DNA of 64,000 nucleotides from the NCBI GenBank assembly GCA_026125895.1, contig JAHCKG010000015.1:1-64000 (forward strand). Reading direction: 5' to 3'. This DNA is from Pseudolabrys sp. (lineage in GTDB: Bacteria > Pseudomonadota > Alphaproteobacteria > Rhizobiales > Xanthobacteraceae). The translations under genes were made by a program, and so were the position numbers. Positions 1-64,000 of this stretch are shown here, piece after piece (position 1 is the stretch's first letter; the number at the start of each line of letters is the position of its first letter). The notes beneath the pieces are model-generated. The model was given only the letters and a program-made list of their open reading frames with translations, made no database searches and was not told the origin of the DNA.

Positions 1-929
1 CGACGCGCCTCGAGGAATTCGATGACCGGCAAGCCGATGGGGCGGACCGAGGTGCCCTCCTTGCTGTCGATCAGACGTAGGCAGCTCCCGTCGGTGTCTG
101 CCTCAGTCCACATGAGGCCGATCATCTCGCTCCGCCGGCAGCCGGTCAGCGCGATCTGGCGGATGATTTCGACCGTCGTCGCGTATTTTTCCTCCCTCTC
201 GGCTGTGCGCAGCATCTCGCCCAACGTCCGGTACTCCGCTTCGGTGAGCCGGCGGGTGCGGACGTTGTCCTTCGGCTTCCGCAGGCCAGGGGCAGGATTG
301 ATCGCGATGATGCCGGCTTCGACAGCGTAGGTGAGAATGCCGCCGAGGAGCCCGACCGTGCGCGTCGCCGTTCCGGCGCCGCCGCGGACGATGGCTTTGC
401 CGCGCAGCTTCTTCGTCTTGACCGACACTCGCGTCTTGCCGGCCATGATGTCCTTCAGGACCTTATTGATGTCGGCCTTGGTCAGATCCTTCACGCGGCG
501 CGTACCCAGGAGCGGAATGATGTGCCGCTCGATGCGTCCGGTATCCGTAACGACGGTTGTCGGCTTCTTCGGCCGCCCGCCTTTGCCAAGGATGAGGCCC
601 GCGTTCAGGTCGTTAACGTAAAGCGTGCAGAGCTCCTTGACGGTGATCGCCTTGTGATCGAGCTGGCGTTCCTCGGCAGGATTGTCGCCCTGGGCAACAC
701 GGCCCAACTGAACCTTCGCCTCCTGTCGCGCGCTCTCGGCGGTCCATACGCCATGCAAGCCGATGGTGTAGCGGCGCGAGCGACCCAATGCCCGGTATTG
801 AAGGACATAGCTGCGCTTGCCAGAAGCGAAGACGCGCAGCCCGAAACCTGGTAGCTCATCATCCCAGATGACGTAGTCTTTCTCGCGGGACTCGGCAGCG
901 TCGACGAGGCGCTTTGTGAGCTTAGCCAT
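1..929 (-). CDS. Tyrosine recombinase / phage-type integrase, 3' end cut by window edge
   Basis: Reading the minus strand from ATG at 929 gives at least 309 codons with no stop before the window edge. The N-terminus (MAKLTKRLVDAAE, then DELPGFGLRVFASG and RSYVLQYR) is the arm-DNA-binding domain (DUF4102) of P4-like integrases. A core-binding domain follows at about residues 90-190. The catalytic domain opens with TGCRRSEMIGL, the box-I arginine motif of tyrosine recombinases. The HxxR and the tyrosine lie outside the window. The gene reads away from the tRNA-derived attachment site at 1110-1154, so it sits at the right end of an element extending left. It is probably intact, but the C-terminus cannot be seen. 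Confidence 0.9.
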   Translation of the reverse strand, partial: MAKLTKRLVDAAESREKDYVIWDDELPGFGLRVFASGKRSYVLQYRALGRSRRYTIGLHGVWTAESARQEAKVQLGRVAQGDNPAEERQLDHKAITVKELCTLYVNDLNAGLILGKGGRPKKPTTVVTDTGRIERHIIPLLGTRRVKDLTKADINKVLKDIMAGKTRVSVKTKKLRGKAIVRGGAGTATRTVGLLGGILTYAVEAGIIAINPAPGLRKPKDNVRTRRLTEAEYRTLGEMLRTAEREEKYATTVEIIRQIALTGCRRSEMIGLMWTEADTDGSCLRLIDSKEGTSVRPIGLPVIEFLEAR

Positions 930-960
930 GGGAATTCTCCCGTCCAAACTCCCATTCTCG

Positions 961-979
961 CGTAAGCACCACGTAAGCA
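961..979. promoter_or_regulatory. Two direct CGTAAGCA repeats, candidate integrase arm sites
   Basis: The octamer CGTAAGCA occurs at 961-968 and again at 972-979, a spacing of 11 bases, about one helical turn. It lies between the integrase start and the att core, where arm-type integrase or excisionase sites are expected. The function is inferred from position only. Confidence 0.3.
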
Positions 980-1109
980 GCCGGACGCAAGTCGGAGCGT
1001 GTCCGAGAGTACGCCCGACGAGCCGCAATTTCAATTTGTTTAGTGATTACAGCAACATATCGCATCAGAGCAAACCCCATCGAAAAACGTCGAAGGGCAG
1101 GTTAAATTG

Positions 1110-1154
1110 CTCCGAAGGCAAAGGTCGTGCGTTCGAATCGCGCCGGGCGCGCCA
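1110..1154 (+). other. Attachment site: 3' 45 nt of a tRNA-Arg(CCG) gene
   Basis: The segment begins with an anticodon loop CTCCGAA and continues with the 3' half of the anticodon stem, the variable loop, a T-arm (GTGCG, loop TTCGAAT, CGCGC), the acceptor strand CGGGCGC, a discriminator G and CCA. Upstream sequence cannot form the 5' half: no GCGCCCG acceptor strand or D-arm is present. It is therefore a truncated copy, as left at the distal end of an element integrated into a tRNA 3' end. The intact tRNA-Arg(CCG) should lie at the element's other end, left of the window. Confidence 0.8.
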
Positions 1155-1318
1155 TTTTTTCAACGATTTCCGAAAGCGTCAGCGAGGCGGCCCGTCGATC
1201 GAAAGCGACCTTTCGCTCCGGGCCCCGATCCCGGATGGAACACCGGCCGAGACCGGACCGGAAAGGCCGCCCGCCGGAGCCCGCAGCCGGCCTGTCGAGC
1301 CTTGCCTCGATCGAACGA

Positions 1319-1828
1319 TCAGTCGGTTCTGCCGATGCAAACCCGCTTGGCCGCCGCGCCAGCCTTGACGAAGCCGGCGACGAAAAATCGATACCTCTGA
1401 CCCGACAGATGTACGGTTATGATGTGGGAGTTCAAAAGATCGCCATACAGGCTGCTGAAGTCCTTGGAGCCGCGGCTGACCGCCAGGCTGCCGTCCTTCA
1501 TGCGCAGGAAATTGACGGTCCTCTTAGAGCCCCCCGCGTCATAAGTGACCGGGACCGACTTGTTGACGTCAGCCGGCGGCGCTTCACCTTTCGGTGTCTT
1601 GATCGCCACCATGAGCTTGTCTTCCGCTCTGTCATCGCACGAGTAGATCAGGCTCGCTTCGGCAGCAGAGGCATCCGTCGTGACAGCGCGGCTCGACCGC
1701 CGTTGCTCTTCCCGCCAGACCTTCCAATTGTCCGCGCTTGTCACCTTTTGCCATTCGGCGGCATGGGAATGCGACAGGACGAACACGCTTGCCGCCATCG
1801 CGATTAACGCTGCTGGATTAAGCCTCAT
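1319..1828 (-). CDS. Hypothetical exported protein
   Basis: 169 residues. An N-terminal signal peptide (MRLNPAALIAMAASVFVLSHSHA) is followed by a mature domain starting EWQKVTSADNWKVW. Two cysteines (SLIYSCDD and KRVCIGRTD at the extreme C-terminus) could form a disulfide in the periplasm. The overall form, a small periplasmic beta-rich protein, recalls IalB-like invasion-associated proteins, but the resemblance is too weak to name it. It is the first chromosomal gene to the right of the integrated element, a single gene facing the att site. Confidence 0.75.
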   Translation of the reverse strand: MRLNPAALIAMAASVFVLSHSHAAEWQKVTSADNWKVWREEQRRSSRAVTTDASAAEASLIYSCDDRAEDKLMVAIKTPKGEAPPADVNKSVPVTYDAGGSKRTVNFLRMKDGSLAVSRGSKDFSSLYGDLLNSHIITVHLSGQRYRFFVAGFVKAGAAAKRVCIGRTD

Positions 1829-1992
1829 GTTTCACTGCCGCAAGTTCTCACGGGGGACAATGGCGACACACATGCTCGAAAGTCCAGATTTGCACACGCC
1901 GAATTCGCTGTCCATCGGACCGGCCGCTCCGACGGCCCGGCGTTGCAGGCGCCACGCATCGAAAGAAACACAAGGTGCGGGGCCGAAATGAA

Positions 1993-3078
1993 CTACGTCA
2001 CAACGGCCGACCGCCGCTGTGAGCCTCCCAGCCGCTCGATCAAGTATCTTCGTACAGGCGCGGTGTTGTCCTCGGTCAGCTTCGCAAAGAATAAAGCGAA
2101 CACGTTGGCGGCGACCATGGCGGCTGCATACCATGCAAAGCGGCCGACCGTGTAGTCTTCCAGATTGAGCAATTCGGTTCGGATCCCCAGATGGCGAAAA
2201 GCCCAGATGACCGGCGTGTGCGTCAGATAAAGACTATAGGAGAAACCCGCACAGCGCTTGACCGCCACGGCCAGCGGACCGGCGGCATCGATCGCACGGC
2301 AAGCGTGGATGCCGGCAAATATCGTGACCATGAGAACAACCTCGGTCACGGTCGTCGTGACGTCCTCAGAGCCGCGGAAAACAAACCAGGCACACAGCGC
2401 GGCAGCCGCCAACATGGCCATGATCCTTGGTCGCGCATAGACGAAGAAATAGGCGAACGTTGCACCGGCCGCCCACAGCGCGCCTAACTGGAGAACTTGA
2501 GGAAGCCGCCACAGCAACGCGGAAACGCACACAAGACCTGCCACGCGAAGAACGAGCGGGCTCAATGGAAGCGTAAGGAAGCCGAAAGCCGCATACAGCC
2601 AAAACTCATAATTGATGGTCCAGGCGGGCCCCATAAACAGGAATACGGCATCAGGGACGGCAATGTCCGACATCATCGTTGCGGTGGCGGCAACGTTGAG
2701 AAGGGTGAAATGGTCCATGGCCGGAATGTGATTCCTGGCAAACAGAATATTGATGACGTTCATGAAAATGGCGAGCGCCAATGCTGGAGCGAACACGAGG
2801 TATATCCTGACCACGCGCTCAATCGCATAGAGCCGAAATGAGTATCCGCCGGGTCCGGCGCTCTTTGTGATCACCGTGTAGGCGATCAGGAAGCCCGACA
2901 AGACAAAGAATATCGAAACGCCGAGCGACCCGGGATTGGTGTAGTAGTGAGCCTGGCTGATCGGGTTATAGGCGTCGCGATAGAAATAGGCCGTGCCGTG
3001 ATGGAAGGCGACCATCAGAGCGGCAAGATAGCGGACAGCATCAAGGAAGAAAGACTGCCCGCGCGTCAGTTTGCGCAT
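1993..3078 (-). CDS. Acyltransferase 3 family membrane protein (OafA/NodX type)
   Basis: 361 residues from the ATG at 3078, chosen because GGAGTGG lies just upstream; a TTG 30 bases earlier has no such site. The opening (residues 7-30: GQSFFLDAVRYLAALMVAFH) carries the conserved histidine region of acyltransferase-3 proteins. FFVLSGFLIAY follows, with about ten hydrophobic segments, then the late motif FSYSLYLTHTPVIW. These inner-membrane enzymes transfer acyl groups, often acetyl, to sugars of lipopolysaccharide, exopolysaccharide or Nod factors. No sugar-biosynthesis genes adjoin it, so the substrate is unknown. Confidence 0.88.
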   Translation of the reverse strand: MRKLTRGQSFFLDAVRYLAALMVAFHHGTAYFYRDAYNPISQAHYYTNPGSLGVSIFFVLSGFLIAYTVITKSAGPGGYSFRLYAIERVVRIYLVFAPALALAIFMNVINILFARNHIPAMDHFTLLNVAATATMMSDIAVPDAVFLFMGPAWTINYEFWLYAAFGFLTLPLSPLVLRVAGLVCVSALLWRLPQVLQLGALWAAGATFAYFFVYARPRIMAMLAAAALCAWFVFRGSEDVTTTVTEVVLMVTIFAGIHACRAIDAAGPLAVAVKRCAGFSYSLYLTHTPVIWAFRHLGIRTELLNLEDYTVGRFAWYAAAMVAANVFALFFAKLTEDNTAPVRRYLIERLGGSQRRSAVVT

Positions 3079-3206
3079 GATAAGCCACTCCGACACGTTG
3101 AGTGGCAACAGACGCCATCACCAAGCCAACATCATGACCGCCCTCGCGGCCGTTCTCTTTGTGGAACTTTCCTTGGAGAGTTCCATGGCGAGTTCGCGCG
3201 CGGCCG

Positions 3207-3902
3207 CTACGCCGCCGTCACCTGCAGCCCGCGCTGCACCGCCGGGCGCGCGAGGCCGCGATCGAGCCACGCCTGCACATGGGCGAAGCGGTCGAAGCCG
3301 ACGAGCTCGCGCGCTTCGTAGAAGCCGATCAGGTTGCGCACCCAGCCCAGCAGCGAGATATCGGCGATGCTGTAATCCTCGCCCATCACCCAGGGACGAT
3401 CGGCCAGCCGTCCGTCGAGGACGCCCAGCAGCCGCACCGATTCGGCGACGTAGCGGTCGCGCGGGCGCTTGTCCTCATAGGCCTTGCCGGCGAACTTGTT
3501 GAAGAAGCCGACCTGGCCGAACATCGGACCGACGCCGCCCATCTGCCACATCACCCACTGGATCGTTTCGTAGCGTTCGTTCGGATCGGCCGAAATGAAC
3601 CGGCCCGTCTTGTCGGCGAGATAGAGAAGAATGGCGCCCGACTCGAACAGCGCGAGCGGCTTGCCGCTCGGGCCATTGGGATCGTAGATCGCCGGAATCT
3701 TGCCGTTGGGGTTGAGCGCGAGAAAGGCCGGGTCGTGGCTTTCATTCGCCATGATGTCGATGCGGTGCGGCTCGTAAGGGAGGCCCGTTTCCTCAAGCAT
3801 GATGCCGGCTTTCACGCCATTGGGCGTTGGCGCCGAAAAGAGTTGCAGCCGGTCGGGATGCCGCGCCGGCCAGCGCGCGAAGATCGGATGATCGAGTGTC
3901 AC
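3207..3902 (-). CDS. Glutathione S-transferase family protein, nu-class (YfcG-like)
   Basis: 231 residues from a GTG at 3902 preceded by AGGAGAGATAAA. A longer frame to 3941 has no ribosome binding site. The N-terminal thioredoxin-like domain shows TPNGVKAGIMLEETGLPYE, the cis-proline region NPNGKIPAI and the glutathione-contact motif FESGAILLYLA. The C-terminal domain has WQMGGVGPMFGQ, typical of YfcG/YghU proteins, which act as glutathione-dependent disulfide reductases rather than classic transferases. It is likely cytoplasmic. It runs the same way as the following oxidoreductase, with a gap of about 70 bases. Confidence 0.88.
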   Translation of the reverse strand: MTLDHPIFARWPARHPDRLQLFSAPTPNGVKAGIMLEETGLPYEPHRIDIMANESHDPAFLALNPNGKIPAIYDPNGPSGKPLALFESGAILLYLADKTGRFISADPNERYETIQWVMWQMGGVGPMFGQVGFFNKFAGKAYEDKRPRDRYVAESVRLLGVLDGRLADRPWVMGEDYSIADISLLGWVRNLIGFYEARELVGFDRFAHVQAWLDRGLARPAVQRGLQVTAA

Positions 3903-3974
3903 TTTATCTCTCCTCAGTGAGTGGGCATCGCCTCGGCACATGGCATGCGCGCCGGGGCAATGCCACCCCTGTCG

Positions 3975-4892
3975 TTACGGACGGACGCGGATGATCGTCT
4001 TGCCCGGACGCCGCTGCGTCGGGTTGAAGGCGGCGACGGCATCGTCGAGCGGCGCGACCGTGCCGATATTCGTGCGCAGCCGTCCGTCGCGCACGCGCTG
4101 GACGATCTCGTTCAATTGCGCGCGATCGGATTCGACGACGAAGTCGATGGCGGTGCCGTCAGCGGGGCGCGCTTCGGGCGGGCCGACGATCGACACCAGC
4201 GTGCCGCCGCCGCGGACGAGGCTTGCGGAGCGCTTGCCGATGTCGCCGCCGATGAGGTCGAACACCAGATCGACGCCACCGACATCTTCCAGTTTGTCGT
4301 GGTCGAGATCGACGAATTCGTTGGCGCCGAAGTCGAGCGCCGACTGACGGTCGGCGGGGCGTCCGGTGCCGATCACATAGCCGCCGAACTCGCGGGCAAG
4401 CTGCGTCACCATCGAGCCGACGGCGCCGGCCGCGCCATGCGCGATCACGCGCTGTCCGGCGCGCAGGCGGCCGTGCACGAGCAGGCCCTGCCAGGCGGTG
4501 AGGCCAGAGATCGGCAGGCTCGCGGCTACCGTGAAATCGACGTCGCCCGGCAGCGGCGCGAGATTGCGGGATTCGATGGCGACGTATTCGCTCAAGGTGC
4601 CGTCGCGATACCAGTCGGTCAGCCCGAACACGCGCTGGCCGATTGACAGGCCGGTCGTGCCGTAGCCCAGCGCCGTGACCACGCCGGCGAGCTCATGGCC
4701 CGGGATCGTGGGGGTGCGGTCGCGGCCGAGCCGGTCGCTCCAGGTCGAGGGCCAGCCCAGCTCGGTGCCGACGAAGCCCGAGGCGTGAACCTGAACGATC
4801 ACGTCGTTGATCGCCGCCTGCGGATCGGGGCGCTCCGCCAGCTTCATTCCGGCGGTTCCGGCCGCCTGATCCGTCACAACGATGGCCTTCAT
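3975..4892 (-). CDS. NADP-dependent medium-chain oxidoreductase (quinone oxidoreductase type)
   Basis: 305 residues from ATG at 4892, preceded by AGGAG. An N-terminal GroES-like domain (PTIPGHELAGVVTALGYG) is followed by a Rossmann domain with AHGAAGAVGSMVTQLA and GTGRPADRQSALDFGANEF. The zinc-binding cysteines of alcohol dehydrogenases are absent, which places it among zinc-free quinone oxidoreductases. It is divergent from the AraC regulator starting at 4983, with only 90 bases between. That arrangement usually means the regulator controls the enzyme. The substrate is unknown. Confidence 0.9.
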   Translation of the reverse strand: MKAIVVTDQAAGTAGMKLAERPDPQAAINDVIVQVHASGFVGTELGWPSTWSDRLGRDRTPTIPGHELAGVVTALGYGTTGLSIGQRVFGLTDWYRDGTLSEYVAIESRNLAPLPGDVDFTVAASLPISGLTAWQGLLVHGRLRAGQRVIAHGAAGAVGSMVTQLAREFGGYVIGTGRPADRQSALDFGANEFVDLDHDKLEDVGGVDLVFDLIGGDIGKRSASLVRGGGTLVSIVGPPEARPADGTAIDFVVESDRAQLNEIVQRVRDGRLRTNIGTVAPLDDAVAAFNPTQRRPGKTIIRVRP

Positions 4893-4982
4893 GGTGTTTC
4901 TCCTCGTCATCGGGGCTTGAACGTGCCCTGTATGGAGAACTAAGAGTGATCGTTGGTGCCAAGAACATTGCCGATCGTCCCG

Positions 4983-5801
4983 ATGGACCCTTTCGCCGCC
5001 CTGTTCGCCCACGTCACGCCGCGGGCCCGGACCTTCTTCGCCGGCACCCTTTGCAAGACGGTGCAGTATCCCGGCGTCGGCCACCTGCACTTCCTCAAGG
5101 GCGGCGAGTTGACGTTGATCCAGGCCGGACAGCGCGACCTGAAATTCGATAAGCCGACGCTGCTGTTCTTTCCGCGCGGCCGGGTCCACACCTTCGCCGG
5201 CGATCCCACGCGCGGCGCCGATCTCGTCTGCGCGACGGTCGAGCTCGGCGGCGCCGAGGGCAACCCGATCGGCCAGGGGCTGCCCCAACTCGTGGTGCTG
5301 CCGATCGCGTCGCATCCGGCGCTGGCGCCGATCTGCGACCTGCTGCTCGGCGAAGCCTTCGCCGAACACGCCGGCCGCCAGGAAGCGCTCGACCGGCTGT
5401 TCGATTATCTGCTGATCCTGATCGTGCGGCATGTCGTCGAAGGCGGCATGGTTGCGACCGGCGTACTGGCCGGGCTCGCCGACCCGCGCCTCGCCAAGGC
5501 GCTGACCGCGATTCACGAAGCGCCGAAGAAAGCGTGGACGCTGGACGATCTCGCTGGCCTTGCGGGCATGTCGCGCACGCGCTTTGCCGAACACTTCCGA
5601 ACACGGATCGGCCAGACGCCGATCGACTATCTCACCGTGTGGCGCATGACGATCGCCGCCCAGCTTCTGGCGCGCGGCAAGCCGGTGAAATCCGTGGCGC
5701 AGCAGGTCGGCTATACGAGCGCCGCCGCGTTCTCGCGCATGTTCACCCGGGTAACGGGACAGGCGCCTCGCGATGCAAGCGAGGCCGGCGCGAAGGCCTG
5801 A
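4983..5801 (+). CDS. AraC family transcriptional regulator with Cupin_6 sensor domain
   Basis: 272 residues from ATG 4983 (MDPFAALFAHVTPRARTFF, the usual opening of this family). The N-terminal half is a cupin_6 ligand-binding domain. The C-terminal 100 residues contain two helix-turn-helix motifs (WTLDDLAGLAGMSRTRFAEH and KSVAQQVGYTSAAAFSRMF). It likely controls the divergent oxidoreductase at 3975-4892. Its stop codon (5799-5801) directly abuts the stop of the next convergent gene, with no bases between. There is no clear Shine-Dalgarno; a TTG at 4953 is an alternative start. Confidence 0.92.
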   Translation: MDPFAALFAHVTPRARTFFAGTLCKTVQYPGVGHLHFLKGGELTLIQAGQRDLKFDKPTLLFFPRGRVHTFAGDPTRGADLVCATVELGGAEGNPIGQGLPQLVVLPIASHPALAPICDLLLGEAFAEHAGRQEALDRLFDYLLILIVRHVVEGGMVATGVLAGLADPRLAKALTAIHEAPKKAWTLDDLAGLAGMSRTRFAEHFRTRIGQTPIDYLTVWRMTIAAQLLARGKPVKSVAQQVGYTSAAAFSRMFTRVTGQAPRDASEAGAKA

Positions 5802-6587
5802 TCACTCCGCGGCAGCGCGATAGCTCTCGAGCAGCGGCCGCACCACCACGCCCTCACCTTCGCGGGCGATCAGTACGTGATTTTCCGGGACGCTCTGCCA
5901 GCGCGGGTCCTGGTCGAGCGGCTCCGACACGACCAGCAGTTCGTTGGTCGACTCGCGGTAGTACAGCGAGTTGGCGGCATCGTTCACCGCGTAACGGAAA
6001 GCGTAGAGATCCTTGCCGTTGGCGAGACAGGCGGTGAAGCGGAACTCGTGCGGCCCGGTCTCACGGACCATCTCCGAGATCTGCGCCAGCACGCGCTCGG
6101 AAGCGCCGAGCGGATCGGTCATGCCGCCGGCGCCGAGGATGGCGAGGAAGATCGCTTCGGAATCGGTGGTGCCGACGCGCGAGGGATAGAACGGATCGGG
6201 GATCAGCGCCTCGATGCGGCGGCGCAGCGCCGACCAGCCGCCGACGAAGCCGTTGTGCATGAACAGCCAGCCGCCGCAACTGAAGGGATGACAGTTCGGC
6301 CGCGTCACCGGCGTGCCGGTGGCGGCGCGCACATGGCCGAAGAACAGATGCGAGCGCAGATGCCGGCACAGATAGCGCAGGTTCTCGTCCGACCAGGCCG
6401 GCCGCACTTCGCGATACAGTCCTGGCTCGGGGTATTCGCCGAACCAGCCGAGACCGAAGCCATCGCCATTGGTGCTCGCCGTCGATTCGAGCGCGGCAAG
6501 ACTCTGCGTCACCAGCGAATGAACCGGCTCGGTGACGTAGTGGCTGAGAGCGATCGTCTCACCACGGTAGGCGATCCAACGACACAT
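5802..6587 (-). CDS. Class II glutamine amidotransferase (YafJ/EgtC type)
   Basis: 261 residues. The sequence starts MCRWIAYRG, so removal of Met exposes the nucleophile Cys2 required in N-terminal nucleophile glutaminases. Family motifs include NGDGFGLGWFG, FFGHVRAATGTPV, NCHPF, FMHNGFVGGW and TTDSEAIF. The relatives hydrolyse glutamine or gamma-glutamyl compounds, as EgtC does in ergothioneine synthesis. No other ergothioneine gene is present. It follows the AsnB-type amidotransferase at 6654-8426 by only 66 bases on the same strand, so the two may be co-transcribed. Confidence 0.9.
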   Translation of the reverse strand: MCRWIAYRGETIALSHYVTEPVHSLVTQSLAALESTASTNGDGFGLGWFGEYPEPGLYREVRPAWSDENLRYLCRHLRSHLFFGHVRAATGTPVTRPNCHPFSCGGWLFMHNGFVGGWSALRRRIEALIPDPFYPSRVGTTDSEAIFLAILGAGGMTDPLGASERVLAQISEMVRETGPHEFRFTACLANGKDLYAFRYAVNDAANSLYYRESTNELLVVSEPLDQDPRWQSVPENHVLIAREGEGVVVRPLLESYRAAAE

Positions 6588-6653
6588 CCCGTCGTCCTAA
6601 TCGTTTTGCCGTGAACGCGACATGAACGGTACTGGCGCAGAAGTTCCGCCGGC

Positions 6654-8426
6654 TCAAATGCCGTGCGTTTGCATCCAGGATTCCAGAACCGCGACCTGCC
6701 ACAGCTTGGAGTGTCCCTTCGGTGTCAATTCACCTTCGGGATCGGCGAGCAGGCGGTCGATATAGTCCCGATTGAACAGAGCGCGATCGCGGCAACGCTG
6801 ATCGTTGAGCACATCGCGGGCAAAGTCGAGGAACGGGCCGCGGATGTATTTCAGCGCCGGCACCGGGAAATAACCCTTCGGCCGGTCGATGATCTCGGCC
6901 GGCAGAAAATCGCGCGCGGCGTCTTTGAGGATGCGCTTGCCGGCGTCCTCGTTGACCTTGAGATCGGCCGGCATGCGCGCCGCGAGCTCGACCACCTCGT
7001 GATCGAGGAACGGCACGCGCGCCTCAAGTCCCCAGGCCATCGTCATGTTATCGACGCGCTTGACCGGGTCATCGACCAGCATGATCTCGGTGTCGAGCTG
7101 CAGCACCTTGTCGAGCGGGCGGTCGCCCTTGCAGCGGCCAAAGAACTGGTCGATGTATTCGAAGCTGTAGTCGCCGTTCATCAGATCGGGGTTGAGCGCT
7201 TCGGCCATCTCGGCATGATCGCGGTCGAAATACAGCCGCGCGTAATCGGCGGAGACATCGTTGGAGTGGCGCAGCGCCTGATGCCAATGATAGCCGGCGA
7301 AGACTTCGTCGGCGCCCTGGCCGCTCTGCACGACCTTGACGTGCTTGGCGACTTGTTGCGAGAGCAGATAGAAACCGATGGAATCGTGGCTCATCATCGG
7401 CTCCGACATCGCGGCGATGGTGCCCGGCAGCGCATCGAGCGTGGCGCCGGCATCGACTCTGAGCTTGTGATGTTCGGTACCGAACTCCTTCGCCACGCGA
7501 TCGGAGTAATAGAACTCGTCGCCGCAGACATCACCGACGGTCTCGAAGCCGACGGCGAAAGTGTGCAGATCGGTCTGGCCGTTCTCCGCCAGCAGCGCCA
7601 CCAGCAACGAACTGTCGAGACCGCCCGAAAGGAGAATGCCGACGGGCACGTCGGCGACCATGCGGCGGCGCACCGCGGTCGTCAGCGCATCAGTGAGCTG
7701 CTCGCGCCATTCGCCGGCACTGATGCGGCTATCCTGCGGCCGCGTGCCGACCGAGAAGGTCCAGTAAACCTCCTCGCGCCGCGTGCCGTCCGGCTCGATG
7801 GTCATCAAGGTCGCCGGCGGCAGTTTGCGGATGCCCTTGAGCAAGGTCATCGGCGCGGGGACCAACGCGTGCCAGCTCATGTAGTGATGCAAAGCGGCGG
7901 GATCGATGCTCTTATCGATGTCGCCGGGCGCCAGCAGCGCCGGCAGGCTCGAGGCAAAGCGCAGGCCACGCGCGGTATTGGCATAATACAGCGGTTTGAT
8001 GCCGAGGCGATCGCGGCCGAGCACAACGCGGCCGCTGTCACGCTCGGCGATGGCGAATGCGAACATGCCGTGGAAGCGCGCGACGCAGCGCGGCCCCCAC
8101 TCGGCATAAGCCTTGAGCAGAACCTCGGTGTCGCCGTCGGAGAAGAACTTGTAGCCGAGCGCGATCAGTTCGGCGCGCAATTCGCGGAAATTGTAGATGC
8201 ATCCGTTGAAGGCGGCGACGAGACCGAGCTCGGCATCGACCATCGGTTGCTGCGAATTGGCCGAGAGATCGAGAATGCTCAGGCGGCGATGGCCAAGGCC
8301 GATATTCTGCTGCACGAAAACGCCAGCCGCGTCGGGGCCGCGCGGCTTGAGCTGTTCCATCATGCGCCAGAGCGCATCCGGGGAAGCCTCGGAACCCAAA
8401 GCAATTTCACCACACAGACCGCACAT
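6654..8426 (-). CDS. asnO: N-acetylglutaminylglutamine amidotransferase (asparagine synthase family)
   Basis: 590 residues. The start is set at 8426 because only this ATG leaves Cys at position 2 (MCGLCGE), the glutaminase nucleophile; an ATG three codons earlier would block it. The N-terminal glutaminase domain has RGPDAAGVF, LGHRRLSILDLS and FNGCIYNFRELR. The C-terminal synthase domain has the PP-motif GILLSGGLDSSLLVALL. HYMSWHALVPAPMTLL and VVQSGQGADEVFAGYHWH match, from memory, the subfamily making the dipeptide osmolyte NAGGN, rather than housekeeping AsnB. The usual partner ngg (acetyltransferase/ATP-grasp synthetase) is not adjacent. Confidence 0.82.
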   Translation of the reverse strand: MCGLCGEIALGSEASPDALWRMMEQLKPRGPDAAGVFVQQNIGLGHRRLSILDLSANSQQPMVDAELGLVAAFNGCIYNFRELRAELIALGYKFFSDGDTEVLLKAYAEWGPRCVARFHGMFAFAIAERDSGRVVLGRDRLGIKPLYYANTARGLRFASSLPALLAPGDIDKSIDPAALHHYMSWHALVPAPMTLLKGIRKLPPATLMTIEPDGTRREEVYWTFSVGTRPQDSRISAGEWREQLTDALTTAVRRRMVADVPVGILLSGGLDSSLLVALLAENGQTDLHTFAVGFETVGDVCGDEFYYSDRVAKEFGTEHHKLRVDAGATLDALPGTIAAMSEPMMSHDSIGFYLLSQQVAKHVKVVQSGQGADEVFAGYHWHQALRHSNDVSADYARLYFDRDHAEMAEALNPDLMNGDYSFEYIDQFFGRCKGDRPLDKVLQLDTEIMLVDDPVKRVDNMTMAWGLEARVPFLDHEVVELAARMPADLKVNEDAGKRILKDAARDFLPAEIIDRPKGYFPVPALKYIRGPFLDFARDVLNDQRCRDRALFNRDYIDRLLADPEGELTPKGHSKLWQVAVLESWMQTHGI

Positions 8427-8530
8427 CGCCTTCATCTTTTTGTTGCTGCAGTGGAATTAACGCGCGCACAAAGCGACTGTTCCACCGGAACAAAGTTCGG
8501 CAATGTCGGGATGACGACGCGGCTGTGATG

Positions 8531-9937
8531 TCAGCCGGCGCGCCGCTGTTCGGCCATCGCCGCTTTCAACACGGCGGTGACGTGCCTGTCCGCCATCTGC
8601 GCCACGTTGAAGCGCATGAAGCCGGCGGCCGACTGCGACACGCTGAACACATTGCCCGGCGCCAGCACGACGCCGTCGGCCATGGCGCGGCGCGCCAGCG
8701 CGGCGGAGTCGATGCCCTCCGGCAGCCGGCACCACAGATAGTAGCCGCCGCGCGGCATCAGCCACGGCACGATGCCGAGCGGCGCCAAACGCTGAACGGC
8801 GTCCTTGCGGGCGCGCACCAGGCGGCGGCGCACCTCCTCCATGTGCTTGCGATAGCTGCCGCCGGCGAGCACGCCCACGAGCAACTCGGTCGCCACCGGG
8901 CTCGGTCCGCCGAAGCCCGTGGCGATCTGCAGATCGACGAGGCCCTCGATCCAGTCGGCGCGCCCCGCGATGTAGCCGCAGCGCACCGAAGCGGACAATG
9001 TCTTGGAGAAGCTGCCGATGCGGATGACGCGCGCCAGTCCATCCGGCACGGCGAGCCGCGCCGCGGGCGCCGGATCGAAATCGGCGAAGATCTCGTCCTC
9101 GATGATGGTGAGATCATGCGCCGCCGCGGCGCTGAGCACGCGATAGGCGGTCTGCGAGGTCAGGCTGGCGCCGGTCGGATTGTGCAGGCCGGCATTGGTG
9201 ACGTAGAGCCGCGGCCGCTCGGCAGCGAGCATGGCCTCGAACGCCGCGACATCCGGACCGTTCGGCGTATAAGGCACGCCGACGACCTTGACCTGATGCG
9301 CGCGCAGCAGCGCCAGGAAATTGAAATAGCACGGATCGTCCACCAGCACGGTGTCGCCGGGCCGCAGCAATAGGCGGCCGATGAGATCGATCGCCTGCGT
9401 GCCCGAGCCGGTCAGCATTACTTGATCGGGCGCGACGTCGAGGCCTTCTTCGGCGAAACGCGCGATCAGCAGGCGGCGCAGCGCCGGCGAGCCGCGCGTG
9501 CTGCCGTAATCGCACAGCAAGGCGTCGCTCGCGTGCGACAGCTTGCGCAGGCCCTTACGCAGCGCCGCATGCGGCATCCAGTCGGCCGGCAGCCAGCCGC
9601 AGCCGGGTTTCGCCACCGCAGCTTCTGCGTCGAGCGATTGCCGCGTCACCCAGAATGGATCGACGTCGCGGGCGCGCGGCGCACCCATCTCGGCGAGCAC
9701 CAGCGGCGGCTGATGATGGCCCGTAACATAGAAGCCGGAGCCCGGCCGCGCGCGGATGACGCCCTCGGCGGCGAGCCGGTCATACGCTTCGACCACGGTC
9801 GAGGGCGACACGTTCATGGCCGCGGCGAACCGGCGGATCGAGGGCAGCCGGTCGCCGGGCGCCAGCGCGCGGCCGGCGATGCGGCGGCGCACCTCCTGCA
9901 TCAAAGTCTCGGTCCGGGTCGCGACGCGCTGGTCCAT
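8531..9937 (-). CDS. MocR-type regulator: GntR winged helix fused to PLP aminotransferase domain
   Basis: 468 residues. An N-terminal GntR DNA-binding domain (LAPGDRLPSIRRFAAAMNVS, then PSTVVEAYDRLAAEGVI) is followed by a fold-type I aminotransferase domain with GSGTQAIDLIGRLLL, the PLP-stacking region NAGLHNPTGAS, the aspartate in IIEDEIFADFD and the lysine in IGSFSKTLSASVRCGY. Such proteins bind PLP and sense amino acids or amines. It is divergent from an EamA exporter starting at 10041, with 103 bases between, the usual regulator/exporter pairing. Confidence 0.93.
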   Translation of the reverse strand: MDQRVATRTETLMQEVRRRIAGRALAPGDRLPSIRRFAAAMNVSPSTVVEAYDRLAAEGVIRARPGSGFYVTGHHQPPLVLAEMGAPRARDVDPFWVTRQSLDAEAAVAKPGCGWLPADWMPHAALRKGLRKLSHASDALLCDYGSTRGSPALRRLLIARFAEEGLDVAPDQVMLTGSGTQAIDLIGRLLLRPGDTVLVDDPCYFNFLALLRAHQVKVVGVPYTPNGPDVAAFEAMLAAERPRLYVTNAGLHNPTGASLTSQTAYRVLSAAAAHDLTIIEDEIFADFDPAPAARLAVPDGLARVIRIGSFSKTLSASVRCGYIAGRADWIEGLVDLQIATGFGGPSPVATELLVGVLAGGSYRKHMEEVRRRLVRARKDAVQRLAPLGIVPWLMPRGGYYLWCRLPEGIDSAALARRAMADGVVLAPGNVFSVSQSAAGFMRFNVAQMADRHVTAVLKAAMAEQRRAG

Positions 9938-10040
9938 GGGCCGCCTCCGCTCACCGTATGGGTCATGTCAGCCATACAGTTTACCGCAATTGTACTGCAC
10001 TGTGCGTTCCGGCGACAGCCGCCGCCGGCTACAAAAAGCC
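9938..10040. promoter_or_regulatory. Divergent MocR / EamA promoter region
   Basis: The 103-base spacer holds both promoters. ACAGT (about 9976) and ACTGT (about 9999) stand in inverted orientation around an AT-richer core, a plausible regulator site. The exact operator cannot be assigned by eye. Confidence 0.3.
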
Positions 10041-10901
10041 ATGGAACGAAGCACCGCCGGCTGGGGTAGCGGCCTCCTCGGCGTCATCATCTTCAGCGGC
10101 TCGCTGCCGGCGACGCGCGTCGCGGTGCGCGATCTGTCGCCGTTGTTTCTCACCTCGGCACGGGCGGTGATCGCGGCGCTGCTCGGCGCGGCGCTGCTCG
10201 CCGTGCTCCGGCAAACGCGGCCGACCCGCGGCGATCTTGTGTCACTCATCATCGTCGCCGTCGGCGTCGTCGTTGGCTTTCCGCTATTCACTGCGCTGGC
10301 GCTGCAACACATCAGCGCCGCGCATTCGATCGTGTTCATCGGCCTGTTGCCGCTCGCCACCGCCTTTTTCGGCGTGCTGCGCGGCGGCGAACGGCCGCGG
10401 CCGGCGCTTTGGCTGTTCTCAGCGATCGGCGCCGCCACGGTCGCCGGTTTCGCCCTGTCGCAAGGCGGCGCCGGCTCTCTCGCCGGCGACCTGCTGATGA
10501 TCGCCGCCGTCCTCTTGTGCGGCCTCGGCTATGCCGAAGGCGCCACCTTGTCGCGCCGGCTCGGCGGCTGGCAGGTGATCTCCTGGGCGCTGTTGCTGTC
10601 GCTGCCGATGATGGCCGCGATCATGCTGTTCACGCTGCCGACCGAGTGGAGCACCATCGGCACGCCGGCCTGGCTCGGGCTGGCTTACGTGTCGCTGTTC
10701 AGCATGCTGATCGGCTTCGTATTCTGGTATCGCGGCCTCGCGCTCGGCGGGATCGCCGGCGTCAGCCAGCTCCAGTTGCTGCAGCCGTTCTTCGGCCTGA
10801 CGCTCGCCGGCTTTTTGCTGCACGAGCCGATCGCCTGGACCATGATCGCCTCGACATTGGTGGTCGTCGCCTGCGTCGCCGGGGCGAAGAGATTTGCCTA
10901 G
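10041..10901 (+). CDS. EamA family transporter (drug/metabolite exporter)
   Basis: 286 residues from ATG 10041. About ten hydrophobic segments are arranged as two EamA repeats. The first starts GVIIFSGSLPATRVAVRDLS with LTSARAVIAALLGAALLA. The second ends FGLTLAGFLLHEPIAWTM. EamA proteins export amino acids or small metabolites across the inner membrane. Divergence from the MocR regulator suggests expression in response to an amino acid or amine ligand. The gene ends 9 bases before the convergent FAH gene. Confidence 0.9.
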   Translation: MERSTAGWGSGLLGVIIFSGSLPATRVAVRDLSPLFLTSARAVIAALLGAALLAVLRQTRPTRGDLVSLIIVAVGVVVGFPLFTALALQHISAAHSIVFIGLLPLATAFFGVLRGGERPRPALWLFSAIGAATVAGFALSQGGAGSLAGDLLMIAAVLLCGLGYAEGATLSRRLGGWQVISWALLLSLPMMAAIMLFTLPTEWSTIGTPAWLGLAYVSLFSMLIGFVFWYRGLALGGIAGVSQLQLLQPFFGLTLAGFLLHEPIAWTMIASTLVVVACVAGAKRFA

Positions 10902-10910
10902 GGGCGCGCC

Positions 10911-12068
10911 TCAGATCAGCTTCGCCGCCGCCAGATCGCGCATGAGCGAGCGCGCGCCGTAGGTCCAGGGCGGACAATCCGGCGAATATTTCACGCGGTT
11001 GACCAGCGCGCCGAGCTTTTCCGACGAGATGGTGACGGTGTCGCCGATCTTGTGGGTGAAACCCTTGCCGGCTTCACCGCGATCCTTCGACGGCACGAAC
11101 ATGGTGCCGAGATAAAGCACGATGCCGTCGGGATACTGGTGATGCGGGCCCATCGCCGCCGCCACCAGTTCTTCCGGTGAGCGGCTGATCTCGGCCATCG
11201 AGCTCGAACCTTCGAGCGAGAAGCCGTCCGTGCCCTCGACCGTGAGATGCACCATCGCCTTCTTGACGTCGGCAATCGAGAAGGTGTCGTCGAACAGGCG
11301 GATGAACGGTCCGAGCGAGGCCGAGGCATTGTTGTCCTTGGTCTTGCCGAGCAGCAGCGCCGAACGGCCTTCCATGTCGCGCAAATTGACGTCGTTGCCG
11401 AGCGTGGCGCCGACGATGCGACCGGAGCTCGCGGCCACCACCGCGACTTCCGGCTCCGGATTGTTCCAGGTCGAGGCTTCCAGCAGCCCGACATCGGCGC
11501 CGAAGCCGACCGACGACAGCGGCTGGCACTTGGTGAAGACCTCGGCATCGGGGCCGATGCCAACTTCGAGATATTGCGACCAGGCGCCGCGTGCGATGAG
11601 TTTCTGCTTGATCGCCATGGCTTCCGGCGAGCCGGGCTTGAGCTTGGACAGGTCTTCGCCGATCAGGCTGTGAATGTCGGCGCGGATGGCCTCGGCCTTG
11701 TCGGCGGAGCCGCGCGCCTGCTCCTCGATAACGCGTTCGAGCAGGCTGACGACGAAGGTGACGCCGGCCGCCTTCACCGCGTGCAGATCGACCGGCGACA
11801 GCATGCGCACGGCAAGTTCGGAGGCATGCGACAGGCTCGCCGCGGTGATGGCGTCGAGCGCGCCGAGCGGCTTGCCCTTGACGCCGCGCACATAGGCGGC
11901 CGGATCGTCCATCTCGCAGATGTCACGCACCGTCGGCGCATGCGCCGAGGTGATATCGACGACCACGCCATCGCGCACGGTGACGACCAGCGGATGCGCT
12001 ATTCCGGGCGCATGGACGCGGCCGAGGAATGTCCCGGGCTGCGGCAACTGCATCGAGTGGTTGGGCAT
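10911..12068 (-). CDS. Fumarylacetoacetate hydrolase family protein
   Basis: 385 residues. The C-terminal FAH fold shows the metal-binding region WNNPEPEVAVV, then GRIVGATLGNDVNLRDMEGR, LLLGKTKDNNASASLGPF and the late GDTVTISSEKLGALVNRV. The family cleaves or hydrates beta-diketo and 2-keto acids with a divalent metal, commonly in catabolism of aromatics or sugars. The protein is longer at the N-terminus than the minimal FAH domain. It stands alone on the minus strand, divergent from a dienelactone hydrolase 215 bases away. The exact reaction cannot be assigned. Confidence 0.88.
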   Translation of the reverse strand: MPNHSMQLPQPGTFLGRVHAPGIAHPLVVTVRDGVVVDITSAHAPTVRDICEMDDPAAYVRGVKGKPLGALDAITAASLSHASELAVRMLSPVDLHAVKAAGVTFVVSLLERVIEEQARGSADKAEAIRADIHSLIGEDLSKLKPGSPEAMAIKQKLIARGAWSQYLEVGIGPDAEVFTKCQPLSSVGFGADVGLLEASTWNNPEPEVAVVAASSGRIVGATLGNDVNLRDMEGRSALLLGKTKDNNASASLGPFIRLFDDTFSIADVKKAMVHLTVEGTDGFSLEGSSSMAEISRSPEELVAAAMGPHHQYPDGIVLYLGTMFVPSKDRGEAGKGFTHKIGDTVTISSEKLGALVNRVKYSPDCPPWTYGARSLMRDLAAAKLI

Positions 12069-12283
12069 GGTCGCTCCCTGAACTTTGCGGGCTCTGCTGG
12101 CTTTGCTGTCTTGCGGCGTTGCGCTCGCCGATCGGCGCCGACTTTATGTCGGCGCGGGCGGCCGCGCCAGCGCGACAATGACGCGTCATTCACCCGGCGC
12201 ATGGAGCGCATACCGAATATTGATTTTGTCGCGGGGCGCGGCGTCCGTAAGGTCCCTCGCCCAACAACCGCCGGGAGGCCGCG

Positions 12284-12961
12284 ATGAGCCAGAGCATCAC
12301 CGAGACGACCGAGACGCTGACGGCCGCCGACGGCTTCAAGCTTCAGGGCTTCCGCGCCAGACCGGCCGGCGCCGTGCGCGGCGGGCTGATCATCCTGCAG
12401 GAGATCTTCGGCCTCACCGACCAGCTCAAGGGCGTGGTGCGGTCCTATGCGCAGGACGGCTACGACACGATCTGCCCTTGCGTCTATGACCGGATCGCGC
12501 CGGGCACCGTGGTGCCGTTCAGCGAGGCCGAACGCGGCCGCGACATGGCCTACAATCTGACGATGGACAAGGTGATCCTCGACGTGGCCGCCGCCGCGGC
12601 CTGTGTCGCCAATCCGCACGGCGTCTCGGTGCTCGGCTTCTGCTGGGGCGGCGGCGTCATCGTCCGCGCCGCAGCCGACATCGAGCTGCGCGGCGCCATC
12701 GCCTTCTACGGAACGCGGCTGCCGGGCTATCTCGACTGCAAGCCGAAATGCCCGCTGCTGTTTCACTTCGGCAAGACCGATCCGAACGCGACGCCGGAGA
12801 TCATGGATCAGGTGCACAAGGCGTTCCCGGCGGCGGAGACCTACACCTACGATGCCGGTCATGCCTTCGCCAACGAAGTGCGGCCGGCTTACGTCGAATC
12901 CGCCGCGACCCTGGCGCGCAGCCGCACGCTTGATTTCCTCGCCAAGGTGCACGCCGCCTGA
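12284..12961 (+). CDS. Dienelactone hydrolase family protein
   Basis: 225 residues, with GGGAGG before the ATG. An alpha/beta hydrolase of the DLH type: Glu40 (LQEIFG), nucleophile Cys120 in GFCWGGG, Asp166 in FGKTDPNAT and His193 in DAGHAF form the expected Cys-His-Asp site. DLH enzymes open lactones in chloroaromatic breakdown, but many paralogues have unknown substrates. A second paralogue lies at 20933-21604. It is convergent with the LysR gene, 12 bases apart. It may pair functionally with the divergent FAH hydrolase, since both cleave products of aromatic catabolism. Confidence 0.9.
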   Translation: MSQSITETTETLTAADGFKLQGFRARPAGAVRGGLIILQEIFGLTDQLKGVVRSYAQDGYDTICPCVYDRIAPGTVVPFSEAERGRDMAYNLTMDKVILDVAAAAACVANPHGVSVLGFCWGGGVIVRAAADIELRGAIAFYGTRLPGYLDCKPKCPLLFHFGKTDPNATPEIMDQVHKAFPAAETYTYDAGHAFANEVRPAYVESAATLARSRTLDFLAKVHAA

Positions 12962-12973
12962 GCGTGCTTCGTC

Positions 12974-13885
12974 TCAGAGCGCGTCGAACACGGTCTTGAC
13001 CTGTTCGCGCAGCCAGAGGTGCTTGCGGTCGCGGTCGTTGCGGTTGTGCCAGACCATGGTCGTGGCAATGCCGCCGACGTCGATCGGCACCGGCCGCTTG
13101 GCGAGGCCCTCGGCCTTGTGAAACACGTCGGCTGCCAGCTTGGTGAAGACGGCAAGCATGTCGGTCGAGCCGAGCAGTTGCGGCACCGCGGTGAAGTTCG
13201 TCACCGTCATCTTGGCGCGGCGGGCCAGTCCGCGCGAACGTAACAGGTCGTCGAAGATCGCGGTGCGCTGGCCGGTCGCGCTGACGACCAGGTGCGGATA
13301 GGACAGGATCGCGTCGATGTCGAAGCGCGCGCCGCGCCGTGCGATCGGATGATCGCGGCGGTAGACGCAGAACAGCCGGTCCTCCAACAGAAACTCCGCG
13401 CGCAAATGATTGGGCACCGCGTCGAAGGTGCCGAGCGCCAGGTCGGCGCCGTCGTCCTCGAGCACTTCGAGCGCATTGTGGCGGTCGGCCGTCTGTACCT
13501 GCACCGGCATGTTCGGCGCCCCGCGCTGGATGCGCGCGAACAGCTTGGGCAGCACCGCGATGCTCAGGCGGTCCGGCATGGTCACGCGAAAGACGTTGAC
13601 CGCGGTGGACGGATCGAACTGCGGCTCCTGGGCCAAGCAGCTTTCGATCAGCGTGATCGACTCGCGCAACGGAACGCGGATCGCCTCGGCGCGCGGCGTC
13701 AGCACAAAGCCGCCGGGCCCGCGCACCAAGAGATCGTCGCCGAGCAGGACGCGCAGCCGCTGCAAGGCGTTACTCACCGCCGGCTGCGAACGGCCGAGCC
13801 GCCGGCCGGCGCGCGTGACGTTGCGTTCGGTCACCAGCGCGTCGAGCACCTTGAGCAGATTGAAGTCGAGATTGCTGAGATTCAT
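12974..13885 (-). CDS. LysR family transcriptional regulator
   Basis: 303 residues. The N-terminal winged helix-turn-helix (LDFNLLKVLDALVTERNVTR, AGRRLGRSQPAVSNALQRLR) is of the NodD/LinR-like branch. A periplasmic-binding-protein-like effector domain follows. It is divergent from the TctC-type binding protein starting at 14043, with a perfect T-N11-A dyad in between (13906-13926), so it probably controls that gene, the following amidohydrolase and itself. Confidence 0.93.
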   Translation of the reverse strand: MNLSNLDFNLLKVLDALVTERNVTRAGRRLGRSQPAVSNALQRLRVLLGDDLLVRGPGGFVLTPRAEAIRVPLRESITLIESCLAQEPQFDPSTAVNVFRVTMPDRLSIAVLPKLFARIQRGAPNMPVQVQTADRHNALEVLEDDGADLALGTFDAVPNHLRAEFLLEDRLFCVYRRDHPIARRGARFDIDAILSYPHLVVSATGQRTAIFDDLLRSRGLARRAKMTVTNFTAVPQLLGSTDMLAVFTKLAADVFHKAEGLAKRPVPIDVGGIATTMVWHNRNDRDRKHLWLREQVKTVFDAL

Positions 13886-13905
13886 GGCCGGCGGGCCCTT
13901 CGGTC

Positions 13906-13926
13906 GGCATTTACCCGGTGAATGCC
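13906..13926. promoter_or_regulatory. LysR-type operator (GGCATT-N9-AATGCC)
   Basis: A perfect 6-base inverted repeat with a 9-base centre, containing T-N11-A (T at 13910, A at 13922), the signature of LysR-regulator sites. It lies 21 bases upstream of the LysR start codon and 117 bases upstream of the divergent gene, fitting both autoregulation and activation. Confidence 0.6.
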
Positions 13927-14042
13927 GGAGATTAGTATTATCAATTAGGGCAATAGGGAAGCCGTCCCTAAGCTGTCCGCATCAGAGCCGGCGAGCCAAC
14001 GCCGGCCCAGAACGAATACATAAATCGAGGGAGGACCACGCC

Positions 14043-15029
14043 ATGGCCATCGACCGCCGCATCTTCATCGCCGCGCTGGGCGCAACGCCGCTCGCCGCGC
14101 TCCTGCCGCGCGCGGCCTTCGCCGCCTATCCCGACCGCACCATCCATCTCATCGTGCCTTTCGCCGCCGGCGGCAATGCCGACATCGTCGGCCGCCTGAT
14201 CGGCGATGTCATCGGCAAGGGCCTGAAGCAGACCGTGGTGGTCGAGAATCGCGGCGGCGCCGGCGGCGGCGTCGGCGCGCAGGCCGTCGCCAAAGCCGAT
14301 GCCGACGGTTACACCCTGCTGGTCGCCTCCAACGGGCCGATGACCATCAACCCGCTGATGCACACCAATCTCGGCTACGATCCGCAGAAGGATTTCGCCG
14401 CCGTGGCGCTGACCAGCTACGTGCCGCATGCGCTGATCCTGACCAACAAGATCGACGCCAAGGACGTGCCCGCCTTCGTCGCTGCGGCGAAGAAGACGCC
14501 GATGACCATCGGCACCAGCGGCGTCGGCTCGGCCACGCACATGACGCTCGAGCGTTTCAAGGCCGCAACCGGCGCCAACATCACGCACGTGCCCTATCGC
14601 GGCGGTGGCGCGCTGATGCCGGACCTGATGGCCGGCACCATCAGCGGCGCCATGACCGAATTCTCCACCGCGCTGCAGCTGCACAAGGGCGGCAAGGCGC
14701 ATATCGTCGGCGTCGCGCTCGACCATCGCTCCAAGCTGGCGCCGGACATCCCGACCTTCATCGACGGCGGCGTCAAAGGGTTCACCGCCGGCAGCTATAT
14801 CGGCATCGTCGCGCCGGCGAAGACGCCGCCGGAGGCGCTCGCGCAATTGCAGAAGGCGATCGCCGACGGTCTCAAGCCCGGCAGCCCGGCGGCGACGCGG
14901 CTCGAAGAACTTGGCGCCGAGATTGCGACGCCGGAGCAGATGACGGCGGCGGGCTTCGCCGCCTTCCTCAAGGACGATGCCGTCAACATGAAGAAGGCGG
15001 CCGACCTCGCCGGCATCAAGCCGCAATGA
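14043..15029 (+). CDS. Tripartite tricarboxylate transporter substrate-binding protein (TctC/Bug family)
   Basis: 328 residues. The N-terminal signal (DRRIFIAALGATPLAALLPR, then AAFA) precedes a Bug-family fold beginning YPDRTIHLIVPFAAGGNADIVGR, with the typical loop VVVENRGGAGGGVGAQAV and later VPYRGGGALMPDLMAG. These periplasmic proteins bind carboxylates for TctAB permeases or act as orphan sensors. No tctA or tctB is in the window. Its TGA overlaps the ATG of the amidohydrolase (ATGA), so the two are translationally coupled and the ligand may be the hydrolase's substrate. Confidence 0.92.
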   Translation: MAIDRRIFIAALGATPLAALLPRAAFAAYPDRTIHLIVPFAAGGNADIVGRLIGDVIGKGLKQTVVVENRGGAGGGVGAQAVAKADADGYTLLVASNGPMTINPLMHTNLGYDPQKDFAAVALTSYVPHALILTNKIDAKDVPAFVAAAKKTPMTIGTSGVGSATHMTLERFKAATGANITHVPYRGGGALMPDLMAGTISGAMTEFSTALQLHKGGKAHIVGVALDHRSKLAPDIPTFIDGGVKGFTAGSYIGIVAPAKTPPEALAQLQKAIADGLKPGSPAATRLEELGAEIATPEQMTAAGFAAFLKDDAVNMKKAADLAGIKPQ

Positions 15030-15874
15030 GCGGTGTCCTGCCGGCAGGCGCCTGCGACTGCCACTGTCACGTGTTCGGCCCGGCGGCGCGGTTCCCTTAT
15101 GCGGAACCGCGCAGCTACACGCCGGACGATGCGCCACTGGAAGCCTACATCGCGCTGCTCGATCGCCTCGGCTTCGACCGCGGCGTGCTGGTGCAGCCCT
15201 CCGCCTATGGCCGCGACAATACGGCGATGCTCGATGCTCTGACGCGCGAGCCGGCACGCTTGCGCGGCGTCGCGGTCGGCGGCGCCGAGCTCAACGCCAA
15301 CATCCTCAAGGAATGGCACACCGCCGGCGTGCGCGGCCTGCGCGCCAACGAATTCCGCCGCGACGGCAAGCCCTATTACCAGAACGGCGTAGGTCTCAAG
15401 GACATCGAGCCGTTCTACAAGACCATGGCCGATCTCGGCTGGCATGTGCAGCTCTGGATCGACACGCGCGACCTGCCCGACATGGCGGACGCACTGGCGC
15501 GCATTCCGATGCCGGTGGTGGTCGATCACATGGGCCGGCTCGAGCATCATCACGGCACGCACAATCCCGGCTTTCAGGCGCTGGTGCGGGGCGTCGGCGA
15601 AGGCCGGCTGTGGTCGAAGCTGTCCGGCACCTATCGCCTTGGCGCCACGCCGCCGGAATATCTTGAAGCCAAGCCGTTTCACGACGCGCTGGTCGCCGCC
15701 AATCCGGCGAACCTCGTCTGGGGTACCGACTGGCCGCATCCGCGCCCCGAAGGCCCGATGCCGGACGCGGCTCGCTTGCGCGACGTGTTTCTCGATTGGA
15801 CGCGCGATGCCGCCCAGCGTCAGGCCATCCTGGTCGACAATCCGGCGCGGCTTTACGATTTCCCGGCGGGTTAA
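15026..15874 (+). CDS. Amidohydrolase family (LigI-like 2-pyrone-4,6-dicarboxylate lactonase type)
   Basis: 282 residues. A TIM-barrel amidohydrolase with ACDCHCHVFGPAARFPYAEP (the HxH metal-site region near the N-terminus), VDHMGRLE and the late GTDWPHPRPEG containing the catalytic aspartate. This pattern is shared with LigI lactonase and related 'predicted metal-dependent hydrolases'. It starts inside the stop of the upstream binding-protein gene. It is probably a cytoplasmic enzyme acting on an imported carboxylate or lactone. The precise substrate is unknown. Confidence 0.87.
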   Translation: MSGVLPAGACDCHCHVFGPAARFPYAEPRSYTPDDAPLEAYIALLDRLGFDRGVLVQPSAYGRDNTAMLDALTREPARLRGVAVGGAELNANILKEWHTAGVRGLRANEFRRDGKPYYQNGVGLKDIEPFYKTMADLGWHVQLWIDTRDLPDMADALARIPMPVVVDHMGRLEHHHGTHNPGFQALVRGVGEGRLWSKLSGTYRLGATPPEYLEAKPFHDALVAANPANLVWGTDWPHPRPEGPMPDAARLRDVFLDWTRDAAQRQAILVDNPARLYDFPAG

Positions 15875-15898
15875 TCCCTCCCCTTTCAGGGGAGGGAT
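15874..15898. terminator. Bidirectional hairpin between convergent genes
   Basis: ATCCCTCCCC and GGGGAGGGAT form a perfect 10-bp stem around TTTCA, directly at the amidohydrolase stop and 9 bases from the convergent lyase stop. It is placed as a shared terminator. It may also be a solo hairpin of the CTCCC repeat family found elsewhere in the window. Confidence 0.5.
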
Positions 15899-15906
15899 AA
15901 GAAGGC

Positions 15907-17268
15907 CTACCGCTTCACACTCCCAATCACCCGATCCACCATCTGCGGCGCGAGGCCGCTGTAATTGGCCGGATCGGTCATGCGCGTGATTTCGGCCTTG
16001 TCGAAATGCTTGGTCACCTCCGGATCGGCGGCGAGCACTGCGGCGAGCGTGCCGCCTTCTTCGTTCACCACGCGGCAGGCGGCGTAGACGATATCGTGCG
16101 CCTGCTGGCGGCCGATATGCGGCGCCATCTGCATCATCACCGCTTCGGCAACGATCAGCCCGTTCGACATGCCGAGGTTCTGCGCCATACGCTTGTCGTC
16201 AACGATGAGGCCGCCGAGCGCGAACTTCGCCTGATGCAGCGCGCCGGCGGTGAGCACGAAGCTTTCCGGTATAGCGATCCATTCGGCGTGCCACGGCCCG
16301 GTGGCGCGCTCGAAATCCTGCACCATGGCGTCGAGCATCAGCCCGGCGTGCTGGCGCACGGCCTTCGACGCCGCCAGCATCAATTCCGACGAGATCGGAT
16401 TGCGCTTCTGCGGCATGGTCGAGGACGCGCCGCGACCCTTGACGAAAGGTTCATACACCTCGGCGAATTCCGTCGAAGCCATGATCATGATATCGAGCGC
16501 GATCTTGCCGAGCGTGCCGGTGACCAGCGCCAGGAAATTGACGGCCTCGGCAAAACCATCGCGCGCGACGTGCCAGGTCGAGACCGGCACGCCGAGCTTG
16601 AGTTCGGCGCACAAGGCTTCCTGCACGGCGAAGCCCTTGTCGCCGAGCGAGGCGAGCGTGCCGGCGGCGCCGGCGAATTGCCCGACCAGCACGCGCGGCT
16701 TGAGCTCCTCGAGCCGCGCGGCGTGGCGGTCGAACATGGCGAGCCAGATCGCGACCTTGTAGCCGAAGGTCACCGGCAGCGCCTGCTGCAGATGGGTGCG
16801 GCCGGCCATCGCGGTGTCGCGATGCTTTTGCGCCAGTCCGGCAAGGATGCCGCGCAGCGCCGCAATGTCGGCGCCGATGAGTTCGAAAGCGGCGCGCAGT
16901 TGCAGCACCACCGCGGTGTCCATGATGTCCTGTGTCGTGGCGCCCCAGTGCACATAGCGCCCGGCCTCGCCGCACTGCTTCACGAGTTGATGCACCACGG
17001 GGAGGATCGGATAGCCGACAAGGTCGGTTTCTTCGCGCAGCTTGTCGCCATCGAATTTCGACGCGTCGGCCTTGGCGGCGATTTCCGCGGCGGCGTCCTT
17101 CGGAATGACGCCGACTTTCGCTTCGGCCTGCGCCAGCGCCACCTCGACCTCGACATAGCGCTCGATCAGCGCGCGGTCGGAAAACACCTCGCGCATCGCC
17201 GCCGTGCCGAAGGCATCGCGAAACAGAATGGAATCGATGACGGTGGAGGCGGATCGGGTGCCGAGCAT
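15907..17268 (-). CDS. Class-II fumarase/aspartase superfamily lyase (adenylosuccinate lyase / PcaB-like)
   Basis: 453 residues. Superfamily signatures: HWGATTQDIMDTAVV (about residues 107-121), GRTHLQQALPVTFGYK with the catalytic histidine, and the mobile loop GASSTMPQKRNPISSELM. The length and DTAVVLQLR region resemble 3-carboxy-cis,cis-muconate cycloisomerase and related adenylosuccinate-lyase-like proteins more than housekeeping PurB. No pca or pur genes adjoin it, so the substrate is uncertain. It is a single gene, convergent with the amidohydrolase and separated from it by a hairpin. Confidence 0.85.
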   Translation of the reverse strand: MLGTRSASTVIDSILFRDAFGTAAMREVFSDRALIERYVEVEVALAQAEAKVGVIPKDAAAEIAAKADASKFDGDKLREETDLVGYPILPVVHQLVKQCGEAGRYVHWGATTQDIMDTAVVLQLRAAFELIGADIAALRGILAGLAQKHRDTAMAGRTHLQQALPVTFGYKVAIWLAMFDRHAARLEELKPRVLVGQFAGAAGTLASLGDKGFAVQEALCAELKLGVPVSTWHVARDGFAEAVNFLALVTGTLGKIALDIMIMASTEFAEVYEPFVKGRGASSTMPQKRNPISSELMLAASKAVRQHAGLMLDAMVQDFERATGPWHAEWIAIPESFVLTAGALHQAKFALGGLIVDDKRMAQNLGMSNGLIVAEAVMMQMAPHIGRQQAHDIVYAACRVVNEEGGTLAAVLAADPEVTKHFDKAEITRMTDPANYSGLAPQMVDRVIGSVKR

Positions 17269-17335
17269 GAACGGAATCTCCTGTTGCGACGCCTTATGTC
17301 ACAACCGGGGGCCGTCCGTCAGCGGGCGGACCAAA

Positions 17336-17842
17336 TCAGACGCGCCAGGGCTCGGCCGGCGGATCGAGCTCGAGACCGCTCGCCATCTTGCGCGGCTGCG
17401 GCACGTAGGCATCGCCGAGCTGAACCATCGGCCGCGGATTGGCGACGATCGAGCTGAGCCGATCGTGCAGCGCCTTGGCAGAAGTCGGCTTGACCAGGAA
17501 TTCGTTGACGCCGGCATGCAGCGCCTGCACCACCGCTGAGCGGTGACCCTGGTTGGTCAGCATGATGATCGGCAGATTGGGCCGCGGAAACACGCCGGGC
17601 GAGCGCACGATGCGCACGACTTCCATGCCGTTGAGCAACGGCATGTCCCAGTCGAGCAGCATGACGTCGGGATCGCAGTTGCGGATCTGCTCCAGCGCGG
17701 CGAGGCCGTCGGCTGCCTCGATCACCGATTTGGCGCCGAGATTGATGAGCATCATGCGCGTCACCTTGCGCATATAGGCGTTGCCGTCCACGACCAGGAT
17801 GTTCAGGCCCTGGATCATCGATTCGAGCGGACTTTTGTTCAT
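17336..17842 (-). CDS. Single-domain response regulator (CheY-like)
   Basis: 168 residues. The receiver domain spans about residues 13-135: ILVVDGN at 15-21, phosphoacceptor Asp64 in LLDWDMP, IIMLTNQ and FLVKPTS with the conserved lysine. The acidic pocket normally holds two acids; here Asp19 is followed by Gly20, so Mg2+ binding may be altered. A tail of about 30 residues has no output domain. No histidine kinase is nearby. It is likely a diffusible receiver for a distant kinase or a motility or stress complex. Confidence 0.9.
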   Translation of the reverse strand: MNKSPLESMIQGLNILVVDGNAYMRKVTRMMLINLGAKSVIEAADGLAALEQIRNCDPDVMLLDWDMPLLNGMEVVRIVRSPGVFPRPNLPIIMLTNQGHRSAVVQALHAGVNEFLVKPTSAKALHDRLSSIVANPRPMVQLGDAYVPQPRKMASGLELDPPAEPWRV

Positions 17843-18019
17843 GGACGCGCCTGACCCTTCTTATCGGGCGACGCTAGCGGCAAACCTCTGTTATTTTCGC
17901 TAAGGCTTATCGTTCAATTTGTCGTAATGCGGCAGTCGCGCCCCTCTCGTAACGGACCGTTTAGATTACCAGATTCATAGCCTCGCCAACTTGCGCGTCG
18001 AACGACAGGGAATAGCGCC

Positions 18020-18379
18020 ATGAAGCAGCCGGGACACGATCATCCGATCACGATTGCAAGCGAAGGGAAGCGTGTGCGCGTTCAATTCGGCGACAAGACC
18101 GTCGCCGACACGACGCGGGCGCTGACGCTGAAGGAGGCGAGTTATCCGCCCGTTTACTATATTCCGCGGGCCGATGCCGACATGAGCCTGCTGACGCCGA
18201 CCGCGCACAGCACGCATTGCCCTTACAAAGGCGACGCCAGCTATTTCACAATTTCAGGCGATGGCCGCACCGCCGCCAACGCGGTGTGGAGCTATGAGGC
18301 GCCCTTCCCGGCCGTCGCCGAGATCAAGGATCATCTCGCGTTTTATCCGAACAAGGTGGATGGGATTAAGGTGGGGTAA
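18020..18379 (+). CDS. DUF427 domain protein
   Basis: 119 residues, essentially one DUF427 domain: SEGKRVRVQFGDKTVADTTR, LTLKEASYPPVYYIPRADAD, the conserved THCPYKGDASYF, and VWSYEAPFPAVAEIKDHLAF with YPNKVDG. The function of the family is not established. It ends 9 bases before a convergent gene. Confidence 0.9.
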   Translation: MKQPGHDHPITIASEGKRVRVQFGDKTVADTTRALTLKEASYPPVYYIPRADADMSLLTPTAHSTHCPYKGDASYFTISGDGRTAANAVWSYEAPFPAVAEIKDHLAFYPNKVDGIKVG

Positions 18380-18388
18380 GGCCGTCAC

Positions 18389-19372
18389 CTAATGCACCCG
18401 CGGACCTTTGAGAAACTTGTTGCGGTCGGATGAATTCACCCGCACGTCGAACGTGACGCCGTCGCGATGCAAGGTCAGCGGCACCTCGACGCCGGCGTTG
18501 CCCAAAGCCCAGATGCTGCGATAAAGCTCGGCGAGCGTCGTGACCTTCCGCCCGGCGACCGCCACGATCATGTCGCCGGTCTTGATCTCGGCGCGTGCCG
18601 CCGGCCCCTTGCTGGCGACGCCGACCGCGACCAGGCGGTCCTCGATCTCGGTGGTGAAGATGCCGAGCCACGGCCGCACCGGCCGGTTGACCCGGCCGAA
18701 TTTCGTCAGGTCATCGAGGATCGGCTTCAGCAGATCGATCGGGATCATCATGTTGAGGTGTTCGCTGCGCGAGTCTTCGCCGTCGGCGGCGCGCTCGATT
18801 TGCAGCGAGCCGAGGCCGACGAGGTTACCGCGCGACGAGATCAGCCCGGTGCCGCCCCAGTGCGGATGCGCCGGATAGGTGAAGATCGCCTGCTCGAGCA
18901 GATACTCCCAATAACCGGCGAATTCCTGCCTGGCGGCGATGCGGCCGGCCACCGAATGCGTGCGGCCGCCGGCGCCGCCGACGACGATGCGGTCGCCGAT
19001 ATCGACATCGCGCGACGAGCCGAGATCGAGCGCGGGCAGACCGGGACGGCCGAGGGTCTGCACCAGACCGAAACCGGTTTCCTGATCGGCGCCCAGCGCG
19101 TGGCCTTCCATGACGCGGCCGTCCGACAGATGCAGCCAGATCGATTCCGCCTCGGTGATGAGGTAGCCGACCGTCAGCACCAGCCCGTCGCCGATCAGCA
19201 CGCCATTGCCGGCACGTTCGATGCCGAGCGTGTCGGCGGTGAAGGCATCGCTGGGCACGATCGAATGCAGGCCGACGATCGACGACAACGCGCGGTCGAG
19301 ATCGTACGAATAATCCTCCGGGCGCGGTTGCGCCGTCGGGGGCACTTTCCATTCAGCCAGCGAAGCCATCGG
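18389..19372 (-). CDS. Degenerate HtrA/S1C-type protein with PDZ domain, catalytic triad lost
   Basis: 327 residues from ATG 19372, preceded by GAGGGA. The fold follows DegP/HtrA: a chymotrypsin-like barrel (RAGNGVLIGDGLVLTVGYLI, ALGADQETGFGLVQTLG, HWGGTGLISSRGNLVGLG) and a C-terminal PDZ domain (RPWLGI, KTGDMIVAVAGRKVTTLAEL). At the three catalytic positions the usual residues are missing: VGYLI where active enzymes have N-H-V, TGFG where they have TDLA, and HWGG where they have NSGG. No export signal is obvious. It is likely a non-proteolytic chaperone or scaffold rather than a protease. Confidence 0.85.
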   Translation of the reverse strand, partial: PMASLAEWKVPPTAQPRPEDYSYDLDRALSSIVGLHSIVPSDAFTADTLGIERAGNGVLIGDGLVLTVGYLITEAESIWLHLSDGRVMEGHALGADQETGFGLVQTLGRPGLPALDLGSSRDVDIGDRIVVGGAGGRTHSVAGRIAARQEFAGYWEYLLEQAIFTYPAHPHWGGTGLISSRGNLVGLGSLQIERAADGEDSRSEHLNMMIPIDLLKPILDDLTKFGRVNRPVRPWLGIFTTEIEDRLVAVGVASKGPAARAEIKTGDMIVAVAGRKVTTLAELYRSIWALGNAGVEVPLTLHRDGVTFDVRVNSSDRNKFLKGPRVH

Positions 19373-19508
19373 CAAATTCCCTCTGTCTTCGAGCAATATA
19401 GGCATCATGATAGCCAGCGGAATGGCGGAGTGAAGCGTAAATGACAGGGGGCCATGCAGACGCCGAAGGGGCATGGTCAAGAGCCGCCGGAGCGACTAAC
19501 TACCAGTC

Positions 19509-20507
19509 ATGACCGCACTTTCAGTTCTCGACCTGTCGCCGGTATCGGCCAATTCGAGCGGCGCCCAGGCGCTGCGCAATTCCATCGACCTGGCGAAGCT
19601 GGCCGACCGCCTCGGCTACACGCGCTACTGGGTCGCCGAGCATCACAACATGCCGGCCATCGCTTCATCGGCGCCGGACATCATGATCGGCCAGATCGCC
19701 GCGGCGACGAGCCGCATCCGCGTCGGTTCCGGCGGCGTCATGCTGCCTAACCACGCGCCGCTCACCGTGGCGGAGCGCTTCAAGGTGCTGGAGGCGCTGT
19801 TCCCGGACCGCATCGATCTCGGCCTCGGCCGCGCGCCGGGCACCGACCAGGTCACGTCCTACGCGTTGCGCCGCCGTCAGGGCATCAGCGAGGAAGACGA
19901 TTTCCTCGACCGTTTCTCCGAACTGATGGCGCTGGAGACCCGGCAGTTTCCGGAAGGCCATCCGTTCAGCAAGGTCCACGCAATGCCGGCGGATGTGAAG
20001 CTGCCGCCGATCTTTCTGCTCGGCTCATCCGATTACAGCGCGCAGCTCGCCGGACAGATCGGCGCCGCGTTTGCCTTTGCTCACCACTTCGCGACCTTCC
20101 CGGCTGAAGAAGCGATGCGCATTTATCGCGCGAGCTTCCGCCCGTCGGTGTCGCATCAGAAGCCATACGCCATTCTCGGCACCCATGTGGTCTGCGCCGA
20201 CACCGACGCCGAAGCCGACCGGCTGACGTCCACCGTCGATCTTAATTTCGTGCGCCGCGCCAAGGGCGAGTATCTGCCGCTGGCCTCGCCGGAGGAGGCG
20301 CTGGCTTATGACTATTCGCCGGCCGATCGCGCCCGCGTCGCGCAGAACCGTACCAAGCTGTCAGTCGGCTCGCCGGCGACGGTGAAGGCGAGGCTCGAGC
20401 CGCTGATCGCGGCGACGCAAGCCGACGAGGTCATGGTCACGACCATGATCTACGATCACGAAGCGCGGAAGCATTCGTATGAACTCTTGGCCGAGGCGTT
20501 GAAATAG
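19509..20507 (+). CDS. LLM-class flavin-dependent oxidoreductase (luciferase-like)
   Basis: 332 residues. Bacterial luciferase-like monooxygenase fold: [59 protein letters not shown] and the late [16 protein letters not shown]. The AEHH motif and length match the 'MsnO8 / LLM class' group that is widespread in proteobacteria with unknown substrates. It would use reduced FMN in the cytoplasm. It is a single gene. Confidence 0.92.
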
Positions 20508-20578
20508 CAGGTTGCAAAATTCGACTATTGCGTGCACTTTCTCCGGACCACAACGATAAAACCGGGGAGGATACGGCA

Positions 20579-20776
20579 ATGCCCATGACAGGTGACCGAG
20601 TCTCGAAGTTCTTGTCCGCGACCTTGATCAGCTTCGCCATCGTGGCCGCTCCCGCTGCGGCCTGGGCCGGAACTCCCGGCGGCGGCTCCAATAGCAGCAC
20701 CGGCTCTTACAGCTGCAAGAGCGGCGCCAAGGTCAAAGGGCCCAAAGGCTGCAAGGAGAATGGCGGCACGCGTTAG
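20579..20776 (+). CDS. Small secreted protein, unknown function
   Basis: 65 residues from ATG 20579 with GGGGAGG eight bases upstream. An N-terminal signal peptide (KFLSATLISFAIVAAPAAAW, A) is followed by a short mature part of about 36 residues rich in Gly, Ser and Lys, with two cysteines in the pattern SCKSGAKVKGPKGCKENGG that could form a disulfide. A strong terminator follows within 25 bases, so it is a defined transcription unit. I do not recognise a family. Confidence 0.7.
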   Translation: MPMTGDRVSKFLSATLISFAIVAAPAAAWAGTPGGGSNSSTGSYSCKSGAKVKGPKGCKENGGTR

Positions 20777-20797
20777 TTCGCCCTGAATTCGATTTGG

Positions 20798-20826
20798 AAA
20801 AGGCCGCCTCGTGGCGGCCTTTTTTG
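20798..20826 (+). terminator. Rho-independent terminator
   Basis: AAAAGGCCGCC, loop TCGT and GGCGGCCTTTTTT form an 11-bp stem with a T-run, directly after the small secreted protein gene. Confidence 0.85.
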
Positions 20827-20932
20827 CGACCCCGCTGGCATGGCGGTCATGCTGCACGAACCACGAGCAGTCATCCGCGACACAATATGCTAATAGCGCG
20901 GGCGATCCGGCCAGCATCATATGGAGGCACTC

Positions 20933-21604
20933 TTGGGCACGAAGCTGACACTGACGACCAGCGACAAGCATACGCTCGGGGCCTATCGCGCCGATCCCGC
21001 CGGCAAGGCGAAGGGCGGCGTCGTCGTCATTCAGGAAATCTTCGGCGTCAATCACCACATCCGCGCGGTCTGCGACCGGCTCGCCGAGCAGGGCTACACC
21101 GCCATCGCGCCCGCGGTGTTCGACCGCTTCGTCCGCGATTTCGAATGCGGTTATACGCCCGACGAAATTGCGCATGCGCGCAGCTACCTCGGCAACCTCA
21201 ACTGGGATCACATGGTGCTCGACATGGCGGCGGCGCAGGCCAACATCCGCAGCGCCGGCCCGCTCGGCGTCATCGGCTTCTGCATGGGCGGCACCGCCTC
21301 GTTCCTCGCCGCCTGCCGGATTCCCGGCTTTGCCGCCGGCGTATCGTTCTATGGCGGCGCCATCGCCAAATTCGCCGACGAGAAGCCGAAGTGTCCGATG
21401 CAGATGCATTTCGGCGAAGCCGACGAAGGCATCCCGATGAACGTGGTCGAAGAGATCAAGCAGAAGCAGCGGCCGGCCGAGATTTACACCTATCCCGGCG
21501 CGCCGCACGGCTTTGCCTGCGACGAGCGGCCGTCGTTCCGGCAGGATGCGTCGGATCTCGCCTGGAAGCGCACTTACGAGTTCTTCGCCAAGCACATGGC
21601 GTAG
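20933..21604 (+). CDS. Dienelactone hydrolase family protein (second copy)
   Basis: 223 residues from a TTG at 20933, chosen because GGAGG lies five bases upstream; an ATG at 20921 overlaps that site and has none of its own. Counting from the TTG, the active site is Glu35 (IQEIFG), Cys117 (GFCMGG), Asp164 (FGEADEG) and His192 (APHGFAC). It is a full-length carboxymethylenebutenolidase-like protein, paralogous to 12284-12961 with many differences. Its substrate is unknown. It is a single gene with no catabolic neighbours. Confidence 0.88.
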   Translation: MGTKLTLTTSDKHTLGAYRADPAGKAKGGVVVIQEIFGVNHHIRAVCDRLAEQGYTAIAPAVFDRFVRDFECGYTPDEIAHARSYLGNLNWDHMVLDMAAAQANIRSAGPLGVIGFCMGGTASFLAACRIPGFAAGVSFYGGAIAKFADEKPKCPMQMHFGEADEGIPMNVVEEIKQKQRPAEIYTYPGAPHGFACDERPSFRQDASDLAWKRTYEFFAKHMA

Positions 21605-21622
21605 AAGTTTAGAGGCGCAGCG

Positions 21623-22696
21623 TCAGAACCAGCGTTCCTTGACGACGATGGTGTCGCCGGGCTGCAAGGGATAGTTCAGCGGCACGCTGCCGCGCATGCG
21701 TTGCGTGGTCGAATTGCGCGTCAGCTCGACCGTCTTCTTGGAGGCGCGCGCGCCGAAGCCGCCGGCGATCGCCACCGCGGTCTCCACCGTCATGTTGGCG
21801 ACGTACGGGTACTGGCCGGGATTAGTGACCTCGCCGAGGATGAAGAACGGCCGGTAGGTCTCGACCTCGACCGTGACATGCGGCTCGCGCACATAACCCT
21901 GGCGCAGGCGGTCGGCGATCGACTTGGCGAGTTGCTGGGTGGAAATGCCGCGCGCGGGCACCGTGCCGATCAGCGGCAGATTGACGTTGCCGCCGGCATC
22001 CACGGTGTAGCTGTTGGTGATGCCGTCCTGGCCGAACACGACGACGCGCAGCTTGTCGCCGGAGTCGAGCGTGTAGGCCGGCGTCGCCGGCGATACCGCC
22101 GCGTAGCCGTAATTCGGCATGGGCGCCGGCGCCGCCTGCACATAAGGACCGCCACGCGGGGCGGCGGCCTGCGCCATGGCGGCGGGCGGCGGCACATATT
22201 GCGCAACATAAGGCTGCCGCACGGCGGGCTGCGGCGGCACATAGGCCTGAGTCCGGCCGCGGCTGCGCGAATTGAACAGGCCGCGGCCGGTCGAGGCGGC
22301 GCGCGGCGGCGCGGCCTGCGGGACCGGCGATGCGTAAGCCTGCGCCGCCTGTGGTTGCGCATAAGCCGGCTGCCCATAGGGCGCGTAAGTTGTCTGCGGC
22401 GCATAGGCCTGCTGCGCGTAGGCCGGCGACGTCGAATACAGCGTGCGCGACGGCAGCGGCGCTCGTGCCACGGGCGTATTGTACGGCTGGGCGTAGCCTT
22501 GCTGCGGATAGCTCTGCTGCGCGTAGCCTTGCTGCGCATAGACCGGCGCCGCCTGGGCCATTTGCTGCTGCGTGACCACCGGAACCGGCCGGCCGGTCTG
22601 CGGATCGATGATGTACGTTGTCTGAGCGGACTTGCGCGCGCAGCCGGCGGCCGCGAGCGCGAGCATCAGCACCAGTAAAAATCGGGAATGCCGCAT
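21623..22696 (-). CDS. Polysaccharide export lipoprotein (Wza-like) with Tyr/Gln-rich linker
   Basis: 357 residues from ATG 22696. A lipoprotein signal with lipobox LAAAGC leads to Cys at about residue 19. Residues of about 25-195 form a low-complexity region rich in Tyr, Gln, Ala and Pro with repeats such as QQGYAQQSYPQQGYAQ. The C-terminal part holds the export domain (YTLDSGDKLRVVVFGQDG, VNLPLIGTVPARG, GYVREPHVTVEVETYRPFFI) and an SLBB-like stretch (GEVTNPGQYPYVANMTVETA). Such proteins form the outer-membrane channel for capsule or exopolysaccharide. No synthesis genes adjoin it. Confidence 0.9.
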   Translation of the reverse strand: MRHSRFLLVLMLALAAAGCARKSAQTTYIIDPQTGRPVPVVTQQQMAQAAPVYAQQGYAQQSYPQQGYAQPYNTPVARAPLPSRTLYSTSPAYAQQAYAPQTTYAPYGQPAYAQPQAAQAYASPVPQAAPPRAASTGRGLFNSRSRGRTQAYVPPQPAVRQPYVAQYVPPPAAMAQAAAPRGGPYVQAAPAPMPNYGYAAVSPATPAYTLDSGDKLRVVVFGQDGITNSYTVDAGGNVNLPLIGTVPARGISTQQLAKSIADRLRQGYVREPHVTVEVETYRPFFILGEVTNPGQYPYVANMTVETAVAIAGGFGARASKKTVELTRNSTTQRMRGSVPLNYPLQPGDTIVVKERWF

Positions 22697-22772
22697 CAAA
22701 GCGAATCCGGGCCACAGACGGAAATCGGTGCCCGATTAGCGCTTTATATGGTTAAGAAAGTCTGACTGCTTT

Positions 22773-22910
22773 GTCATTCCGGGGCGCGAGCCGGCATCAG
22801 CGCGTTCACGCGCGTCTTCGACGCGCTTTGGCGAGCGAGCCCGGAATTTGGAGTATGGATTCCGGGCCCATCCGGCCTGCCCTTCGGGCTGCCGGACGTC
22901 CCGGAATGAC
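22773..22910. repeat. Intergenic palindromic repeat (GTCATTCCGGG family)
   Basis: The ends GTCATTCCGGG and CCCGGAATGAC are inverted copies; the inside holds further hairpins (for example GCCCTTCGGGC). It fills the gap between the Wza-like gene and msrA. It is a variant of the repeat class seen at 45048-45138. Confidence 0.75.
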
Positions 22911-22917
22911 GATAGGT

Positions 22918-23589
22918 TTACGCCGTCGCGCCGGCGGTCGCCTTGACCCCGGTGCCGATCGGGCAGGACACGCCGGTGCCGCCCAAACCGCAGTAGCCAT
23001 AGGGATTTTTCGCCAGATACTGCTGGTGATAGTCCTCGGCGAAGTAGAACGGCGGGGCGTCGACGATCTCGGTCGTGATCGCCTTGTAGCCTTGGCTCTT
23101 CAACTCTTTTTCGTACATCGCCTTCGACGCCTCGGCCGCCGCCTTCTGCTCCGGCGAGAAGGTGTAGATGCCCGAGCGATACTGCGTGCCGATGTCGTTG
23201 CCCTGGCGCATGCCCTGGGTCGGGTCGTGGCTTTCCCAGAAAGTCTTGAGCAGCGTGTCGTAGCTCACCTTCTTCGGGTCATAGACCACCAGGACGACCT
23301 CGTTGTGGCCGGTGCGTCCCGAACAGACCTCTTCATAGGTCGGGTTCGGCGTCACGCCGCCGGCATATCCGACCGCGGTGACGGTGACGCCGTCGCCGAG
23401 CTGCCAGAACTTGCGCTCGGCGCCCCAGAAGCAGCCGAGCCCGAACAGGGCCTTCTCGGTGCCTGCCGGATAGGGGCCTTTGAGCGCGTGGTGATTGACG
23501 AAATGCTCGTCCGCCGTGGGGATTTCGTTCGCGCGGCCCGGCAACGCCTCGTCTCGGGTCGGCATGGCAATCTTCTTGAATCCGAACAT
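22918..23589 (-). CDS. msrA: Peptide-methionine (S)-S-oxide reductase
   Basis: 223 residues from ATG 23589. The catalytic motif [10 protein letters not shown] holds Cys53. [31 protein letters not shown] and [20 protein letters not shown] are full MsrA signatures. It reduces methionine-S-sulfoxide in oxidised proteins using thioredoxin. The length (about 220) fits long-form MsrA, with an N-terminal extension of about 45 residues before the catalytic core and resolving cysteines in the C-terminal [16 protein letters not shown]. It is a single gene flanked by repeats on both sides. Confidence 0.97.
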
Positions 23590-23645
23590 GGCTTGGTTCT
23601 CCCGCAATTTCTTGCGCCCAATATAAGCATTCACCCGCCACTTTG

Positions 23646-23781
23646 CCCCTCCCCCCGCGAGCACAGCGAGTGGTGGGGAGGGGTCAGGGGTGGGGGGCGA
23701 TCACATCGCGAGAGCAAAAGATAAAGAGCCCCCACCCCGGCGACTTCGTCGCCGACCCTCCCCGCGCTTCGCGGGGGAGGG
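23646..23781. repeat. Inverted pair of two-hairpin CTCCC-type repeats
   Basis: A left unit (hairpin CCCCTCCCC...GGGGAGGGG, tail GGGGTGGGGG) faces a right unit (tail CCCCCACCCC, hairpin GGCGACTTCGTCGCC, hairpin CCCTCCCCGCGCTTCGCGGG). They are separated by about 30 bases. It is a diverged relative of the repeats around the DUF559 gene at 33823-34303. Confidence 0.75.
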
Positions 23782-23792
23782 AAAGAAAGAGC

Positions 23793-24110
23793 TTAACGGG
23801 CGTAGCCGATCAACGGCCGGCGCGGCCGACCAAGCAGCAGGAACAGGATGGCGATGACGCCGAGCACCGCCCAGGCCGGCCAGGACAGGAACGTCACCGC
23901 GACCGGGTCCCACAGCACGCCATTGGCATAGGGCGACACCAGCGGCCTGACGGCCGACAGGCTATTGGCGTTGAGCAGGGTCCAGAGATCGCCGACGCTG
24001 GTCAAAAACAGCCGGTTGCCGGCGATCGATTTGGTGCCGTCATAGATCACCAGAACGAAGGCGGCGGCCAGACCGAACAAACCGAGCGCGCGCAGCAGAA
24101 ATCGGATCAT
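23793..24110 (-). CDS. Small inner-membrane protein, unknown function
   Basis: 105 residues from ATG 24110 (MIRFLLRALG). Two hydrophobic segments: residues of about 3-25 (FLLRALGLFGLAAAFVLVIY) and about 80-97 (WPAWAVLGVIAILFLLLG). Between them is a soluble loop with SVGDLWTLLNANSLSAV, and the C-terminus is basic (RPRRPLIGYAR). The layout is seen in small conserved rhizobial membrane proteins, but I know no function. It is divergent from maeB. Confidence 0.75.
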   Translation of the reverse strand: MIRFLLRALGLFGLAAAFVLVIYDGTKSIAGNRLFLTSVGDLWTLLNANSLSAVRPLVSPYANGVLWDPVAVTFLSWPAWAVLGVIAILFLLLGRPRRPLIGYAR

Positions 24111-24371
24111 GGGACCAACATTGGGGCACAAAGCGGCGGAATTCCGCTCCCAGTAACCCGCGGGGGGCTGGCCTTCAACCCTCTCGCGGTCGCACCCGTC
24201 CGCGCCCGGCCCGGTGCGTCAATCGGCTACCAGCGAGCTGTCACAACCCGGGATAGGGGCCTTGCCTTGAGTTCCGCCCACCGCTTCCGGTAGAGGTTTA
24301 GGCAACAGCTTGGCCGCGGACCGCCCGGGGAAGAAGAGCTGCACAAAAGCCTGTCGTCCCATGGAGTGAAA

Positions 24372-26636
24372 ATGGCCAAACGCCCGCGTCCGACCTTCAC
24401 CGACCAGGAAGCCCTGAATTTCCATTCGACCGGCCGTCCGGGCAAGCTGGAGGTCATCGCCACCAAGCCGATGGCGACCCAGCGCGACCTGTCGCTCGCC
24501 TATTCGCCCGGCGTCGCCGTGCCGGTGCTGGCGATCGCCGACGACCCGGCCAAGGCCTACGACCTCACCACCAAGGGCAATTTCGTCGCCGTCATCACCA
24601 ACGGCACCGCCATTCTCGGCCTCGGCAATCGCGGCGCGCTGGCGGCAAAGCCCGTGATGGAAGGCAAGGCGGTGCTGTTCAAGCGCTTCGCCGACATCGA
24701 CTCTATCGACCTCGAAGTCTCGACCGAGGATCCGGAGCAGTTCATCAACTGCGTCAAATATCTCGGCGCCGGCTGGGGCGGCATCAACCTCGAGGACATC
24801 AAGGCGCCCGAGTGTTTCATCATCGAGCAGAAGCTGCGCGAGGTGATGGACATCCCGGTGTTCCATGACGACCAGCACGGCACCGCGATCATCTCCGCCG
24901 CCGGTCTCATCAACGCGCTGGAAATGACCGGCCGCGACATCAAGAACACCAAGCTGGTGTGCAACGGCGCCGGCGCCGCCGGCATCGCCTGCCTCGAGCT
25001 GCTGCGCGCCATCGGCTTTCCGCCAAACAACCTCATTCTCTGCGACACCAAAGGCGTGATCTACAAAGGCCGTACCGACGGCATGAACCAGTGGAAGTCG
25101 GCCTACGCGGTCGAGACCAAGGCGCGCACGCTGGAGGACGCGCTGAAAGGCGCCGACGTTTTCTACGGCCTGTCGGCCAAGGGCGCGGTGACCAAGGAGA
25201 TGGTCAAGTCGATGGCCGACAAGCCGATCATCTTCGCCATGGCCAATCCGGACCCGGAAATCACCGCCGAGGAAGTGGCCGAAGTGCGCGACGACGCCAT
25301 CATGGCGACGGGCCGCTCCGACTATCCGAACCAGATCAACAACGTGCTCGGCTTCCCCTTCATCTTCCGCGGCGCGCTCGATGTGCGCGCCTCGACCATC
25401 AACATGGAAATGAAGATCGCCGCCGCGAAGGCGCTGGCGGCGCTGGCGCGCGAAGACGTGCCGGACGAAGTGGCGGCGACCTATGGCGGCCGGCTCAAAT
25501 TCGGCCCGGAATACATCATCCCGACGCCGTTCGATCCGCGCCTGATGTCCTACGTGCCGCCGGCGGTGGCCAAGGCGGCGATGGATACCGGCGTCGCGCG
25601 CAAGCCGATCGAGGACATGGCGGCCTACAAGGAGCAGCTTTCCGCCCGCCGCGATCCGATCGCCGGCACGCTGCAGCAGGTCTATTCGCGGCTGCGCCGC
25701 TCGCCGCAGCGCGTCGTCTTCGCCGAGGGCGAGGAGGAGCAGGTCATCCGCGCCGCCGCCTCCTTCGTCACGCAGGGGCTCGGCACCGCGCTGCTGGTCG
25801 GCCGCGAGGACCGCGTCAAGGAAACCGCGAAGGAAGCCGGCATCGAGCTCGGCAACGGCATCGAGATCATCAATGCCGCGCTGTCGAAGCGCAACGGCGT
25901 CTATCTCAATTATCTCTACGAGCGGCTGCAGCGCCGCGGCTATCTGCTACGCGACTGCCAGCGCCTGGTGAATACCGACCGCAACCACTTTGCCGCGCTG
26001 ATGGTGGCGAACGGCGACGCCGACGCCATGGTGGCCGGCGTGACGCGCAACTTCTCGGTGGCGCTGGAAGACGTGCGCCGGGTCATCGACCCCAAGCCCG
26101 GCCATCGCGTCATCGGCCTGTCGCTGGTGGTGGCGCGCGGCCGCACCGTGCTGGTCGCCGACACCGCGATCACCGAACTGCCGAGCGGCGAAGACCTCGC
26201 CGATATCGCCATCGAGGCCGCCGGCGTCGCCAAGCGGCTCGGCTATGTGCCGCGCGTCGGGATGCTCGCCTTCTCGACCTTCGGCCACCCGGCCGGCGAG
26301 CGCTCGGAAAAGGTCATCGAAGCCGTTCGGATCCTCGACCACCGCCGCGTCGATTTCGAATATGAAGGCGACATGGCGGCCGACGTCGCGCTCAATCCTG
26401 AACTCGCCACCGCCTACCCGTTCAACCGCCTGTCCGGCCCGGCCAATGTGCTGGTGATGCCGGCGTTCCACTCGGCGTCGATCTCGACCAAGATGCTGCA
26501 GGAGCTCGGCGGCGCCACCGTCATCGGTCCGCTGCTGGTCGGCCTCGACCGTTCGGTGCAGCTCGTGCAGCTTGGCGCCAAGGACACCCAGATCGTCAAC
26601 ATGGCGGCGATTGCCGCCTTCAATGTGAGCGGCTAA
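24372..26636 (+). CDS. maeB: NADP-dependent malic enzyme, MaeB type with phosphotransacetylase-like C-terminus
   Basis: 754 residues from ATG 24372; a GTG two codons earlier is also possible. Residues of about 1-430 are the malic enzyme: LAYSPGVAVPVLAI, VITNGTAILGLGNRGALA, FHDDQHGTAI with metal and substrate residues, and the Rossmann stretch VCNGAGAAGIACLELL. The rest resembles phosphate acetyltransferase (VFAEGEEEQVIRAA, FAALMVANGDADAMVAG, NRLSGPANVLVMPAFHSASI), usually regulatory. The enzyme decarboxylates malate to pyruvate and supplies NADPH, important when growing on C4 acids. The total length is normal for the family. Confidence 0.96.
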   Translation: MAKRPRPTFTDQEALNFHSTGRPGKLEVIATKPMATQRDLSLAYSPGVAVPVLAIADDPAKAYDLTTKGNFVAVITNGTAILGLGNRGALAAKPVMEGKAVLFKRFADIDSIDLEVSTEDPEQFINCVKYLGAGWGGINLEDIKAPECFIIEQKLREVMDIPVFHDDQHGTAIISAAGLINALEMTGRDIKNTKLVCNGAGAAGIACLELLRAIGFPPNNLILCDTKGVIYKGRTDGMNQWKSAYAVETKARTLEDALKGADVFYGLSAKGAVTKEMVKSMADKPIIFAMANPDPEITAEEVAEVRDDAIMATGRSDYPNQINNVLGFPFIFRGALDVRASTINMEMKIAAAKALAALAREDVPDEVAATYGGRLKFGPEYIIPTPFDPRLMSYVPPAVAKAAMDTGVARKPIEDMAAYKEQLSARRDPIAGTLQQVYSRLRRSPQRVVFAEGEEEQVIRAAASFVTQGLGTALLVGREDRVKETAKEAGIELGNGIEIINAALSKRNGVYLNYLYERLQRRGYLLRDCQRLVNTDRNHFAALMVANGDADAMVAGVTRNFSVALEDVRRVIDPKPGHRVIGLSLVVARGRTVLVADTAITELPSGEDLADIAIEAAGVAKRLGYVPRVGMLAFSTFGHPAGERSEKVIEAVRILDHRRVDFEYEGDMAADVALNPELATAYPFNRLSGPANVLVMPAFHSASISTKMLQELGGATVIGPLLVGLDRSVQLVQLGAKDTQIVNMAAIAAFNVSG

Positions 26637-26691
26637 CACTGTCGCAGCCGGGCAAGGATCGCCCGGCCGGGAATCAATTCGAGGAAACGCC

Positions 26692-27588
26692 ATGCCAGAC
26701 CATGCCCTCAGCGGCGTCATCGCCGCCGTCGCCACTCCGATCACCGAGGACGGTTCGCCCGACCTCGCCCGCGCCACCAAGCTTGCGCGCTATCTGCTCG
26801 ACAACGGCTGCGACGGGCTCAACGTGCTCGGCACTACCGGCGAAGCGACCTCGTTCTCGCTCGAAGAGCGAAAGCGCGTGATGGACGCCTACAAGTCCGC
26901 GGGCCTGCCGCTCGACCGGTTGATGGTCGGCACCGGGGCTGCCGCGGTCGCCGACGCCATCGCGCTGACGCAGCACGCCTCGGCGCTCGGCTTTGCCGGC
27001 GCGCTGGTGCTGCCGCCGTTCTATTACAAGGGCGTGCCCGACGACGGGCTGGTCGCCTATATCGAGGCGATCGTGAACGCCACGGCCGCGAAGCCGATCC
27101 CGATCTACCTGTATCACTACCCGCAGCAGTCAGGCCTGCACTGGCACGTGCCGCTGGTGCGCCGCCTGCTCGACCGCTTCGGCGCCCGCATCGTGGGACT
27201 GAAGGATTCCTCGGGCGACATGAACTATGCCCGCGAGGCCCAAGCGATCGGCAAGCACTTCGCCGTGTTCCCCTCGACCGAGGCCGTGCTGCTCGACGCC
27301 CGCGCCGGCGCATTCGCGGGCTGCATCTCGGCGACCGCGAACCTGAACGCCGATCTTTGCCAACTGGCCTGGGCCAAGGGCGACAAGGCCGCGCACGACG
27401 CCGCGGTGACGATCCGCAAGCTGTTCGACGGCAAGGCGCTGGTATCGGGCGTGAAGTCGCTGCTCTCGCACATCCACGGCGATCCGGCGCTGGCGCGGGT
27501 CAAGCCGCCGCTGGCGGCGTTCCCGTCCGCCGACCGCGCCAGCGTGGTCGCAGGCTACGATCAGGTGCGCGGCAAACGGGTGGCGTGA
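26692..27588 (+). CDS. Dihydrodipicolinate synthase family aldolase
   Basis: 298 residues. A DapA-superfamily TIM barrel: GTTGEATSFS at residues 48-57, tyrosines near 141-143 (YLYHYPQQSG) and the Schiff-base Lys171 in IVGLKDSSGD. The subgroup with VLPPFYYKGV and VKSLLSHIHGDP differs from true DapA, so it more likely cleaves or condenses a 2-keto acid such as a sugar-acid product. It starts 55 bases after maeB, with a GC-rich hairpin (GCCGGGC...GCCCGGC, 26648-26668) in between, so co-transcription is possible. Downstream lies a broken gene fragment. Confidence 0.88.
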   Translation: MPDHALSGVIAAVATPITEDGSPDLARATKLARYLLDNGCDGLNVLGTTGEATSFSLEERKRVMDAYKSAGLPLDRLMVGTGAAAVADAIALTQHASALGFAGALVLPPFYYKGVPDDGLVAYIEAIVNATAAKPIPIYLYHYPQQSGLHWHVPLVRRLLDRFGARIVGLKDSSGDMNYAREAQAIGKHFAVFPSTEAVLLDARAGAFAGCISATANLNADLCQLAWAKGDKAAHDAAVTIRKLFDGKALVSGVKSLLSHIHGDPALARVKPPLAAFPSADRASVVAGYDQVRGKRVA

Positions 27589-27643
27589 TCCCGAACGGCG
27601 GGAATCGGCATTCAAACGGGTTCGTGCGCCTGGGAAGCTAACG

Positions 27644-27718
27644 ATGGCCCCGAGAGACACAACGATCGCCATTGTCGGCGGCGGCATCGGCGGACTTTTT
27701 TCCATTAACAAATCTTAA
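27644..27718 (+). pseudogene. Remnant: N-terminus of an FAD-dependent monooxygenase
   Basis: A 24-codon frame starts ATG GCC CCG and encodes TIAIVGGGIGGL, the GxGxxG dinucleotide-binding opening of flavin monooxygenases, then runs out after a further six residues into TAA. Coding similarity stops at a T-run (about 27697-27702), where AT-rich sequence upstream of rpsT begins. It is best read as the 5' stub left by a deletion. No downstream part is found. Confidence 0.6.
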
Positions 27719-27794
27719 CTGGAGGCCGGTTGGTAGGCGCGGCTCAGGTCTGCCGCACGCCACCAGTCGCCGTCAGAGACCGAACGAGATTTAG

Positions 27795-28061
27795 ATGGCC
27801 AACACCAAATCCGCCCGCAAGGCGACCCGCAAGATTGCGCGCCGTACGGCGATCAACAAGGCGCGCCGCACCACGCTGCGCAACTCGGTGCGCAAGGTTG
27901 AAGAAGCGATCGCCGCCGGCGACCGCGCCGCGGCCGATGCCGCTTTCAAGTCCGCGGAGCCGGCGATCATGCGCGCCGCCCAGCGCGGTACCGTTCACAA
28001 GAACACGGCCAGCCGCAAAGTCTCGCGCCTGTCGCACCGCATCGCGAAACTCGGCAAGTAA
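27795..28061 (+). CDS. rpsT: 30S ribosomal protein S20
   Basis: 88 residues, [20 protein letters not shown], strongly basic and helical, with [20 protein letters not shown] at the C-terminus: a full-length S20. It binds 16S rRNA and helps assemble the 30S subunit. It sits upstream of dnaA, a common arrangement in this order. A hairpin follows 22 bases after the stop. The sequence just upstream (TTAAC...TTAAC around 27706-27719) may belong to its promoter. Confidence 0.97.
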
Positions 28062-28083
28062 GTCCGCGGCTTTCGACCGAGAT

Positions 28084-28103
28084 CCGCCGAGCATGCTCGG
28101 CGG
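28084..28103 (+). terminator. Hairpin after rpsT
   Basis: CCGCCGAGCATGCTCGGCGG is a perfect palindrome followed by TTT, 22 bases after the rpsT stop. It is a plausible intrinsic terminator with a short T-tract. Confidence 0.6.
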
Positions 28104-29423
28104 TTTCCTTCGACGCCAATGATACCGATTGCGAGGCTGCGACAATTGCCACCACCAGGCACACCTCAGGTGTTCGCGTGACTAAAATAATTCAGATGCT
28201 AATTTCTCTGACTCCAAGACAATTTCCAAGACAATTCAACAACGCGACGCGCATCGCGATGCGCCCGCGAGCGCGCGCCGTCGCCAAACTGTCACCCGCA
28301 TGTCAGGCAGTTATGGGCGCCAAGCATTTTCAGCGTCGAAACGCAACGCGACCTTTTCTAATTCAACCGACGCAAGCGATTTCTCGCCGGGGGCTACCTT
28401 CAATTTTGCCCAGAAAACTTTTCGCCAACTGAATGACGCTGACCAACGCCAACTGGAGCGCCGAAACGCCGACCAACGGCTTCAAACGTTTGTCGATGAA
28501 TTTTTCCGTGGCGCCATTGCGCATGTCGGCTGACCATTCGAAATTTACAAACGACTCATCAACGTGTTGCCGTTCCGGCGGTACAAAATTTGCGTTGCAT
28601 GAAAGTCACGCTCGCGCCGCAGGTCCTTACCAAACGTTAAATCCAAATTGCCCGCCCGATTTCGTTGTGTATCTTGAAACGGCGCACGGACATTCCGCTG
28701 TGCGCGATCAGACACAAGGAACAACGCTGCGCTCATTGGCAGATGAGAACGGCTTTCTATTGCCCGAAACGGACAATAGCGATCGCCGAGCGGCAAATCT
28801 CCGGGCGCCACCCCGCCGTCAGAGCCGAGCGTAAAGGCGCTGAACAATCGGCATGCGGAAGTTGCGGTTGACGTGACAATGAGCATCGAAACAAATGAAA
28901 CAAACAGTTCAAACATCGCACTGGAGAGCAGATCAGCTTTGCGTGTGGGTTAATTGAACGTAGTTGAATTCGAACGACAGCCGACTTGCTTTCGATACCG
29001 GCGCGCTTCTGAACTGGACTCTGATTTTGAAGTTGGACTAGGTTGGGCCACGCCGGGATCAACGGCGGCTGTAGCCGAGCCGACAGGTGAACCCGGGCGT
29101 CAGCCCGTCAATAGGGGGGATATCGAAATGGCGAACACTGGTCCGGAGCACTGTTCACGCGCCCGCATCGCGGTGCTGTTCCAGTCCGGTCCGTGCGACG
29201 CCTCTCGCGATATCGCCGCCATCCCCCATGGCAATGCGCCGCCCTTCCGCTAAAGGCGCGCGCCTCCCAAGCTGAAATCCGCCACGCACTGCCGTCCTCA
29301 GTTTCGGCAGACCCATTCGTGAAAAGTTGTTGCGTTCCGTACCGGCGCGTCGGCGGCTTGCCCGCTTGGCCGAGCAACTGCTGTCCGTTCAACCAATCAA
29401 GACGAACCAAAGAGAACAAGAAA
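28104..29423. other. 1.3-kb gene-poor, AT-richer region upstream of dnaA; candidate oriC
   Basis: No gene is convincing here. Open frames exist on both strands (28433-28834 plus, 28545-28916 minus) but their products resemble nothing and their codon use differs from the neighbours. The DNA is clearly richer in A and T than the flanks. It contains a 14-bp palindrome CGCATCGCGATGCG (28250-28263), near-repeats such as GACCAACG and GCCAACTG (28430-28480), and GANTC methylation sites near 28210, 28552 and 29017. I see no perfect TTATCCACA DnaA box. It may hold the origin, the long dnaA leader, or both. Confidence 0.4.
29128..29253 (+). CDS. Possible 41-residue leader ORF upstream of dnaA
   Basis: ATG 29128 has AGGGGGG eight bases upstream and encodes [20 protein letters not shown] followed by 21 further residues, ending at TAA 29253, 170 bases before dnaA. 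No family is recognised. The good ribosome binding site is the only support. It could be a leader peptide or chance. Confidence 0.22.
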
Positions 29424-30857
29424 ATGCCGAACGATGATCAGGAGAGCTGGCTCAGAGTGAAATCGCGGCTGCGCTCGGAAGTCGGCGACGACGTTTTCTC
29501 GAGCTGGTTTGCGCGCATGGACCTGGAAGGCCTCGATGACGGCGGCGTGCGCCTGTCGGTGCCGACCCGTTTTCTCAAGAGCTGGATTCAATCGCACTAC
29601 GCCGAAAAGGTGCTGACCTGCTGGCAGGCCGAGCGCAACGAAGTCGGCCGCATCGAGCTGATCGTGCGCTCCGCGGTGCTCAAGAGCACCGTGCAGCCCA
29701 AGGCCAAGGTGGAACCGGCGGCCATGAACGGTCATGGCGATGGCCGTCACATGAACGGCACGGTCGCCGGCCGGCCCATCCCGGCGGGCGATGCCGCGGT
29801 GCACGAAGCGCTCGGCGGCTCGCCGCTCGATGCGCGGCTGACCTTCGACAGCTTCGTTGTCGGCCGTTCCAACACCTTGGCACAGGCCGCCGCCAAGCAG
29901 GTCGCCGCCGGCCGCCGCAACGACCCGGTGCTGTTCAATCCGCTCTACATCCATGCCGGCGTCGGCCTGGGCAAAACGCATCTGCTGCAGGCCATCACCT
30001 GGGCCGGCAACGCCTCGGGCGAGCGTAAGGTGCTTTACCTCACCGCCGAGAAGTTCATGTACGGCTTCGTCGCGGCGCTGCGAGCGCAGAACGCGCTGGC
30101 CTTCAAGGAAGCGCTGCGCGGCATCGGCGTCCTCGTGATCGACGACCTGCAGTTCCTGCAGGGCAAGTCGACGCAGGCCGAGTTCTGCCACACGCTCAAC
30201 GCGTTGATCGACGCCGGGCGCCAGGTGGTCATCGCCTCCGACCGGCCGCCGTCGGACCTCGAAAGCCTCGATGAGCGCGTGCGCTCGCGCCTCGCCGGCG
30301 GTCTCGTCGTCGAGATGGGCGGACTGGGCGAGGAACTGCGGCTGGAAATCCTCAAAGCCCGCGTGCTCGCCGCGCGCGCGCATCACCCGACCTTCGACGT
30401 GCCGCTGCCGGTGCTGGCCTATATCGCCAAGACCGTGACCCATAACGGCCGCGACCTGGAAGGCGCGCTCAACCGCCTGCTCGCCCACTCCAAGCTGACC
30501 GGCCAATCCGTGACGCTGGAAATGGCCGAGCGCGAGGTCAGGGACCTGATCCGTCCGCAGGAACCCAAGCGCGTCAAGATCGAGGACATCCAGCGCATCG
30601 TGGCGCGGCAGTACAATGTCAGCCGCTCCGACCTCTTGTCCTCGCGCCGCACCGCCAATGTCGTGCGCCCGCGCCAGGTGGCGATGTATCTCGCCAAAAC
30701 CCTGACGCTGCGCTCGCTGCCGGAGATCGGACGGCGCTTCGGCGGCCGTGACCACACGACCGTCCTGCACGCGGTGCGCAAGATCGAGGGCCTGGTCGGC
30801 AGCGACATGACGCTGTCGGAGGAGATCGAGATCCTGAAGCGGCAGTTGCAGGAGTAA
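29424..30857 (+). CDS. dnaA: Chromosomal replication initiator protein DnaA
   Basis: 477 residues from ATG 29424. Domain I ([20 protein letters not shown]) is followed by a variable domain II (about residues 85-135). The AAA+ domain has Walker [11 protein letters not shown] and Walker [11 protein letters not shown]. The C-terminal DNA-binding domain has the box-recognition motif [15 protein letters not shown]. It opens oriC and regulates its own and other promoters. It is followed by a palindromic repeat and dnaN, the usual order. Confidence 0.98.
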
Positions 30858-30872
30858 GCGGCTGCCTCTTCA

Positions 30873-30979
30873 CCTCTCCCATAGGGAGAGGTCGGCCCGC
30901 AAAGCGGGCCGGGTGATGGGTTACAGCCTCATACGCAATTGGCCCCCTCACCCTAGCCCTCTCCCCAACGGGGAGAGGG
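30873..30979. repeat. Inverted pair of CTCTCCC hairpin repeats between dnaA and dnaN
   Basis: The left unit has hairpin CCTCTCCCATAGGGAGAGG, hairpin GGCCCGCAAAGCGGGCC and tail GGGTGATGGG. The right unit has tail CCCCCTCACCC and hairpin CCCTCTCCCCAACGGGGAG (extended to GGG), and lacks the second hairpin. The tails face inward across about 22 bases. It is the same family as around the DUF559 gene. Confidence 0.85.
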
Positions 30980-31154
30980 AACAGGCCTGCGTCTTTGGCG
31001 CGTGCCTGTGGACGCCCTGGGGATAGGAACGGGGGTTTCGCCCTCCCCTGTCGCCAGCCCTTGCGAAATTGCCCCGCTCTTGCCACCTTTGCCCCCCGGC
31101 TTCCGCCGGCTGGCGCCAGTGGGGTGGTTCTTCGGCGCCGAAGCGGGATTTTCC

Positions 31155-32261
31155 ATGAAAGTAACTGTCGAACGCGCCGAACTCCTGAAGTCGCTGAGCC
31201 ACGTGTACCGCGTGGTCGAACGGCGCAATACCATTCCAATCCTGTCCAACGTGCTGATCCGCGCCGACAAGGGCAAACTCAGCATGAAGGCGACCGACCT
31301 CGACCTCGAGGTGACGGATTCGATCGCCGCCGAGGTCGCGCCGGGCGGCGCCACCACCGTGCCGGCGCACATGTTCTACGACATCGTGCGCAAGCTGCCG
31401 GACGGCTCGCAGATCGTCATCGAGGGTTCCGGCGACCGCGCCGTGCTGTCGATCCGCGCCGGGCGCTCGCGCTTCACCTTGCAGACCCTGCCAGAGAGCG
31501 ACTTCCCCGATCTCGCCGCCGGCGAGATGAGCCACTCCTTCAGCCTGCCGGCCGCCGATCTCAAGCGCCTCATCGATAAGACGCAGTTCGCGATCTCGAC
31601 CGAGGAGACCCGCTACTATCTCAACGGCATCTACCTGCACGCCGCCGGCAAGATGCTGCGCGCTGTCGCCACCGACGGCCACCGCCTGGCGCAGGTCGAA
31701 TTGCCGCTGCCGGAAGGCGCCGACGGCATGCCGGGCATCATCATCCCACGCAAGACGGTCGCCGAGGTCCAGCGTCTCATTGAAACCGGCGAAGGCGAAA
31801 TCGCGGTGGAACTGTCCGCCGGCAAGATCCGCTTCTCCATCGGCAATGTCGTGCTCATCTCCAAGCTGATCGACGGCACCTTCCCCGATTACGGGCGCGT
31901 CATTCCGGCCAACAACGACAAGAGCCTGGTCGTCGACAAGAAGGATTTCGAGGCCGCGGTCGATCGTGTCTCGACCGTGTCGAGCGAGCGCGGTCGCGCC
32001 GTGAAGCTGTCGATCACCGGCGGGCGGCTCGTGCTGTCGGTGACCAACCCGGATTCCGGCAGCGCCACCGAAGAGCTCGAGGTCGATTACGAAGCCGATC
32101 CGCTCGATATCGGCTTCAACTCGCGCTATCTGCTCGACATCGCCGCGCAGATCGAAGGCGAGGTCGCGATCTTGAAACTGGCCGACCCGGGTTCGCCGAC
32201 GCTGATCCAGGACAAGGACGCCAAAGGCGCCCTTTACGTCCTGATGCCGATGCGCGTTTAA
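31155..32261 (+). CDS. dnaN: DNA polymerase III subunit beta (sliding clamp)
   Basis: 368 residues from ATG 31155 (MKVTVERAELLKSLSHVYRV). Three repeated clamp domains: VVERRNTIPILSNVLI, the second-domain region FAISTEETRYYLNGIYLHA with ATDGHRLAQ, and the C-terminus ALYVLMPMRV, normal for beta. The dimer encircles DNA and tethers polymerase III and other clamp users. An alternative upstream start is unlikely because the preceding sequence is repeat-rich and unlike clamp N-termini. Confidence 0.98.
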   Translation: MKVTVERAELLKSLSHVYRVVERRNTIPILSNVLIRADKGKLSMKATDLDLEVTDSIAAEVAPGGATTVPAHMFYDIVRKLPDGSQIVIEGSGDRAVLSIRAGRSRFTLQTLPESDFPDLAAGEMSHSFSLPAADLKRLIDKTQFAISTEETRYYLNGIYLHAAGKMLRAVATDGHRLAQVELPLPEGADGMPGIIIPRKTVAEVQRLIETGEGEIAVELSAGKIRFSIGNVVLISKLIDGTFPDYGRVIPANNDKSLVVDKKDFEAAVDRVSTVSSERGRAVKLSITGGRLVLSVTNPDSGSATEELEVDYEADPLDIGFNSRYLLDIAAQIEGEVAILKLADPGSPTLIQDKDAKGALYVLMPMRV

Positions 32262-32298
32262 AGGCGCGTTCAGACCCGCCCCTTGCCGGAGTAGTTGC

Positions 32299-33264
32299 AT
32301 GCAGATCGCCATGATCGGGCTCGGCCGCATGGGCGCCAACCTGTCGCGCCGGCTGATCAAGCACGGCCATCAGGTCGTGGTCAGCGACCACTCGGCCACC
32401 GCCGTCGAGGCGCTGGCCAAGGATGGCGGCACCGCGGCCGCGTCTCTGGAGGACGTCGTCAAGAAGCTCACCGCGCCGCGTGCGGTCTGGGTGATGCTGC
32501 CGGCGGGCGACGCCACCGAGACGACGATCAATCGCCTCGCCGAACTCCTGTCACCGGGCGACACCATCATCGACGGTGGCAACACCAACTGGCGCGACGA
32601 TTTGCGCCGCGCCGCGGCGCTGAAAGCGCGCGGCCTGCACCACATCGACATCGGCACCTCGGGCGGCGTCCTCGGCGCGACGTCTGGCTACTGCCTGATG
32701 ATCGGCGGCGAGAAAGCCGCCGTGGACCGCCTCGCGCCCATCTTCGCCGCGCTGGCGCCCGGCGACGGCAAGATGTCGCCAACATCAACAGCACCGGACG
32801 GCTGGCTGCATGTCGGCCCCAACGGCGCCGGGCATTTCGTCAAGATGGTGCACAACGGCATCGAATACGGCCTGATGCAGGCCTATGCCGAAGGCTTCCA
32901 GATTCTCGCCGAGGCCAACGACGCCAGCGTGCCGGAGGCCGAGCGCATGGCGCTCGATATCGGCGCCATCGCGGAAGTCTGGCGCCACGGCAGCATCGTC
33001 GAATCCAAGCTGCTCGACGTCACCGCCAAGGCCTTGGCCGGTGACACGGCGCTCAATGAGTTTTCCGGCGTGGTGGACGACACCGGCGAAGGCCGCTGGA
33101 CCATCCAGACCGCCATCGAGCGCGCTATTCCGGTGATGACGTTGTCGGCGGCGCTCTATGCGCGCTTCCGCTCGCGCCGGCAGCCGAACTTCGCCGACAA
33201 GGTGATTTCAGCCATGCGCCGCGGTTTCGGCGGCCACGGTGAAGGTAAGGTCGCCGGCAAGTAG
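32299..33264 (+). CDS. gnd: 6-phosphogluconate dehydrogenase, decarboxylating (short GntZ/YqeC type)
   Basis: 321 residues. N-terminal Rossmann motif MIGLGRMGANLSRRL, DGGNTNWRDD, the substrate motif GTSGGVLGATSGYCLMIGG, the catalytic lysine region GAGHFVKMVHNGIEYGLMQA and the late EGRWTIQTAIERAIPV. The short form (about 300-330 residues) is commonly NAD-dependent. It converts 6-phosphogluconate to ribulose-5-phosphate. It begins 37 bases after dnaN and is followed after one base by gluconokinase, forming a two-gene gluconate pathway unit between dnaN and recF. Confidence 0.95.
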   Translation: MQIAMIGLGRMGANLSRRLIKHGHQVVVSDHSATAVEALAKDGGTAAASLEDVVKKLTAPRAVWVMLPAGDATETTINRLAELLSPGDTIIDGGNTNWRDDLRRAAALKARGLHHIDIGTSGGVLGATSGYCLMIGGEKAAVDRLAPIFAALAPGDGKMSPTSTAPDGWLHVGPNGAGHFVKMVHNGIEYGLMQAYAEGFQILAEANDASVPEAERMALDIGAIAEVWRHGSIVESKLLDVTAKALAGDTALNEFSGVVDDTGEGRWTIQTAIERAIPVMTLSAALYARFRSRRQPNFADKVISAMRRGFGGHGEGKVAGK

Positions 33265-33265
33265 C

Positions 33266-33790
33266 ATGACGGATCAGCGCGCCAGCACATGGACCGCCGC
33301 CATCATCGTCATGGGCGTCTCCGGCGCCGGCAAGAGCACCATCGGCGCGTTGCTGTCGCAGCGTCTGAACCGGCCGCTGGTCGAAGGCGACAGCCTGCAT
33401 CCGGCCGCCAACATCGCGAAGATGACGCAAGGCATTCCGCTCAATGACGACGACCGCCGGCCCTGGCTCGAGGCCATCGCCGCACGTATCGACGAGGCGC
33501 GGCAGACGCGCAGGCCGGTGATCGTCACCTGTTCGGCGCTCAAGCGCGCCTATCGCGAGATTCTGACCGGCGGCCATGACGATGTCGGCTTCGTCTATCT
33601 TCGCGGCACCAAGGACCTGATCGCCAGCCGGCTCAAGGCTCGCACCAACCACTTCATGCCGCCGGGCCTGCTCGACAGCCAGTTCGTCGCGCTGCAGGAG
33701 CCGGGCGAGGACGAGCCGACCCTGTCGATTGCGATCGACGCGCCGCCGGACGAAATGGCGGACAGGATAGTACGCCAGTTCGTGCCGTAG
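33266..33790 (+). CDS. gntK: Gluconokinase
   Basis: 174 residues from ATG 33266, one base after the gnd stop, so the two are coupled. P-loop VMGVSGAGKSTIGALLSQ, then EGDSLHPAANIAKMTQGIPL, TCSALKRAYREIL and FVYLRGTKDLIASRLKAR: a complete GntK-type kinase. It phosphorylates gluconate to 6-phosphogluconate, the substrate of the preceding enzyme. Its end is 32 bases from the left inverted repeat of the DUF559 cassette. Confidence 0.95.
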   Translation: MTDQRASTWTAAIIVMGVSGAGKSTIGALLSQRLNRPLVEGDSLHPAANIAKMTQGIPLNDDDRRPWLEAIAARIDEARQTRRPVIVTCSALKRAYREILTGGHDDVGFVYLRGTKDLIASRLKARTNHFMPPGLLDSQFVALQEPGEDEPTLSIAIDAPPDEMADRIVRQFVP

Positions 33791-33822
33791 CGGGTTGAGT
33801 TTACGCGAGCCACGCCCTCGCT

Positions 33823-34303
33823 TACCCTCTCCCCTTGTGGGAGAGGGTGGCGCGCGGAACGCGCGCCGGGTGAGGGGTCGGTGTCAGCCGGAGTCCACCA
33901 TCGGCCGGTCAGAGCTCAAGGTCGCGCTTTCGCAAAGCGAATGCGTCGGACACCGACCGACGCCGAGGTAGCTATGTGGCGCCTCCTGCGAAACCGCCGA
34001 TTGGCGGCCTTCAAATTCAGACGACGGGTGCCATTTCAAAGGTTCATTCTGGACTATGTTTGCTTCGATCCGAAAACCGTTATCGAGATCGACGGCAGTC
34101 AGCATGCCGGCTGCGACCGTGATAGACAACGCGATGCCATTCTTGAAACCGAAGGCTTCGCGGTTCTCCGCTACTGGAATAACGATGTACTGCAAAGGCG
34201 AACGGCCGTCCTCGAGGACATCCACTCTCATCTCACCGGTCGACGCTGACCCCTCACCCGGCGCGCGTTCGCGCGCCACCCTCTCCCACAAGGGGAGAGG
34301 GTA
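33823..34303. mobile_element. DUF559 cassette bounded by 57-bp inverted repeats
   Basis: The left repeat (33823-33879) and right repeat (34248-34303) are inverted copies differing by one inserted G. Each has an outer hairpin (CTCTCCC and GGGAGAG arms around CTTGT), an inner hairpin (GGCGCGCG...CGCGCGCC) and a tail GGGTGAGGGGTC facing inward. A 122-residue DUF559 gene fills the interior exactly: its GTG starts two bases after the left repeat and its stop overlaps the right one. No target duplication is evident by eye. Confidence 0.7.
33881..34249 (+). CDS. DUF559 domain protein (Vsr-like PD-(D/E)XK nuclease fold)
   Basis: 122 residues from GTG 33881; an internal ATG (MRRTPTDAEVAMW) is an alternative start. 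DUF559 motifs: MRRTPTDAEVAMWRLLRNRR, FKFRRRVPFQRFILDYVCF, the acidic site VIEIDGSQHA and the C-terminal YWNNDVLQ. The D...ExD pattern is that of very-short-patch-repair-like nucleases. Activity and target are not established for the family. The gene is exactly enclosed by inverted repeats, suggesting that gene and repeats form one unit. Confidence 0.88.
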   Translation: MSAGVHHRPVRAQGRAFAKRMRRTPTDAEVAMWRLLRNRRLAAFKFRRRVPFQRFILDYVCFDPKTVIEIDGSQHAGCDRDRQRDAILETEGFAVLRYWNNDVLQRRTAVLEDIHSHLTGRR

Positions 34304-34305
34304 GG

Positions 34306-35451
34306 ATGACCGCCGCTTTTCTCCAACGCCTGTCGCTCACGAACTTCCGCAGCTACCACGCCGCGACGCTCACGCTCGACCGCGCCGGGCCGGTGGTGCT
34401 GACCGGACAGAACGGCGCCGGCAAGACCAACTTGATCGAAGCGATCTCGCTGCTGACGCCGGGCCGCGGCCTGCGGCGCGCGACGCTCGACGAATTGAGC
34501 TTCAGCGAAGGCAACGGCGCCTGGGCGGTCTCGGCCGAGATCGAAGGCATGCTCGGTCTCGCCACGCTCGGCACCGGTATCGAGCCGCCGGCCGGCGATG
34601 ACTCGACGAATTCGCGCAAGTGCCGCATCGACCGCGAGCCGGTATCGTCGGCCGCCGCGTTCGCCGACCATGTACGTGTGATCTGGCTGACGCCGTCGAT
34701 GGACCCGCTGTTCACCGGCCCCGCCGCGGACCGCCGCCGCTATCTTGACCGTTTGGTGCTCGCTGTCGATGCGCAGCATTCCAGTCGCGTCTCGGCGCTG
34801 GAGCGGTCGCTGCGCTCACGCAACCGCCTGCTCGAGGATCAGCGCAGCGATCCGCACTGGCTCGACGCCATCGAGCACGAAACCGCGGAGGTGGCGGTCG
34901 CGGTATCGGCGGCGCGCTACGAGACCGTCAACCGTCTCTCGGCAGCGCTCGACGCCGCGCGCGACGAAGCGCCGGCTTTCGCCATGCCGCGCATCGCGCT
35001 CGAAGGCTGGATGGAAAACCAGTGGCCGGTGAGCACCGCGCGCGAGATCGAAGACCGCTATCGCGACTTGCTGCGCGACAGCCGCGGCCAGGACGCCGCT
35101 GCCGGGCGCACGCTCGAGGGCCCACACCGCGCCGATCTCAACGTCGTCCACGCCGGCAAAGGCATCGCTGCGTCGGATGCCTCAACGGGCGAACAGAAGG
35201 CGATGCTCATCCGGCTGTCGCTGGCGCACGCGCATCTCATCAAGGACATGACCGGCTACGCGCCGGTGATGCTGCTCGACGAAGTGGTGGCGCATCTTGA
35301 TCCGGTGCGCCGCGCCGCGCTCTATGACGCGCTGACGTCGATCGGAGCGCAGGTGTGGATGACCGGTGCCGACCCGGCGGCCTTTGCCGACATCGCCGGC
35401 CGCGCCCAATGGTTCGACGTTAAACCCGGTGGCGTTACGCAGCGAGCTTAG
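34306..35451 (+). CDS. recF: DNA replication and repair protein RecF
   Basis: 381 residues. Walker A GQNGAGKTNLIEA, the ABC-type signature ASTGEQKAMLI and Walker B VMLLDEVVAHLD are all intact. SLTNFRSYHAATLTLDRAGP is the classic RecF N-terminus. It loads RecA at single-strand gaps with RecO and RecR. The ATG follows three bases after the DUF559 cassette's right repeat, whose GGGGAGAGGG is the only visible ribosome binding site. Confidence 0.97.
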   Translation: MTAAFLQRLSLTNFRSYHAATLTLDRAGPVVLTGQNGAGKTNLIEAISLLTPGRGLRRATLDELSFSEGNGAWAVSAEIEGMLGLATLGTGIEPPAGDDSTNSRKCRIDREPVSSAAAFADHVRVIWLTPSMDPLFTGPAADRRRYLDRLVLAVDAQHSSRVSALERSLRSRNRLLEDQRSDPHWLDAIEHETAEVAVAVSAARYETVNRLSAALDAARDEAPAFAMPRIALEGWMENQWPVSTAREIEDRYRDLLRDSRGQDAAAGRTLEGPHRADLNVVHAGKGIAASDASTGEQKAMLIRLSLAHAHLIKDMTGYAPVMLLDEVVAHLDPVRRAALYDALTSIGAQVWMTGADPAAFADIAGRAQWFDVKPGGVTQRA

Positions 35452-35585
35452 GAACAGCCCTTTGCGGCGCTAACGTTCCATTCATCGAGATGTTTTGAAG
35501 TCTCCGAAAACCGGAACAAAGGCGGCATCCCGGTCTTTACCCTGCAATCTTTGTACATCATTGGAAACGTTACGGATATGTCACC

Positions 35586-35813
35586 ATGTTGCAGGAACTA
35601 CCGACAGAAAACCGGGCCATGCCGGCCGATCACCTGAAAGACGAGATGCAGCGATCGCTGGATCGGGTCGGCCGCGAACTCGAGAAGCTCGAAATCCTGG
35701 CCGCCGCGATGGCCGCGTTCAGTCGGCCGGTTCCCGAATACGACCATAGCTTTCAACACCAGCGTCACTTGACCGCCAGCGCCACGGTGTTGCGCAACAG
35801 GCGGTCGCTATAA
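35586..35813 (+). CDS. Hypothetical small protein
   Basis: 75 residues. The middle is a predicted helix (HLKDEMQRSLDRVGRELEKL) followed by AAAMAAFSRPVPEYDHSFQH, a form I associate with small conserved rhizobial proteins, without known function. Its end overlaps the convergent ClC gene by six bases. The ribosome binding site is weak; an internal ATG at 35622 is an alternative start. Confidence 0.5.
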   Translation: MLQELPTENRAMPADHLKDEMQRSLDRVGRELEKLEILAAAMAAFSRPVPEYDHSFQHQRHLTASATVLRNRRSL

Positions 35814-37562
35814 CTCGCCTGTGAGCGCGCGGCGCTGCCGCTCCGAGGCATCGGAGAAGCGCCGCAGGGCATGAGACTCCGTCAGCATGCCGACAACCTG
35901 ACCGCGCTCCGCGCTGTCCACCACAGGCAGCGCTTCGGCCTCGAACTTCTCGAAGGCCTTGATCGCTTCCTGCGCCGTCATTCGCTGCACCAGCACCTCG
36001 CCCTTGTGGCGCAACAGATCGTTGAGCGGCGTCACCGCCGGAACTTCCGCGGAGTGCGCTTCCGCGACCATGACCATTCCGGCATAGCGGCCGTCCTCGT
36101 CGATGGCGATCACCTGATTGGTCGAGCCCAGCGGGAAGTTCTGCCGGAACGCCGGCAGCGGCGTTTCCGTCGAGGTGGTGCGCACGTCGGAGCGCATCAT
36201 CTGCGCCACGGTGAGATCGCGGATCCAGCCGACATCGGCGCCGCCGCGAATGGTCTCGCCGCGCAGATGGAAGCGCCAGGTGGCGAAGGAGTAGCCGAAC
36301 AGTTCGCGCGTCACCTGCATCGACACGATCACGGCAATCAGCACCGTCGCGGTGAGCCACAAGTCGCCGGTCGTCTCCAGCGCGATAAAGCACATCGTCA
36401 GCGGCCCGCCGATCACCGAAGCCGCCATCGCGCTCATGCCGATGACGGCGTAGGCATCTGGATTGACGGCGAGCGACGGCCACACCGTGTTCAGGCCAAT
36501 GGCGAACAGCTGGCCGCCGAGCGCGCCGAGCAGCAGCGAGGCGAAAAACAGGCCGCCGCGAAAGCCGGTGCCCAGCGAGACGATCGACGCGAAGGCCTTG
36601 AACAGCAGCAGGATCGCCAGCGTCGCCACCGGCATCTGGAACAAGGTGGTCAGGTGCAGTGCGCCGTGGCCCGACGACATGACCCGCGGCGTCACCATCG
36701 CCAGCAAGCCGACGATGGCGCCGCCCAGCATCGGCCGCAGCCAGGGCTGCACCCGCAGGCGGCCGAGCAAGGTTTCGCAGGCGGCGACACTGCGCATCAC
36801 CAGAATGCCGAAGCCGGCGGCGAGCAGACCGAAGCCAGCGGCCATGGCCAGGTCGCGGAACGAGATTGCCGTGACCTGCGCGGCCTCGATGCCGAGGTGG
36901 TCCTGCGAGAACGCCGCCGCGGTAAAATAGCCGAACAGCGCCGCGACGCCGACCGGCGCCAGGCTGGAAACGGCGTAGCTGCCGATGATCAGTTCGAAGC
37001 CGTAGAAGGCCCCGCCGAGCGGCGCGCCGAAGGCGCCGGCGATGGCACCGGCGGCGCCGCAACCGACCAGCAGACGCATGTCGCTGCGGCGCAGGCGGAA
37101 GGCCTGGCCGATTTTCGAGGCCAGGCCGCTGGAGAGCTGGGTATAGCCGGCTTCCAGGCCGACCGAGGCGCCGACGCCGCTCGACCACATGGTCTGGGCG
37201 GCGACGATCAGGCTGCCGCGCATCGACATGCGGCCGCCATGCAGGGCATTCGCCTCGATCGGGTCGACTTCGGTGCCGCGCCACTTGGAGATCCACCAGG
37301 TGCTCAGCCCGAGCGCCAGGCCGCCGAGACAGGGCACCAGAAAGGCCGCCAGCGGCGCGATGGACATGCGGCCAGACAGGCGCTCGCCGGGGTCGAGCCC
37401 GAACAGGTGCAAGTGCATGAAGCCCACAACCGAGCCCATGACCGCCACCACCACACCGGCCAAACCGCCGACGACGGCCGCCAGCAGGATGATGCTCGAC
37501 TCGCGCGCGCGGATGAACGCACGTAGCCGATGAGGAACTTCGAAGCCGTGGAAGGGGCGCAT
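35808..37562 (-). CDS. ClC-family chloride channel/transporter with CBS domains
   Basis: 584 residues. About 10-12 membrane segments with the ClC selectivity motifs GVGASVGLEAGYTQ (the gating-glutamate position retained), GAAGAIAGAFGAPLGGAFYG and GTGFRGGLFFASLLLGALGG. The C-terminal 130 residues form a CBS pair (TVAQMMRSDVRTTSTETPLP; VLVQRMTAQEAIKAFEKFEA). At the inner proton-glutamate position the sequence reads FELII, where exchangers usually carry two glutamates, so whether it is a channel or an exchanger is open. It lies between recF and gyrB on the opposite strand. Confidence 0.93.
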   Translation of the reverse strand: MRPFHGFEVPHRLRAFIRARESSIILLAAVVGGLAGVVVAVMGSVVGFMHLHLFGLDPGERLSGRMSIAPLAAFLVPCLGGLALGLSTWWISKWRGTEVDPIEANALHGGRMSMRGSLIVAAQTMWSSGVGASVGLEAGYTQLSSGLASKIGQAFRLRRSDMRLLVGCGAAGAIAGAFGAPLGGAFYGFELIIGSYAVSSLAPVGVAALFGYFTAAAFSQDHLGIEAAQVTAISFRDLAMAAGFGLLAAGFGILVMRSVAACETLLGRLRVQPWLRPMLGGAIVGLLAMVTPRVMSSGHGALHLTTLFQMPVATLAILLLFKAFASIVSLGTGFRGGLFFASLLLGALGGQLFAIGLNTVWPSLAVNPDAYAVIGMSAMAASVIGGPLTMCFIALETTGDLWLTATVLIAVIVSMQVTRELFGYSFATWRFHLRGETIRGGADVGWIRDLTVAQMMRSDVRTTSTETPLPAFRQNFPLGSTNQVIAIDEDGRYAGMVMVAEAHSAEVPAVTPLNDLLRHKGEVLVQRMTAQEAIKAFEKFEAEALPVVDSAERGQVVGMLTESHALRRFSDASERQRRALTGEL

Positions 37563-40339
<2,777 letters not shown>

Positions 40340-40342
40340 CCG

Positions 40343-41575
40343 TTACACACCCTCCTCGTCCCGCGCGGCCAGCGCGGCACGGGCGCTTTTGAAGCCCAGC
40401 AGCAGCACGATGCCGGCGAGCACGCTGGTGACGGCAAAGATGCCGATCACCGTGATGCTGCCGCTGGTCTTGCCCATGCTGATGCCCGACGAGATCAACG
40501 CGCCGATGCCGAGCTGGATGAAGCCGAGCAGCGCCGCGGCGCTGCCGGCGTTGCGCCCGAACGGCGACAGCGCCACCGCCGCACCGTTCGGATTGATGAT
40601 GCCGAGGCAGCTCAGACAGATGAAGAACAGCGCGATGGTGCCGTAAAGCCCGATCCAGCCGCCCCAGATGCCGAAAGCAAAACTCACGCTGGCGACCGCC
40701 TGCAACGCCAGCATGGCGGCGAACAGGCTGCGGCTGGAGAACGCGCGCAGCAGCAGGATGTTGACCTGGCTGGCGCCGATCAGGCCGGCCGCGAGCAGCG
40801 CAAACACCGTGCTGTAGGCGCCGGGGCTGAGATGGAAGTTGTCCATGAAGACGATGGGCGAGCCGGCGACATAGGCGAACAGGCCCGAGAACGACAGCGC
40901 GCCGGCGAGCGCATAAGTGGCGAAGGCCGGATGGCGGAAGATGACGGCATATTCGCGCAGGATCGGTCCCATGCGCAGCGAGATGCCGCGATCGGCCTTG
41001 TGACCCTCCGGCAGCAGCAGCCAGACCAGCGCCAGGATGAGGCCGACCACGACGAACAACGTCACAAACACCGCGCGCCAGCCCCACAGGCTGACGACGA
41101 AGCCGCCGACGCTCGGCGCGGCCAGCGGCGACACGGCGATGAACAGAAACAGCAGCGAGCGGATGCGGGCGCTTTGTCGTGGCGGAAAGAAATCGCGCAC
41201 CATCGCCAGCGATGCCACCTGCGCGGCGCAGCCGCCGATGCCCTGCAGGAACCGCATCGCCACCAGCATGTCGATGCTGGTGGAAGCGGCGCAGCCGAGG
41301 CTGGCGACAAGGAACAGCAGCAGGCCGGCGATCAGCGGCGGCTTGCGGCCGAACCGGTCGAGCAGCGGCCCGTAGAACAACTGGCCGCCGGCCATGCCGA
41401 TGAAATAGGCCGACAATGTCAGGGACACCGCGCTGGTCGGCACGCCGAAGTCGCTGGCGACCTTTGGAAAGGCCGTCAGGTACATGTCGATATTGAAGGG
41501 GCTGACGACGCTGAGACTGCCGAGCAGACAGAGAATGAACAGCGGCGAGCGTTGCGGCGTGGAATCGGGAACCAT
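40343..41575 (-). CDS. MFS transporter, Bcr/CflA drug-resistance family
   Basis: 410 residues with twelve hydrophobic segments. The N-terminus (SPFNIDMYLTAFPKVASDFG, LSAYFIGMAGGQLFYGPLLD, RFGRKPPLIAG) is typical of Bcr/CflA exporters (DHA1, 12 TM). They export drugs such as bicyclomycin or dipeptides by proton antiport at the inner membrane. It ends three bases from the convergent gyrB stop. It is a single gene. Confidence 0.92.
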   Translation of the reverse strand: MVPDSTPQRSPLFILCLLGSLSVVSPFNIDMYLTAFPKVASDFGVPTSAVSLTLSAYFIGMAGGQLFYGPLLDRFGRKPPLIAGLLLFLVASLGCAASTSIDMLVAMRFLQGIGGCAAQVASLAMVRDFFPPRQSARIRSLLFLFIAVSPLAAPSVGGFVVSLWGWRAVFVTLFVVVGLILALVWLLLPEGHKADRGISLRMGPILREYAVIFRHPAFATYALAGALSFSGLFAYVAGSPIVFMDNFHLSPGAYSTVFALLAAGLIGASQVNILLLRAFSSRSLFAAMLALQAVASVSFAFGIWGGWIGLYGTIALFFICLSCLGIINPNGAAVALSPFGRNAGSAAALLGFIQLGIGALISSGISMGKTSGSITVIGIFAVTSVLAGIVLLLGFKSARAALAARDEEGV

Positions 41576-41637
41576 CGGCGCAGCTCTAGCCGATAAATCC
41601 AGCCGCTGCGATCAAGCTTTGGTCATGGCCGCCCCGA

Positions 41638-41675
41638 CAAAAATAAAAGCCCGGAGCGGCGCGCCGCTCCGGACC
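41638..41675 (-). terminator. Intrinsic terminator of the Tyr-rich secreted protein gene
   Basis: CCGGAGCGGCGCGCCGCTCC (plus GG) is a strong palindrome. On the minus strand it is followed by TTTTATTTTT. It lies 26 bases after the stop of the gene at 41701-42159. Confidence 0.8.
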
Positions 41676-41700
41676 CGTCGTTCAGGCGCAGACCTGCCGA

Positions 41701-42159
41701 TCAATAGCAGACGCGCGAGCGCGCCCAGACCCAGCCGCCATAGCCGTCGGCGACGCGAATGCGGCGCACGGTGCAGTTCTCGCCGTAGCCGTAGCCGACA
41801 CGCGAGACGCCGTAGCCGCCGTAATAGCCCTCGTCCTCATAGCGATACGGCCGGCTGTACTGATACGGACTGCGATAAGGCTCGCCGTAATAGACGGGGC
41901 GACGCGGCGGCGCGTAATAGCTCGAGCGATAACGAGGCGCATCATAGCCTTCGTGATGGACCGGGTTGACGCGGATGTAGCTCACCTTGCGCACATATCT
42001 GACGACCTTGCGATAGCAGCAGTTCGACGACGTCGAGACCGCTCCGCGGCCGACGTAACCGCCGTCGTAGTACTCGCCCGCCGCGACATTCGTCGGGGTC
42101 AGAAGAGATGCAAATCCAAAGAGCAGGAGAGCGGGCAACGCCAAGAGAAGCCGATGCAT
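41701..42159 (-). CDS. Secreted Tyr/Arg/Gly-rich protein, unknown function
   Basis: 152 residues from ATG 42159 with GGAGGAC upstream. A signal peptide (LLLALPALLLFGFASLLTPT, NVAAG) precedes a mature protein unusually rich in tyrosine, arginine and glycine (YYGEPYRSPYQYSRPYRYED and GYYGGYGVSRVGYGYGENC). Cysteines lie in SNCCYRKV and at the ends of two short segments near the C-terminus. Similar small proteins are common in the Bradyrhizobium group, without assigned function. It ends at a strong terminator. Confidence 0.8.
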   Translation of the reverse strand: MHRLLLALPALLLFGFASLLTPTNVAAGEYYDGGYVGRGAVSTSSNCCYRKVVRYVRKVSYIRVNPVHHEGYDAPRYRSSYYAPPRRPVYYGEPYRSPYQYSRPYRYEDEGYYGGYGVSRVGYGYGENCTVRRIRVADGYGGWVWARSRVCY

Positions 42160-42311
42160 GATCAGTCCTCCAATACAGACAAGCCAGCCGGACAAAGGCC
42201 GGTTGTTTATAAATTTAGCAAAATATTAACCATTGTGGCGACGGTAATGTGCAGCCACTAAGTTATTGAAAATAAAAGATTTGCCCAACGGCCGGCGGTA
42301 TTTCCACCGGC

Positions 42312-42488
42312 TCAGGAAGACAGTTTGGCGCCGATCGCCAGACCGATAACGATGGCCCCGACGAACAGCACCATGAAGATGCCGAACAGCCATTTGGCGA
42401 TGGTGGCCGACGCTTCCTCGACGCCGGTGAAGCCGAAGATGCCGGCGACGATGGCGATCAGCAGAAAGACAAAAGCCCATTTCAACAT
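42312..42488 (-). CDS. DUF1328 small membrane protein (YtjA family)
   Basis: 58 residues: MLKWAFVFLLIAIVAGIFGF, then TGVEEASATIAKWLFGIFMV and LFVGAIVIGLAIG. Two hydrophobic helices and the TG...A..AK pattern are diagnostic of DUF1328. These small inner-membrane proteins are often stress-induced; their molecular role is unknown. It is a single gene facing the Tyr-rich protein gene. Confidence 0.92.
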   Translation of the reverse strand: MLKWAFVFLLIAIVAGIFGFTGVEEASATIAKWLFGIFMVLFVGAIVIGLAIGAKLSS

Positions 42489-42550
42489 GGCGACACCCCG
42501 TTCCGCTCGCTGCCGCAATAACGGAACAGAGCCTGCCAAGTTCCATCGCC

Positions 42551-43438
42551 TCAGTCGAGCGCCGGCTTGAACGGCCGCGCGCCGCGGGTGCGCGGATCGC
42601 GCACGGTCCAGCGGCCGGCCTCGACGCGGGCGAGAAAGTCGCCGACCACGGCATTGAACAGATCCGGCTCTTCCAGATTCACGACGTGGCCGGTCCTCGG
42701 CATCATTACCAAGCCGGACGCCGGCAGCGTGTCCTTGAGAAACAGGCTCGGCTCGACGCAACGATCGTCCTCGTCGCCGACGACGATCAGCGCCGGCGTT
42801 TGCAGCTTGCGGATATCCGCCTCGAAGTCATAGATCGACGGCCGCCCGCCCTGGAAGCCGCGCGACGTGTTGGCCGAGCCTTTGGCGTCATGCGCGGCAA
42901 GCCGCGCCACGAATTCGGCATAGCCGCGCGGATCCTTCACTTCGAAGGTGACGCGCGCCGCGCTCTTGCCGTAACTCGCGGCCACCGCCGCCGAGCCCTT
43001 GGTCGCAAACTCGTCGCCGAGCGCGCGCGAGAAGGCCTGGAATTCCGTGGTGTACCAGCGCTCGGAGCCCGAGCCGGTGCCGGCCAGCACCATCGAGCGC
43101 ACCCGCGAGGGATGATTGAGCGCAACTTGCAGCGACGTATACCCGCCCATCGACAGCCCGATGAGGTGCGCCTTGTCGATGCCGAGCGCATCGAGCACGG
43201 CGACGCAGTCGCGCATCACATGTTTGTAGCTGTAGTTGTCCTCGCCGTCCGGCACGTCGGACGGCTTATAGCCGCGCGCCGAATAAGCGATGCAGCGATG
43301 CCGTTTGCCGAACTCCCGCATCTGCGGCTCCCAGCCGCTGTGATCCGAGGCGAATTCGTGCACGAAGACGATCGGCGTGCCCTTCCCGGTTTCCTCGTAA
43401 TAGAGCTTGACGTTGTCGGGGGTCGTGATGAAGGGCAT
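42551..43438 (-). CDS. Alpha/beta fold hydrolase
   Basis: 295 residues. Nucleophile elbow GLSMGGYTS with Ser96, oxyanion-region VFVHEFASDHSGW, the acid in VVGDEDDRCVEPSL and the histidine in PRTGHVVNLEEP. It resembles 3-oxoadipate enol-lactonase and related carboxylester or C-C hydrolases. It is downstream of the GS-like and Rieske genes on the same strand, separated by a palindromic repeat, and could hydrolyse a product of that pathway. The substrate is unassigned. Confidence 0.88.
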   Translation of the reverse strand: MPFITTPDNVKLYYEETGKGTPIVFVHEFASDHSGWEPQMREFGKRHRCIAYSARGYKPSDVPDGEDNYSYKHVMRDCVAVLDALGIDKAHLIGLSMGGYTSLQVALNHPSRVRSMVLAGTGSGSERWYTTEFQAFSRALGDEFATKGSAAVAASYGKSAARVTFEVKDPRGYAEFVARLAAHDAKGSANTSRGFQGGRPSIYDFEADIRKLQTPALIVVGDEDDRCVEPSLFLKDTLPASGLVMMPRTGHVVNLEEPDLFNAVVGDFLARVEAGRWTVRDPRTRGARPFKPALD

Positions 43439-43464
43439 TGCCAGTTCCTTTTACTCTTCCGCTT

Positions 43465-43542
43465 GTAGCCCGGGTGAAGCGAAGCGCAACCCGGGATGAC
43501 TGGGACCCGTCCCGGCTTACGCTGCGGTTCAGCCGGGCTGCA
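43465..43542. repeat. Intergenic inverted repeat (GTAGCCCGGG family)
   Basis: GTAGCCCGGGTGAAGCGAAG (then CGCAACCCGGG) faces a matching inverted unit CCCGGCTTACGCTGCGGTTC (then AGCCGGGCTGCA). This is a two-unit palindrome between the alpha/beta hydrolase and GS-like genes. Confidence 0.7.
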
Positions 43543-43552
43543 GGATTCACTC

Positions 43553-45040
43553 TCAAAACAAATCCAGATATTCTTTCTGCTCCCACGGCGTCACCGCCAT
43601 CGGGTCCCGATCCTGCGCCGGCTCTTCCTTTTCGAAGCGCTCTCGCTCGGCATCCTTGATGTGGGCGTAATAGTCGATGAAGCCAGCGCCGAAGGTCGTG
43701 CGGAAGGTGTCATCGGCGCGCAACGCCGTCACCGCCTCGCCAAGCGACTTCGGCAGCAGATCCGCCGCCGTCTCGTAAGGCGTGTCGGCGGAGGCGCCGG
43801 GATCGCGCTTTTGCGCGATGCCATCGAGACCGGAATAGATCTGCGACGCCATGTAGAGATACGGGTTGGCGGCCGGCTCGCCGACGCGGTTTTCCAGATG
43901 CGTCGATGACGCGCCGGCTTCGCCAAGCAGCCGCATCATCACGCCGCGATTGTCGCGCGCCCAGATGGCGCGATCCGGCGCCAGCGAATAGGGCCGGTAG
44001 CGCTTGTAGCCATTGATGGTCGGCGTCGTGAAGGCAGCGGCGGCACGCGCATGCGCCAGCACACCGCCGAGGTAATGGCGGCCGAGCGTGGACAGACCAC
44101 TCGGATCGGTAAAGGCGTTGCGCTTCGTTTTGCGCTCGATCAGCGACTGGTGCAGGTGCCAGCCGCTCGACATCACATGCGGCAAACCGGGCCGGCACAT
44201 GAAACTGACGAGATAACCGTGGCGCCGCGCGATCTGTTTGGCTGCCGCACGGAACAGGATCATGGTGTCGGCGGCTTCAAGCCCGGTCTGCGGGCGGAAG
44301 GTGAATTCGATCTGGCTGGGGCCGAGCTCCAGTTCGACCGAGCGTAGCGGCAGGCCGAGCGCTTCGACGCCCTTGCGCAAAATCTCGACCGCCGGATCGA
44401 CCATGTCGAAACGCGTTTCGGTGAGATACTGATAGCCCTGCGTCAGCAGGCTGACCTCCGGCGCCTGCGGCGGCCAGGTCGCTGATTCCGGCGTCAGCTT
44501 CGCGTCCTCGAGCTTGAACAGATGGAATTCGACCTCGAGCCCGGCGAGGAAATCGTAACCGGCCTTGGCCAGCGCGCCGAGCGCGTCGCGATAGATCGCG
44601 CGCGTGGAGAACGGCACCGGCTTGCCATTGGTGAAATAGATGTCGCACAGCAGCCAGCCGGTCTTGTTCGCCCAGGGCAGGATGCGGAAGGTCGTCGGGT
44701 CGGCGATCATGGCGAAGTCGGCGCCGCCCTGCATCTCGGCCATGCCGAAGCCGCCGCCGGCGCTGAATACGGGAAACACGCTCTTGTGCGACGTGTCCTT
44801 GGCGAGCAGCGTCGAGGTCATGTTGACGCCGTTCCGCAGCGCGCTCGCCACTTCCGAGGCGAGCAAGGTCTTGCCGCGCAACACGCCGTGCTGATCGGCG
44901 AAGGAGAAGCGCACGACCTCGAGCTTGTTGGCCTTGATGGCGCGCTCGACCTCGGCCGCGGCATTCTCCTGCGCAGCGGACCACAGGCCGTGACGGGCGA
45001 CGAACGAGCCGGAGGATTTGGCGGACTTACGCGGCGGCAT
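43553..45040 (-). CDS. Glutamine synthetase family protein (gamma-glutamyl-amide synthetase type)
   Basis: 495 residues from ATG 45040. The GS fold is shown by AGLEVEFHLFK, ELELGPSQIEFTFRPQ, SGWHLHQSL with the ammonium-site histidine, ARDNRGVMMRLLGEAG, and HLENRVGEPAANPYLYMA. The divergent sequence and a charged N-terminal extension of about 35 residues separate it from GlnA; such paralogues ligate glutamate to amines. It follows a Rieske oxygenase on the same strand, an association known from aniline dioxygenase clusters, where a GS-like enzyme glutamylates the amine first. Confidence 0.88.
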   Translation of the reverse strand: MPPRKSAKSSGSFVARHGLWSAAQENAAAEVERAIKANKLEVVRFSFADQHGVLRGKTLLASEVASALRNGVNMTSTLLAKDTSHKSVFPVFSAGGGFGMAEMQGGADFAMIADPTTFRILPWANKTGWLLCDIYFTNGKPVPFSTRAIYRDALGALAKAGYDFLAGLEVEFHLFKLEDAKLTPESATWPPQAPEVSLLTQGYQYLTETRFDMVDPAVEILRKGVEALGLPLRSVELELGPSQIEFTFRPQTGLEAADTMILFRAAAKQIARRHGYLVSFMCRPGLPHVMSSGWHLHQSLIERKTKRNAFTDPSGLSTLGRHYLGGVLAHARAAAAFTTPTINGYKRYRPYSLAPDRAIWARDNRGVMMRLLGEAGASSTHLENRVGEPAANPYLYMASQIYSGLDGIAQKRDPGASADTPYETAADLLPKSLGEAVTALRADDTFRTTFGAGFIDYYAHIKDAERERFEKEEPAQDRDPMAVTPWEQKEYLDLF

Positions 45041-45047
45041 CAAACAC

Positions 45048-45138
45048 CGTCATGCCCGGCCTTGTGCCGGGCATCCACGTCTTTGGGCGCTGCAATGCTA
45101 CGAAGGCGTGGATGGCCGGGACAAGCCCGGCCATGACG
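45048..45138. repeat. Intergenic palindromic repeat (CGTCATGCCCGG family)
   Basis: CGTCATGCCCGGC...GCCGGGCATCCACG faces CGTGGATGGCCGGG...CCCGGCCATGACG. Each half is itself a hairpin, and the whole is an inverted pair with a spacer of about 30 bases. It lies between the Rieske and GS-like genes. Confidence 0.85.
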
Positions 45139-45160
45139 AATGTGGGACTTGAGCACAAAA

Positions 45161-46474
45161 CTACTGCCCCGCCTTCCAGCTCATCGCATGGCGGCGGTCG
45201 GTTTCGGAACGCTGGTAGTAACCCTTCCAGTCGTCGGCCGGGCCAATGCCGTCGATCGCCAGCGGGCCGGTGATGCCAGCCGCTTCCTTCTCATCGACGA
45301 CGAGAATCGGCCGCTCGCCCTTGCCGGATTTCTCCAGCGACTGCCGCAGCAGCTTCCGATAGGCGATGATCGCCTTGTCCGAGGTGCCGAGATGCTCCTG
45401 CGTGCGGTCCTGGATCGCGCCCATCGACTCGCAGGCCCACTGGTCGTGGACGTTGATGTCGGCGCCCATGCCCGTATAGGTGTCGTGTTCCTGCTCGTGC
45501 GGATCGAAGCCGTAGTCGTTGCTCTTGTTGCGGTTCGGGATGTAGTCCGGCAACTGATAGAGCTCGAGGCGCTGGTTGCGCATCGTGTCCTTGTCCACCG
45601 GCTTATCGAACGAGGTGAAGATCGCGTACCAGTAGTGCTTGTTGTCGTCGATCGGCACATGCCACTGCGAGATCGTCATCTCGCGGCTCATCGGGATCAT
45701 GAAGGCGTTGGGGAAGACCAGGTTGGTGACGCGCACATGGGTCGAGGCGTCGCTGATCTGCCGCAAGGTCACGATGCGGAAGCCGTAATCGGTCTCGTCC
45801 ACCTCGATGCGCGGCCGCGTCACCTCGCGCATGATCTGCGTCATCGGCATGTCCGCGTCCTTGGTGTTGTCGCGAAACATCTTGCCGTAAGCCTTGGTCG
45901 GGTCCTCGTCCTGGAAGAAGCGGTGCAGGAACGAGGTATGCACCGGATCGATGCCGACTTCGAGCGACTGCAGCCAGTTGCAGTCGATCATGCCCTTGAA
46001 CGCGAAGGTGTGCGTATCCGGTGCGACGAAGCAGTCGAAATGCGGAAAGGCCGGCGGCTCGCCGCCGCCCAGATAGGCGAACAGGATGCCGCTCTTCTCG
46101 ACGACCGGATATGCCTTCTGCCTGATGTTGGCGCAGAGGTTGCTGTCGTCCGGCTCGGCCGGCGTCTGCAGACATTTGCCGTTGATGTCGAACAGCCAGC
46201 CGTGGAACGCGCAGCGCAAGCCGCCATCCTCGAGACGGCCGAAGGCGAGATCGGTGCCGCGATGCGGACAATGACGGCCGACGAGGCCGTAACGGCCCTT
46301 GTCGTCCTTGAACATCACGAGGTCCTCGCCGAACAGCCGCACCGGCTTGATCGGCCGGTTGCCCTTGAGTTCGTCCACCAGCGCCGCCGGCTGCCAGTAC
46401 TGCCGCATCAGCCGGCCGGCCGGTGTGCCCGGTCCGGTGCGGGTGATGAGATCGTTCTGTTCGGCGCTCAGCAT
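45161..46474 (-). CDS. Rieske 2Fe-2S ring-hydroxylating oxygenase, alpha subunit (phthalate-type)
   Basis: 437 residues. The Rieske centre is Cys69-x-His71 (CPHRGTDLAFG) and Cys88-x2-His91 (CAFHGW). The mononuclear iron site is IDPVHTSFLH, with Asp176, His179 and His184. The size and motifs fit the homomeric phthalate 4,5-dioxygenase / O-demethylase branch, which needs a separate reductase. No reductase or small subunit is nearby. It likely oxidises an aromatic compound in the cytoplasm. It is upstream of the GS-like and hydrolase genes. Confidence 0.92.
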   Translation of the reverse strand: MLSAEQNDLITRTGPGTPAGRLMRQYWQPAALVDELKGNRPIKPVRLFGEDLVMFKDDKGRYGLVGRHCPHRGTDLAFGRLEDGGLRCAFHGWLFDINGKCLQTPAEPDDSNLCANIRQKAYPVVEKSGILFAYLGGGEPPAFPHFDCFVAPDTHTFAFKGMIDCNWLQSLEVGIDPVHTSFLHRFFQDEDPTKAYGKMFRDNTKDADMPMTQIMREVTRPRIEVDETDYGFRIVTLRQISDASTHVRVTNLVFPNAFMIPMSREMTISQWHVPIDDNKHYWYAIFTSFDKPVDKDTMRNQRLELYQLPDYIPNRNKSNDYGFDPHEQEHDTYTGMGADINVHDQWACESMGAIQDRTQEHLGTSDKAIIAYRKLLRQSLEKSGKGERPILVVDEKEAAGITGPLAIDGIGPADDWKGYYQRSETDRRHAMSWKAGQ

Positions 46475-46567
46475 GGCGATTTCCCCTTACGCTCTTGTCG
46501 CGCGATCCGGGCTTGGCGACCGGGCTCGCGCTTGGCATGGGGGCTATTCGACCACAGGCGTGCGAAA

Positions 46568-46600
46568 ATGCAAAAGGCCGGCGCGACGGCCGGCCTTCGT
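46568..46600 (-). terminator. Intrinsic terminator
   Basis: AAGGCCGGC and GCCGGCCTT form a perfect stem. On the minus strand it is followed by TTTGCATTTT, 20 bases after the stop of the gene at 46621-46989. Confidence 0.75.
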
Positions 46601-46620
46601 CAACTCGGATGCGGTATCGG

Positions 46621-46989
46621 TCAGCCGAGGTTACGCGCGCTCAGGCCGTGATCGAGACGGCGCCGCCAGGCGCTCTGACGCAGGCCCTGGAAACGGCTCG
46701 CCGCGGTCTTGGCCTCGGCGCGGCTCGCGGTAGCGTAGGTGCGGTATTCGAGATCGTTGACGGCCGAGACCAGCGGCTGCTTGCCGAACAGACGCGCCAG
46801 CGGGCTGGCGCCGCCGTTCACCTTGAGTTCGGAGATCGCATTGGCGACGTTGCGGGCGGAACCGAAGGCAACGACCTGACCGGTCATCGTGTGGCGCACT
46901 TCATAGACGCCAGGGCCGATGGGCGCCTCGACGACGCCGCCGCTGTGCGCATCGGGGAAGCGCTTCCACGAACTCCAAGTCTGAACCAT
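46621..46989 (-). CDS. Hypothetical protein, conserved rhizobial type
   Basis: 122 residues. MVQTWSSWKRFPDAHSGGVV is followed by PIGPGVYEVRHTMTGQVVAF and GSARNVANAISEL, which loosely recalls the start of a GIY-YIG domain, but no catalytic Arg/Glu pattern can be assigned. The C-terminus is basic (QSAWRRRLDHGLSARNLG). It is a single gene with its own terminator. The function is unknown. Confidence 0.7.
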   Translation of the reverse strand: MVQTWSSWKRFPDAHSGGVVEAPIGPGVYEVRHTMTGQVVAFGSARNVANAISELKVNGGASPLARLFGKQPLVSAVNDLEYRTYATASRAEAKTAASRFQGLRQSAWRRRLDHGLSARNLG

Positions 46990-47175
46990 AGCGAGAAATC
47001 CTTACGCGCCACCGGCTGGCGACCCACGCGAGAACTTGTCACCTAAGCATTAGTTCCCTTAGGTCAAGCCAAGCTCTTGATAAATATCATTTCCAATAAA
47101 TTTTAGCCGGAACGCACGATGTTGCTGTGATGCCGGTCACATCGCCGGCAGCCGCGGAGGCCGGTTGCGATACCG

Positions 47176-48036
47176 CTAATGGCCGGGCAGCACAAGGATT
47201 TTTGGCTTCACCGGCAACGTGGCCTTGGACAACACTGTGGACGGCACGTCGAGCGTCTCGATGTCCCATTCCTGCTTCATGCGCTCGAGAAAGCGCTCGA
47301 GCGAATAGCGGTTGAAGTAGTGCATCGGGATCAGGAGCGGCGCCTTCAGCGCGTGCAGCACTTCGATCATGCCGTCGAGATCGAGCGTGTAGCTGCCATC
47401 GACCGGCACCATCACCACATCGACGCGTCCCATCTCGTCGAGCTGCGCCTGCGTCAGCGTGCCGTGCAGATGGCCGAGATGCGCCATGCACAGGCCGGCG
47501 ACCTCGAAGATGAAGATCGAATTGCCGTGGCGCTCGATCGAGCCGCCCCAGGTGCGGATGTTGGTCGGCACGTTGCGCACGCGCACGTCCTTGTAGGTGA
47601 GATCGATGCGCGCCGGCTTCTCGTCCTCGGCCCAGCCGCGCAGCACATGCGTGATGCCGGGATCGGGACGGTTGGTGTAGTGCGTCGAATGCGCGTGATT
47701 CATCGTGACGATGTCGGGCGTGACGGAAGGCCGGACATAGTCGTTGTAGTCGGTGGCGATGCGCACGAGCTGCGGGCTCTCCAGCAGAAAAGTCGCGTGG
47801 CCGATGAACGTGAGCCGTACCTGATCGGCGTTGAGCGCGGCGAGCCGCAGCGATGCACGCTGGAACAGCGGTGAGCGTGTCGCGATCAGGCCGGGACAGC
47901 CAACGCGCATTTCCGGCTTGGCGTCGGGCTGCGCAGGAGCGGCACCCTGCGCCGCCGCCGGATGCAGCGGCAGCACGCCCAGGCTCAAGGCGAGCCCCGC
48001 GATCCGCAGCGCTATTCTCACGATCGGGCCGACCAT
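47176..48036 (-). CDS. Exported metallo-beta-lactamase-fold hydrolase (UlaG-like)
   Basis: 286 residues. A signal peptide (ALRIAGLALSLGVLPLHPAA, AQG) precedes an MBL fold: RLTFIGHATFLLES, the metal motif TMNHAHSTHY (HxHxxH variant), AHLGHLHG, VVMVPVDGSYTLDLDG and PMHYFNRYS. UlaG-like enzymes hydrolyse lactones or phosphodiesters, and periplasmic members are of unknown role. In the first metal motif the usual HxHxDH reads NHAHSTHY, so one aspartate ligand is replaced. It is a single gene. Confidence 0.85.
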   Translation of the reverse strand: MVGPIVRIALRIAGLALSLGVLPLHPAAAQGAAPAQPDAKPEMRVGCPGLIATRSPLFQRASLRLAALNADQVRLTFIGHATFLLESPQLVRIATDYNDYVRPSVTPDIVTMNHAHSTHYTNRPDPGITHVLRGWAEDEKPARIDLTYKDVRVRNVPTNIRTWGGSIERHGNSIFIFEVAGLCMAHLGHLHGTLTQAQLDEMGRVDVVMVPVDGSYTLDLDGMIEVLHALKAPLLIPMHYFNRYSLERFLERMKQEWDIETLDVPSTVLSKATLPVKPKILVLPGH

Positions 48037-48109
48037 GTCTCACCCCGCGCTTATCCGGCGGGTCAAATCTGACATGGATCGAAAAGCCGGGCTACGGGCC
48101 TCACGCCAA

Positions 48110-48138
48110 AATGAAAGCGGCGCCGCAATGGGCGCCGC
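48110..48138 (-). terminator. Hairpin after the coiled-coil membrane protein gene
   Basis: GCGGCGCC, loop GCAATG and GGCGCCGC form an 8-bp stem. On the minus strand the following bases are TTTCATTTT. It is placed 28 bases after the stop of 48166-49188. Confidence 0.6.
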
Positions 48139-48165
48139 TCGCGGAGGTCTCTGCCCACCGGGACG

Positions 48166-49188
48166 TTATTCGAAGTAGCGTCGGTCGCGCATCGAGACGA
48201 TGATGCCCTTCGGCGTCTTGACTACCCAGCGGCCGTCGAGACGGCGGATGGATTCAACCGGGCCGAGCCCCGGCAACGGCGCGCCGGGCACGATCTGATA
48301 GATGTCGCCGAATTGGCCCTCGACGTAGACATAGCCGTTCGAGGCGCCGCGGATCGACCAGTTCCGGACGATCGTCGGGCGCGGCTGTTGCTGAACCGAG
48401 GCCGGAACGGCCGGCGGCGTGACGTTGGCGGTGGCGACGCGCGACGGCGCCGGGCGCGGTGTCGGTACGTCGGCATGCACGGCCGCCGGTTGAGCGGCTG
48501 CGGCGGCGGTCGTCGTCTGCGGCGCGGAAATCGAGCCGGTGACTTCGGCCGCTTCCTTCTTCAACCGCTCGGTCTGCTCGTGCAGCTTCTTCTCGAGGCT
48601 CGCCGTCTGTACCTGCGCGCGCTTGTTGGCGGCGTCGAGATTGGCCCTCAGCGTCGTCACTTCCTTGCCGAGCTTGGCCACGGATTGCTGCATGGCCTTG
48701 TTCTCTTCCTGCGCCGCGGCGTCGACCTGCGGCTTGGGAGCGAAACCGCCGGTCGCGTAAGCGCCGACGATGGCGCCGACCGCAGTGGCGATGGCCACCG
48801 ATGCAGCCAGCCGCATCGTGCGCCAGTGCCGTCGCTTCACCGCGAAGCGGCGCGGCTTGTCCTCGACATTGAGCGGCTCGAACGGCGGCTCGTCGGTGAA
48901 GTCCGGTTTCGCCATCGGCACCAGCGCGTGCAATGTCGCGCGCTGAGTGGCGTCATTGGCGGCCTCGACTTCGGGCTCGGCCTTGGGCGTTACCGCTTCT
49001 TCCTCGATCGCCACCGGTTCGGAGATGGCCGGCGAGACCGACGGCGACTCGACCTCGGGCAATTCGCTTTTCGCAGCCGTGGGGCCGGCAGCGCTTTCCG
49101 GCGTCACGTCCGAAGGCGCCGGCGGCGTCGCGCCGTGATCGTCAGCTTTCGGGGCGAATTTCGGGTCGGAATCGTCGCGGTCGGCCAT
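48166..49188 (-). CDS. Single-pass membrane protein with coiled coil, unknown function
   Basis: 340 residues. An acidic, Pro/Glu/Ala-rich N-terminus (1-115) is followed by a basic patch (RRFAVKRRHW), one membrane helix at about 126-147 (LAASVAIATAVGAIVGAYAT), a coiled coil at about 155-215 (LGKEVTTLRANLDAANKRAQ) and an Ala/Pro linker. The C-terminal domain of about 65 residues (VRNWSIRGASNGYVYVEGQF, YQIVPGAPLPGLGPVESI, DGRWVVKTPKGIIVS) is compact and conserved-looking. It is probably cytoplasm-in, with the C-terminus in the periplasm. I do not recognise a named family. A strong dyad lies 24 bases upstream. Confidence 0.8.
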   Translation of the reverse strand: MADRDDSDPKFAPKADDHGATPPAPSDVTPESAAGPTAAKSELPEVESPSVSPAISEPVAIEEEAVTPKAEPEVEAANDATQRATLHALVPMAKPDFTDEPPFEPLNVEDKPRRFAVKRRHWRTMRLAASVAIATAVGAIVGAYATGGFAPKPQVDAAAQEENKAMQQSVAKLGKEVTTLRANLDAANKRAQVQTASLEKKLHEQTERLKKEAAEVTGSISAPQTTTAAAAAQPAAVHADVPTPRPAPSRVATANVTPPAVPASVQQQPRPTIVRNWSIRGASNGYVYVEGQFGDIYQIVPGAPLPGLGPVESIRRLDGRWVVKTPKGIIVSMRDRRYFE

Positions 49189-49212
49189 GGCCCTGCTCCG
49201 GGAATATGTTCA

Positions 49213-49244
49213 CCAATCGGTAACCACGTTCGGTTACCAATTGG
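49213..49244. promoter_or_regulatory. 32-base dyad, CCAATcGGTAACC-N6-GGTTACCaATTGG
   Basis: Two 13-base inverted arms with a 6-base centre; one internal base differs. A further partial copy GGTTACT follows at 49243-49249. It lies 24 bases upstream of the membrane protein gene at 48166-49188, in its promoter or leader. The form suggests an operator for a dimeric regulator; which one is unknown. Confidence 0.5.
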
Positions 49245-49287
49245 TTACTGGAGCTTGAGGGAGCCGCCGATCGGCTCGGCCAGCGGC

Positions 49288-50289
49288 CTACAGCGCGAGC
49301 CCTTGCTCGGCCGCCAGCGCCTTCAGCGATACCGCCGGACGCGCGCCGATGTGCTGGATCACCTCGGCCGCGGCGAGACCGCCGAGCCGGGCCGCCGTCT
49401 TGTGATCCTTGCCGCGGGCCAGGCCGACCAGGAAACCGGCGGCGAACAGGTCACCGGCCCCGGTGACATCCGCCACCTGCTGAACCGGCGCCGCCGCCAC
49501 CGCCTCGATGCGGTCCGGCGTCACCACCACGCAGCCCTTCTCGCTGCGGGTCACGACGGCAAGCTTGGCTTCCTTCTGCAGCGCCAAGCTGGCGACCGCG
49601 AAGTCGGAGGTCTCGTACAGGCTGTGCAGTTCGTGCTCGTTGGCGAAGACGATATCGACGGTGCCCTTGCGGATGAGCTCGAGAAATTCGCCGCGATAGC
49701 GATCGACGCAGAAAGAATCCGACAAGGTGAGCGCGACGCGGCGCCCGTTCTTGTGCGCGATGTCGGCGGCCTTGACGAAGGCTTCCTTGGCCTGCGGCGG
49801 ATCCCACAGATAGCCTTCGAGATAGACGAATTCGGCGGCGGCGATCTGCGCCTCGTCGATGTCGCTCGGCTTCAGGTCCTGCGCGGCGCCAAGAAAGGTG
49901 TTCATGGTGCGCTCGCCGTCCGGCGTCACCATGATGTAGCAGCGCGCGGTGGACGGACCGTCATTGGCGGGCTTGGTGTCGAAAGCGACGCGGATCGAAC
50001 GGATATCGTGGGCGAAGGCCTTGCCGAGCTCGTCGTCCTTGACCTTGCCGACAAAGGCGGCGCGCGCGCCGAAGCTCGCCACGCCGGCAATGGTGTTGGC
50101 GGCCGAGCCGCCCGAGGATTCCGTCGCCGGGCCCATGGCGTCGTAGATCGCCTGGGCGCGCGCCTCGTCGATCAGCATCATGCCTCCCTTCTGCATGCCC
50201 TGGGCGACCAGGAAGTCGTCGTCGGCGCGAGCGATGACGTCGACGATGGCGTTGCCGATGCCGAGCACGTCGTAGCGGGAAGCAGTCAT
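49288..50289 (-). CDS. PfkB family kinase (adenosine kinase-like)
   Basis: 333 residues. Ribokinase fold: DVLGIGNAIVDVIARADDDF, GGSAANTIAGVASFGARAAF with the substrate-binding GG, VFANEHELHSL, and the ATP/anion-hole motif DVTGAGDLFAAGFLVG. The N-terminus and length match the rhizobial adenosine kinase group, which phosphorylates adenosine to AMP in salvage. Other sugars are possible. It is a single gene with a small membrane-protein gene upstream in the same direction. Confidence 0.9.
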   Translation of the reverse strand: MTASRYDVLGIGNAIVDVIARADDDFLVAQGMQKGGMMLIDEARAQAIYDAMGPATESSGGSAANTIAGVASFGARAAFVGKVKDDELGKAFAHDIRSIRVAFDTKPANDGPSTARCYIMVTPDGERTMNTFLGAAQDLKPSDIDEAQIAAAEFVYLEGYLWDPPQAKEAFVKAADIAHKNGRRVALTLSDSFCVDRYRGEFLELIRKGTVDIVFANEHELHSLYETSDFAVASLALQKEAKLAVVTRSEKGCVVVTPDRIEAVAAAPVQQVADVTGAGDLFAAGFLVGLARGKDHKTAARLGGLAAAEVIQHIGARPAVSLKALAAEQGLAL

Positions 50290-50399
50290 GCGATACCTCG
50301 TTTGATCAATTCGCGCGCACTATAGCGGCGCGGCACTTTGGAGCAATGCGCGGGCCGACGGTGGGCCGCACTTCGGGATTGGTGGGCGCCGGACGAACG

Positions 50400-50516
50400 T
50401 CAGTGCGGCGGCGGCAGCCGGTTCAGCACTTCCAGGCTCCACCAGAGGAAATAGCCGCCGATCAGGATGCCGAGAGCCACCTTGATCAGCTGGATGATCA
50501 GTTCGTCTTTGGTCAT
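50400..50516 (-). CDS. Small single-span membrane protein (38 residues)
   Basis: ATG at 50516 encodes MTKDELIIQLIKVALGILIG, GYFLWWSLEVLNRLPPPH and a stop. The first 12 residues are polar and amphipathic, then one hydrophobic helix (VALGILIGGYFLWW) and a short polar tail. The form, strand and position (111 bases before the kinase gene) suggest a real small protein of the kind seen upstream of housekeeping genes in this order. The function is unknown. Confidence 0.55.
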   Translation of the reverse strand: MTKDELIIQLIKVALGILIGGYFLWWSLEVLNRLPPPH

Positions 50517-50680
50517 TGGATGCCCTGCCGCTCGCACAAGCCCCGCCTATACCCTAACGGACGAAGGCGGTACCCCTAATCTGATAAAGGCCGCGTCGAA
50601 ACCGGCAAAAGGCCGCTGGGGTTGCGCCAAAAACGCCATTATGCAATGTGGCCCGCCACAATCCGCCCGGAGTGAGGTTC

Positions 50681-51718
50681 ATGTCGTTCAAGCAACTGGT
50701 GTTTTCCGGCGTGCAGCCGACCGGCAACCTGCACCTCGGCAACTACCTCGGCGCCATCACGAAATTCGTGGCGCTGCAGGAGACTCACGACTGCATTTAT
50801 TGCGTCGTCGACATGCACGCGATCACGGTCTGGCAGGATCCGGCCGAACTGACCCGAAACACGCGCGAAGTGACCGCGGCCTTCATCGCCGCCGGCATCG
50901 ACCCGAAGAAGCACATCGTCTTCAACCAGAGCCAGGTGACCGCCCATGCCGAGTTGGCCTGGGTGTTCAACTGCGTCGCCCGCATCGGCTGGCTCAACCG
51001 CATGACCCAGTTCAAGGAGAAGGCCGGCAAGGACCGCGAGAACGCCTCGGTCGGCCTCTATGTCTATCCGAGCCTGATGGCCGCCGACATTCTCGCCTAT
51101 CGCGCCACGCATGTTCCGGTCGGCGAAGACCAGAAGCAGCATCTCGAACTGTCGCGCGACATCGCGCAGAAGTTCAACAACGACTTCGGCGACGCGATCC
51201 GCGCCCACGGCTTCGGCGACGCCTTCTTCCCGCTGCCGGAGCCAATTATCCAGGGCCCGGCGACGCGCGTCATGAGCCTGCGCGACGGCTCGAAGAAGAT
51301 GTCGAAGTCCGAGCCGTCGGATTACTCGCGCATCAACCTGACCGACGACGCCGACGCCATCGCGCAGAAGATCCGCAAGGCCAAGACCGATCCGGAGCCG
51401 CTGCCGAGCGATTTGAAGGGCCTCGAGCCGCGCCCCGAAGCCGACAACCTTGTCGGCATCTTCGCCGCGCTCGACAACAAGACCAAGGCCGACGTGCTGC
51501 GCGATTTCGGCGGCGCGCAGTTCTCCGGCTTCAAGTCGGCGCTGGTCGATCTCGCGGTCGCCAAACTCGGGCCGATCGGCGCCGAGATGAAGAAGCTGGT
51601 GCAGGATCACGCCTACATCGACTCCGTCCTGGCCGACGGCGCGCAACGCGCGGCGGCCATTGCCGAGCCGAACATGAATGCCGTGAAGGACATCGTCGGC
51701 TTCGTGCGACGGAAATAA
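50681..51718 (+). CDS. trpS: Tryptophan--tRNA ligase
   Basis: 345 residues from ATG 50681 with GGAGTGAGG upstream. Class I synthetase: the HIGH-like motif [13 protein letters not shown], tryptophan pocket [29 protein letters not shown] and the KMSKS loop [10 protein letters not shown]. The length fits bacterial TrpRS. It charges tRNA-Trp with tryptophan. Upstream is the divergent small membrane protein gene; downstream is a hairpin and a universal stress protein gene. Confidence 0.98.
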
Positions 51719-51766
51719 CGCCGGCCCATACGATCCGGCCGCTTTGCTGCGCAAAATGCAGGCAAA

Positions 51767-51795
51767 GTGCACGACAACGCAGGCTTGTCGTGCAC
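51767..51795. repeat. Perfect hairpin between trpS and the universal stress gene
   Basis: GTGCACGACAA, loop CGCAGGC and TTGTCGTGCAC form an 11-bp stem. There is no T-run, so it is a poor intrinsic terminator. It may be an operator or RNA element in the stress-protein leader. Confidence 0.45.
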
Positions 51796-51881
51796 CGCCG
51801 CGGCATGCCACCATCCCCGACCTGTGCGTGCGTCATTCCAGCGACTGTTCATCTGCCGACATCCCGGCATAAGGAGCCCCG

Positions 51882-52376
51882 ATGCCGAAGAAGCGCCGCA
51901 GTAACGAGGCCGGTCACAAGCGCAAATACCTCGTCATCATCGACGATTCCGAAGAATGCGACCGCGCCGTATTCTGGGCGGCGACGCGCGCCGCGCGCAC
52001 CAAGTCGCACATCGTCATGCTGCGCGTGATCGACACCAGCGAGCGCAGCCAGCAATGGCTCGGCGTCGCCGACATCATGAAGGCCGAGGCGATGGAGGCG
52101 GCCAATGCCGCGCTCGACAAATACGCCGCGCGCGCCAAGAAGATCACCCATGCCGCGCCGGACCGCGTCATTCGCGAGGGCGCGATCGCCGACGAGATCC
52201 TCAAGCTGATCGAGGAGGACGACGACATCGGCATCCTCGTGCTCGCCGCTGCGACCGGCAAGGAAGGCCCCGGCCCGCTGATTTCCAATCTGTCGAAAAC
52301 CGCCGGCAGCTTCCCCATTCCCGTCGCCATCGTGCCCGGCTCGCTGAACGACGATGAACTGGAGGCGATGGCGTAA
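51882..52376 (+). CDS. Universal stress protein (UspA family)
   Basis: 164 residues, with GGAG before the ATG. A single Usp domain: KYLVIIDDSEECDRAVFWAA, IVMLRVIDTSERSQ, RVIREGAIADEILKLIEEDD, and ILVLAAATGKEGPGPLIS in place of the G-x2-G-x9-G(S/T) ATP loop. The C-terminus (FPIPVAIVPGSLND) is typical. A basic N-terminal extension of about 15 residues is present. It is probably a cytoplasmic stress protein; nucleotide binding is uncertain because the loop is atypical. Confidence 0.9.
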   Translation: MPKKRRSNEAGHKRKYLVIIDDSEECDRAVFWAATRAARTKSHIVMLRVIDTSERSQQWLGVADIMKAEAMEAANAALDKYAARAKKITHAAPDRVIREGAIADEILKLIEEDDDIGILVLAAATGKEGPGPLISNLSKTAGSFPIPVAIVPGSLNDDELEAMA

Positions 52377-52383
52377 TTCTTTT

Positions 52384-52515
52384 CCGCTCGTCCCCGCGCA
52401 TAGCCGTTCGCAGAACGGCGCTCTTCCAGAACGCCTATGAGCGGGGATCCAGAGGCCAAAATGACAGACATGCCTTTGTGGTCTCTGGATTCCCGCTTAC
52501 GCGGGAATGAGCGGA
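52384..52515. repeat. Inverted pair, CCGCTC/GAGCGG repeat family
   Basis: The left unit CCGCTCGTCCCCGC...GCGGGGATCCAGAG has a long loop that itself holds GCCGTTC/GAACGGC. It faces the right unit CTCTGGATTCCCGC...GCGGGAATGAGCGG. It is the same family as 53254-53346 and 56338-56430. Confidence 0.8.
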
Positions 52516-52544
52516 GTTTGTTGCTGCTTTCCTAGATCATCCCA

Positions 52545-53228
52545 ATGTCGCGCGCCGTCCGTCTGCTCGATCTGGTGCAGTTGCTGCGCCGCCGCCGCCA
52601 TCCGGTGCGCGGCGAGGATCTGGCGCGCGAACTGGCGATCAGCCTGCGCACGCTCTATCGCGACATCGCGAGCCTGCAAGCGCAGGGCGCGCCGATCGAT
52701 GGCGAGCCCGGCATCGGCTATGTGCTGCGGCCAGGCTTCACGCTGCCGCCCTTGATGTTCAGCGAGGACGAAGTCGAAGCGCTGATGCTCGGCTCGCACT
52801 GGGTGGCGGAGAACGGCGATCCGCGGCTGGCGCAGGCGGCGATGGACGTCATCGCCAAGGTGGCCGCGGTATTGCCGCCCGACCGGCGCGGGCAATTCGA
52901 GACGCCAAGCCTGCTGGTCGTGACGCGCAGCAAGGAGCAGTTGAACCTGATGGCGCCGATCCGCGACGCCATCCGCCGCGAGCGCAAGCTCGCCATCGAC
53001 TATCGCGACGCCGGCAGCACGGCCACGCAGCGCACGATCTGGCCGTTCGCGGTCGGCTTCTTCGAGGAAGCGCGTATCGTCGTCGGCTGGTGCGAACTGC
53101 GTCAGGACTACCGACACTTCCGCATCGACCGCATCACCGGCCTCACGGAGACCGAGGCGCGTTATCCCAAGCGCCGTGTCGTGATGCTCAAGGACTGGCA
53201 AAAGCTGATGGGCATCGCGGGGCGGTAG
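52545..53228 (+). CDS. WYL domain transcriptional regulator (YafY type)
   Basis: 227 residues. N-terminal HTH_11 (RLLDLVQLLRRRRHPVRGED, LARELAISLRTLYRDIASLQ) followed by a short PafC/WYL region (IRRERKLAIDYRDAGSTATQ, RTIWPFAVGFFEEARIVVGW) and a truncated C-terminus, the usual YafY layout. It regulates genes in response to an unknown ligand, often DNA damage or nucleotides. Its start lies 29 bases after a palindromic repeat. It may control the VOC gene downstream, 185 bases away. Confidence 0.92.
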   Translation: MSRAVRLLDLVQLLRRRRHPVRGEDLARELAISLRTLYRDIASLQAQGAPIDGEPGIGYVLRPGFTLPPLMFSEDEVEALMLGSHWVAENGDPRLAQAAMDVIAKVAAVLPPDRRGQFETPSLLVVTRSKEQLNLMAPIRDAIRRERKLAIDYRDAGSTATQRTIWPFAVGFFEEARIVVGWCELRQDYRHFRIDRITGLTETEARYPKRRVVMLKDWQKLMGIAGR

Positions 53229-53253
53229 GCGCGGACGTCGCCTCGCACTTTTA

Positions 53254-53346
53254 CTCCGCTCACCCCCGCGAAGCGCGGGTCCAGTTCTTAGTTTTGTGAT
53301 GTGCGGCTTCAGGCTGGATGCCCGCATCCGCGAGCATGAGCGGAGT
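53254..53346. repeat. Inverted pair, CCGCTC/GAGCGG repeat family
   Basis: ACTCCGCTCACCCCCGCGAA (then GCGCGGGTCCAG) faces CTGGATGCCCGCATCCGCGA (then GCATGAGCGGAGT). The ends are inverted copies. It lies between the WYL regulator and VOC genes. Confidence 0.8.
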
Positions 53347-53413
53347 GTGAGGCTGCTGACAAAAACTGACAGCGGTCCGGCTCTAGGTTCTCCCCACTCA
53401 AAGGAGAACCGCC

Positions 53414-53782
53414 ATGCTGCCTTTCGGACTCGTCGTGCTCTACGTCAACGACATCGCCGCCAGCACCCATTTCTATCGCGGCCTGCTCGGTGCCGAGCCG
53501 GTCGAATCGTCGGCGAATTTCGCCATGTTCCCGATGCCGCCGGTCATGCTCGGTCTGTGGAAGCGGGACGAGGTCAAGCCGGCGCCCGCCGGCGCGCCGG
53601 GCGCCCTTGAACTGGATTTCACCATGGACAGCACCAAGGCCGTGCTCGACTACCACAGCGAATGGGTCAAACGCGGCCTGAAGATCGCCCAGGAACCGGT
53701 GGAAATGGATTTCGGCCATACCTTCGTGGCCCTCGACCCGGACGGCCACCGCCTGCGCGTACTGGCCCCGAACCCGTCCTGA
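53414..53782 (+). CDS. VOC family protein (glyoxalase/bleomycin-resistance fold)
   Basis: 122 residues, with AAGGAGAACC before the ATG. A single VOC module pair: LVVLYVNDIAASTHFYRGLL, FAMFPMPPVMLGLW and the late FGHTFVALDPDGHRLRVLAP with its family glutamate replaced by His or Arg. Family members bind a metal and act on small electrophiles or simply bind drugs. It follows a YafY-type regulator; such regulator/VOC pairs are common. The substrate is unknown. Confidence 0.9.
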   Translation: MLPFGLVVLYVNDIAASTHFYRGLLGAEPVESSANFAMFPMPPVMLGLWKRDEVKPAPAGAPGALELDFTMDSTKAVLDYHSEWVKRGLKIAQEPVEMDFGHTFVALDPDGHRLRVLAPNPS

Positions 53783-53931
53783 GGGACATTCCGTCCGGTT
53801 GACCCGTTCCGCCAAAACTCCCATGTATGAGGGGTCCGCCGGGCCTTGAACCCGGGCGGGCATAGCGTTTTCGAGTGAGGTCAACGTATCTCGCGAAGAA
53901 AACGCGTCCCAAAAAAGGGCAGTTTTGAGCC

Positions 53932-54489
53932 ATGTTCATCCAGACCGAGACAACGCCCAATCCGGCAACGCTGAAATTCCTGCCCGGCAAGCCGGTACTC
54001 GACGCCGGCACGCTCGACATGCCGACCCGCGAAGCCGCGACGCAATCGCCCCTCGCCGCGAAATTGTTCGACATTCCCAATGTCGGCGGCGTGTTCTTCG
54101 GCGCCGATTTCATCTCGGTGACCAAGAGCGACGGCGACTGGCAGCAGATGAAGCCGGCGATCCTCGGCGCCATCATGGAACACTACATGTCCGGCGCGCC
54201 GATCGTGAACAACGCCGCCGAAGCGAGCGCCGGCGACGACGAGTTCTTCGATGCCGCCGATACCGAGACGGTCGCCACCATCAAGGACCTGATCGAGACG
54301 CGCGTGCGCCCGGCGGTGGCCGGCGATGGCGGTGACATCACCTTCCGCGGCTTCAAGGAAGGCGTGGTCTTCCTTCAGATGAAGGGCGCCTGCTCGGGCT
54401 GCCCGTCCTCGACCGCGACCTTGCAGCACGGCATCCAGAACCTGCTGCGTCACTTCGTGCCCGAGGTGACCGAGGTACGGCCGATCTAG
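53932..54489 (+). CDS. NifU family iron-sulfur scaffold/carrier (Nfu type)
   Basis: 185 residues. The N-terminal Nfu domain (MFIQTETTPNPATLKFLPGK, SPLAAKLFDIPNVGGVFFGA) and the C-terminal NifU domain with the cluster-binding pair CSGC (QMKGACSGCPSSTATLQHGI) are intact. It carries Fe-S clusters to target enzymes. It precedes the tsaB-rimI-fur block as in many Hyphomicrobiales. A palindromic repeat pair separates it from tsaB; the downstream Fe-S enzyme MiaB is a plausible client. Confidence 0.95.
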   Translation: MFIQTETTPNPATLKFLPGKPVLDAGTLDMPTREAATQSPLAAKLFDIPNVGGVFFGADFISVTKSDGDWQQMKPAILGAIMEHYMSGAPIVNNAAEASAGDDEFFDAADTETVATIKDLIETRVRPAVAGDGGDITFRGFKEGVVFLQMKGACSGCPSSTATLQHGIQNLLRHFVPEVTEVRPI

Positions 54490-54514
54490 GTTCGGCCAGA
54501 AGCGCACTTTCCTT

Positions 54515-54643
54515 CCCTCTCCCCTTGTGGGAGAGGGTGCCCGAGCGAAGCGAGGGCGGGTGAGGGGGATGTGCTTCGCGATGTCGCCCCCTCACCCGGC
54601 TCGCGCTCCGCGCTCGCCACCCTCTCCCACAAGGGGAGAGGGG
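54515..54643. repeat. Inverted pair of CTCTCCC two-hairpin repeats without a gene
   Basis: Outer hairpin CCCTCTCCCCTTGTGGGAGA (then GGG), inner hairpin CCGAGCGAAGCGAGG region, and tail GGGTGAGGGGG facing an inverted copy across about 18 bases. The outer hairpin is identical to that of the DUF559 cassette at 33823-34303, so this is a gene-less version of the same unit. Confidence 0.88.
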
Positions 54644-54673
54644 AAGAGAGAGTGGACCTGCTACAGTCATTCC

Positions 54674-55354
54674 ATGCGCATCCTCGCCATCGATACCGCG
54701 CTTGAAGCGTGCTCCGTCGCCCTGCTCGACGGCAATGCCGTTGTGGCTGAAGAAACGCAACTGATGGCGCGCGGCCATGCCGAAGCGCTGATGCCGATGC
54801 TGGCGCGGCTGCGCGATAGCGCCGCGTTCTATTTCAACATCATCGACCGCATTGCCGTGACCGTCGGCCCCGGCAGCTTCACCGGGCTGCGCGTCGGCAT
54901 CGCGGCGGCGCGCGGCATCGCGTTGGCGACCGGCAAGCCCGCCGTCGGCATCACCACGCTGGAAGCGCTGGCCGCGCCGCTGATCGCAGGCGATGCGTCC
55001 TCGCCGGTCGTGTCGGTCATCGATGCCCGCCACAACCACGTCTATCTCCAGGCCTTCGGCACCGACGGAGACGATCTGGTCAGTGCCCGTGTCGTCTCGG
55101 TGCAGGACGCGCTGCAATTGATCGTCCCGCTACGGCCACGCCTCGTCGGGAATGCCGCGACGTTGCTCGCCGCCGCCTGGCCAGCGGATCAGCCTGCGCC
55201 CGCGGCGATCGATCGACAGCCGGCGCCGCTGATCGACTGGGTCGGCCGCCTCGGCCAGCTCGCCGAGACCGGCGCCGCGCCGCCCAAGCCGTATTATCTC
55301 AAGGCGCCCGACGCGCAGCCGGTCGCCGCCGCGTCGCTTGCGGCCCAGCCATGA
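54674..55354 (+). CDS. tsaB: tRNA threonylcarbamoyladenosine biosynthesis protein TsaB
   Basis: 226 residues from ATG 54674 (MRILAIDTALEACSVALLDG). ARGHAEALMPMLARL and TVGPGSFTGLRVGIAAARGI are diagnostic of TsaB, an ASKHA-fold partner of TsaD in making t6A on tRNAs that read ANN codons. The C-terminus is of the short type (YYLKAPDAQP). It overlaps rimI by four bases (ATGA), as is usual in this order. Confidence 0.96.
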   Translation: MRILAIDTALEACSVALLDGNAVVAEETQLMARGHAEALMPMLARLRDSAAFYFNIIDRIAVTVGPGSFTGLRVGIAAARGIALATGKPAVGITTLEALAAPLIAGDASSPVVSVIDARHNHVYLQAFGTDGDDLVSARVVSVQDALQLIVPLRPRLVGNAATLLAAAWPADQPAPAAIDRQPAPLIDWVGRLGQLAETGAAPPKPYYLKAPDAQPVAAASLAAQP

Positions 55355-55836
55355 TCGGCCTTCTGCGCGCGTTGTTCGGAGGCGGCGCGCCGCAGATCAC
55401 GGCGGCGCATCCGCGCGATGCCGCCGCCATCGCCGCGCTGCATGCGCAATCCTTTCACCGCGGCTGGAGCGACGAGGAAGTCGAGAGTCTGCTCGTCGAT
55501 GGAACGGTGCTGGCGCACAGCCTGCGCGTCGGCGGCACCTTCGCTGGCTTCGTCATGTCGCGCTGCGCGGCCGACGAGGCCGAGATCCTGTCGATCGCCG
55601 TGTCGCGGCGCTGCCGCGGCCGCGGCCTTGCCCGCCAGCTCCTGAATTTGCATCTCGGCCGCCTCGCCGCGCTCGGCGTCAAGGCGCTGTTTCTCGAGGT
55701 CGATGAGAACAACGCGCCGGCCATCCGGCTGTACCGCCGTGCCGGTTTTCGCGAGGTGGGCAAGCGGGCCAATTATTATCCGCAGCCCGACGGCCGCAAG
55801 GCCGCCGCCTTGGTATTGCGTCGCGAGATCGCGTAA
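55351..55836 (+). CDS. rimI: Ribosomal protein S18 alanine N-acetyltransferase
   Basis: 161 residues. GNAT fold: HAQSFHRGWSDEEVESLLVD, AEILSIAVSRRCRGRGLARQ with the acetyl-CoA loop RGRGLA, LFLEVDENNAPAIRLYRRAG and FREVGKRANYY. Translationally coupled to tsaB by an ATGA overlap. RimI acetylates the N-terminal alanine of S18. The gene order tsaB-rimI-fur is typical of the group. Confidence 0.95.
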   Translation: MIGLLRALFGGGAPQITAAHPRDAAAIAALHAQSFHRGWSDEEVESLLVDGTVLAHSLRVGGTFAGFVMSRCAADEAEILSIAVSRRCRGRGLARQLLNLHLGRLAALGVKALFLEVDENNAPAIRLYRRAGFREVGKRANYYPQPDGRKAAALVLRREIA

Positions 55837-55848
55837 ACTGTGCCGGCA

Positions 55849-56310
55849 ATGACGACGAAGCCCAGAATCGATCCAGCGGCGCCCGCGCCGCGCCCCAACA
55901 TCGAAGCGCTCTGCGCGGCCAAGGGCATGCGCATGACCGAGCAGCGCCGCGTCATCGCGCGCGTGCTCGCCGAATCCGACGACCATCCCGACGTCGAGGA
56001 ATTGTACCGCCGCTGCGCCAAGGTCGATGACCGCATCTCGATCTCCACGGTGTACCGCACCGTGAAGCTGTTCGAGGATTCCGGCATCATCGAGCGCCAC
56101 GACTTCCGCGAGGGCCGCGCCCGCTACGAGACCTCGTCCGACGCGCATCACGACCATCTCATCAATCTGCGCACCGGCGAGGTCATCGAGTTCCAGTCCG
56201 AGGAAATCGAGCGGTTGCAGGCCGAAGTCGCGCGCAAGCTCGGCTACAAGCTCGTCGATCACCGGCTCGAGCTTTATGCGGTACCGCTGAAGGACGACAA
56301 GAACAGCTAG
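55849..56310 (+). CDS. fur: Fur family transcriptional regulator (Fur/Mur type)
   Basis: 153 residues from ATG 55849. Winged helix (CAAKGMRMTEQRRVIARVLA, ISISTVYRTVKLFEDSGIIE) and dimer/metal domain with SSDAHHDHLINLRTG (regulatory-site HHDH) and EFQSEEIERLQ. The C-terminal zinc cysteines of E. coli Fur are absent, as in rhizobial Fur/Mur proteins, which respond mainly to manganese. It sits 12 bases after rimI, so it is in the same operon. Confidence 0.93.
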   Translation: MTTKPRIDPAAPAPRPNIEALCAAKGMRMTEQRRVIARVLAESDDHPDVEELYRRCAKVDDRISISTVYRTVKLFEDSGIIERHDFREGRARYETSSDAHHDHLINLRTGEVIEFQSEEIERLQAEVARKLGYKLVDHRLELYAVPLKDDKNS

Positions 56311-56337
56311 TATGTCGTACAGCGCCGGCCCCAGATT

Positions 56338-56430
56338 CCGCTCATTCCCGCGAAAGCGGGAATCCAGCGCAACCTTTAGAAGCCTGCATATGCGGCCTCC
56401 TGGGTCCCCGCTTTCGCGGGGACGAGCGGG
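56338..56430. repeat. Inverted pair, CCGCTC/GAGCGG repeat family
   Basis: CCGCTCATTCCCGCGAAAGC (then GGGAATCCAG) faces CTGGGTCCCCGCTTTCGCGG (then GGACGAGCGGG), with a spacer of about 30 bases. It lies between fur and plsC. Confidence 0.85.
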
Positions 56431-56439
56431 ATTGGTGTG

Positions 56440-57240
56440 ATGTTTTACTCCCTCTTCATCGCGGTGTTTTTCTTCACGATGACGCCGCTGATCATCGCCA
56501 TCCAGTGGACGATCGGCAAACTCGGCCTGCCCGGCTGGGGCACGGTGGCGTCCGCCTATTACGCGGTGCTGTGCAAGCTGCTTCGCTTCCGCATTAAAAT
56601 TGTCGGCGAGCCGGTGCGCGACCGCGCCGTGCTATTCGTCTCCAACCACGTGTCGTGGGCCGACATTCTCGTCATCGGTTCGATCGCGCCGATCGCTTTC
56701 GTCTCCAAGGCCGAGGTCGGCAACTGGCCGCTGGTCGGACCGACCGCGCGGCTGCAGCGCACCGTGTTCGTCGATCGCGCGCGCCGACAACAAACCGGCG
56801 ACGCCATCGCCGACATGGTGCAGCGCCTGCAATCCGACGTCTCGGTCGTGCTGTTCGCTGAGGGCACATCGAGCGACGGCAACCGCGTGCTGCCGTTCCG
56901 CTCGGCGCTGATCGGCGTCGTGCGCGAGGCCGGAGCGCGCTCCGAGAGCGGCATCGTGGTGCAGCCGATGTCGGTCTCCTACACCGCGATCCACGGCATC
57001 CCGATGGGCCGTCAGCACCGGCCGCTGATCGCCTGGTACGGCGATCTCGACTTCATGCCGCATTTCAAGGCGTTCCTGCGGCGCGGCGTCATCGACGTCG
57101 TCATCAGCTACGGCGAGCCGATCGCCGCCGACGCCACCACCGACCGCAAGCAACTGGCGCGCCGGCTGGAGACCTCGGTGCGCGGGCTCTCCATCACGGC
57201 GCTGCGCGGCCGAACCCGGCCGCTGCATGCCGGCGGCTGA
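56440..57240 (+). CDS. plsC: 1-acyl-sn-glycerol-3-phosphate acyltransferase
   Basis: 266 residues from ATG 56440; a GTG directly before it is an alternative. An N-terminal membrane helix (FYSLFIAVFFFTMTPLIIAI) is followed by the HxxxxD motif NHVSWAD, the substrate motif VFVDRARRQQTG and the third block VLFAEGTSSDGNRVLPF. It makes phosphatidic acid at the inner membrane. Located between fur and miaB, as is usual in Hyphomicrobiales, but here followed by an inserted toxin-antitoxin pair on the opposite strand. Confidence 0.94.
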   Translation: MFYSLFIAVFFFTMTPLIIAIQWTIGKLGLPGWGTVASAYYAVLCKLLRFRIKIVGEPVRDRAVLFVSNHVSWADILVIGSIAPIAFVSKAEVGNWPLVGPTARLQRTVFVDRARRQQTGDAIADMVQRLQSDVSVVLFAEGTSSDGNRVLPFRSALIGVVREAGARSESGIVVQPMSVSYTAIHGIPMGRQHRPLIAWYGDLDFMPHFKAFLRRGVIDVVISYGEPIAADATTDRKQLARRLETSVRGLSITALRGRTRPLHAGG

Positions 57241-57246
57241 ATGCCG

Positions 57247-58005
57247 TCAGCCGAGATTGATCCAGACGTCGCGGCTGTAATCGAAATAGCGCCGCACCCT
57301 GGCGCCGTCCCACTCATATTGCAGATGCCGTTCCTGGATCGGCACGCCGACCGTGTCCGGCCAGAACGCGGCGATGCACTCGCCGCCGACGTGGCGCACG
57401 CTCGGATAGACGAAGCCATCACTGCCGGCCTCGTGCCGCTCGACCGCATAAGGCTGGCTCCGCGTATAGCTCGACGGATCGAGCAGCGGTTCCTTGATAT
57501 CGTGCGGCAGCGCCGCGATGTCCTCGAACGTCCAATCGACCGACCCGACCAGCACGCGCATGTCCTCGCGCCGCGGCGGATCGGCGGCATCGGCCGCGAA
57601 CCGGCCGAAGTGATAGACGGTCTCGGCAATGGCCGTGTCGAGCGCGGCGGCCGCGTAATAAACACCGAAGCGGCCGTTCGAAAAACGCGAGCCGGCCCGG
57701 TTGATGTGCGTGAAGGCTGCCATCACCCAGGATGCGTTGGTGCCGGACACACGGCGCTCCGGCGGCACCAGACTGATCTCGCCGGCTTCGTCGCGCAGCC
57801 GCGGATTGGTCAGTTGCTCGAGCTCAATGAGCGCATCCCAGACGCGCGGATCGTCGGAGACGCGCTCGAACAGATCGATCGGCGGATAACGCGAGGCGAT
57901 GATGCGCCAGGCCTGCGGCCACGCGACACGAAGGGTCGGGCGATCGTCGGCACCGTCCGCGTCAGGACTAGGGCGCTCTTTAAGACCAGGGCGCTCTTGC
58001 GGCAT
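57247..58005 (-). CDS. RES-domain toxin (NAD+-degrading)
   Basis: 252 residues from ATG 58005, which overlaps the antitoxin end by 26 bases. The RES domain carries the name-giving residues: Arg in GSRFSNGRFGVYYAA, Glu in AIAETVYHFGRF and Ser in GFVYPSVRHVGG. RES toxins deplete NAD+ by phosphorolysis or hydrolysis. The N-terminal 30 residues are longer than in minimal RES proteins. It is paired with an Xre/MbcA-type antitoxin and inserted between plsC and miaB against the operon direction. Confidence 0.9.
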   Translation of the reverse strand: MPQERPGLKERPSPDADGADDRPTLRVAWPQAWRIIASRYPPIDLFERVSDDPRVWDALIELEQLTNPRLRDEAGEISLVPPERRVSGTNASWVMAAFTHINRAGSRFSNGRFGVYYAAAALDTAIAETVYHFGRFAADAADPPRREDMRVLVGSVDWTFEDIAALPHDIKEPLLDPSSYTRSQPYAVERHEAGSDGFVYPSVRHVGGECIAAFWPDTVGVPIQERHLQYEWDGARVRRYFDYSRDVWINLG

Positions 58006-58387
58006 CGATGTACTCTCTGACAGCCGCAAGGTCGGTCACGTCGCCGGCGGCCATGCGCGCCAGCGGCGTCTGTCCGCCGAAAGCGCGGTTGGGCCGGCTG
58101 ATCCAGGAGTCGGCAAGTTGCGGATTGGAATAAACGATCTGCAGCGCCTTCCAGATGCCGGCGACGTAGCCGATGCGGCGCAAGGTGTCGTTGGAGAGGC
58201 GCGCGACACGGCCGCGCTTCCAGTCGAAGAAGGTGCGCTCCGCCGGCGAGCCGAGAATGGCCCGCGCCGTCCCGTTATCGACGTCCCAGCGCTCCATGAT
58301 GCCGAAGAAGCCCTGCATCGCCAGACCATGCTTTTCGACACTGGGCCGAGGCTCGGGCGCCCGGGAGTTTTGCAAATCTGCAGTCAT
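57980..58387 (-). CDS. Xre/MbcA/ParS-type antitoxin of the RES module
   Basis: 135 residues. The N-terminal half is an Xre-like helix-turn-helix (FGIMERWDVDNGTARAILGS, FDWKRGRVARLSNDTLRRIG). The C-terminal DUF2384 domain (NRAFGGQTPLARMAAGDVTD, LAAVREYIDAAR) blocks the toxin active site in this family. It precedes and overlaps its toxin, the standard order. The complex is expected to repress its own promoter, upstream at about 58388-58440, where AT-rich sequence (TTTTGCATAAAA) lies. Confidence 0.9.
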   Translation of the reverse strand: MTADLQNSRAPEPRPSVEKHGLAMQGFFGIMERWDVDNGTARAILGSPAERTFFDWKRGRVARLSNDTLRRIGYVAGIWKALQIVYSNPQLADSWISRPNRAFGGQTPLARMAAGDVTDLAAVREYIDAARAPWS

Positions 58388-58440
58388 TTGATCCTATACT
58401 GCGGTTTTGCATAAAATAGTGTGGAAAACCCATTATTTCA
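58388..58440. promoter_or_regulatory. Promoter/operator region of the RES-Xre module
   Basis: An AT-rich 50-base stretch directly upstream of the antitoxin, including TTTTGCATAAAATAGTG. It lies between the divergent module and the miaB leader. The exact operator is not resolvable by eye. Confidence 0.35.
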
Positions 58441-58619
58441 AGTGTTTAGCGCGCACACAGTTTCATCTCGCCTTGCGCGGCCAAGCCGTTTAAACAGGCC
58501 GCGCCGGCGGCACCGCCGGCCAGACGCTTGAAATCATAATGATTTCAAATATTTGGATCGCGGGCGACAAGCCCGCCACGGACCGGCTAGAGTGCCGGCC
58601 GGCTCGCAATGACACCGGC

Positions 58620-60017
58620 ATGAACAGACTGCGCAAAGTCCACGTCAAATCCTTCGGCTGCCAGATGAACGTCTACGACTCGCATCGTATGGCGGACACG
58701 CTGGCGCCCGAGGGGTACGTCGAGACGCCGCTTGCGGCCGAGGCCGATCTCATCATCCTCAACACCTGCCACATCCGCGAGAAGGCGGTCGACAAGGTCT
58801 ATTCCGAAATCGGCCGCATGCGCGAACTCAAGGACCAGGCGGAGGTCGAAGGCCGCCGCATGCTGATCGCGGTCGCCGGCTGTGTCGCGCAGGCCGAGGG
58901 CGAGGAGATCGTGCGCCGCACCGACTCGGTCGATGTCGTGGTCGGCTCGCAGAACTATCACAAGCTGCCGGGCCTCATCGCGCGCGCGCTCGACGGCGAG
59001 AAGATCGTCGATACCGAATTCCCGCTCGAAGACAAGTTCGACGCGCTGGCGCAGCCCTCGCCGGCGGCGATCAACAAGCGCGGCATCTCGGCTTTCGTCA
59101 CCGTGCAGGAAGGCTGCGACAAGTTCTGCACCTTCTGCGTCGTGCCTTATACGCGCGGCGCCGAAGTCTCGCGGCCGGTCGCCAAGATTCTCGCCGACGT
59201 CGAACGCCTTGCCGCCAATGGCGTGCGCGAGATCTCGCTGATCGGGCAGAACGTCAACGCCTATCACGGCGTCGATGCCAAGGGCGACGCCGTGACACTC
59301 GGCGCTTTGATGCGGCGCATCGCGCAGGTGCCGGGCATCGCGCGTCTGCGCTACATGACCAGCCATCCGCGCGACATGCTCTCGCCGGTTTGCGACGATC
59401 TCATCGCCGCGCATGGCGACCTGCCGGCGCTGATGCCGTACGTGCATCTGCCGGTGCAGGCCGGCTCCGACCGCATCCTCGCGGCGATGAATCGCAAGCA
59501 CACGCGCCGCGAATACATGACGGCGATCGAGCGACTGCGCGCTGCGCGGCCGGACATCGCCTTCACCTCGGATTTCATCGTCGGCTTCCCCGGCGAAACC
59601 GAAGCCGACTTCCGCGAGACCCTGGCGCTCGCCGAAGACGTCAATTTCGTCATGGCCTACACTTTCAGCTATTCGCCGCGCCCGGGCACCCCGGCGGCGA
59701 CGCTCGACGATCAGGTGCCGAACGCGGAAAAACACGAGCGGCTGCTGCGCCTGCAGGCGGTGATTGACCGCCAGTGGAAGGCGTTCAACGGCTCGTTTGT
59801 CGGCAAAACCATGGAAATTCTGGTCGAAAAGCCCGGAAAACTCACTGGGCAACTGGTCGGCCGCTCCCCATATCTGCAGTCTGTTCACGTCATGGCGAAG
59901 CCGGAGCTGATCGGGTCGATCGTGCCGGTGACGATCACGAATGTGGGCAGCAACACCTTGTTCGGCGAACTGGCGGAAACCGCCGCCGCGCCGCAACTGG
60001 TTTCATCAGGGGCTTGA
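58620..60017 (+). CDS. miaB: tRNA-2-methylthio-N6-dimethylallyladenosine synthase
   Basis: 465 residues from ATG 58620 ([20 protein letters not shown]). Three domains: UPF0004 with cluster cysteines ([21 protein letters not shown]), radical-SAM core with [15 protein letters not shown], and TRAM ([20 protein letters not shown]). It adds a methylthio group to i6A37 of tRNAs reading U-starting codons. It needs Fe-S clusters, which the upstream Nfu-type carrier may supply. A longer frame upstream (from 58539) lacks family similarity. Confidence 0.97.
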
Positions 60018-60025
60018 GAGCAACC

Positions 60026-61057
60026 TTGCGCACTACGGATCCCGTGATCCCGCCGGCTGCCGTTTCGGACGAAACGGCCACCACACAGATCGTGCTCGCC
60101 TTCGAGGATAACAAACTCGCTTCGGTGCTGTTCGGCCAATACGGCCAGAACCTGGCGCTGGTGGAGCGCAAGCTCGGCGTCAAGGCGGACTCGCGCGGCA
60201 ACCACGTCACGCTGGAAGGTTCGCGCGGCGGCGTCGAGCAGGCGCGCCGCGTTCTCGAAACCTTGTACGAGCAGCTCAAGCGCGGCCGCGATCTGTCGAG
60301 CGGCGACGTCGATGGCGCGATCCGTCAGGCGATCGCGCAGGGTTCGCTGTTCGATTTCGATCCGAGCCAGGCGCGCGCGGCGTTCGAAGAAATCAATCTG
60401 CGCAAGCGCCCGGTGCGCGCCCGCACCGCGGCGCAGGACGCCTATATGCGCGCGCTCAAGCGCAACTCGCTGGTGTTCGGCACCGGTCCGGCCGGCACCG
60501 GCAAGACCTGGCTTGCCGTCGCCCAGGCGATCCAGATGTTCGAGCGCAAGGAGGTCGATCGCATCATCCTGTCGCGCCCTGCGGTCGAAGCGGGCGAGCG
60601 CCTCGGCTTCCTGCCCGGCGACATGCGCGAGAAGGTCGATCCCTATCTGCGGCCGATCTACGACGCGCTGCATGACCTGATGGACCCGCGTATCGTCGAG
60701 CGAGCGCTGGAACAAGGCGACATCGAAATCGCGCCGCTCGCCTTCATGCGCGGCCGCACTCTTGCCAATGCCTGCGTCATTCTCGACGAAGCGCAGAACA
60801 CGACATCGATGCAGATGAAGATGTTCTTGACCCGTCTCGGCGAGAACAGCCGCATGTTCGTCACCGGCGACCCGAGCCAGGTCGATCTGCCGAACGGACA
60901 GGTCTCGGGGCTGGCCGAGGCCGTGCGCCTGCTCAAGGACGTCGAAGGTGTCGGCATCGTCGAATTCGCCGCGACCGATGTCATCCGTCACGAACTGGTG
61001 CAGCGCATCGTCGAGGCTTATGACCGGGCTGCGCCGCCGCGCGAGTCGCGAAAATGA
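60026..61057 (+). CDS. phoH: PhoH family P-loop ATPase
   Basis: 343 residues if the TTG at 60026 is used; TTG 60014 and GTG 60044 are alternatives, none with a clear ribosome binding site. An N-terminal KH-like part (LVERKLGVKADSRGNHVTLE) is followed by the PhoH ATPase: Walker A GTGPAGTGKTWLAVAQA, LSRPAVEAGERLGFLPGDMR and Walker B ACVILDEAQNTT. Bacterial PhoH acts in RNA metabolism and ribosome quality control, in line with its partner YbeY, which it overlaps by four bases. Confidence 0.94.
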   Translation: MRTTDPVIPPAAVSDETATTQIVLAFEDNKLASVLFGQYGQNLALVERKLGVKADSRGNHVTLEGSRGGVEQARRVLETLYEQLKRGRDLSSGDVDGAIRQAIAQGSLFDFDPSQARAAFEEINLRKRPVRARTAAQDAYMRALKRNSLVFGTGPAGTGKTWLAVAQAIQMFERKEVDRIILSRPAVEAGERLGFLPGDMREKVDPYLRPIYDALHDLMDPRIVERALEQGDIEIAPLAFMRGRTLANACVILDEAQNTTSMQMKMFLTRLGENSRMFVTGDPSQVDLPNGQVSGLAEAVRLLKDVEGVGIVEFAATDVIRHELVQRIVEAYDRAAPPRESRK

Positions 61058-61542
61058 CCACCGTCACCGCCGATATCGTGGTGGAATCCGATTTGTGGCA
61101 AGCGCAGCCGCAGGCCGAGGCGACGATCAGCGCGGCCATTGCGGCAGCCTCGCCACACTCAACACGGGCCGGCGAAGTCAGTATCCTGCTCGCCGATGAT
61201 TCGGCGGTGCGCGAGGTCAACAGGCAATGGCGCGGCTTGGACAAGCCGACCAATGTCTTGTCGTTTCCGGCCGCCGATACGCCGGCGACCCAAGGCCATC
61301 TCGGCGACATCGTCATCGCCTATGAAACACTGCAAAGGGAGTGCGAGAGCGAAGGACGGCTATTCCTTCATCACCTCGCGCATCTGACCGTGCACGGATT
61401 TCTGCATCTCATCGGCTACGATCACGAGACCGACGCGCAGGCCGACGAGATGGAGCGGCTCGAAAGCCGCATCATGATCGCCATGAATATGCCCGACCCC
61501 TGGCAGGAAGCCGGGGCGGACATTCGCCATGAGCGGGCGTGA
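61054..61542 (+). CDS. ybeY: Endoribonuclease / rRNA maturation factor YbeY
   Basis: 162 residues. The zinc site HGFLHLIGYDH (HxxxHxxxxxH) is intact, with NRQWRGLDKPTNVLSFPA and GDIVIAYE. YbeY trims 16S rRNA and joins 70S quality control. It overlaps phoH (ATGA) upstream and abuts corC downstream, the canonical phoH-ybeY-corC order. Confidence 0.96.
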   Translation: MTTVTADIVVESDLWQAQPQAEATISAAIAAASPHSTRAGEVSILLADDSAVREVNRQWRGLDKPTNVLSFPAADTPATQGHLGDIVIAYETLQRECESEGRLFLHHLAHLTVHGFLHLIGYDHETDAQADEMERLESRIMIAMNMPDPWQEAGADIRHERA

Positions 61543-61547
61543 CGGCC

Positions 61548-62678
61548 ATGCCTGACAGCGACCCTTCCCGAGCCGATCCGACCTACGAGCCGCGCAACCT
61601 GCCGGTGCCGGTGCCGGAGAAGCGCGAGGAAAGCGGCAACTGGTTCGTGCGCATGTTCCGTTCGATGTTCGGCATCAAGCCGAGCACCATTCGCGCCGAC
61701 CTGAGCGATTTCCTCGACGCCATGACGCCCGGCGAATCCGGCTTCTCGCCGGAAGAGAGCCGGATGCTCAAGAGCATCCTCGGCCTGCGCGAGCGCCGCG
61801 TCAGCGACGTGATGGTGCCGCGCGCCGACATCATCGCCGTGCAGCAGGACATCCAGATCGGCGACCTGCTGATGGTGTTCGAGAAGGCCGGCCACTCGCG
61901 TCTCGTCATCTATAACGACACGCTCGACGATCCGGTCGGCATGGTGCACATCCGCGACCTCATCGGTTACATGACGACGCGCGCCACCATCGACCCGGCC
62001 AAGAACGCCAAGCGCCGCAAGCCGCTGCCGGCCGGTCTCGACCTCAAGGCGATCAACCTGGCGACGCCGCTGACCGCCACCAAGATCGTGCGTGAAGTTC
62101 TGTTCGTACCGCCGTCAGCACGGGTGATGGACCTCCTCGCGCGCATGCAGGCCAAGCAGATTCACCTTGCGCTGGTGATCGACGAATATGGCGGCACCGA
62201 CGGCCTGATCTCGATCGAGGATATCGTCGAACAGATCGTGGGCGAAATCGCCGACGAGCACGATCTCGACGAACAGGCCGATATCGTGGCGCAGCCGGAC
62301 GGCTCCTACATCGCCGATGCGCGCGCCTCGCTCGAGGACGTCGTCTCCATCGTCGGCCAGGACTTCGTCGTCGAGGACGACGTCGCCGAGGAAGTCGATA
62401 CGCTCGGCGGTTATCTGACGACGCGCGCCGGACGCTTGCCGCTGCGCGGCGAACTCATTCCCGGCCCCGGCCTCCTAGAGTTCGAAGTGCTCGACGCCGA
62501 CCCGCGCCGCGTCAAGCGCGTGCGCATCGTCCGGCTCACCGAAAAGCGGCAGAAGCCGCGCGAGGCCAGGAAGCGCGGCGAGCCCGATGCAGTGCTCGCC
62601 GGCGTCGCGCAGCAGCCGATCAATTTCGACAACACGCCGTCCAAAGACACCACGCCACAGAACCCGTCCCAATCGTGA
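61548..62678 (+). CDS. corC: CorC/hemolysin family protein, CBS pair plus transporter-associated domain
   Basis: 376 residues from ATG 61548; a GTG at 61539, overlapping the ybeY stop, is also possible. There are no DUF21 membrane segments, as in the short CorC form. CBS pair: RRVSDVMVPRADIIAVQQD and LFVPPSARVMDLLARMQAKQ, with the acidic stretch EYGGTDGLISIEDIVEQIVG. The C-terminal CorC_HlyC domain (VDTLGGYLTTRAGRLPLRGE) ends with a basic, disordered tail. Linked to magnesium/cobalt efflux. It overlaps lnt by four bases. Confidence 0.94.
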   Translation: MPDSDPSRADPTYEPRNLPVPVPEKREESGNWFVRMFRSMFGIKPSTIRADLSDFLDAMTPGESGFSPEESRMLKSILGLRERRVSDVMVPRADIIAVQQDIQIGDLLMVFEKAGHSRLVIYNDTLDDPVGMVHIRDLIGYMTTRATIDPAKNAKRRKPLPAGLDLKAINLATPLTATKIVREVLFVPPSARVMDLLARMQAKQIHLALVIDEYGGTDGLISIEDIVEQIVGEIADEHDLDEQADIVAQPDGSYIADARASLEDVVSIVGQDFVVEDDVAEEVDTLGGYLTTRAGRLPLRGELIPGPGLLEFEVLDADPRRVKRVRIVRLTEKRQKPREARKRGEPDAVLAGVAQQPINFDNTPSKDTTPQNPSQS

Positions 62679-64000
62679 CATCGACCCGCATCGCCACCCG
62701 CGCCGCGCACGCGATCGTTCTCTCCTACGGCTGGCGGCGCGCCGGTATCGCTTTCGTCGCCGGCATGGCGTCGGCGCTCGCTATGGCGCCGGTGAATGCG
62801 TGGCCGATCCTGTTCATCACCATTCCGGTCGCGGTCTGGCTGATCGACGGCTCGACCGCGGGACGCTGGAGCGGCGCCTGGTCCGCCGCCATCGCCGGCT
62901 GGTGCTTCGGTTTCGGCTATTTCCTCGCCGGCGTTTACTGGGTCGGCTATGCCTTCCTCGTCGATGCCAAGACCTTCGGCTGGCTGCTGCCGATCGCCGT
63001 GACCGGCCTGCCGGCTTACCTGGCAATCTATATGGGCCTCGGCTTTGCGCTGGCGCGGCTCGTCTGGGTGCGCGGCCCTGAACGCATCTTCGCGATCGCT
63101 ATCGCGCTGACCGTGACCGAGTGGCTGCGCGGCCACGTCTTTACCGGCTTTCCCTGGAATGCGCTCGGCTACGCGCTGACGGAGCCGCTGGCGCTGGCGC
63201 AGAGCGTGTCGCTGTTCGGCATCTGGGGGCTGACGTTCCTCGCCGTCGCCATCTTCGCGACGCCGTCGGTGCTGGCCGATGACAGCATCGATACGCCGCG
63301 GCCGTATCGTCCGCTGGCGCTGGCGGCGATCGTGCTCTTCGGCATGGCCGGCTTCGGCGTGGCGCGCCTCTCGGTGCATCCGACGGCCTTCGTCAAGGAC
63401 GTCAAGATGCGCATCATGCAGCCCGCTCTGCAGCAGGATGCCAAGTTCAACTACAGCGCCAAGAATGAGGTGATGCGGCGCTATCTCACTTTGTCCGATC
63501 GTTCGACCGGCCCGCAATCGAAGGGCCTGCAGGACATCACTCACTTGATCTGGCCGGAGGCGGCGTTTCCATTCTTTCTCACGCGCGAACCCGACGCGCT
63601 GGCGCAGATCGCCAACCTGATCAAGCCGAACACCGAACTGATCACCGGCGCCGTGCGGCCCGGCGAGGCGGTCGCCGGCCGCGGGCCCCGTGCCTACAAC
63701 TCGGTTTACGTTCTCGATCCCGACGGCTCGATCCGCAGCATCTACGACAAACTGCATCTGGTGCCGTTCGGCGAGTTCCTGCCCTTCCAGACGTTCATGG
63801 AGCGGCTCGGCTTCCGGCAACTGACCAAGGAGGTCGGCGGCTTCCTCACCGGCACGCGCCGCCGGGCGATGGATGTGCGCGGCGCGCCGAAGATGCTGCC
63901 GCTGATCTGCTACGAAGCGGTGTTTCCCGACGAGGCGGTGCCGGACGGCGAGCGCCCCGGCTGGCTCCTCAACGTCACCAATGACGGCTGGTTCGGCATC
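62675..64000 (+). CDS. lnt: Apolipoprotein N-acyltransferase, 3' end cut by window edge
   Basis: 442 codons are visible from GTG 62675, overlapping the corC stop. The N-terminal part has about six membrane segments (FVAGMASALAMAPVNAWPIL, FVTIPVAVW-like region, GFGYFLAGVYWVGYAF). The nitrilase-like periplasmic domain shows the full catalytic triad: Glu295 (LIWPEAAFPFF), Lys359 (YDKLHLVPFGEFLPF) and Cys412 (LICYEAVFPDE). The window ends in NVTNDGWFGI, about 80-90 residues before the expected end. It adds the third acyl chain to lipoproteins. Confidence 0.96.
   Translation, partial: MTSTRIATRAAHAIVLSYGWRRAGIAFVAGMASALAMAPVNAWPILFITIPVAVWLIDGSTAGRWSGAWSAAIAGWCFGFGYFLAGVYWVGYAFLVDAKTFGWLLPIAVTGLPAYLAIYMGLGFALARLVWVRGPERIFAIAIALTVTEWLRGHVFTGFPWNALGYALTEPLALAQSVSLFGIWGLTFLAVAIFATPSVLADDSIDTPRPYRPLALAAIVLFGMAGFGVARLSVHPTAFVKDVKMRIMQPALQQDAKFNYSAKNEVMRRYLTLSDRSTGPQSKGLQDITHLIWPEAAFPFFLTREPDALAQIANLIKPNTELITGAVRPGEAVAGRGPRAYNSVYVLDPDGSIRSIYDKLHLVPFGEFLPFQTFMERLGFRQLTKEVGGFLTGTRRRAMDVRGAPKMLPLICYEAVFPDEAVPDGERPGWLLNVTNDGWFGI

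Follow-up and report, generated by a model that had tools for sequence, protein, structure and literature searches.

Introduction

Intrastrand-triplex repeats have been familiar for decades and are tied to genome instability. We know of no maker for those named BoxC, PIT or TM, whose origin has, to our knowledge, been unexplained since the 1990s. BoxC/PIT/TM repeats are found in more than 260 bacterial genomes, and the E. coli motif forms a triplex in vitro (Holder 2015, PMC4666352). In the portions of that paper drawn on here, the repeats have no association with mobile elements and no enzyme is named for them, and the five inverted pairs of E. coli always join a type A with a type B unit. 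Inverted hairpin repeats are also a feature of REPIN-RAYT systems (REPtrons), in which they surround a single-gene cassette encoding a Y1/HUH transposase, carry a GTAG tag at the hairpin foot, and are accompanied by many gene-less inverted pairs. IS200/IS605 elements are compact, with distinct left and right hairpin ends. Finally, EDxHD homing endonucleases and Vsr are mobility or nicking nucleases, the former residing in introns, inteins or conserved target genes.

The locus analyzed here has something of each of these systems. Like REPIN-RAYT, it is a single-gene cassette bounded by inverted hairpin repeats, and numerous inverted pairs lack a gene, but its enzyme is a PD-(D/E)XK, Vsr-like DUF559 protein and its triplex-motif repeats have no conserved tag: GTAG stands at the right foot only of the element (34301-34304), not at the left foot, nor in the same element of the relative G392. 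The element would work like REPIN-RAYT, yet enzyme and tag place it outside that group. The resemblance to IS200/IS605 lies in the compact, distinct ends, but no Y1 transposase was found in this genome and the ends are triplex-type units in inverted orientation. Similarity to EDxHD homing endonucleases (I-Bth0305I) and to Vsr is remote, and the gene belongs to an intergenic repeat element rather than to an intron or intein. With BoxC/PIT/TM repeats it shares the purine arm, the mirror tail and the inverted pairs of two unit types, whereas here the units enclose a nuclease gene. None of the known kinds tested takes the element in, so that it would form a new category, provided that the mechanism considered below holds.

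Results

Anatomy of the element

The window, i.e. the whole stretch of 64,000 nucleotides that was analyzed, comes from a Pseudolabrys sp. genome of 4.5 Mb that is 82% complete (G000). Between its gntK and recF reading frames lies an element of 481 bp with a single gene (Table 1). A sequence-only reading of the window had described near-identical inverted units tightly enclosing a DUF559 gene, which starts just past one unit and stops within the other. Its coordinates and inverted arms are right: complementarity between the arms is 100% over 34 nt and 89% over 35 nt, the GTG codon begins within two bases of the end of the left unit, and the 122-aa ORF overlaps the right unit by two bases at its stop. 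The tail of the left unit occupies a Shine-Dalgarno-like position ahead of the start codon.

Table 1. Positions of the element, of its parts and of the gene-less pairs in the window.
Feature	Position	Strand	Description
gnd and gntK	32299-33790		between dnaN and recF
Left unit	33823-33879
Left unit, hairpin 1	33824..33848	+	stem of 10 bp with loop CTTGT; 5' arm C-rich, 3' arm purine
Left unit, hairpin 2	33849..33867	+	variable GC stem
Left unit, purine tail GGGTGAGGGG	33868..33877	+	mirrors the 3' arm of hairpin 1; may serve as third strand of a triplex
DUF559 (PD-(D/E)XK, Vsr-like) predicted nuclease gene	33881..34249	+	GTG start at 33881, 122 aa
Stop codon TGA	34247-34249
Right unit	about 34248-34303		two-base overlap with the ORF
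Right unit, tail CCCCTCACCC (reverse strand GGGTGAGGGG)	34250..34259	-
Right unit, hairpin 2	34260..34277	-
Right unit, hairpin 1	34278..34302	-
Gene-less inverted pair	54515..54643	.	hairpin-1 type of the window element (loop CTTGT); 20-base spacer between tails
Gene-less inverted pair, another subtype	30872..30979	.	one unit with hairpin 2, the other without

The same reading had reported two copies of the repeat pair without a gene. Both pairs are present, but the one at 30872 is of a different subtype. It resembles the repeats of a nuclease clade (L007/L069) that was not found in G000, and is perhaps an orphan copy. With at most 2 mismatches, the hairpin core has 61 forward matches in the genome versus 3 for the reversed pattern, an abundance that is not due to chance. 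The gnd and gntK genes separate dnaN from recF in the window; in the relatives G392 and G423, dnaN directly precedes the recF element.

The DUF559 protein

The window protein matches PF04480 (DUF559) with an E-value of 1.2e-34 and 118.9 bits, for a cut-off of 20.6, and residues E29, D58, E69, D71 and H75 are invariant among 14 aligned proteins. Its relatives of known structure are 3hrl, an 'Endonuclease-Like Protein' (E 1.7e-35), and, weakly, 3r3p, a 'Mobile intron protein' (E 0.005), which we take to be I-Bth0305I. With the Vsr model, the protein scored below the cut-off (14.0 bits versus 97.85, E 0.047). Published accounts, as far as the sections available to us go, describe I-Bth0305I as an EDxHD homing endonuclease (PMC3943268), place one DUF559 gene within the EDxHD homing family (PMC9403480), and class E. 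coli YcjD among predicted PD-(D/E)XK nucleases, with a profile that retrieves Vsr (PMC1189080). Caulobacter VsrA (CCNA_02930), also a DUF559 protein, is described in the accessible part of its report as needed for a DNA damage response when a methyltransferase is missing from the cells (PMC12907096). YcjD and VsrA are DUF559 proteins like that of the window, but YcjD is not cleanly enclosed and VsrA has been studied as a repair nuclease.

Enclosure of short DUF559 genes

To score enclosure, the flanks of each gene were aligned with each other in inverted orientation and the best alignment was taken, with a threshold of at least 14. In G000, five DUF559 genes were found, each of them short and each enclosed by inverted hairpin repeats (scores 21-53); the repeats fall into several sequence types. 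Within the genus, 56 of 61 short loci of a first set reached the threshold (13 of 74 loci were dropped because of short flanks), as did 91 of 101 in a larger set (10 of 111 dropped for the same reason). A C-rich hairpin with a stem of at least 7 was present on both sides in 85 of these 101 loci and on one side in the other 16, leaving 0 with neither. As controls, long DUF559 genes (about 400 aa) were enclosed in 0 of 20 cases, out of at least 38 long ones, and shifted flanks in the genus scored as high in 4 of 81. Among GTDB loci (the best 80 of at least 559 confirmed places; 4 of the 80 were dropped), 58 of the 76 with flanks scored at least 14, compared to 4 of 70 shifted-flank controls (6 more loci were without a shifted control).

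Enclosed loci in the GTDB set belong to Alpha-, Beta- and Gammaproteobacteria, Geobacter and a Desulfobacteraceae bin, and also to bins labelled Planctomycetota, Dehalococcoidia, Omnitrophota and Melainabacteria; bins labelled Nitrospirae, Spirochaetes and Stahlbacteria fell below 14, and such bin labels can be wrong. The flanks that the sequence-only reading proposed to look for around DUF559 genes of relatives are therefore present (genus 91/101, GTDB 58/76), and enclosure recurs in many bacteria, which is wider than that reading stated. We regard the association of DUF559 with inverted repeats, together with its anatomy, as virtually certain.

Up to ten DUF559 matches per genome were counted in the genus, among the matches listed, which are a lower bound, several genus genomes being incomplete; presence is patchy. 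Most genomes of the genus have about one copy of the long DUF559-domain gene (at least 38 in all), and the 20 copies examined were without flanking repeats. In G414, two short genes (L207 and L208) share a contig at a distance of about 1.2 kb. Further away, the DUF559 gene of Caulobacter sp. 602-2 (L282) is enclosed by such units with a score of 27 (shifted control 15), and that of Neisseria gonorrhoeae (L235) has, by eye, similar hairpin-plus-tail units on both sides, in direct and not inverted orientation. Phage records gave 2 weak matches.

Structure of the repeat unit

Units are built in a constant order: hairpin 1, with a C-rich 5' arm and a purine 3' arm, then a short linker or hairpin 2, then the purine tail. 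An antiparallel purine third strand requires that arm and tail be in mirror order. When tail and hairpin-1 purine arm were compared in 266 units, the mirror relation was better in 151, tied with the direct one in 114, and worse in 1; counted by distinct arm-tail types (n=99), these figures are 57, 41 and 1, with a small bias towards mirror because the tail pattern demands at least 3 final G. The direct relation, better in 1/266 units or 1/99 types, was rejected. Judged on purine arm and mirror tail, the repeats are the known BoxC/PIT/TM intrastrand-triplex motif, an identity that had escaped the sequence-only reading. No link of DUF559 to BoxC/PIT/TM, or to inverted or REP-type repeats, was found in the open-access literature searched, and within these open papers the connection is unpublished.

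Hairpin 2 was examined in nine units from gene-less pairs (9 of the 12 type B pairs; L323, L327 and L330 were left out). Its sequence varies and its pairing is kept: 94.9% of cells pair, versus 79.7% in shuffles, and 8 of 11 pairs are changed on both sides, a covariation reached by 0 of 500 shuffles; the structure was drawn from the same sequences, and slid versions score far lower. Among all parsed second-hairpin stretches, 128 of 180 have a stem of at least 4. The loops tallied include 104 triloops, 86 of which are C(GNA)G, for a chance of one in sixteen of a GNA loop. Since such triloops are overrepresented, and GNA-type loops are exceptionally stable in DNA, selection appears to act on the folded DNA. 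In six members of one clade, five of them at recF, identity is 0.65 for the gene and 0.59 for hairpin 2; the values for the arm (0.95) and tail (1.0) come from parts located by a fixed pattern and were not used as evidence.

Repeat type, copy number and the nuclease gene

Arranging the loci along the protein tree shows that the type of repeat, in arm, loop and tail, goes with the nuclease clade. Over 104 loci and 5073 non-orthologous pairs, the Mantel rank correlation is weak (rho 0.155, p 0.003). The repeat distance is 0.155 for nearest protein neighbours and 0.260 overall; units of the same element are 2.8 edits apart, versus 6.9 between elements.

Copy number was then related to gene presence at three levels. 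In the genus, leaving aside the copies that flank the gene itself, type B repeats averaged 9.7 copies in the 7 genomes with a type B gene, as read from the protein tree, and 4.8 in the 36 without (p 0.011, kinship uncorrected). For type C repeats, the means were 15.6 in 12 genomes with a type C gene and 5.0 in 31 without (p 0.0008, likewise uncorrected). Presence or absence alone gave p 0.035 for type B and p 0.14, not significant, for type C. The cross-tests gave p 0.44 and 0.046, type C counts being raised also with a type B gene (p 0.046). Type B repeats occur in 20 of the 36 genus genomes without a type B gene, and type C repeats in 21 of the 31 without a type C gene. The type C pattern is nearly its own mirror image, and the reversed pattern is therefore no valid control for it.

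In the class (239 genomes besides G000), a DUF559 match was called strong at a best E of about 1e-25 or better. Of the 56 genomes with such a match, 35 have the motif, versus 12 of the 183 without, among which was counted G378, with a split frame and 10 motif copies. The odds ratio is 23.8 (Fisher p 1.5e-17) and mean copy numbers are 10.3 versus 0.28, kinship uncorrected; 21 of the 56 genomes with DUF559 are without the strict motif. In the family the contrast is weak: where DUF559 is matched, 120 of 138 genomes have the motif, and where it is not, 7 of 11 (p 0.06, kinship uncorrected). The association of copy number with DUF559, by which the sequence-only reading was to be judged, is therefore seen at the class level and for two genus repeat types, but hardly in the family, and not in genus g41 or in G077. 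Four genomes (G073, G077, G094 and G145) have 40-60 repeat copies and no DUF559 match, and G130 has 38 copies with a weak match. No enclosed gene was found around unpaired units in 20 regions of G073 and G077 (L337-L356). Either recent gene loss or another mobiliser would account for these repeat-rich, DUF559-less genomes.

Mobility, empty sites and distinct ends

Two elements located 35 kb apart on one contig of G075 (L008 and L225) are 93.6% identical over 455 bp. The shared stretch comprises the gene, both repeats and, on one side, about 17 further bases; outside it the sequences are unrelated. Similarly, L140 and L143, from two species, have 434 bp in common that end at the repeats. No clear target-site duplication was seen at L008/L225 or at L140/L143. 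Among the high-identity gene pairs listed, 58 of 60 run on into the flanks on at least one side; most close copies are therefore positional orthologues, and gene movement is rare.

Empty sites exist as well. A site occupied in Sinorhizobium is empty in Shinella. Upstream of recF, the element is found in 3 of 17 genus relatives examined (G392, G420 and G423), and also in G396, and at least 6 relatives have a clean junction without it (L093-L097 and L102); empty sites between gntK and recF are what the sequence-only reading had proposed to look for. Both gene-less pairs of the window are absent from the orthologous sites of G392. In the twelve type B gene-less pairs, hairpin 1 and the tail are kept, and hairpin 2 and the short spacer differ.

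The two ends are not equivalent. In the DUF559-less genomes G073, G077 and G145, 48 of 48 hand-picked inward pairs combine a longer with a shorter unit, versus about 18 equal pairs expected; in two of the 48, the length of one unit departs by a base from the usual. As all 48 come from genomes without DUF559, the link of such heterodimer pairs to the nuclease is one of likeness. Among gene elements, hairpin 2 is present at both ends in 49, at neither in 34 and at one in 27; in this last group, all elements but one carry it 5' of the gene (26/27; 8 positional clusters, 7 of which agree). Unequal inward pairs and the 5' position of hairpin 2 in 26/27 thus indicate that the ends are distinct and the element polar.

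Discussion

A proposed mobility nuclease for the repeats

We think it somewhat probable that DUF559 is the dedicated mobility nuclease of these repeats, the whole being a REPIN-like mobile system. The 481-bp unit would then be an autonomous mobile element, consisting of triplex-capable ends and of a sole gene, for a Vsr-like PD-(D/E)XK nuclease, and the gene-less inverted pairs would be non-autonomous copies, comparable to REPINs. An end that becomes single-stranded or extruded, upon replication or supercoiling, would fold into a hairpin and a purine-motif triplex. The nuclease may recognise this folded end and nick or cut there, after which host repair or replication would copy the element to a new site, or convert other copies. 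Host enzymes would have to join the strands, because a hydrolytic nuclease does not. A REPIN-like system with DUF559 in the role of RAYT is what the sequence-only reading had suggested; flanks, empty sites and copy number in the class agree with it, copy number in the family hardly does.

A different role for DUF559, which we judge unlikely, is that of a homing nuclease: the repeats would be spread by something else, and DUF559 would be a selfish gene invading repeat pairs, with the units serving as recombination arms. The similarity to 3r3p, weak as it is (E 0.005), and the EDxHD assignment of a DUF559 gene, in the part of PMC9403480 considered here, would fit, as would the position of the gene, which is that of the short spacer in gene-less pairs, and the plentiful repeats of G073, G077, G094 and G145, which are without the gene. 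However, repeats are rare in the class when DUF559 is missing (mean 0.28 versus 10.3 copies), repeat type tracks the nuclease clade, and no other mobiliser was found in the search made, which was for Y1_Tnp only.

The dedicated mobility nuclease should also be weighed against a host function, which seems to us rather improbable, whereby DUF559 would repair or process hairpin or triplex DNA, and the flanking repeats would be selected regulatory or docking sites. The element is kept upstream of recF in G000 and four relatives, and its tail is in Shine-Dalgarno position: an in-frame start follows the tail in 86 loci of the genus, at a distance of at most 12 bases in 69 of them. Moreover, Caulobacter VsrA is tied to the DNA damage response in what is available of PMC12907096. 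Against a host function stand the patchy presence of DUF559 and its multiplicity, with up to ten matches listed in a genome, as well as empty sites and an element copied with its ends (L008/L225).

It is very improbable that a Y1/RAYT or other transposase acts in trans on repeats and gene, with DUF559 as a passenger. The anatomy does resemble RAYT-REP cassettes, as described in the part of PMC3733652 at hand, but the match between gene and repeat is clade specific, and Y1_Tnp, the only family searched, was not found in G000 (82% complete), is absent from 38 of 43 genus genomes and gave weak matches in the other 5. Y1/RAYT was thus set aside as an unlikely mobiliser in the genus. Enclosure by chance, or because abundant GC-rich palindromes act as insertion hotspots, can practically be dismissed: common as the repeats are in these genomes, the control genes (0/20) and the shifted flanks (4/81 and 4/70) speak against it, and start codons fit closely to the tail.

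Possible consequences for triplex repeats

If DUF559 is the mobility nuclease of its repeats, a larger reading opens, for which the case is nearly, but not quite, balanced: a new class of mobile elements across phyla, in which a Vsr-like hydrolytic nuclease would read single-stranded ends, distinct on left and right and folded into hairpin and intrastrand triplex, and would thereby create and maintain BoxC/PIT/TM repeats. Genome instability at these repeats would then be driven by a nuclease, and not be a passive effect of structure. The enclosed cognate nuclease gene would be a candidate maker and mover for intrastrand-triplex repeats, and DUF559, including E. coli YcjD and Caulobacter VsrA, would gain a candidate substrate, folded triplex DNA. 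REPIN-like repeats would then arise by two unrelated enzymatic routes, the one proposed here being directly testable in E. coli K-12.

In that strain, ycjD (b1289, L234) extends at its 3' end into a degenerate hairpin; about 166 bp past the stop lies a BoxC-like motif. Our DUF559 survey panel gave no Escherichia coli match though K-12 carries ycjD; the panel strain may be without the gene, or the first search may have been insensitive. In other E. coli phylogroups, the ycjD site is occupied by eefRABCD, according to the portion of PMC12817139 used here. By megablast, ycjD is present in 3365 of 5426 E. coli genomes, which constitute a natural presence/absence set for effects on BoxC/TM repeats.
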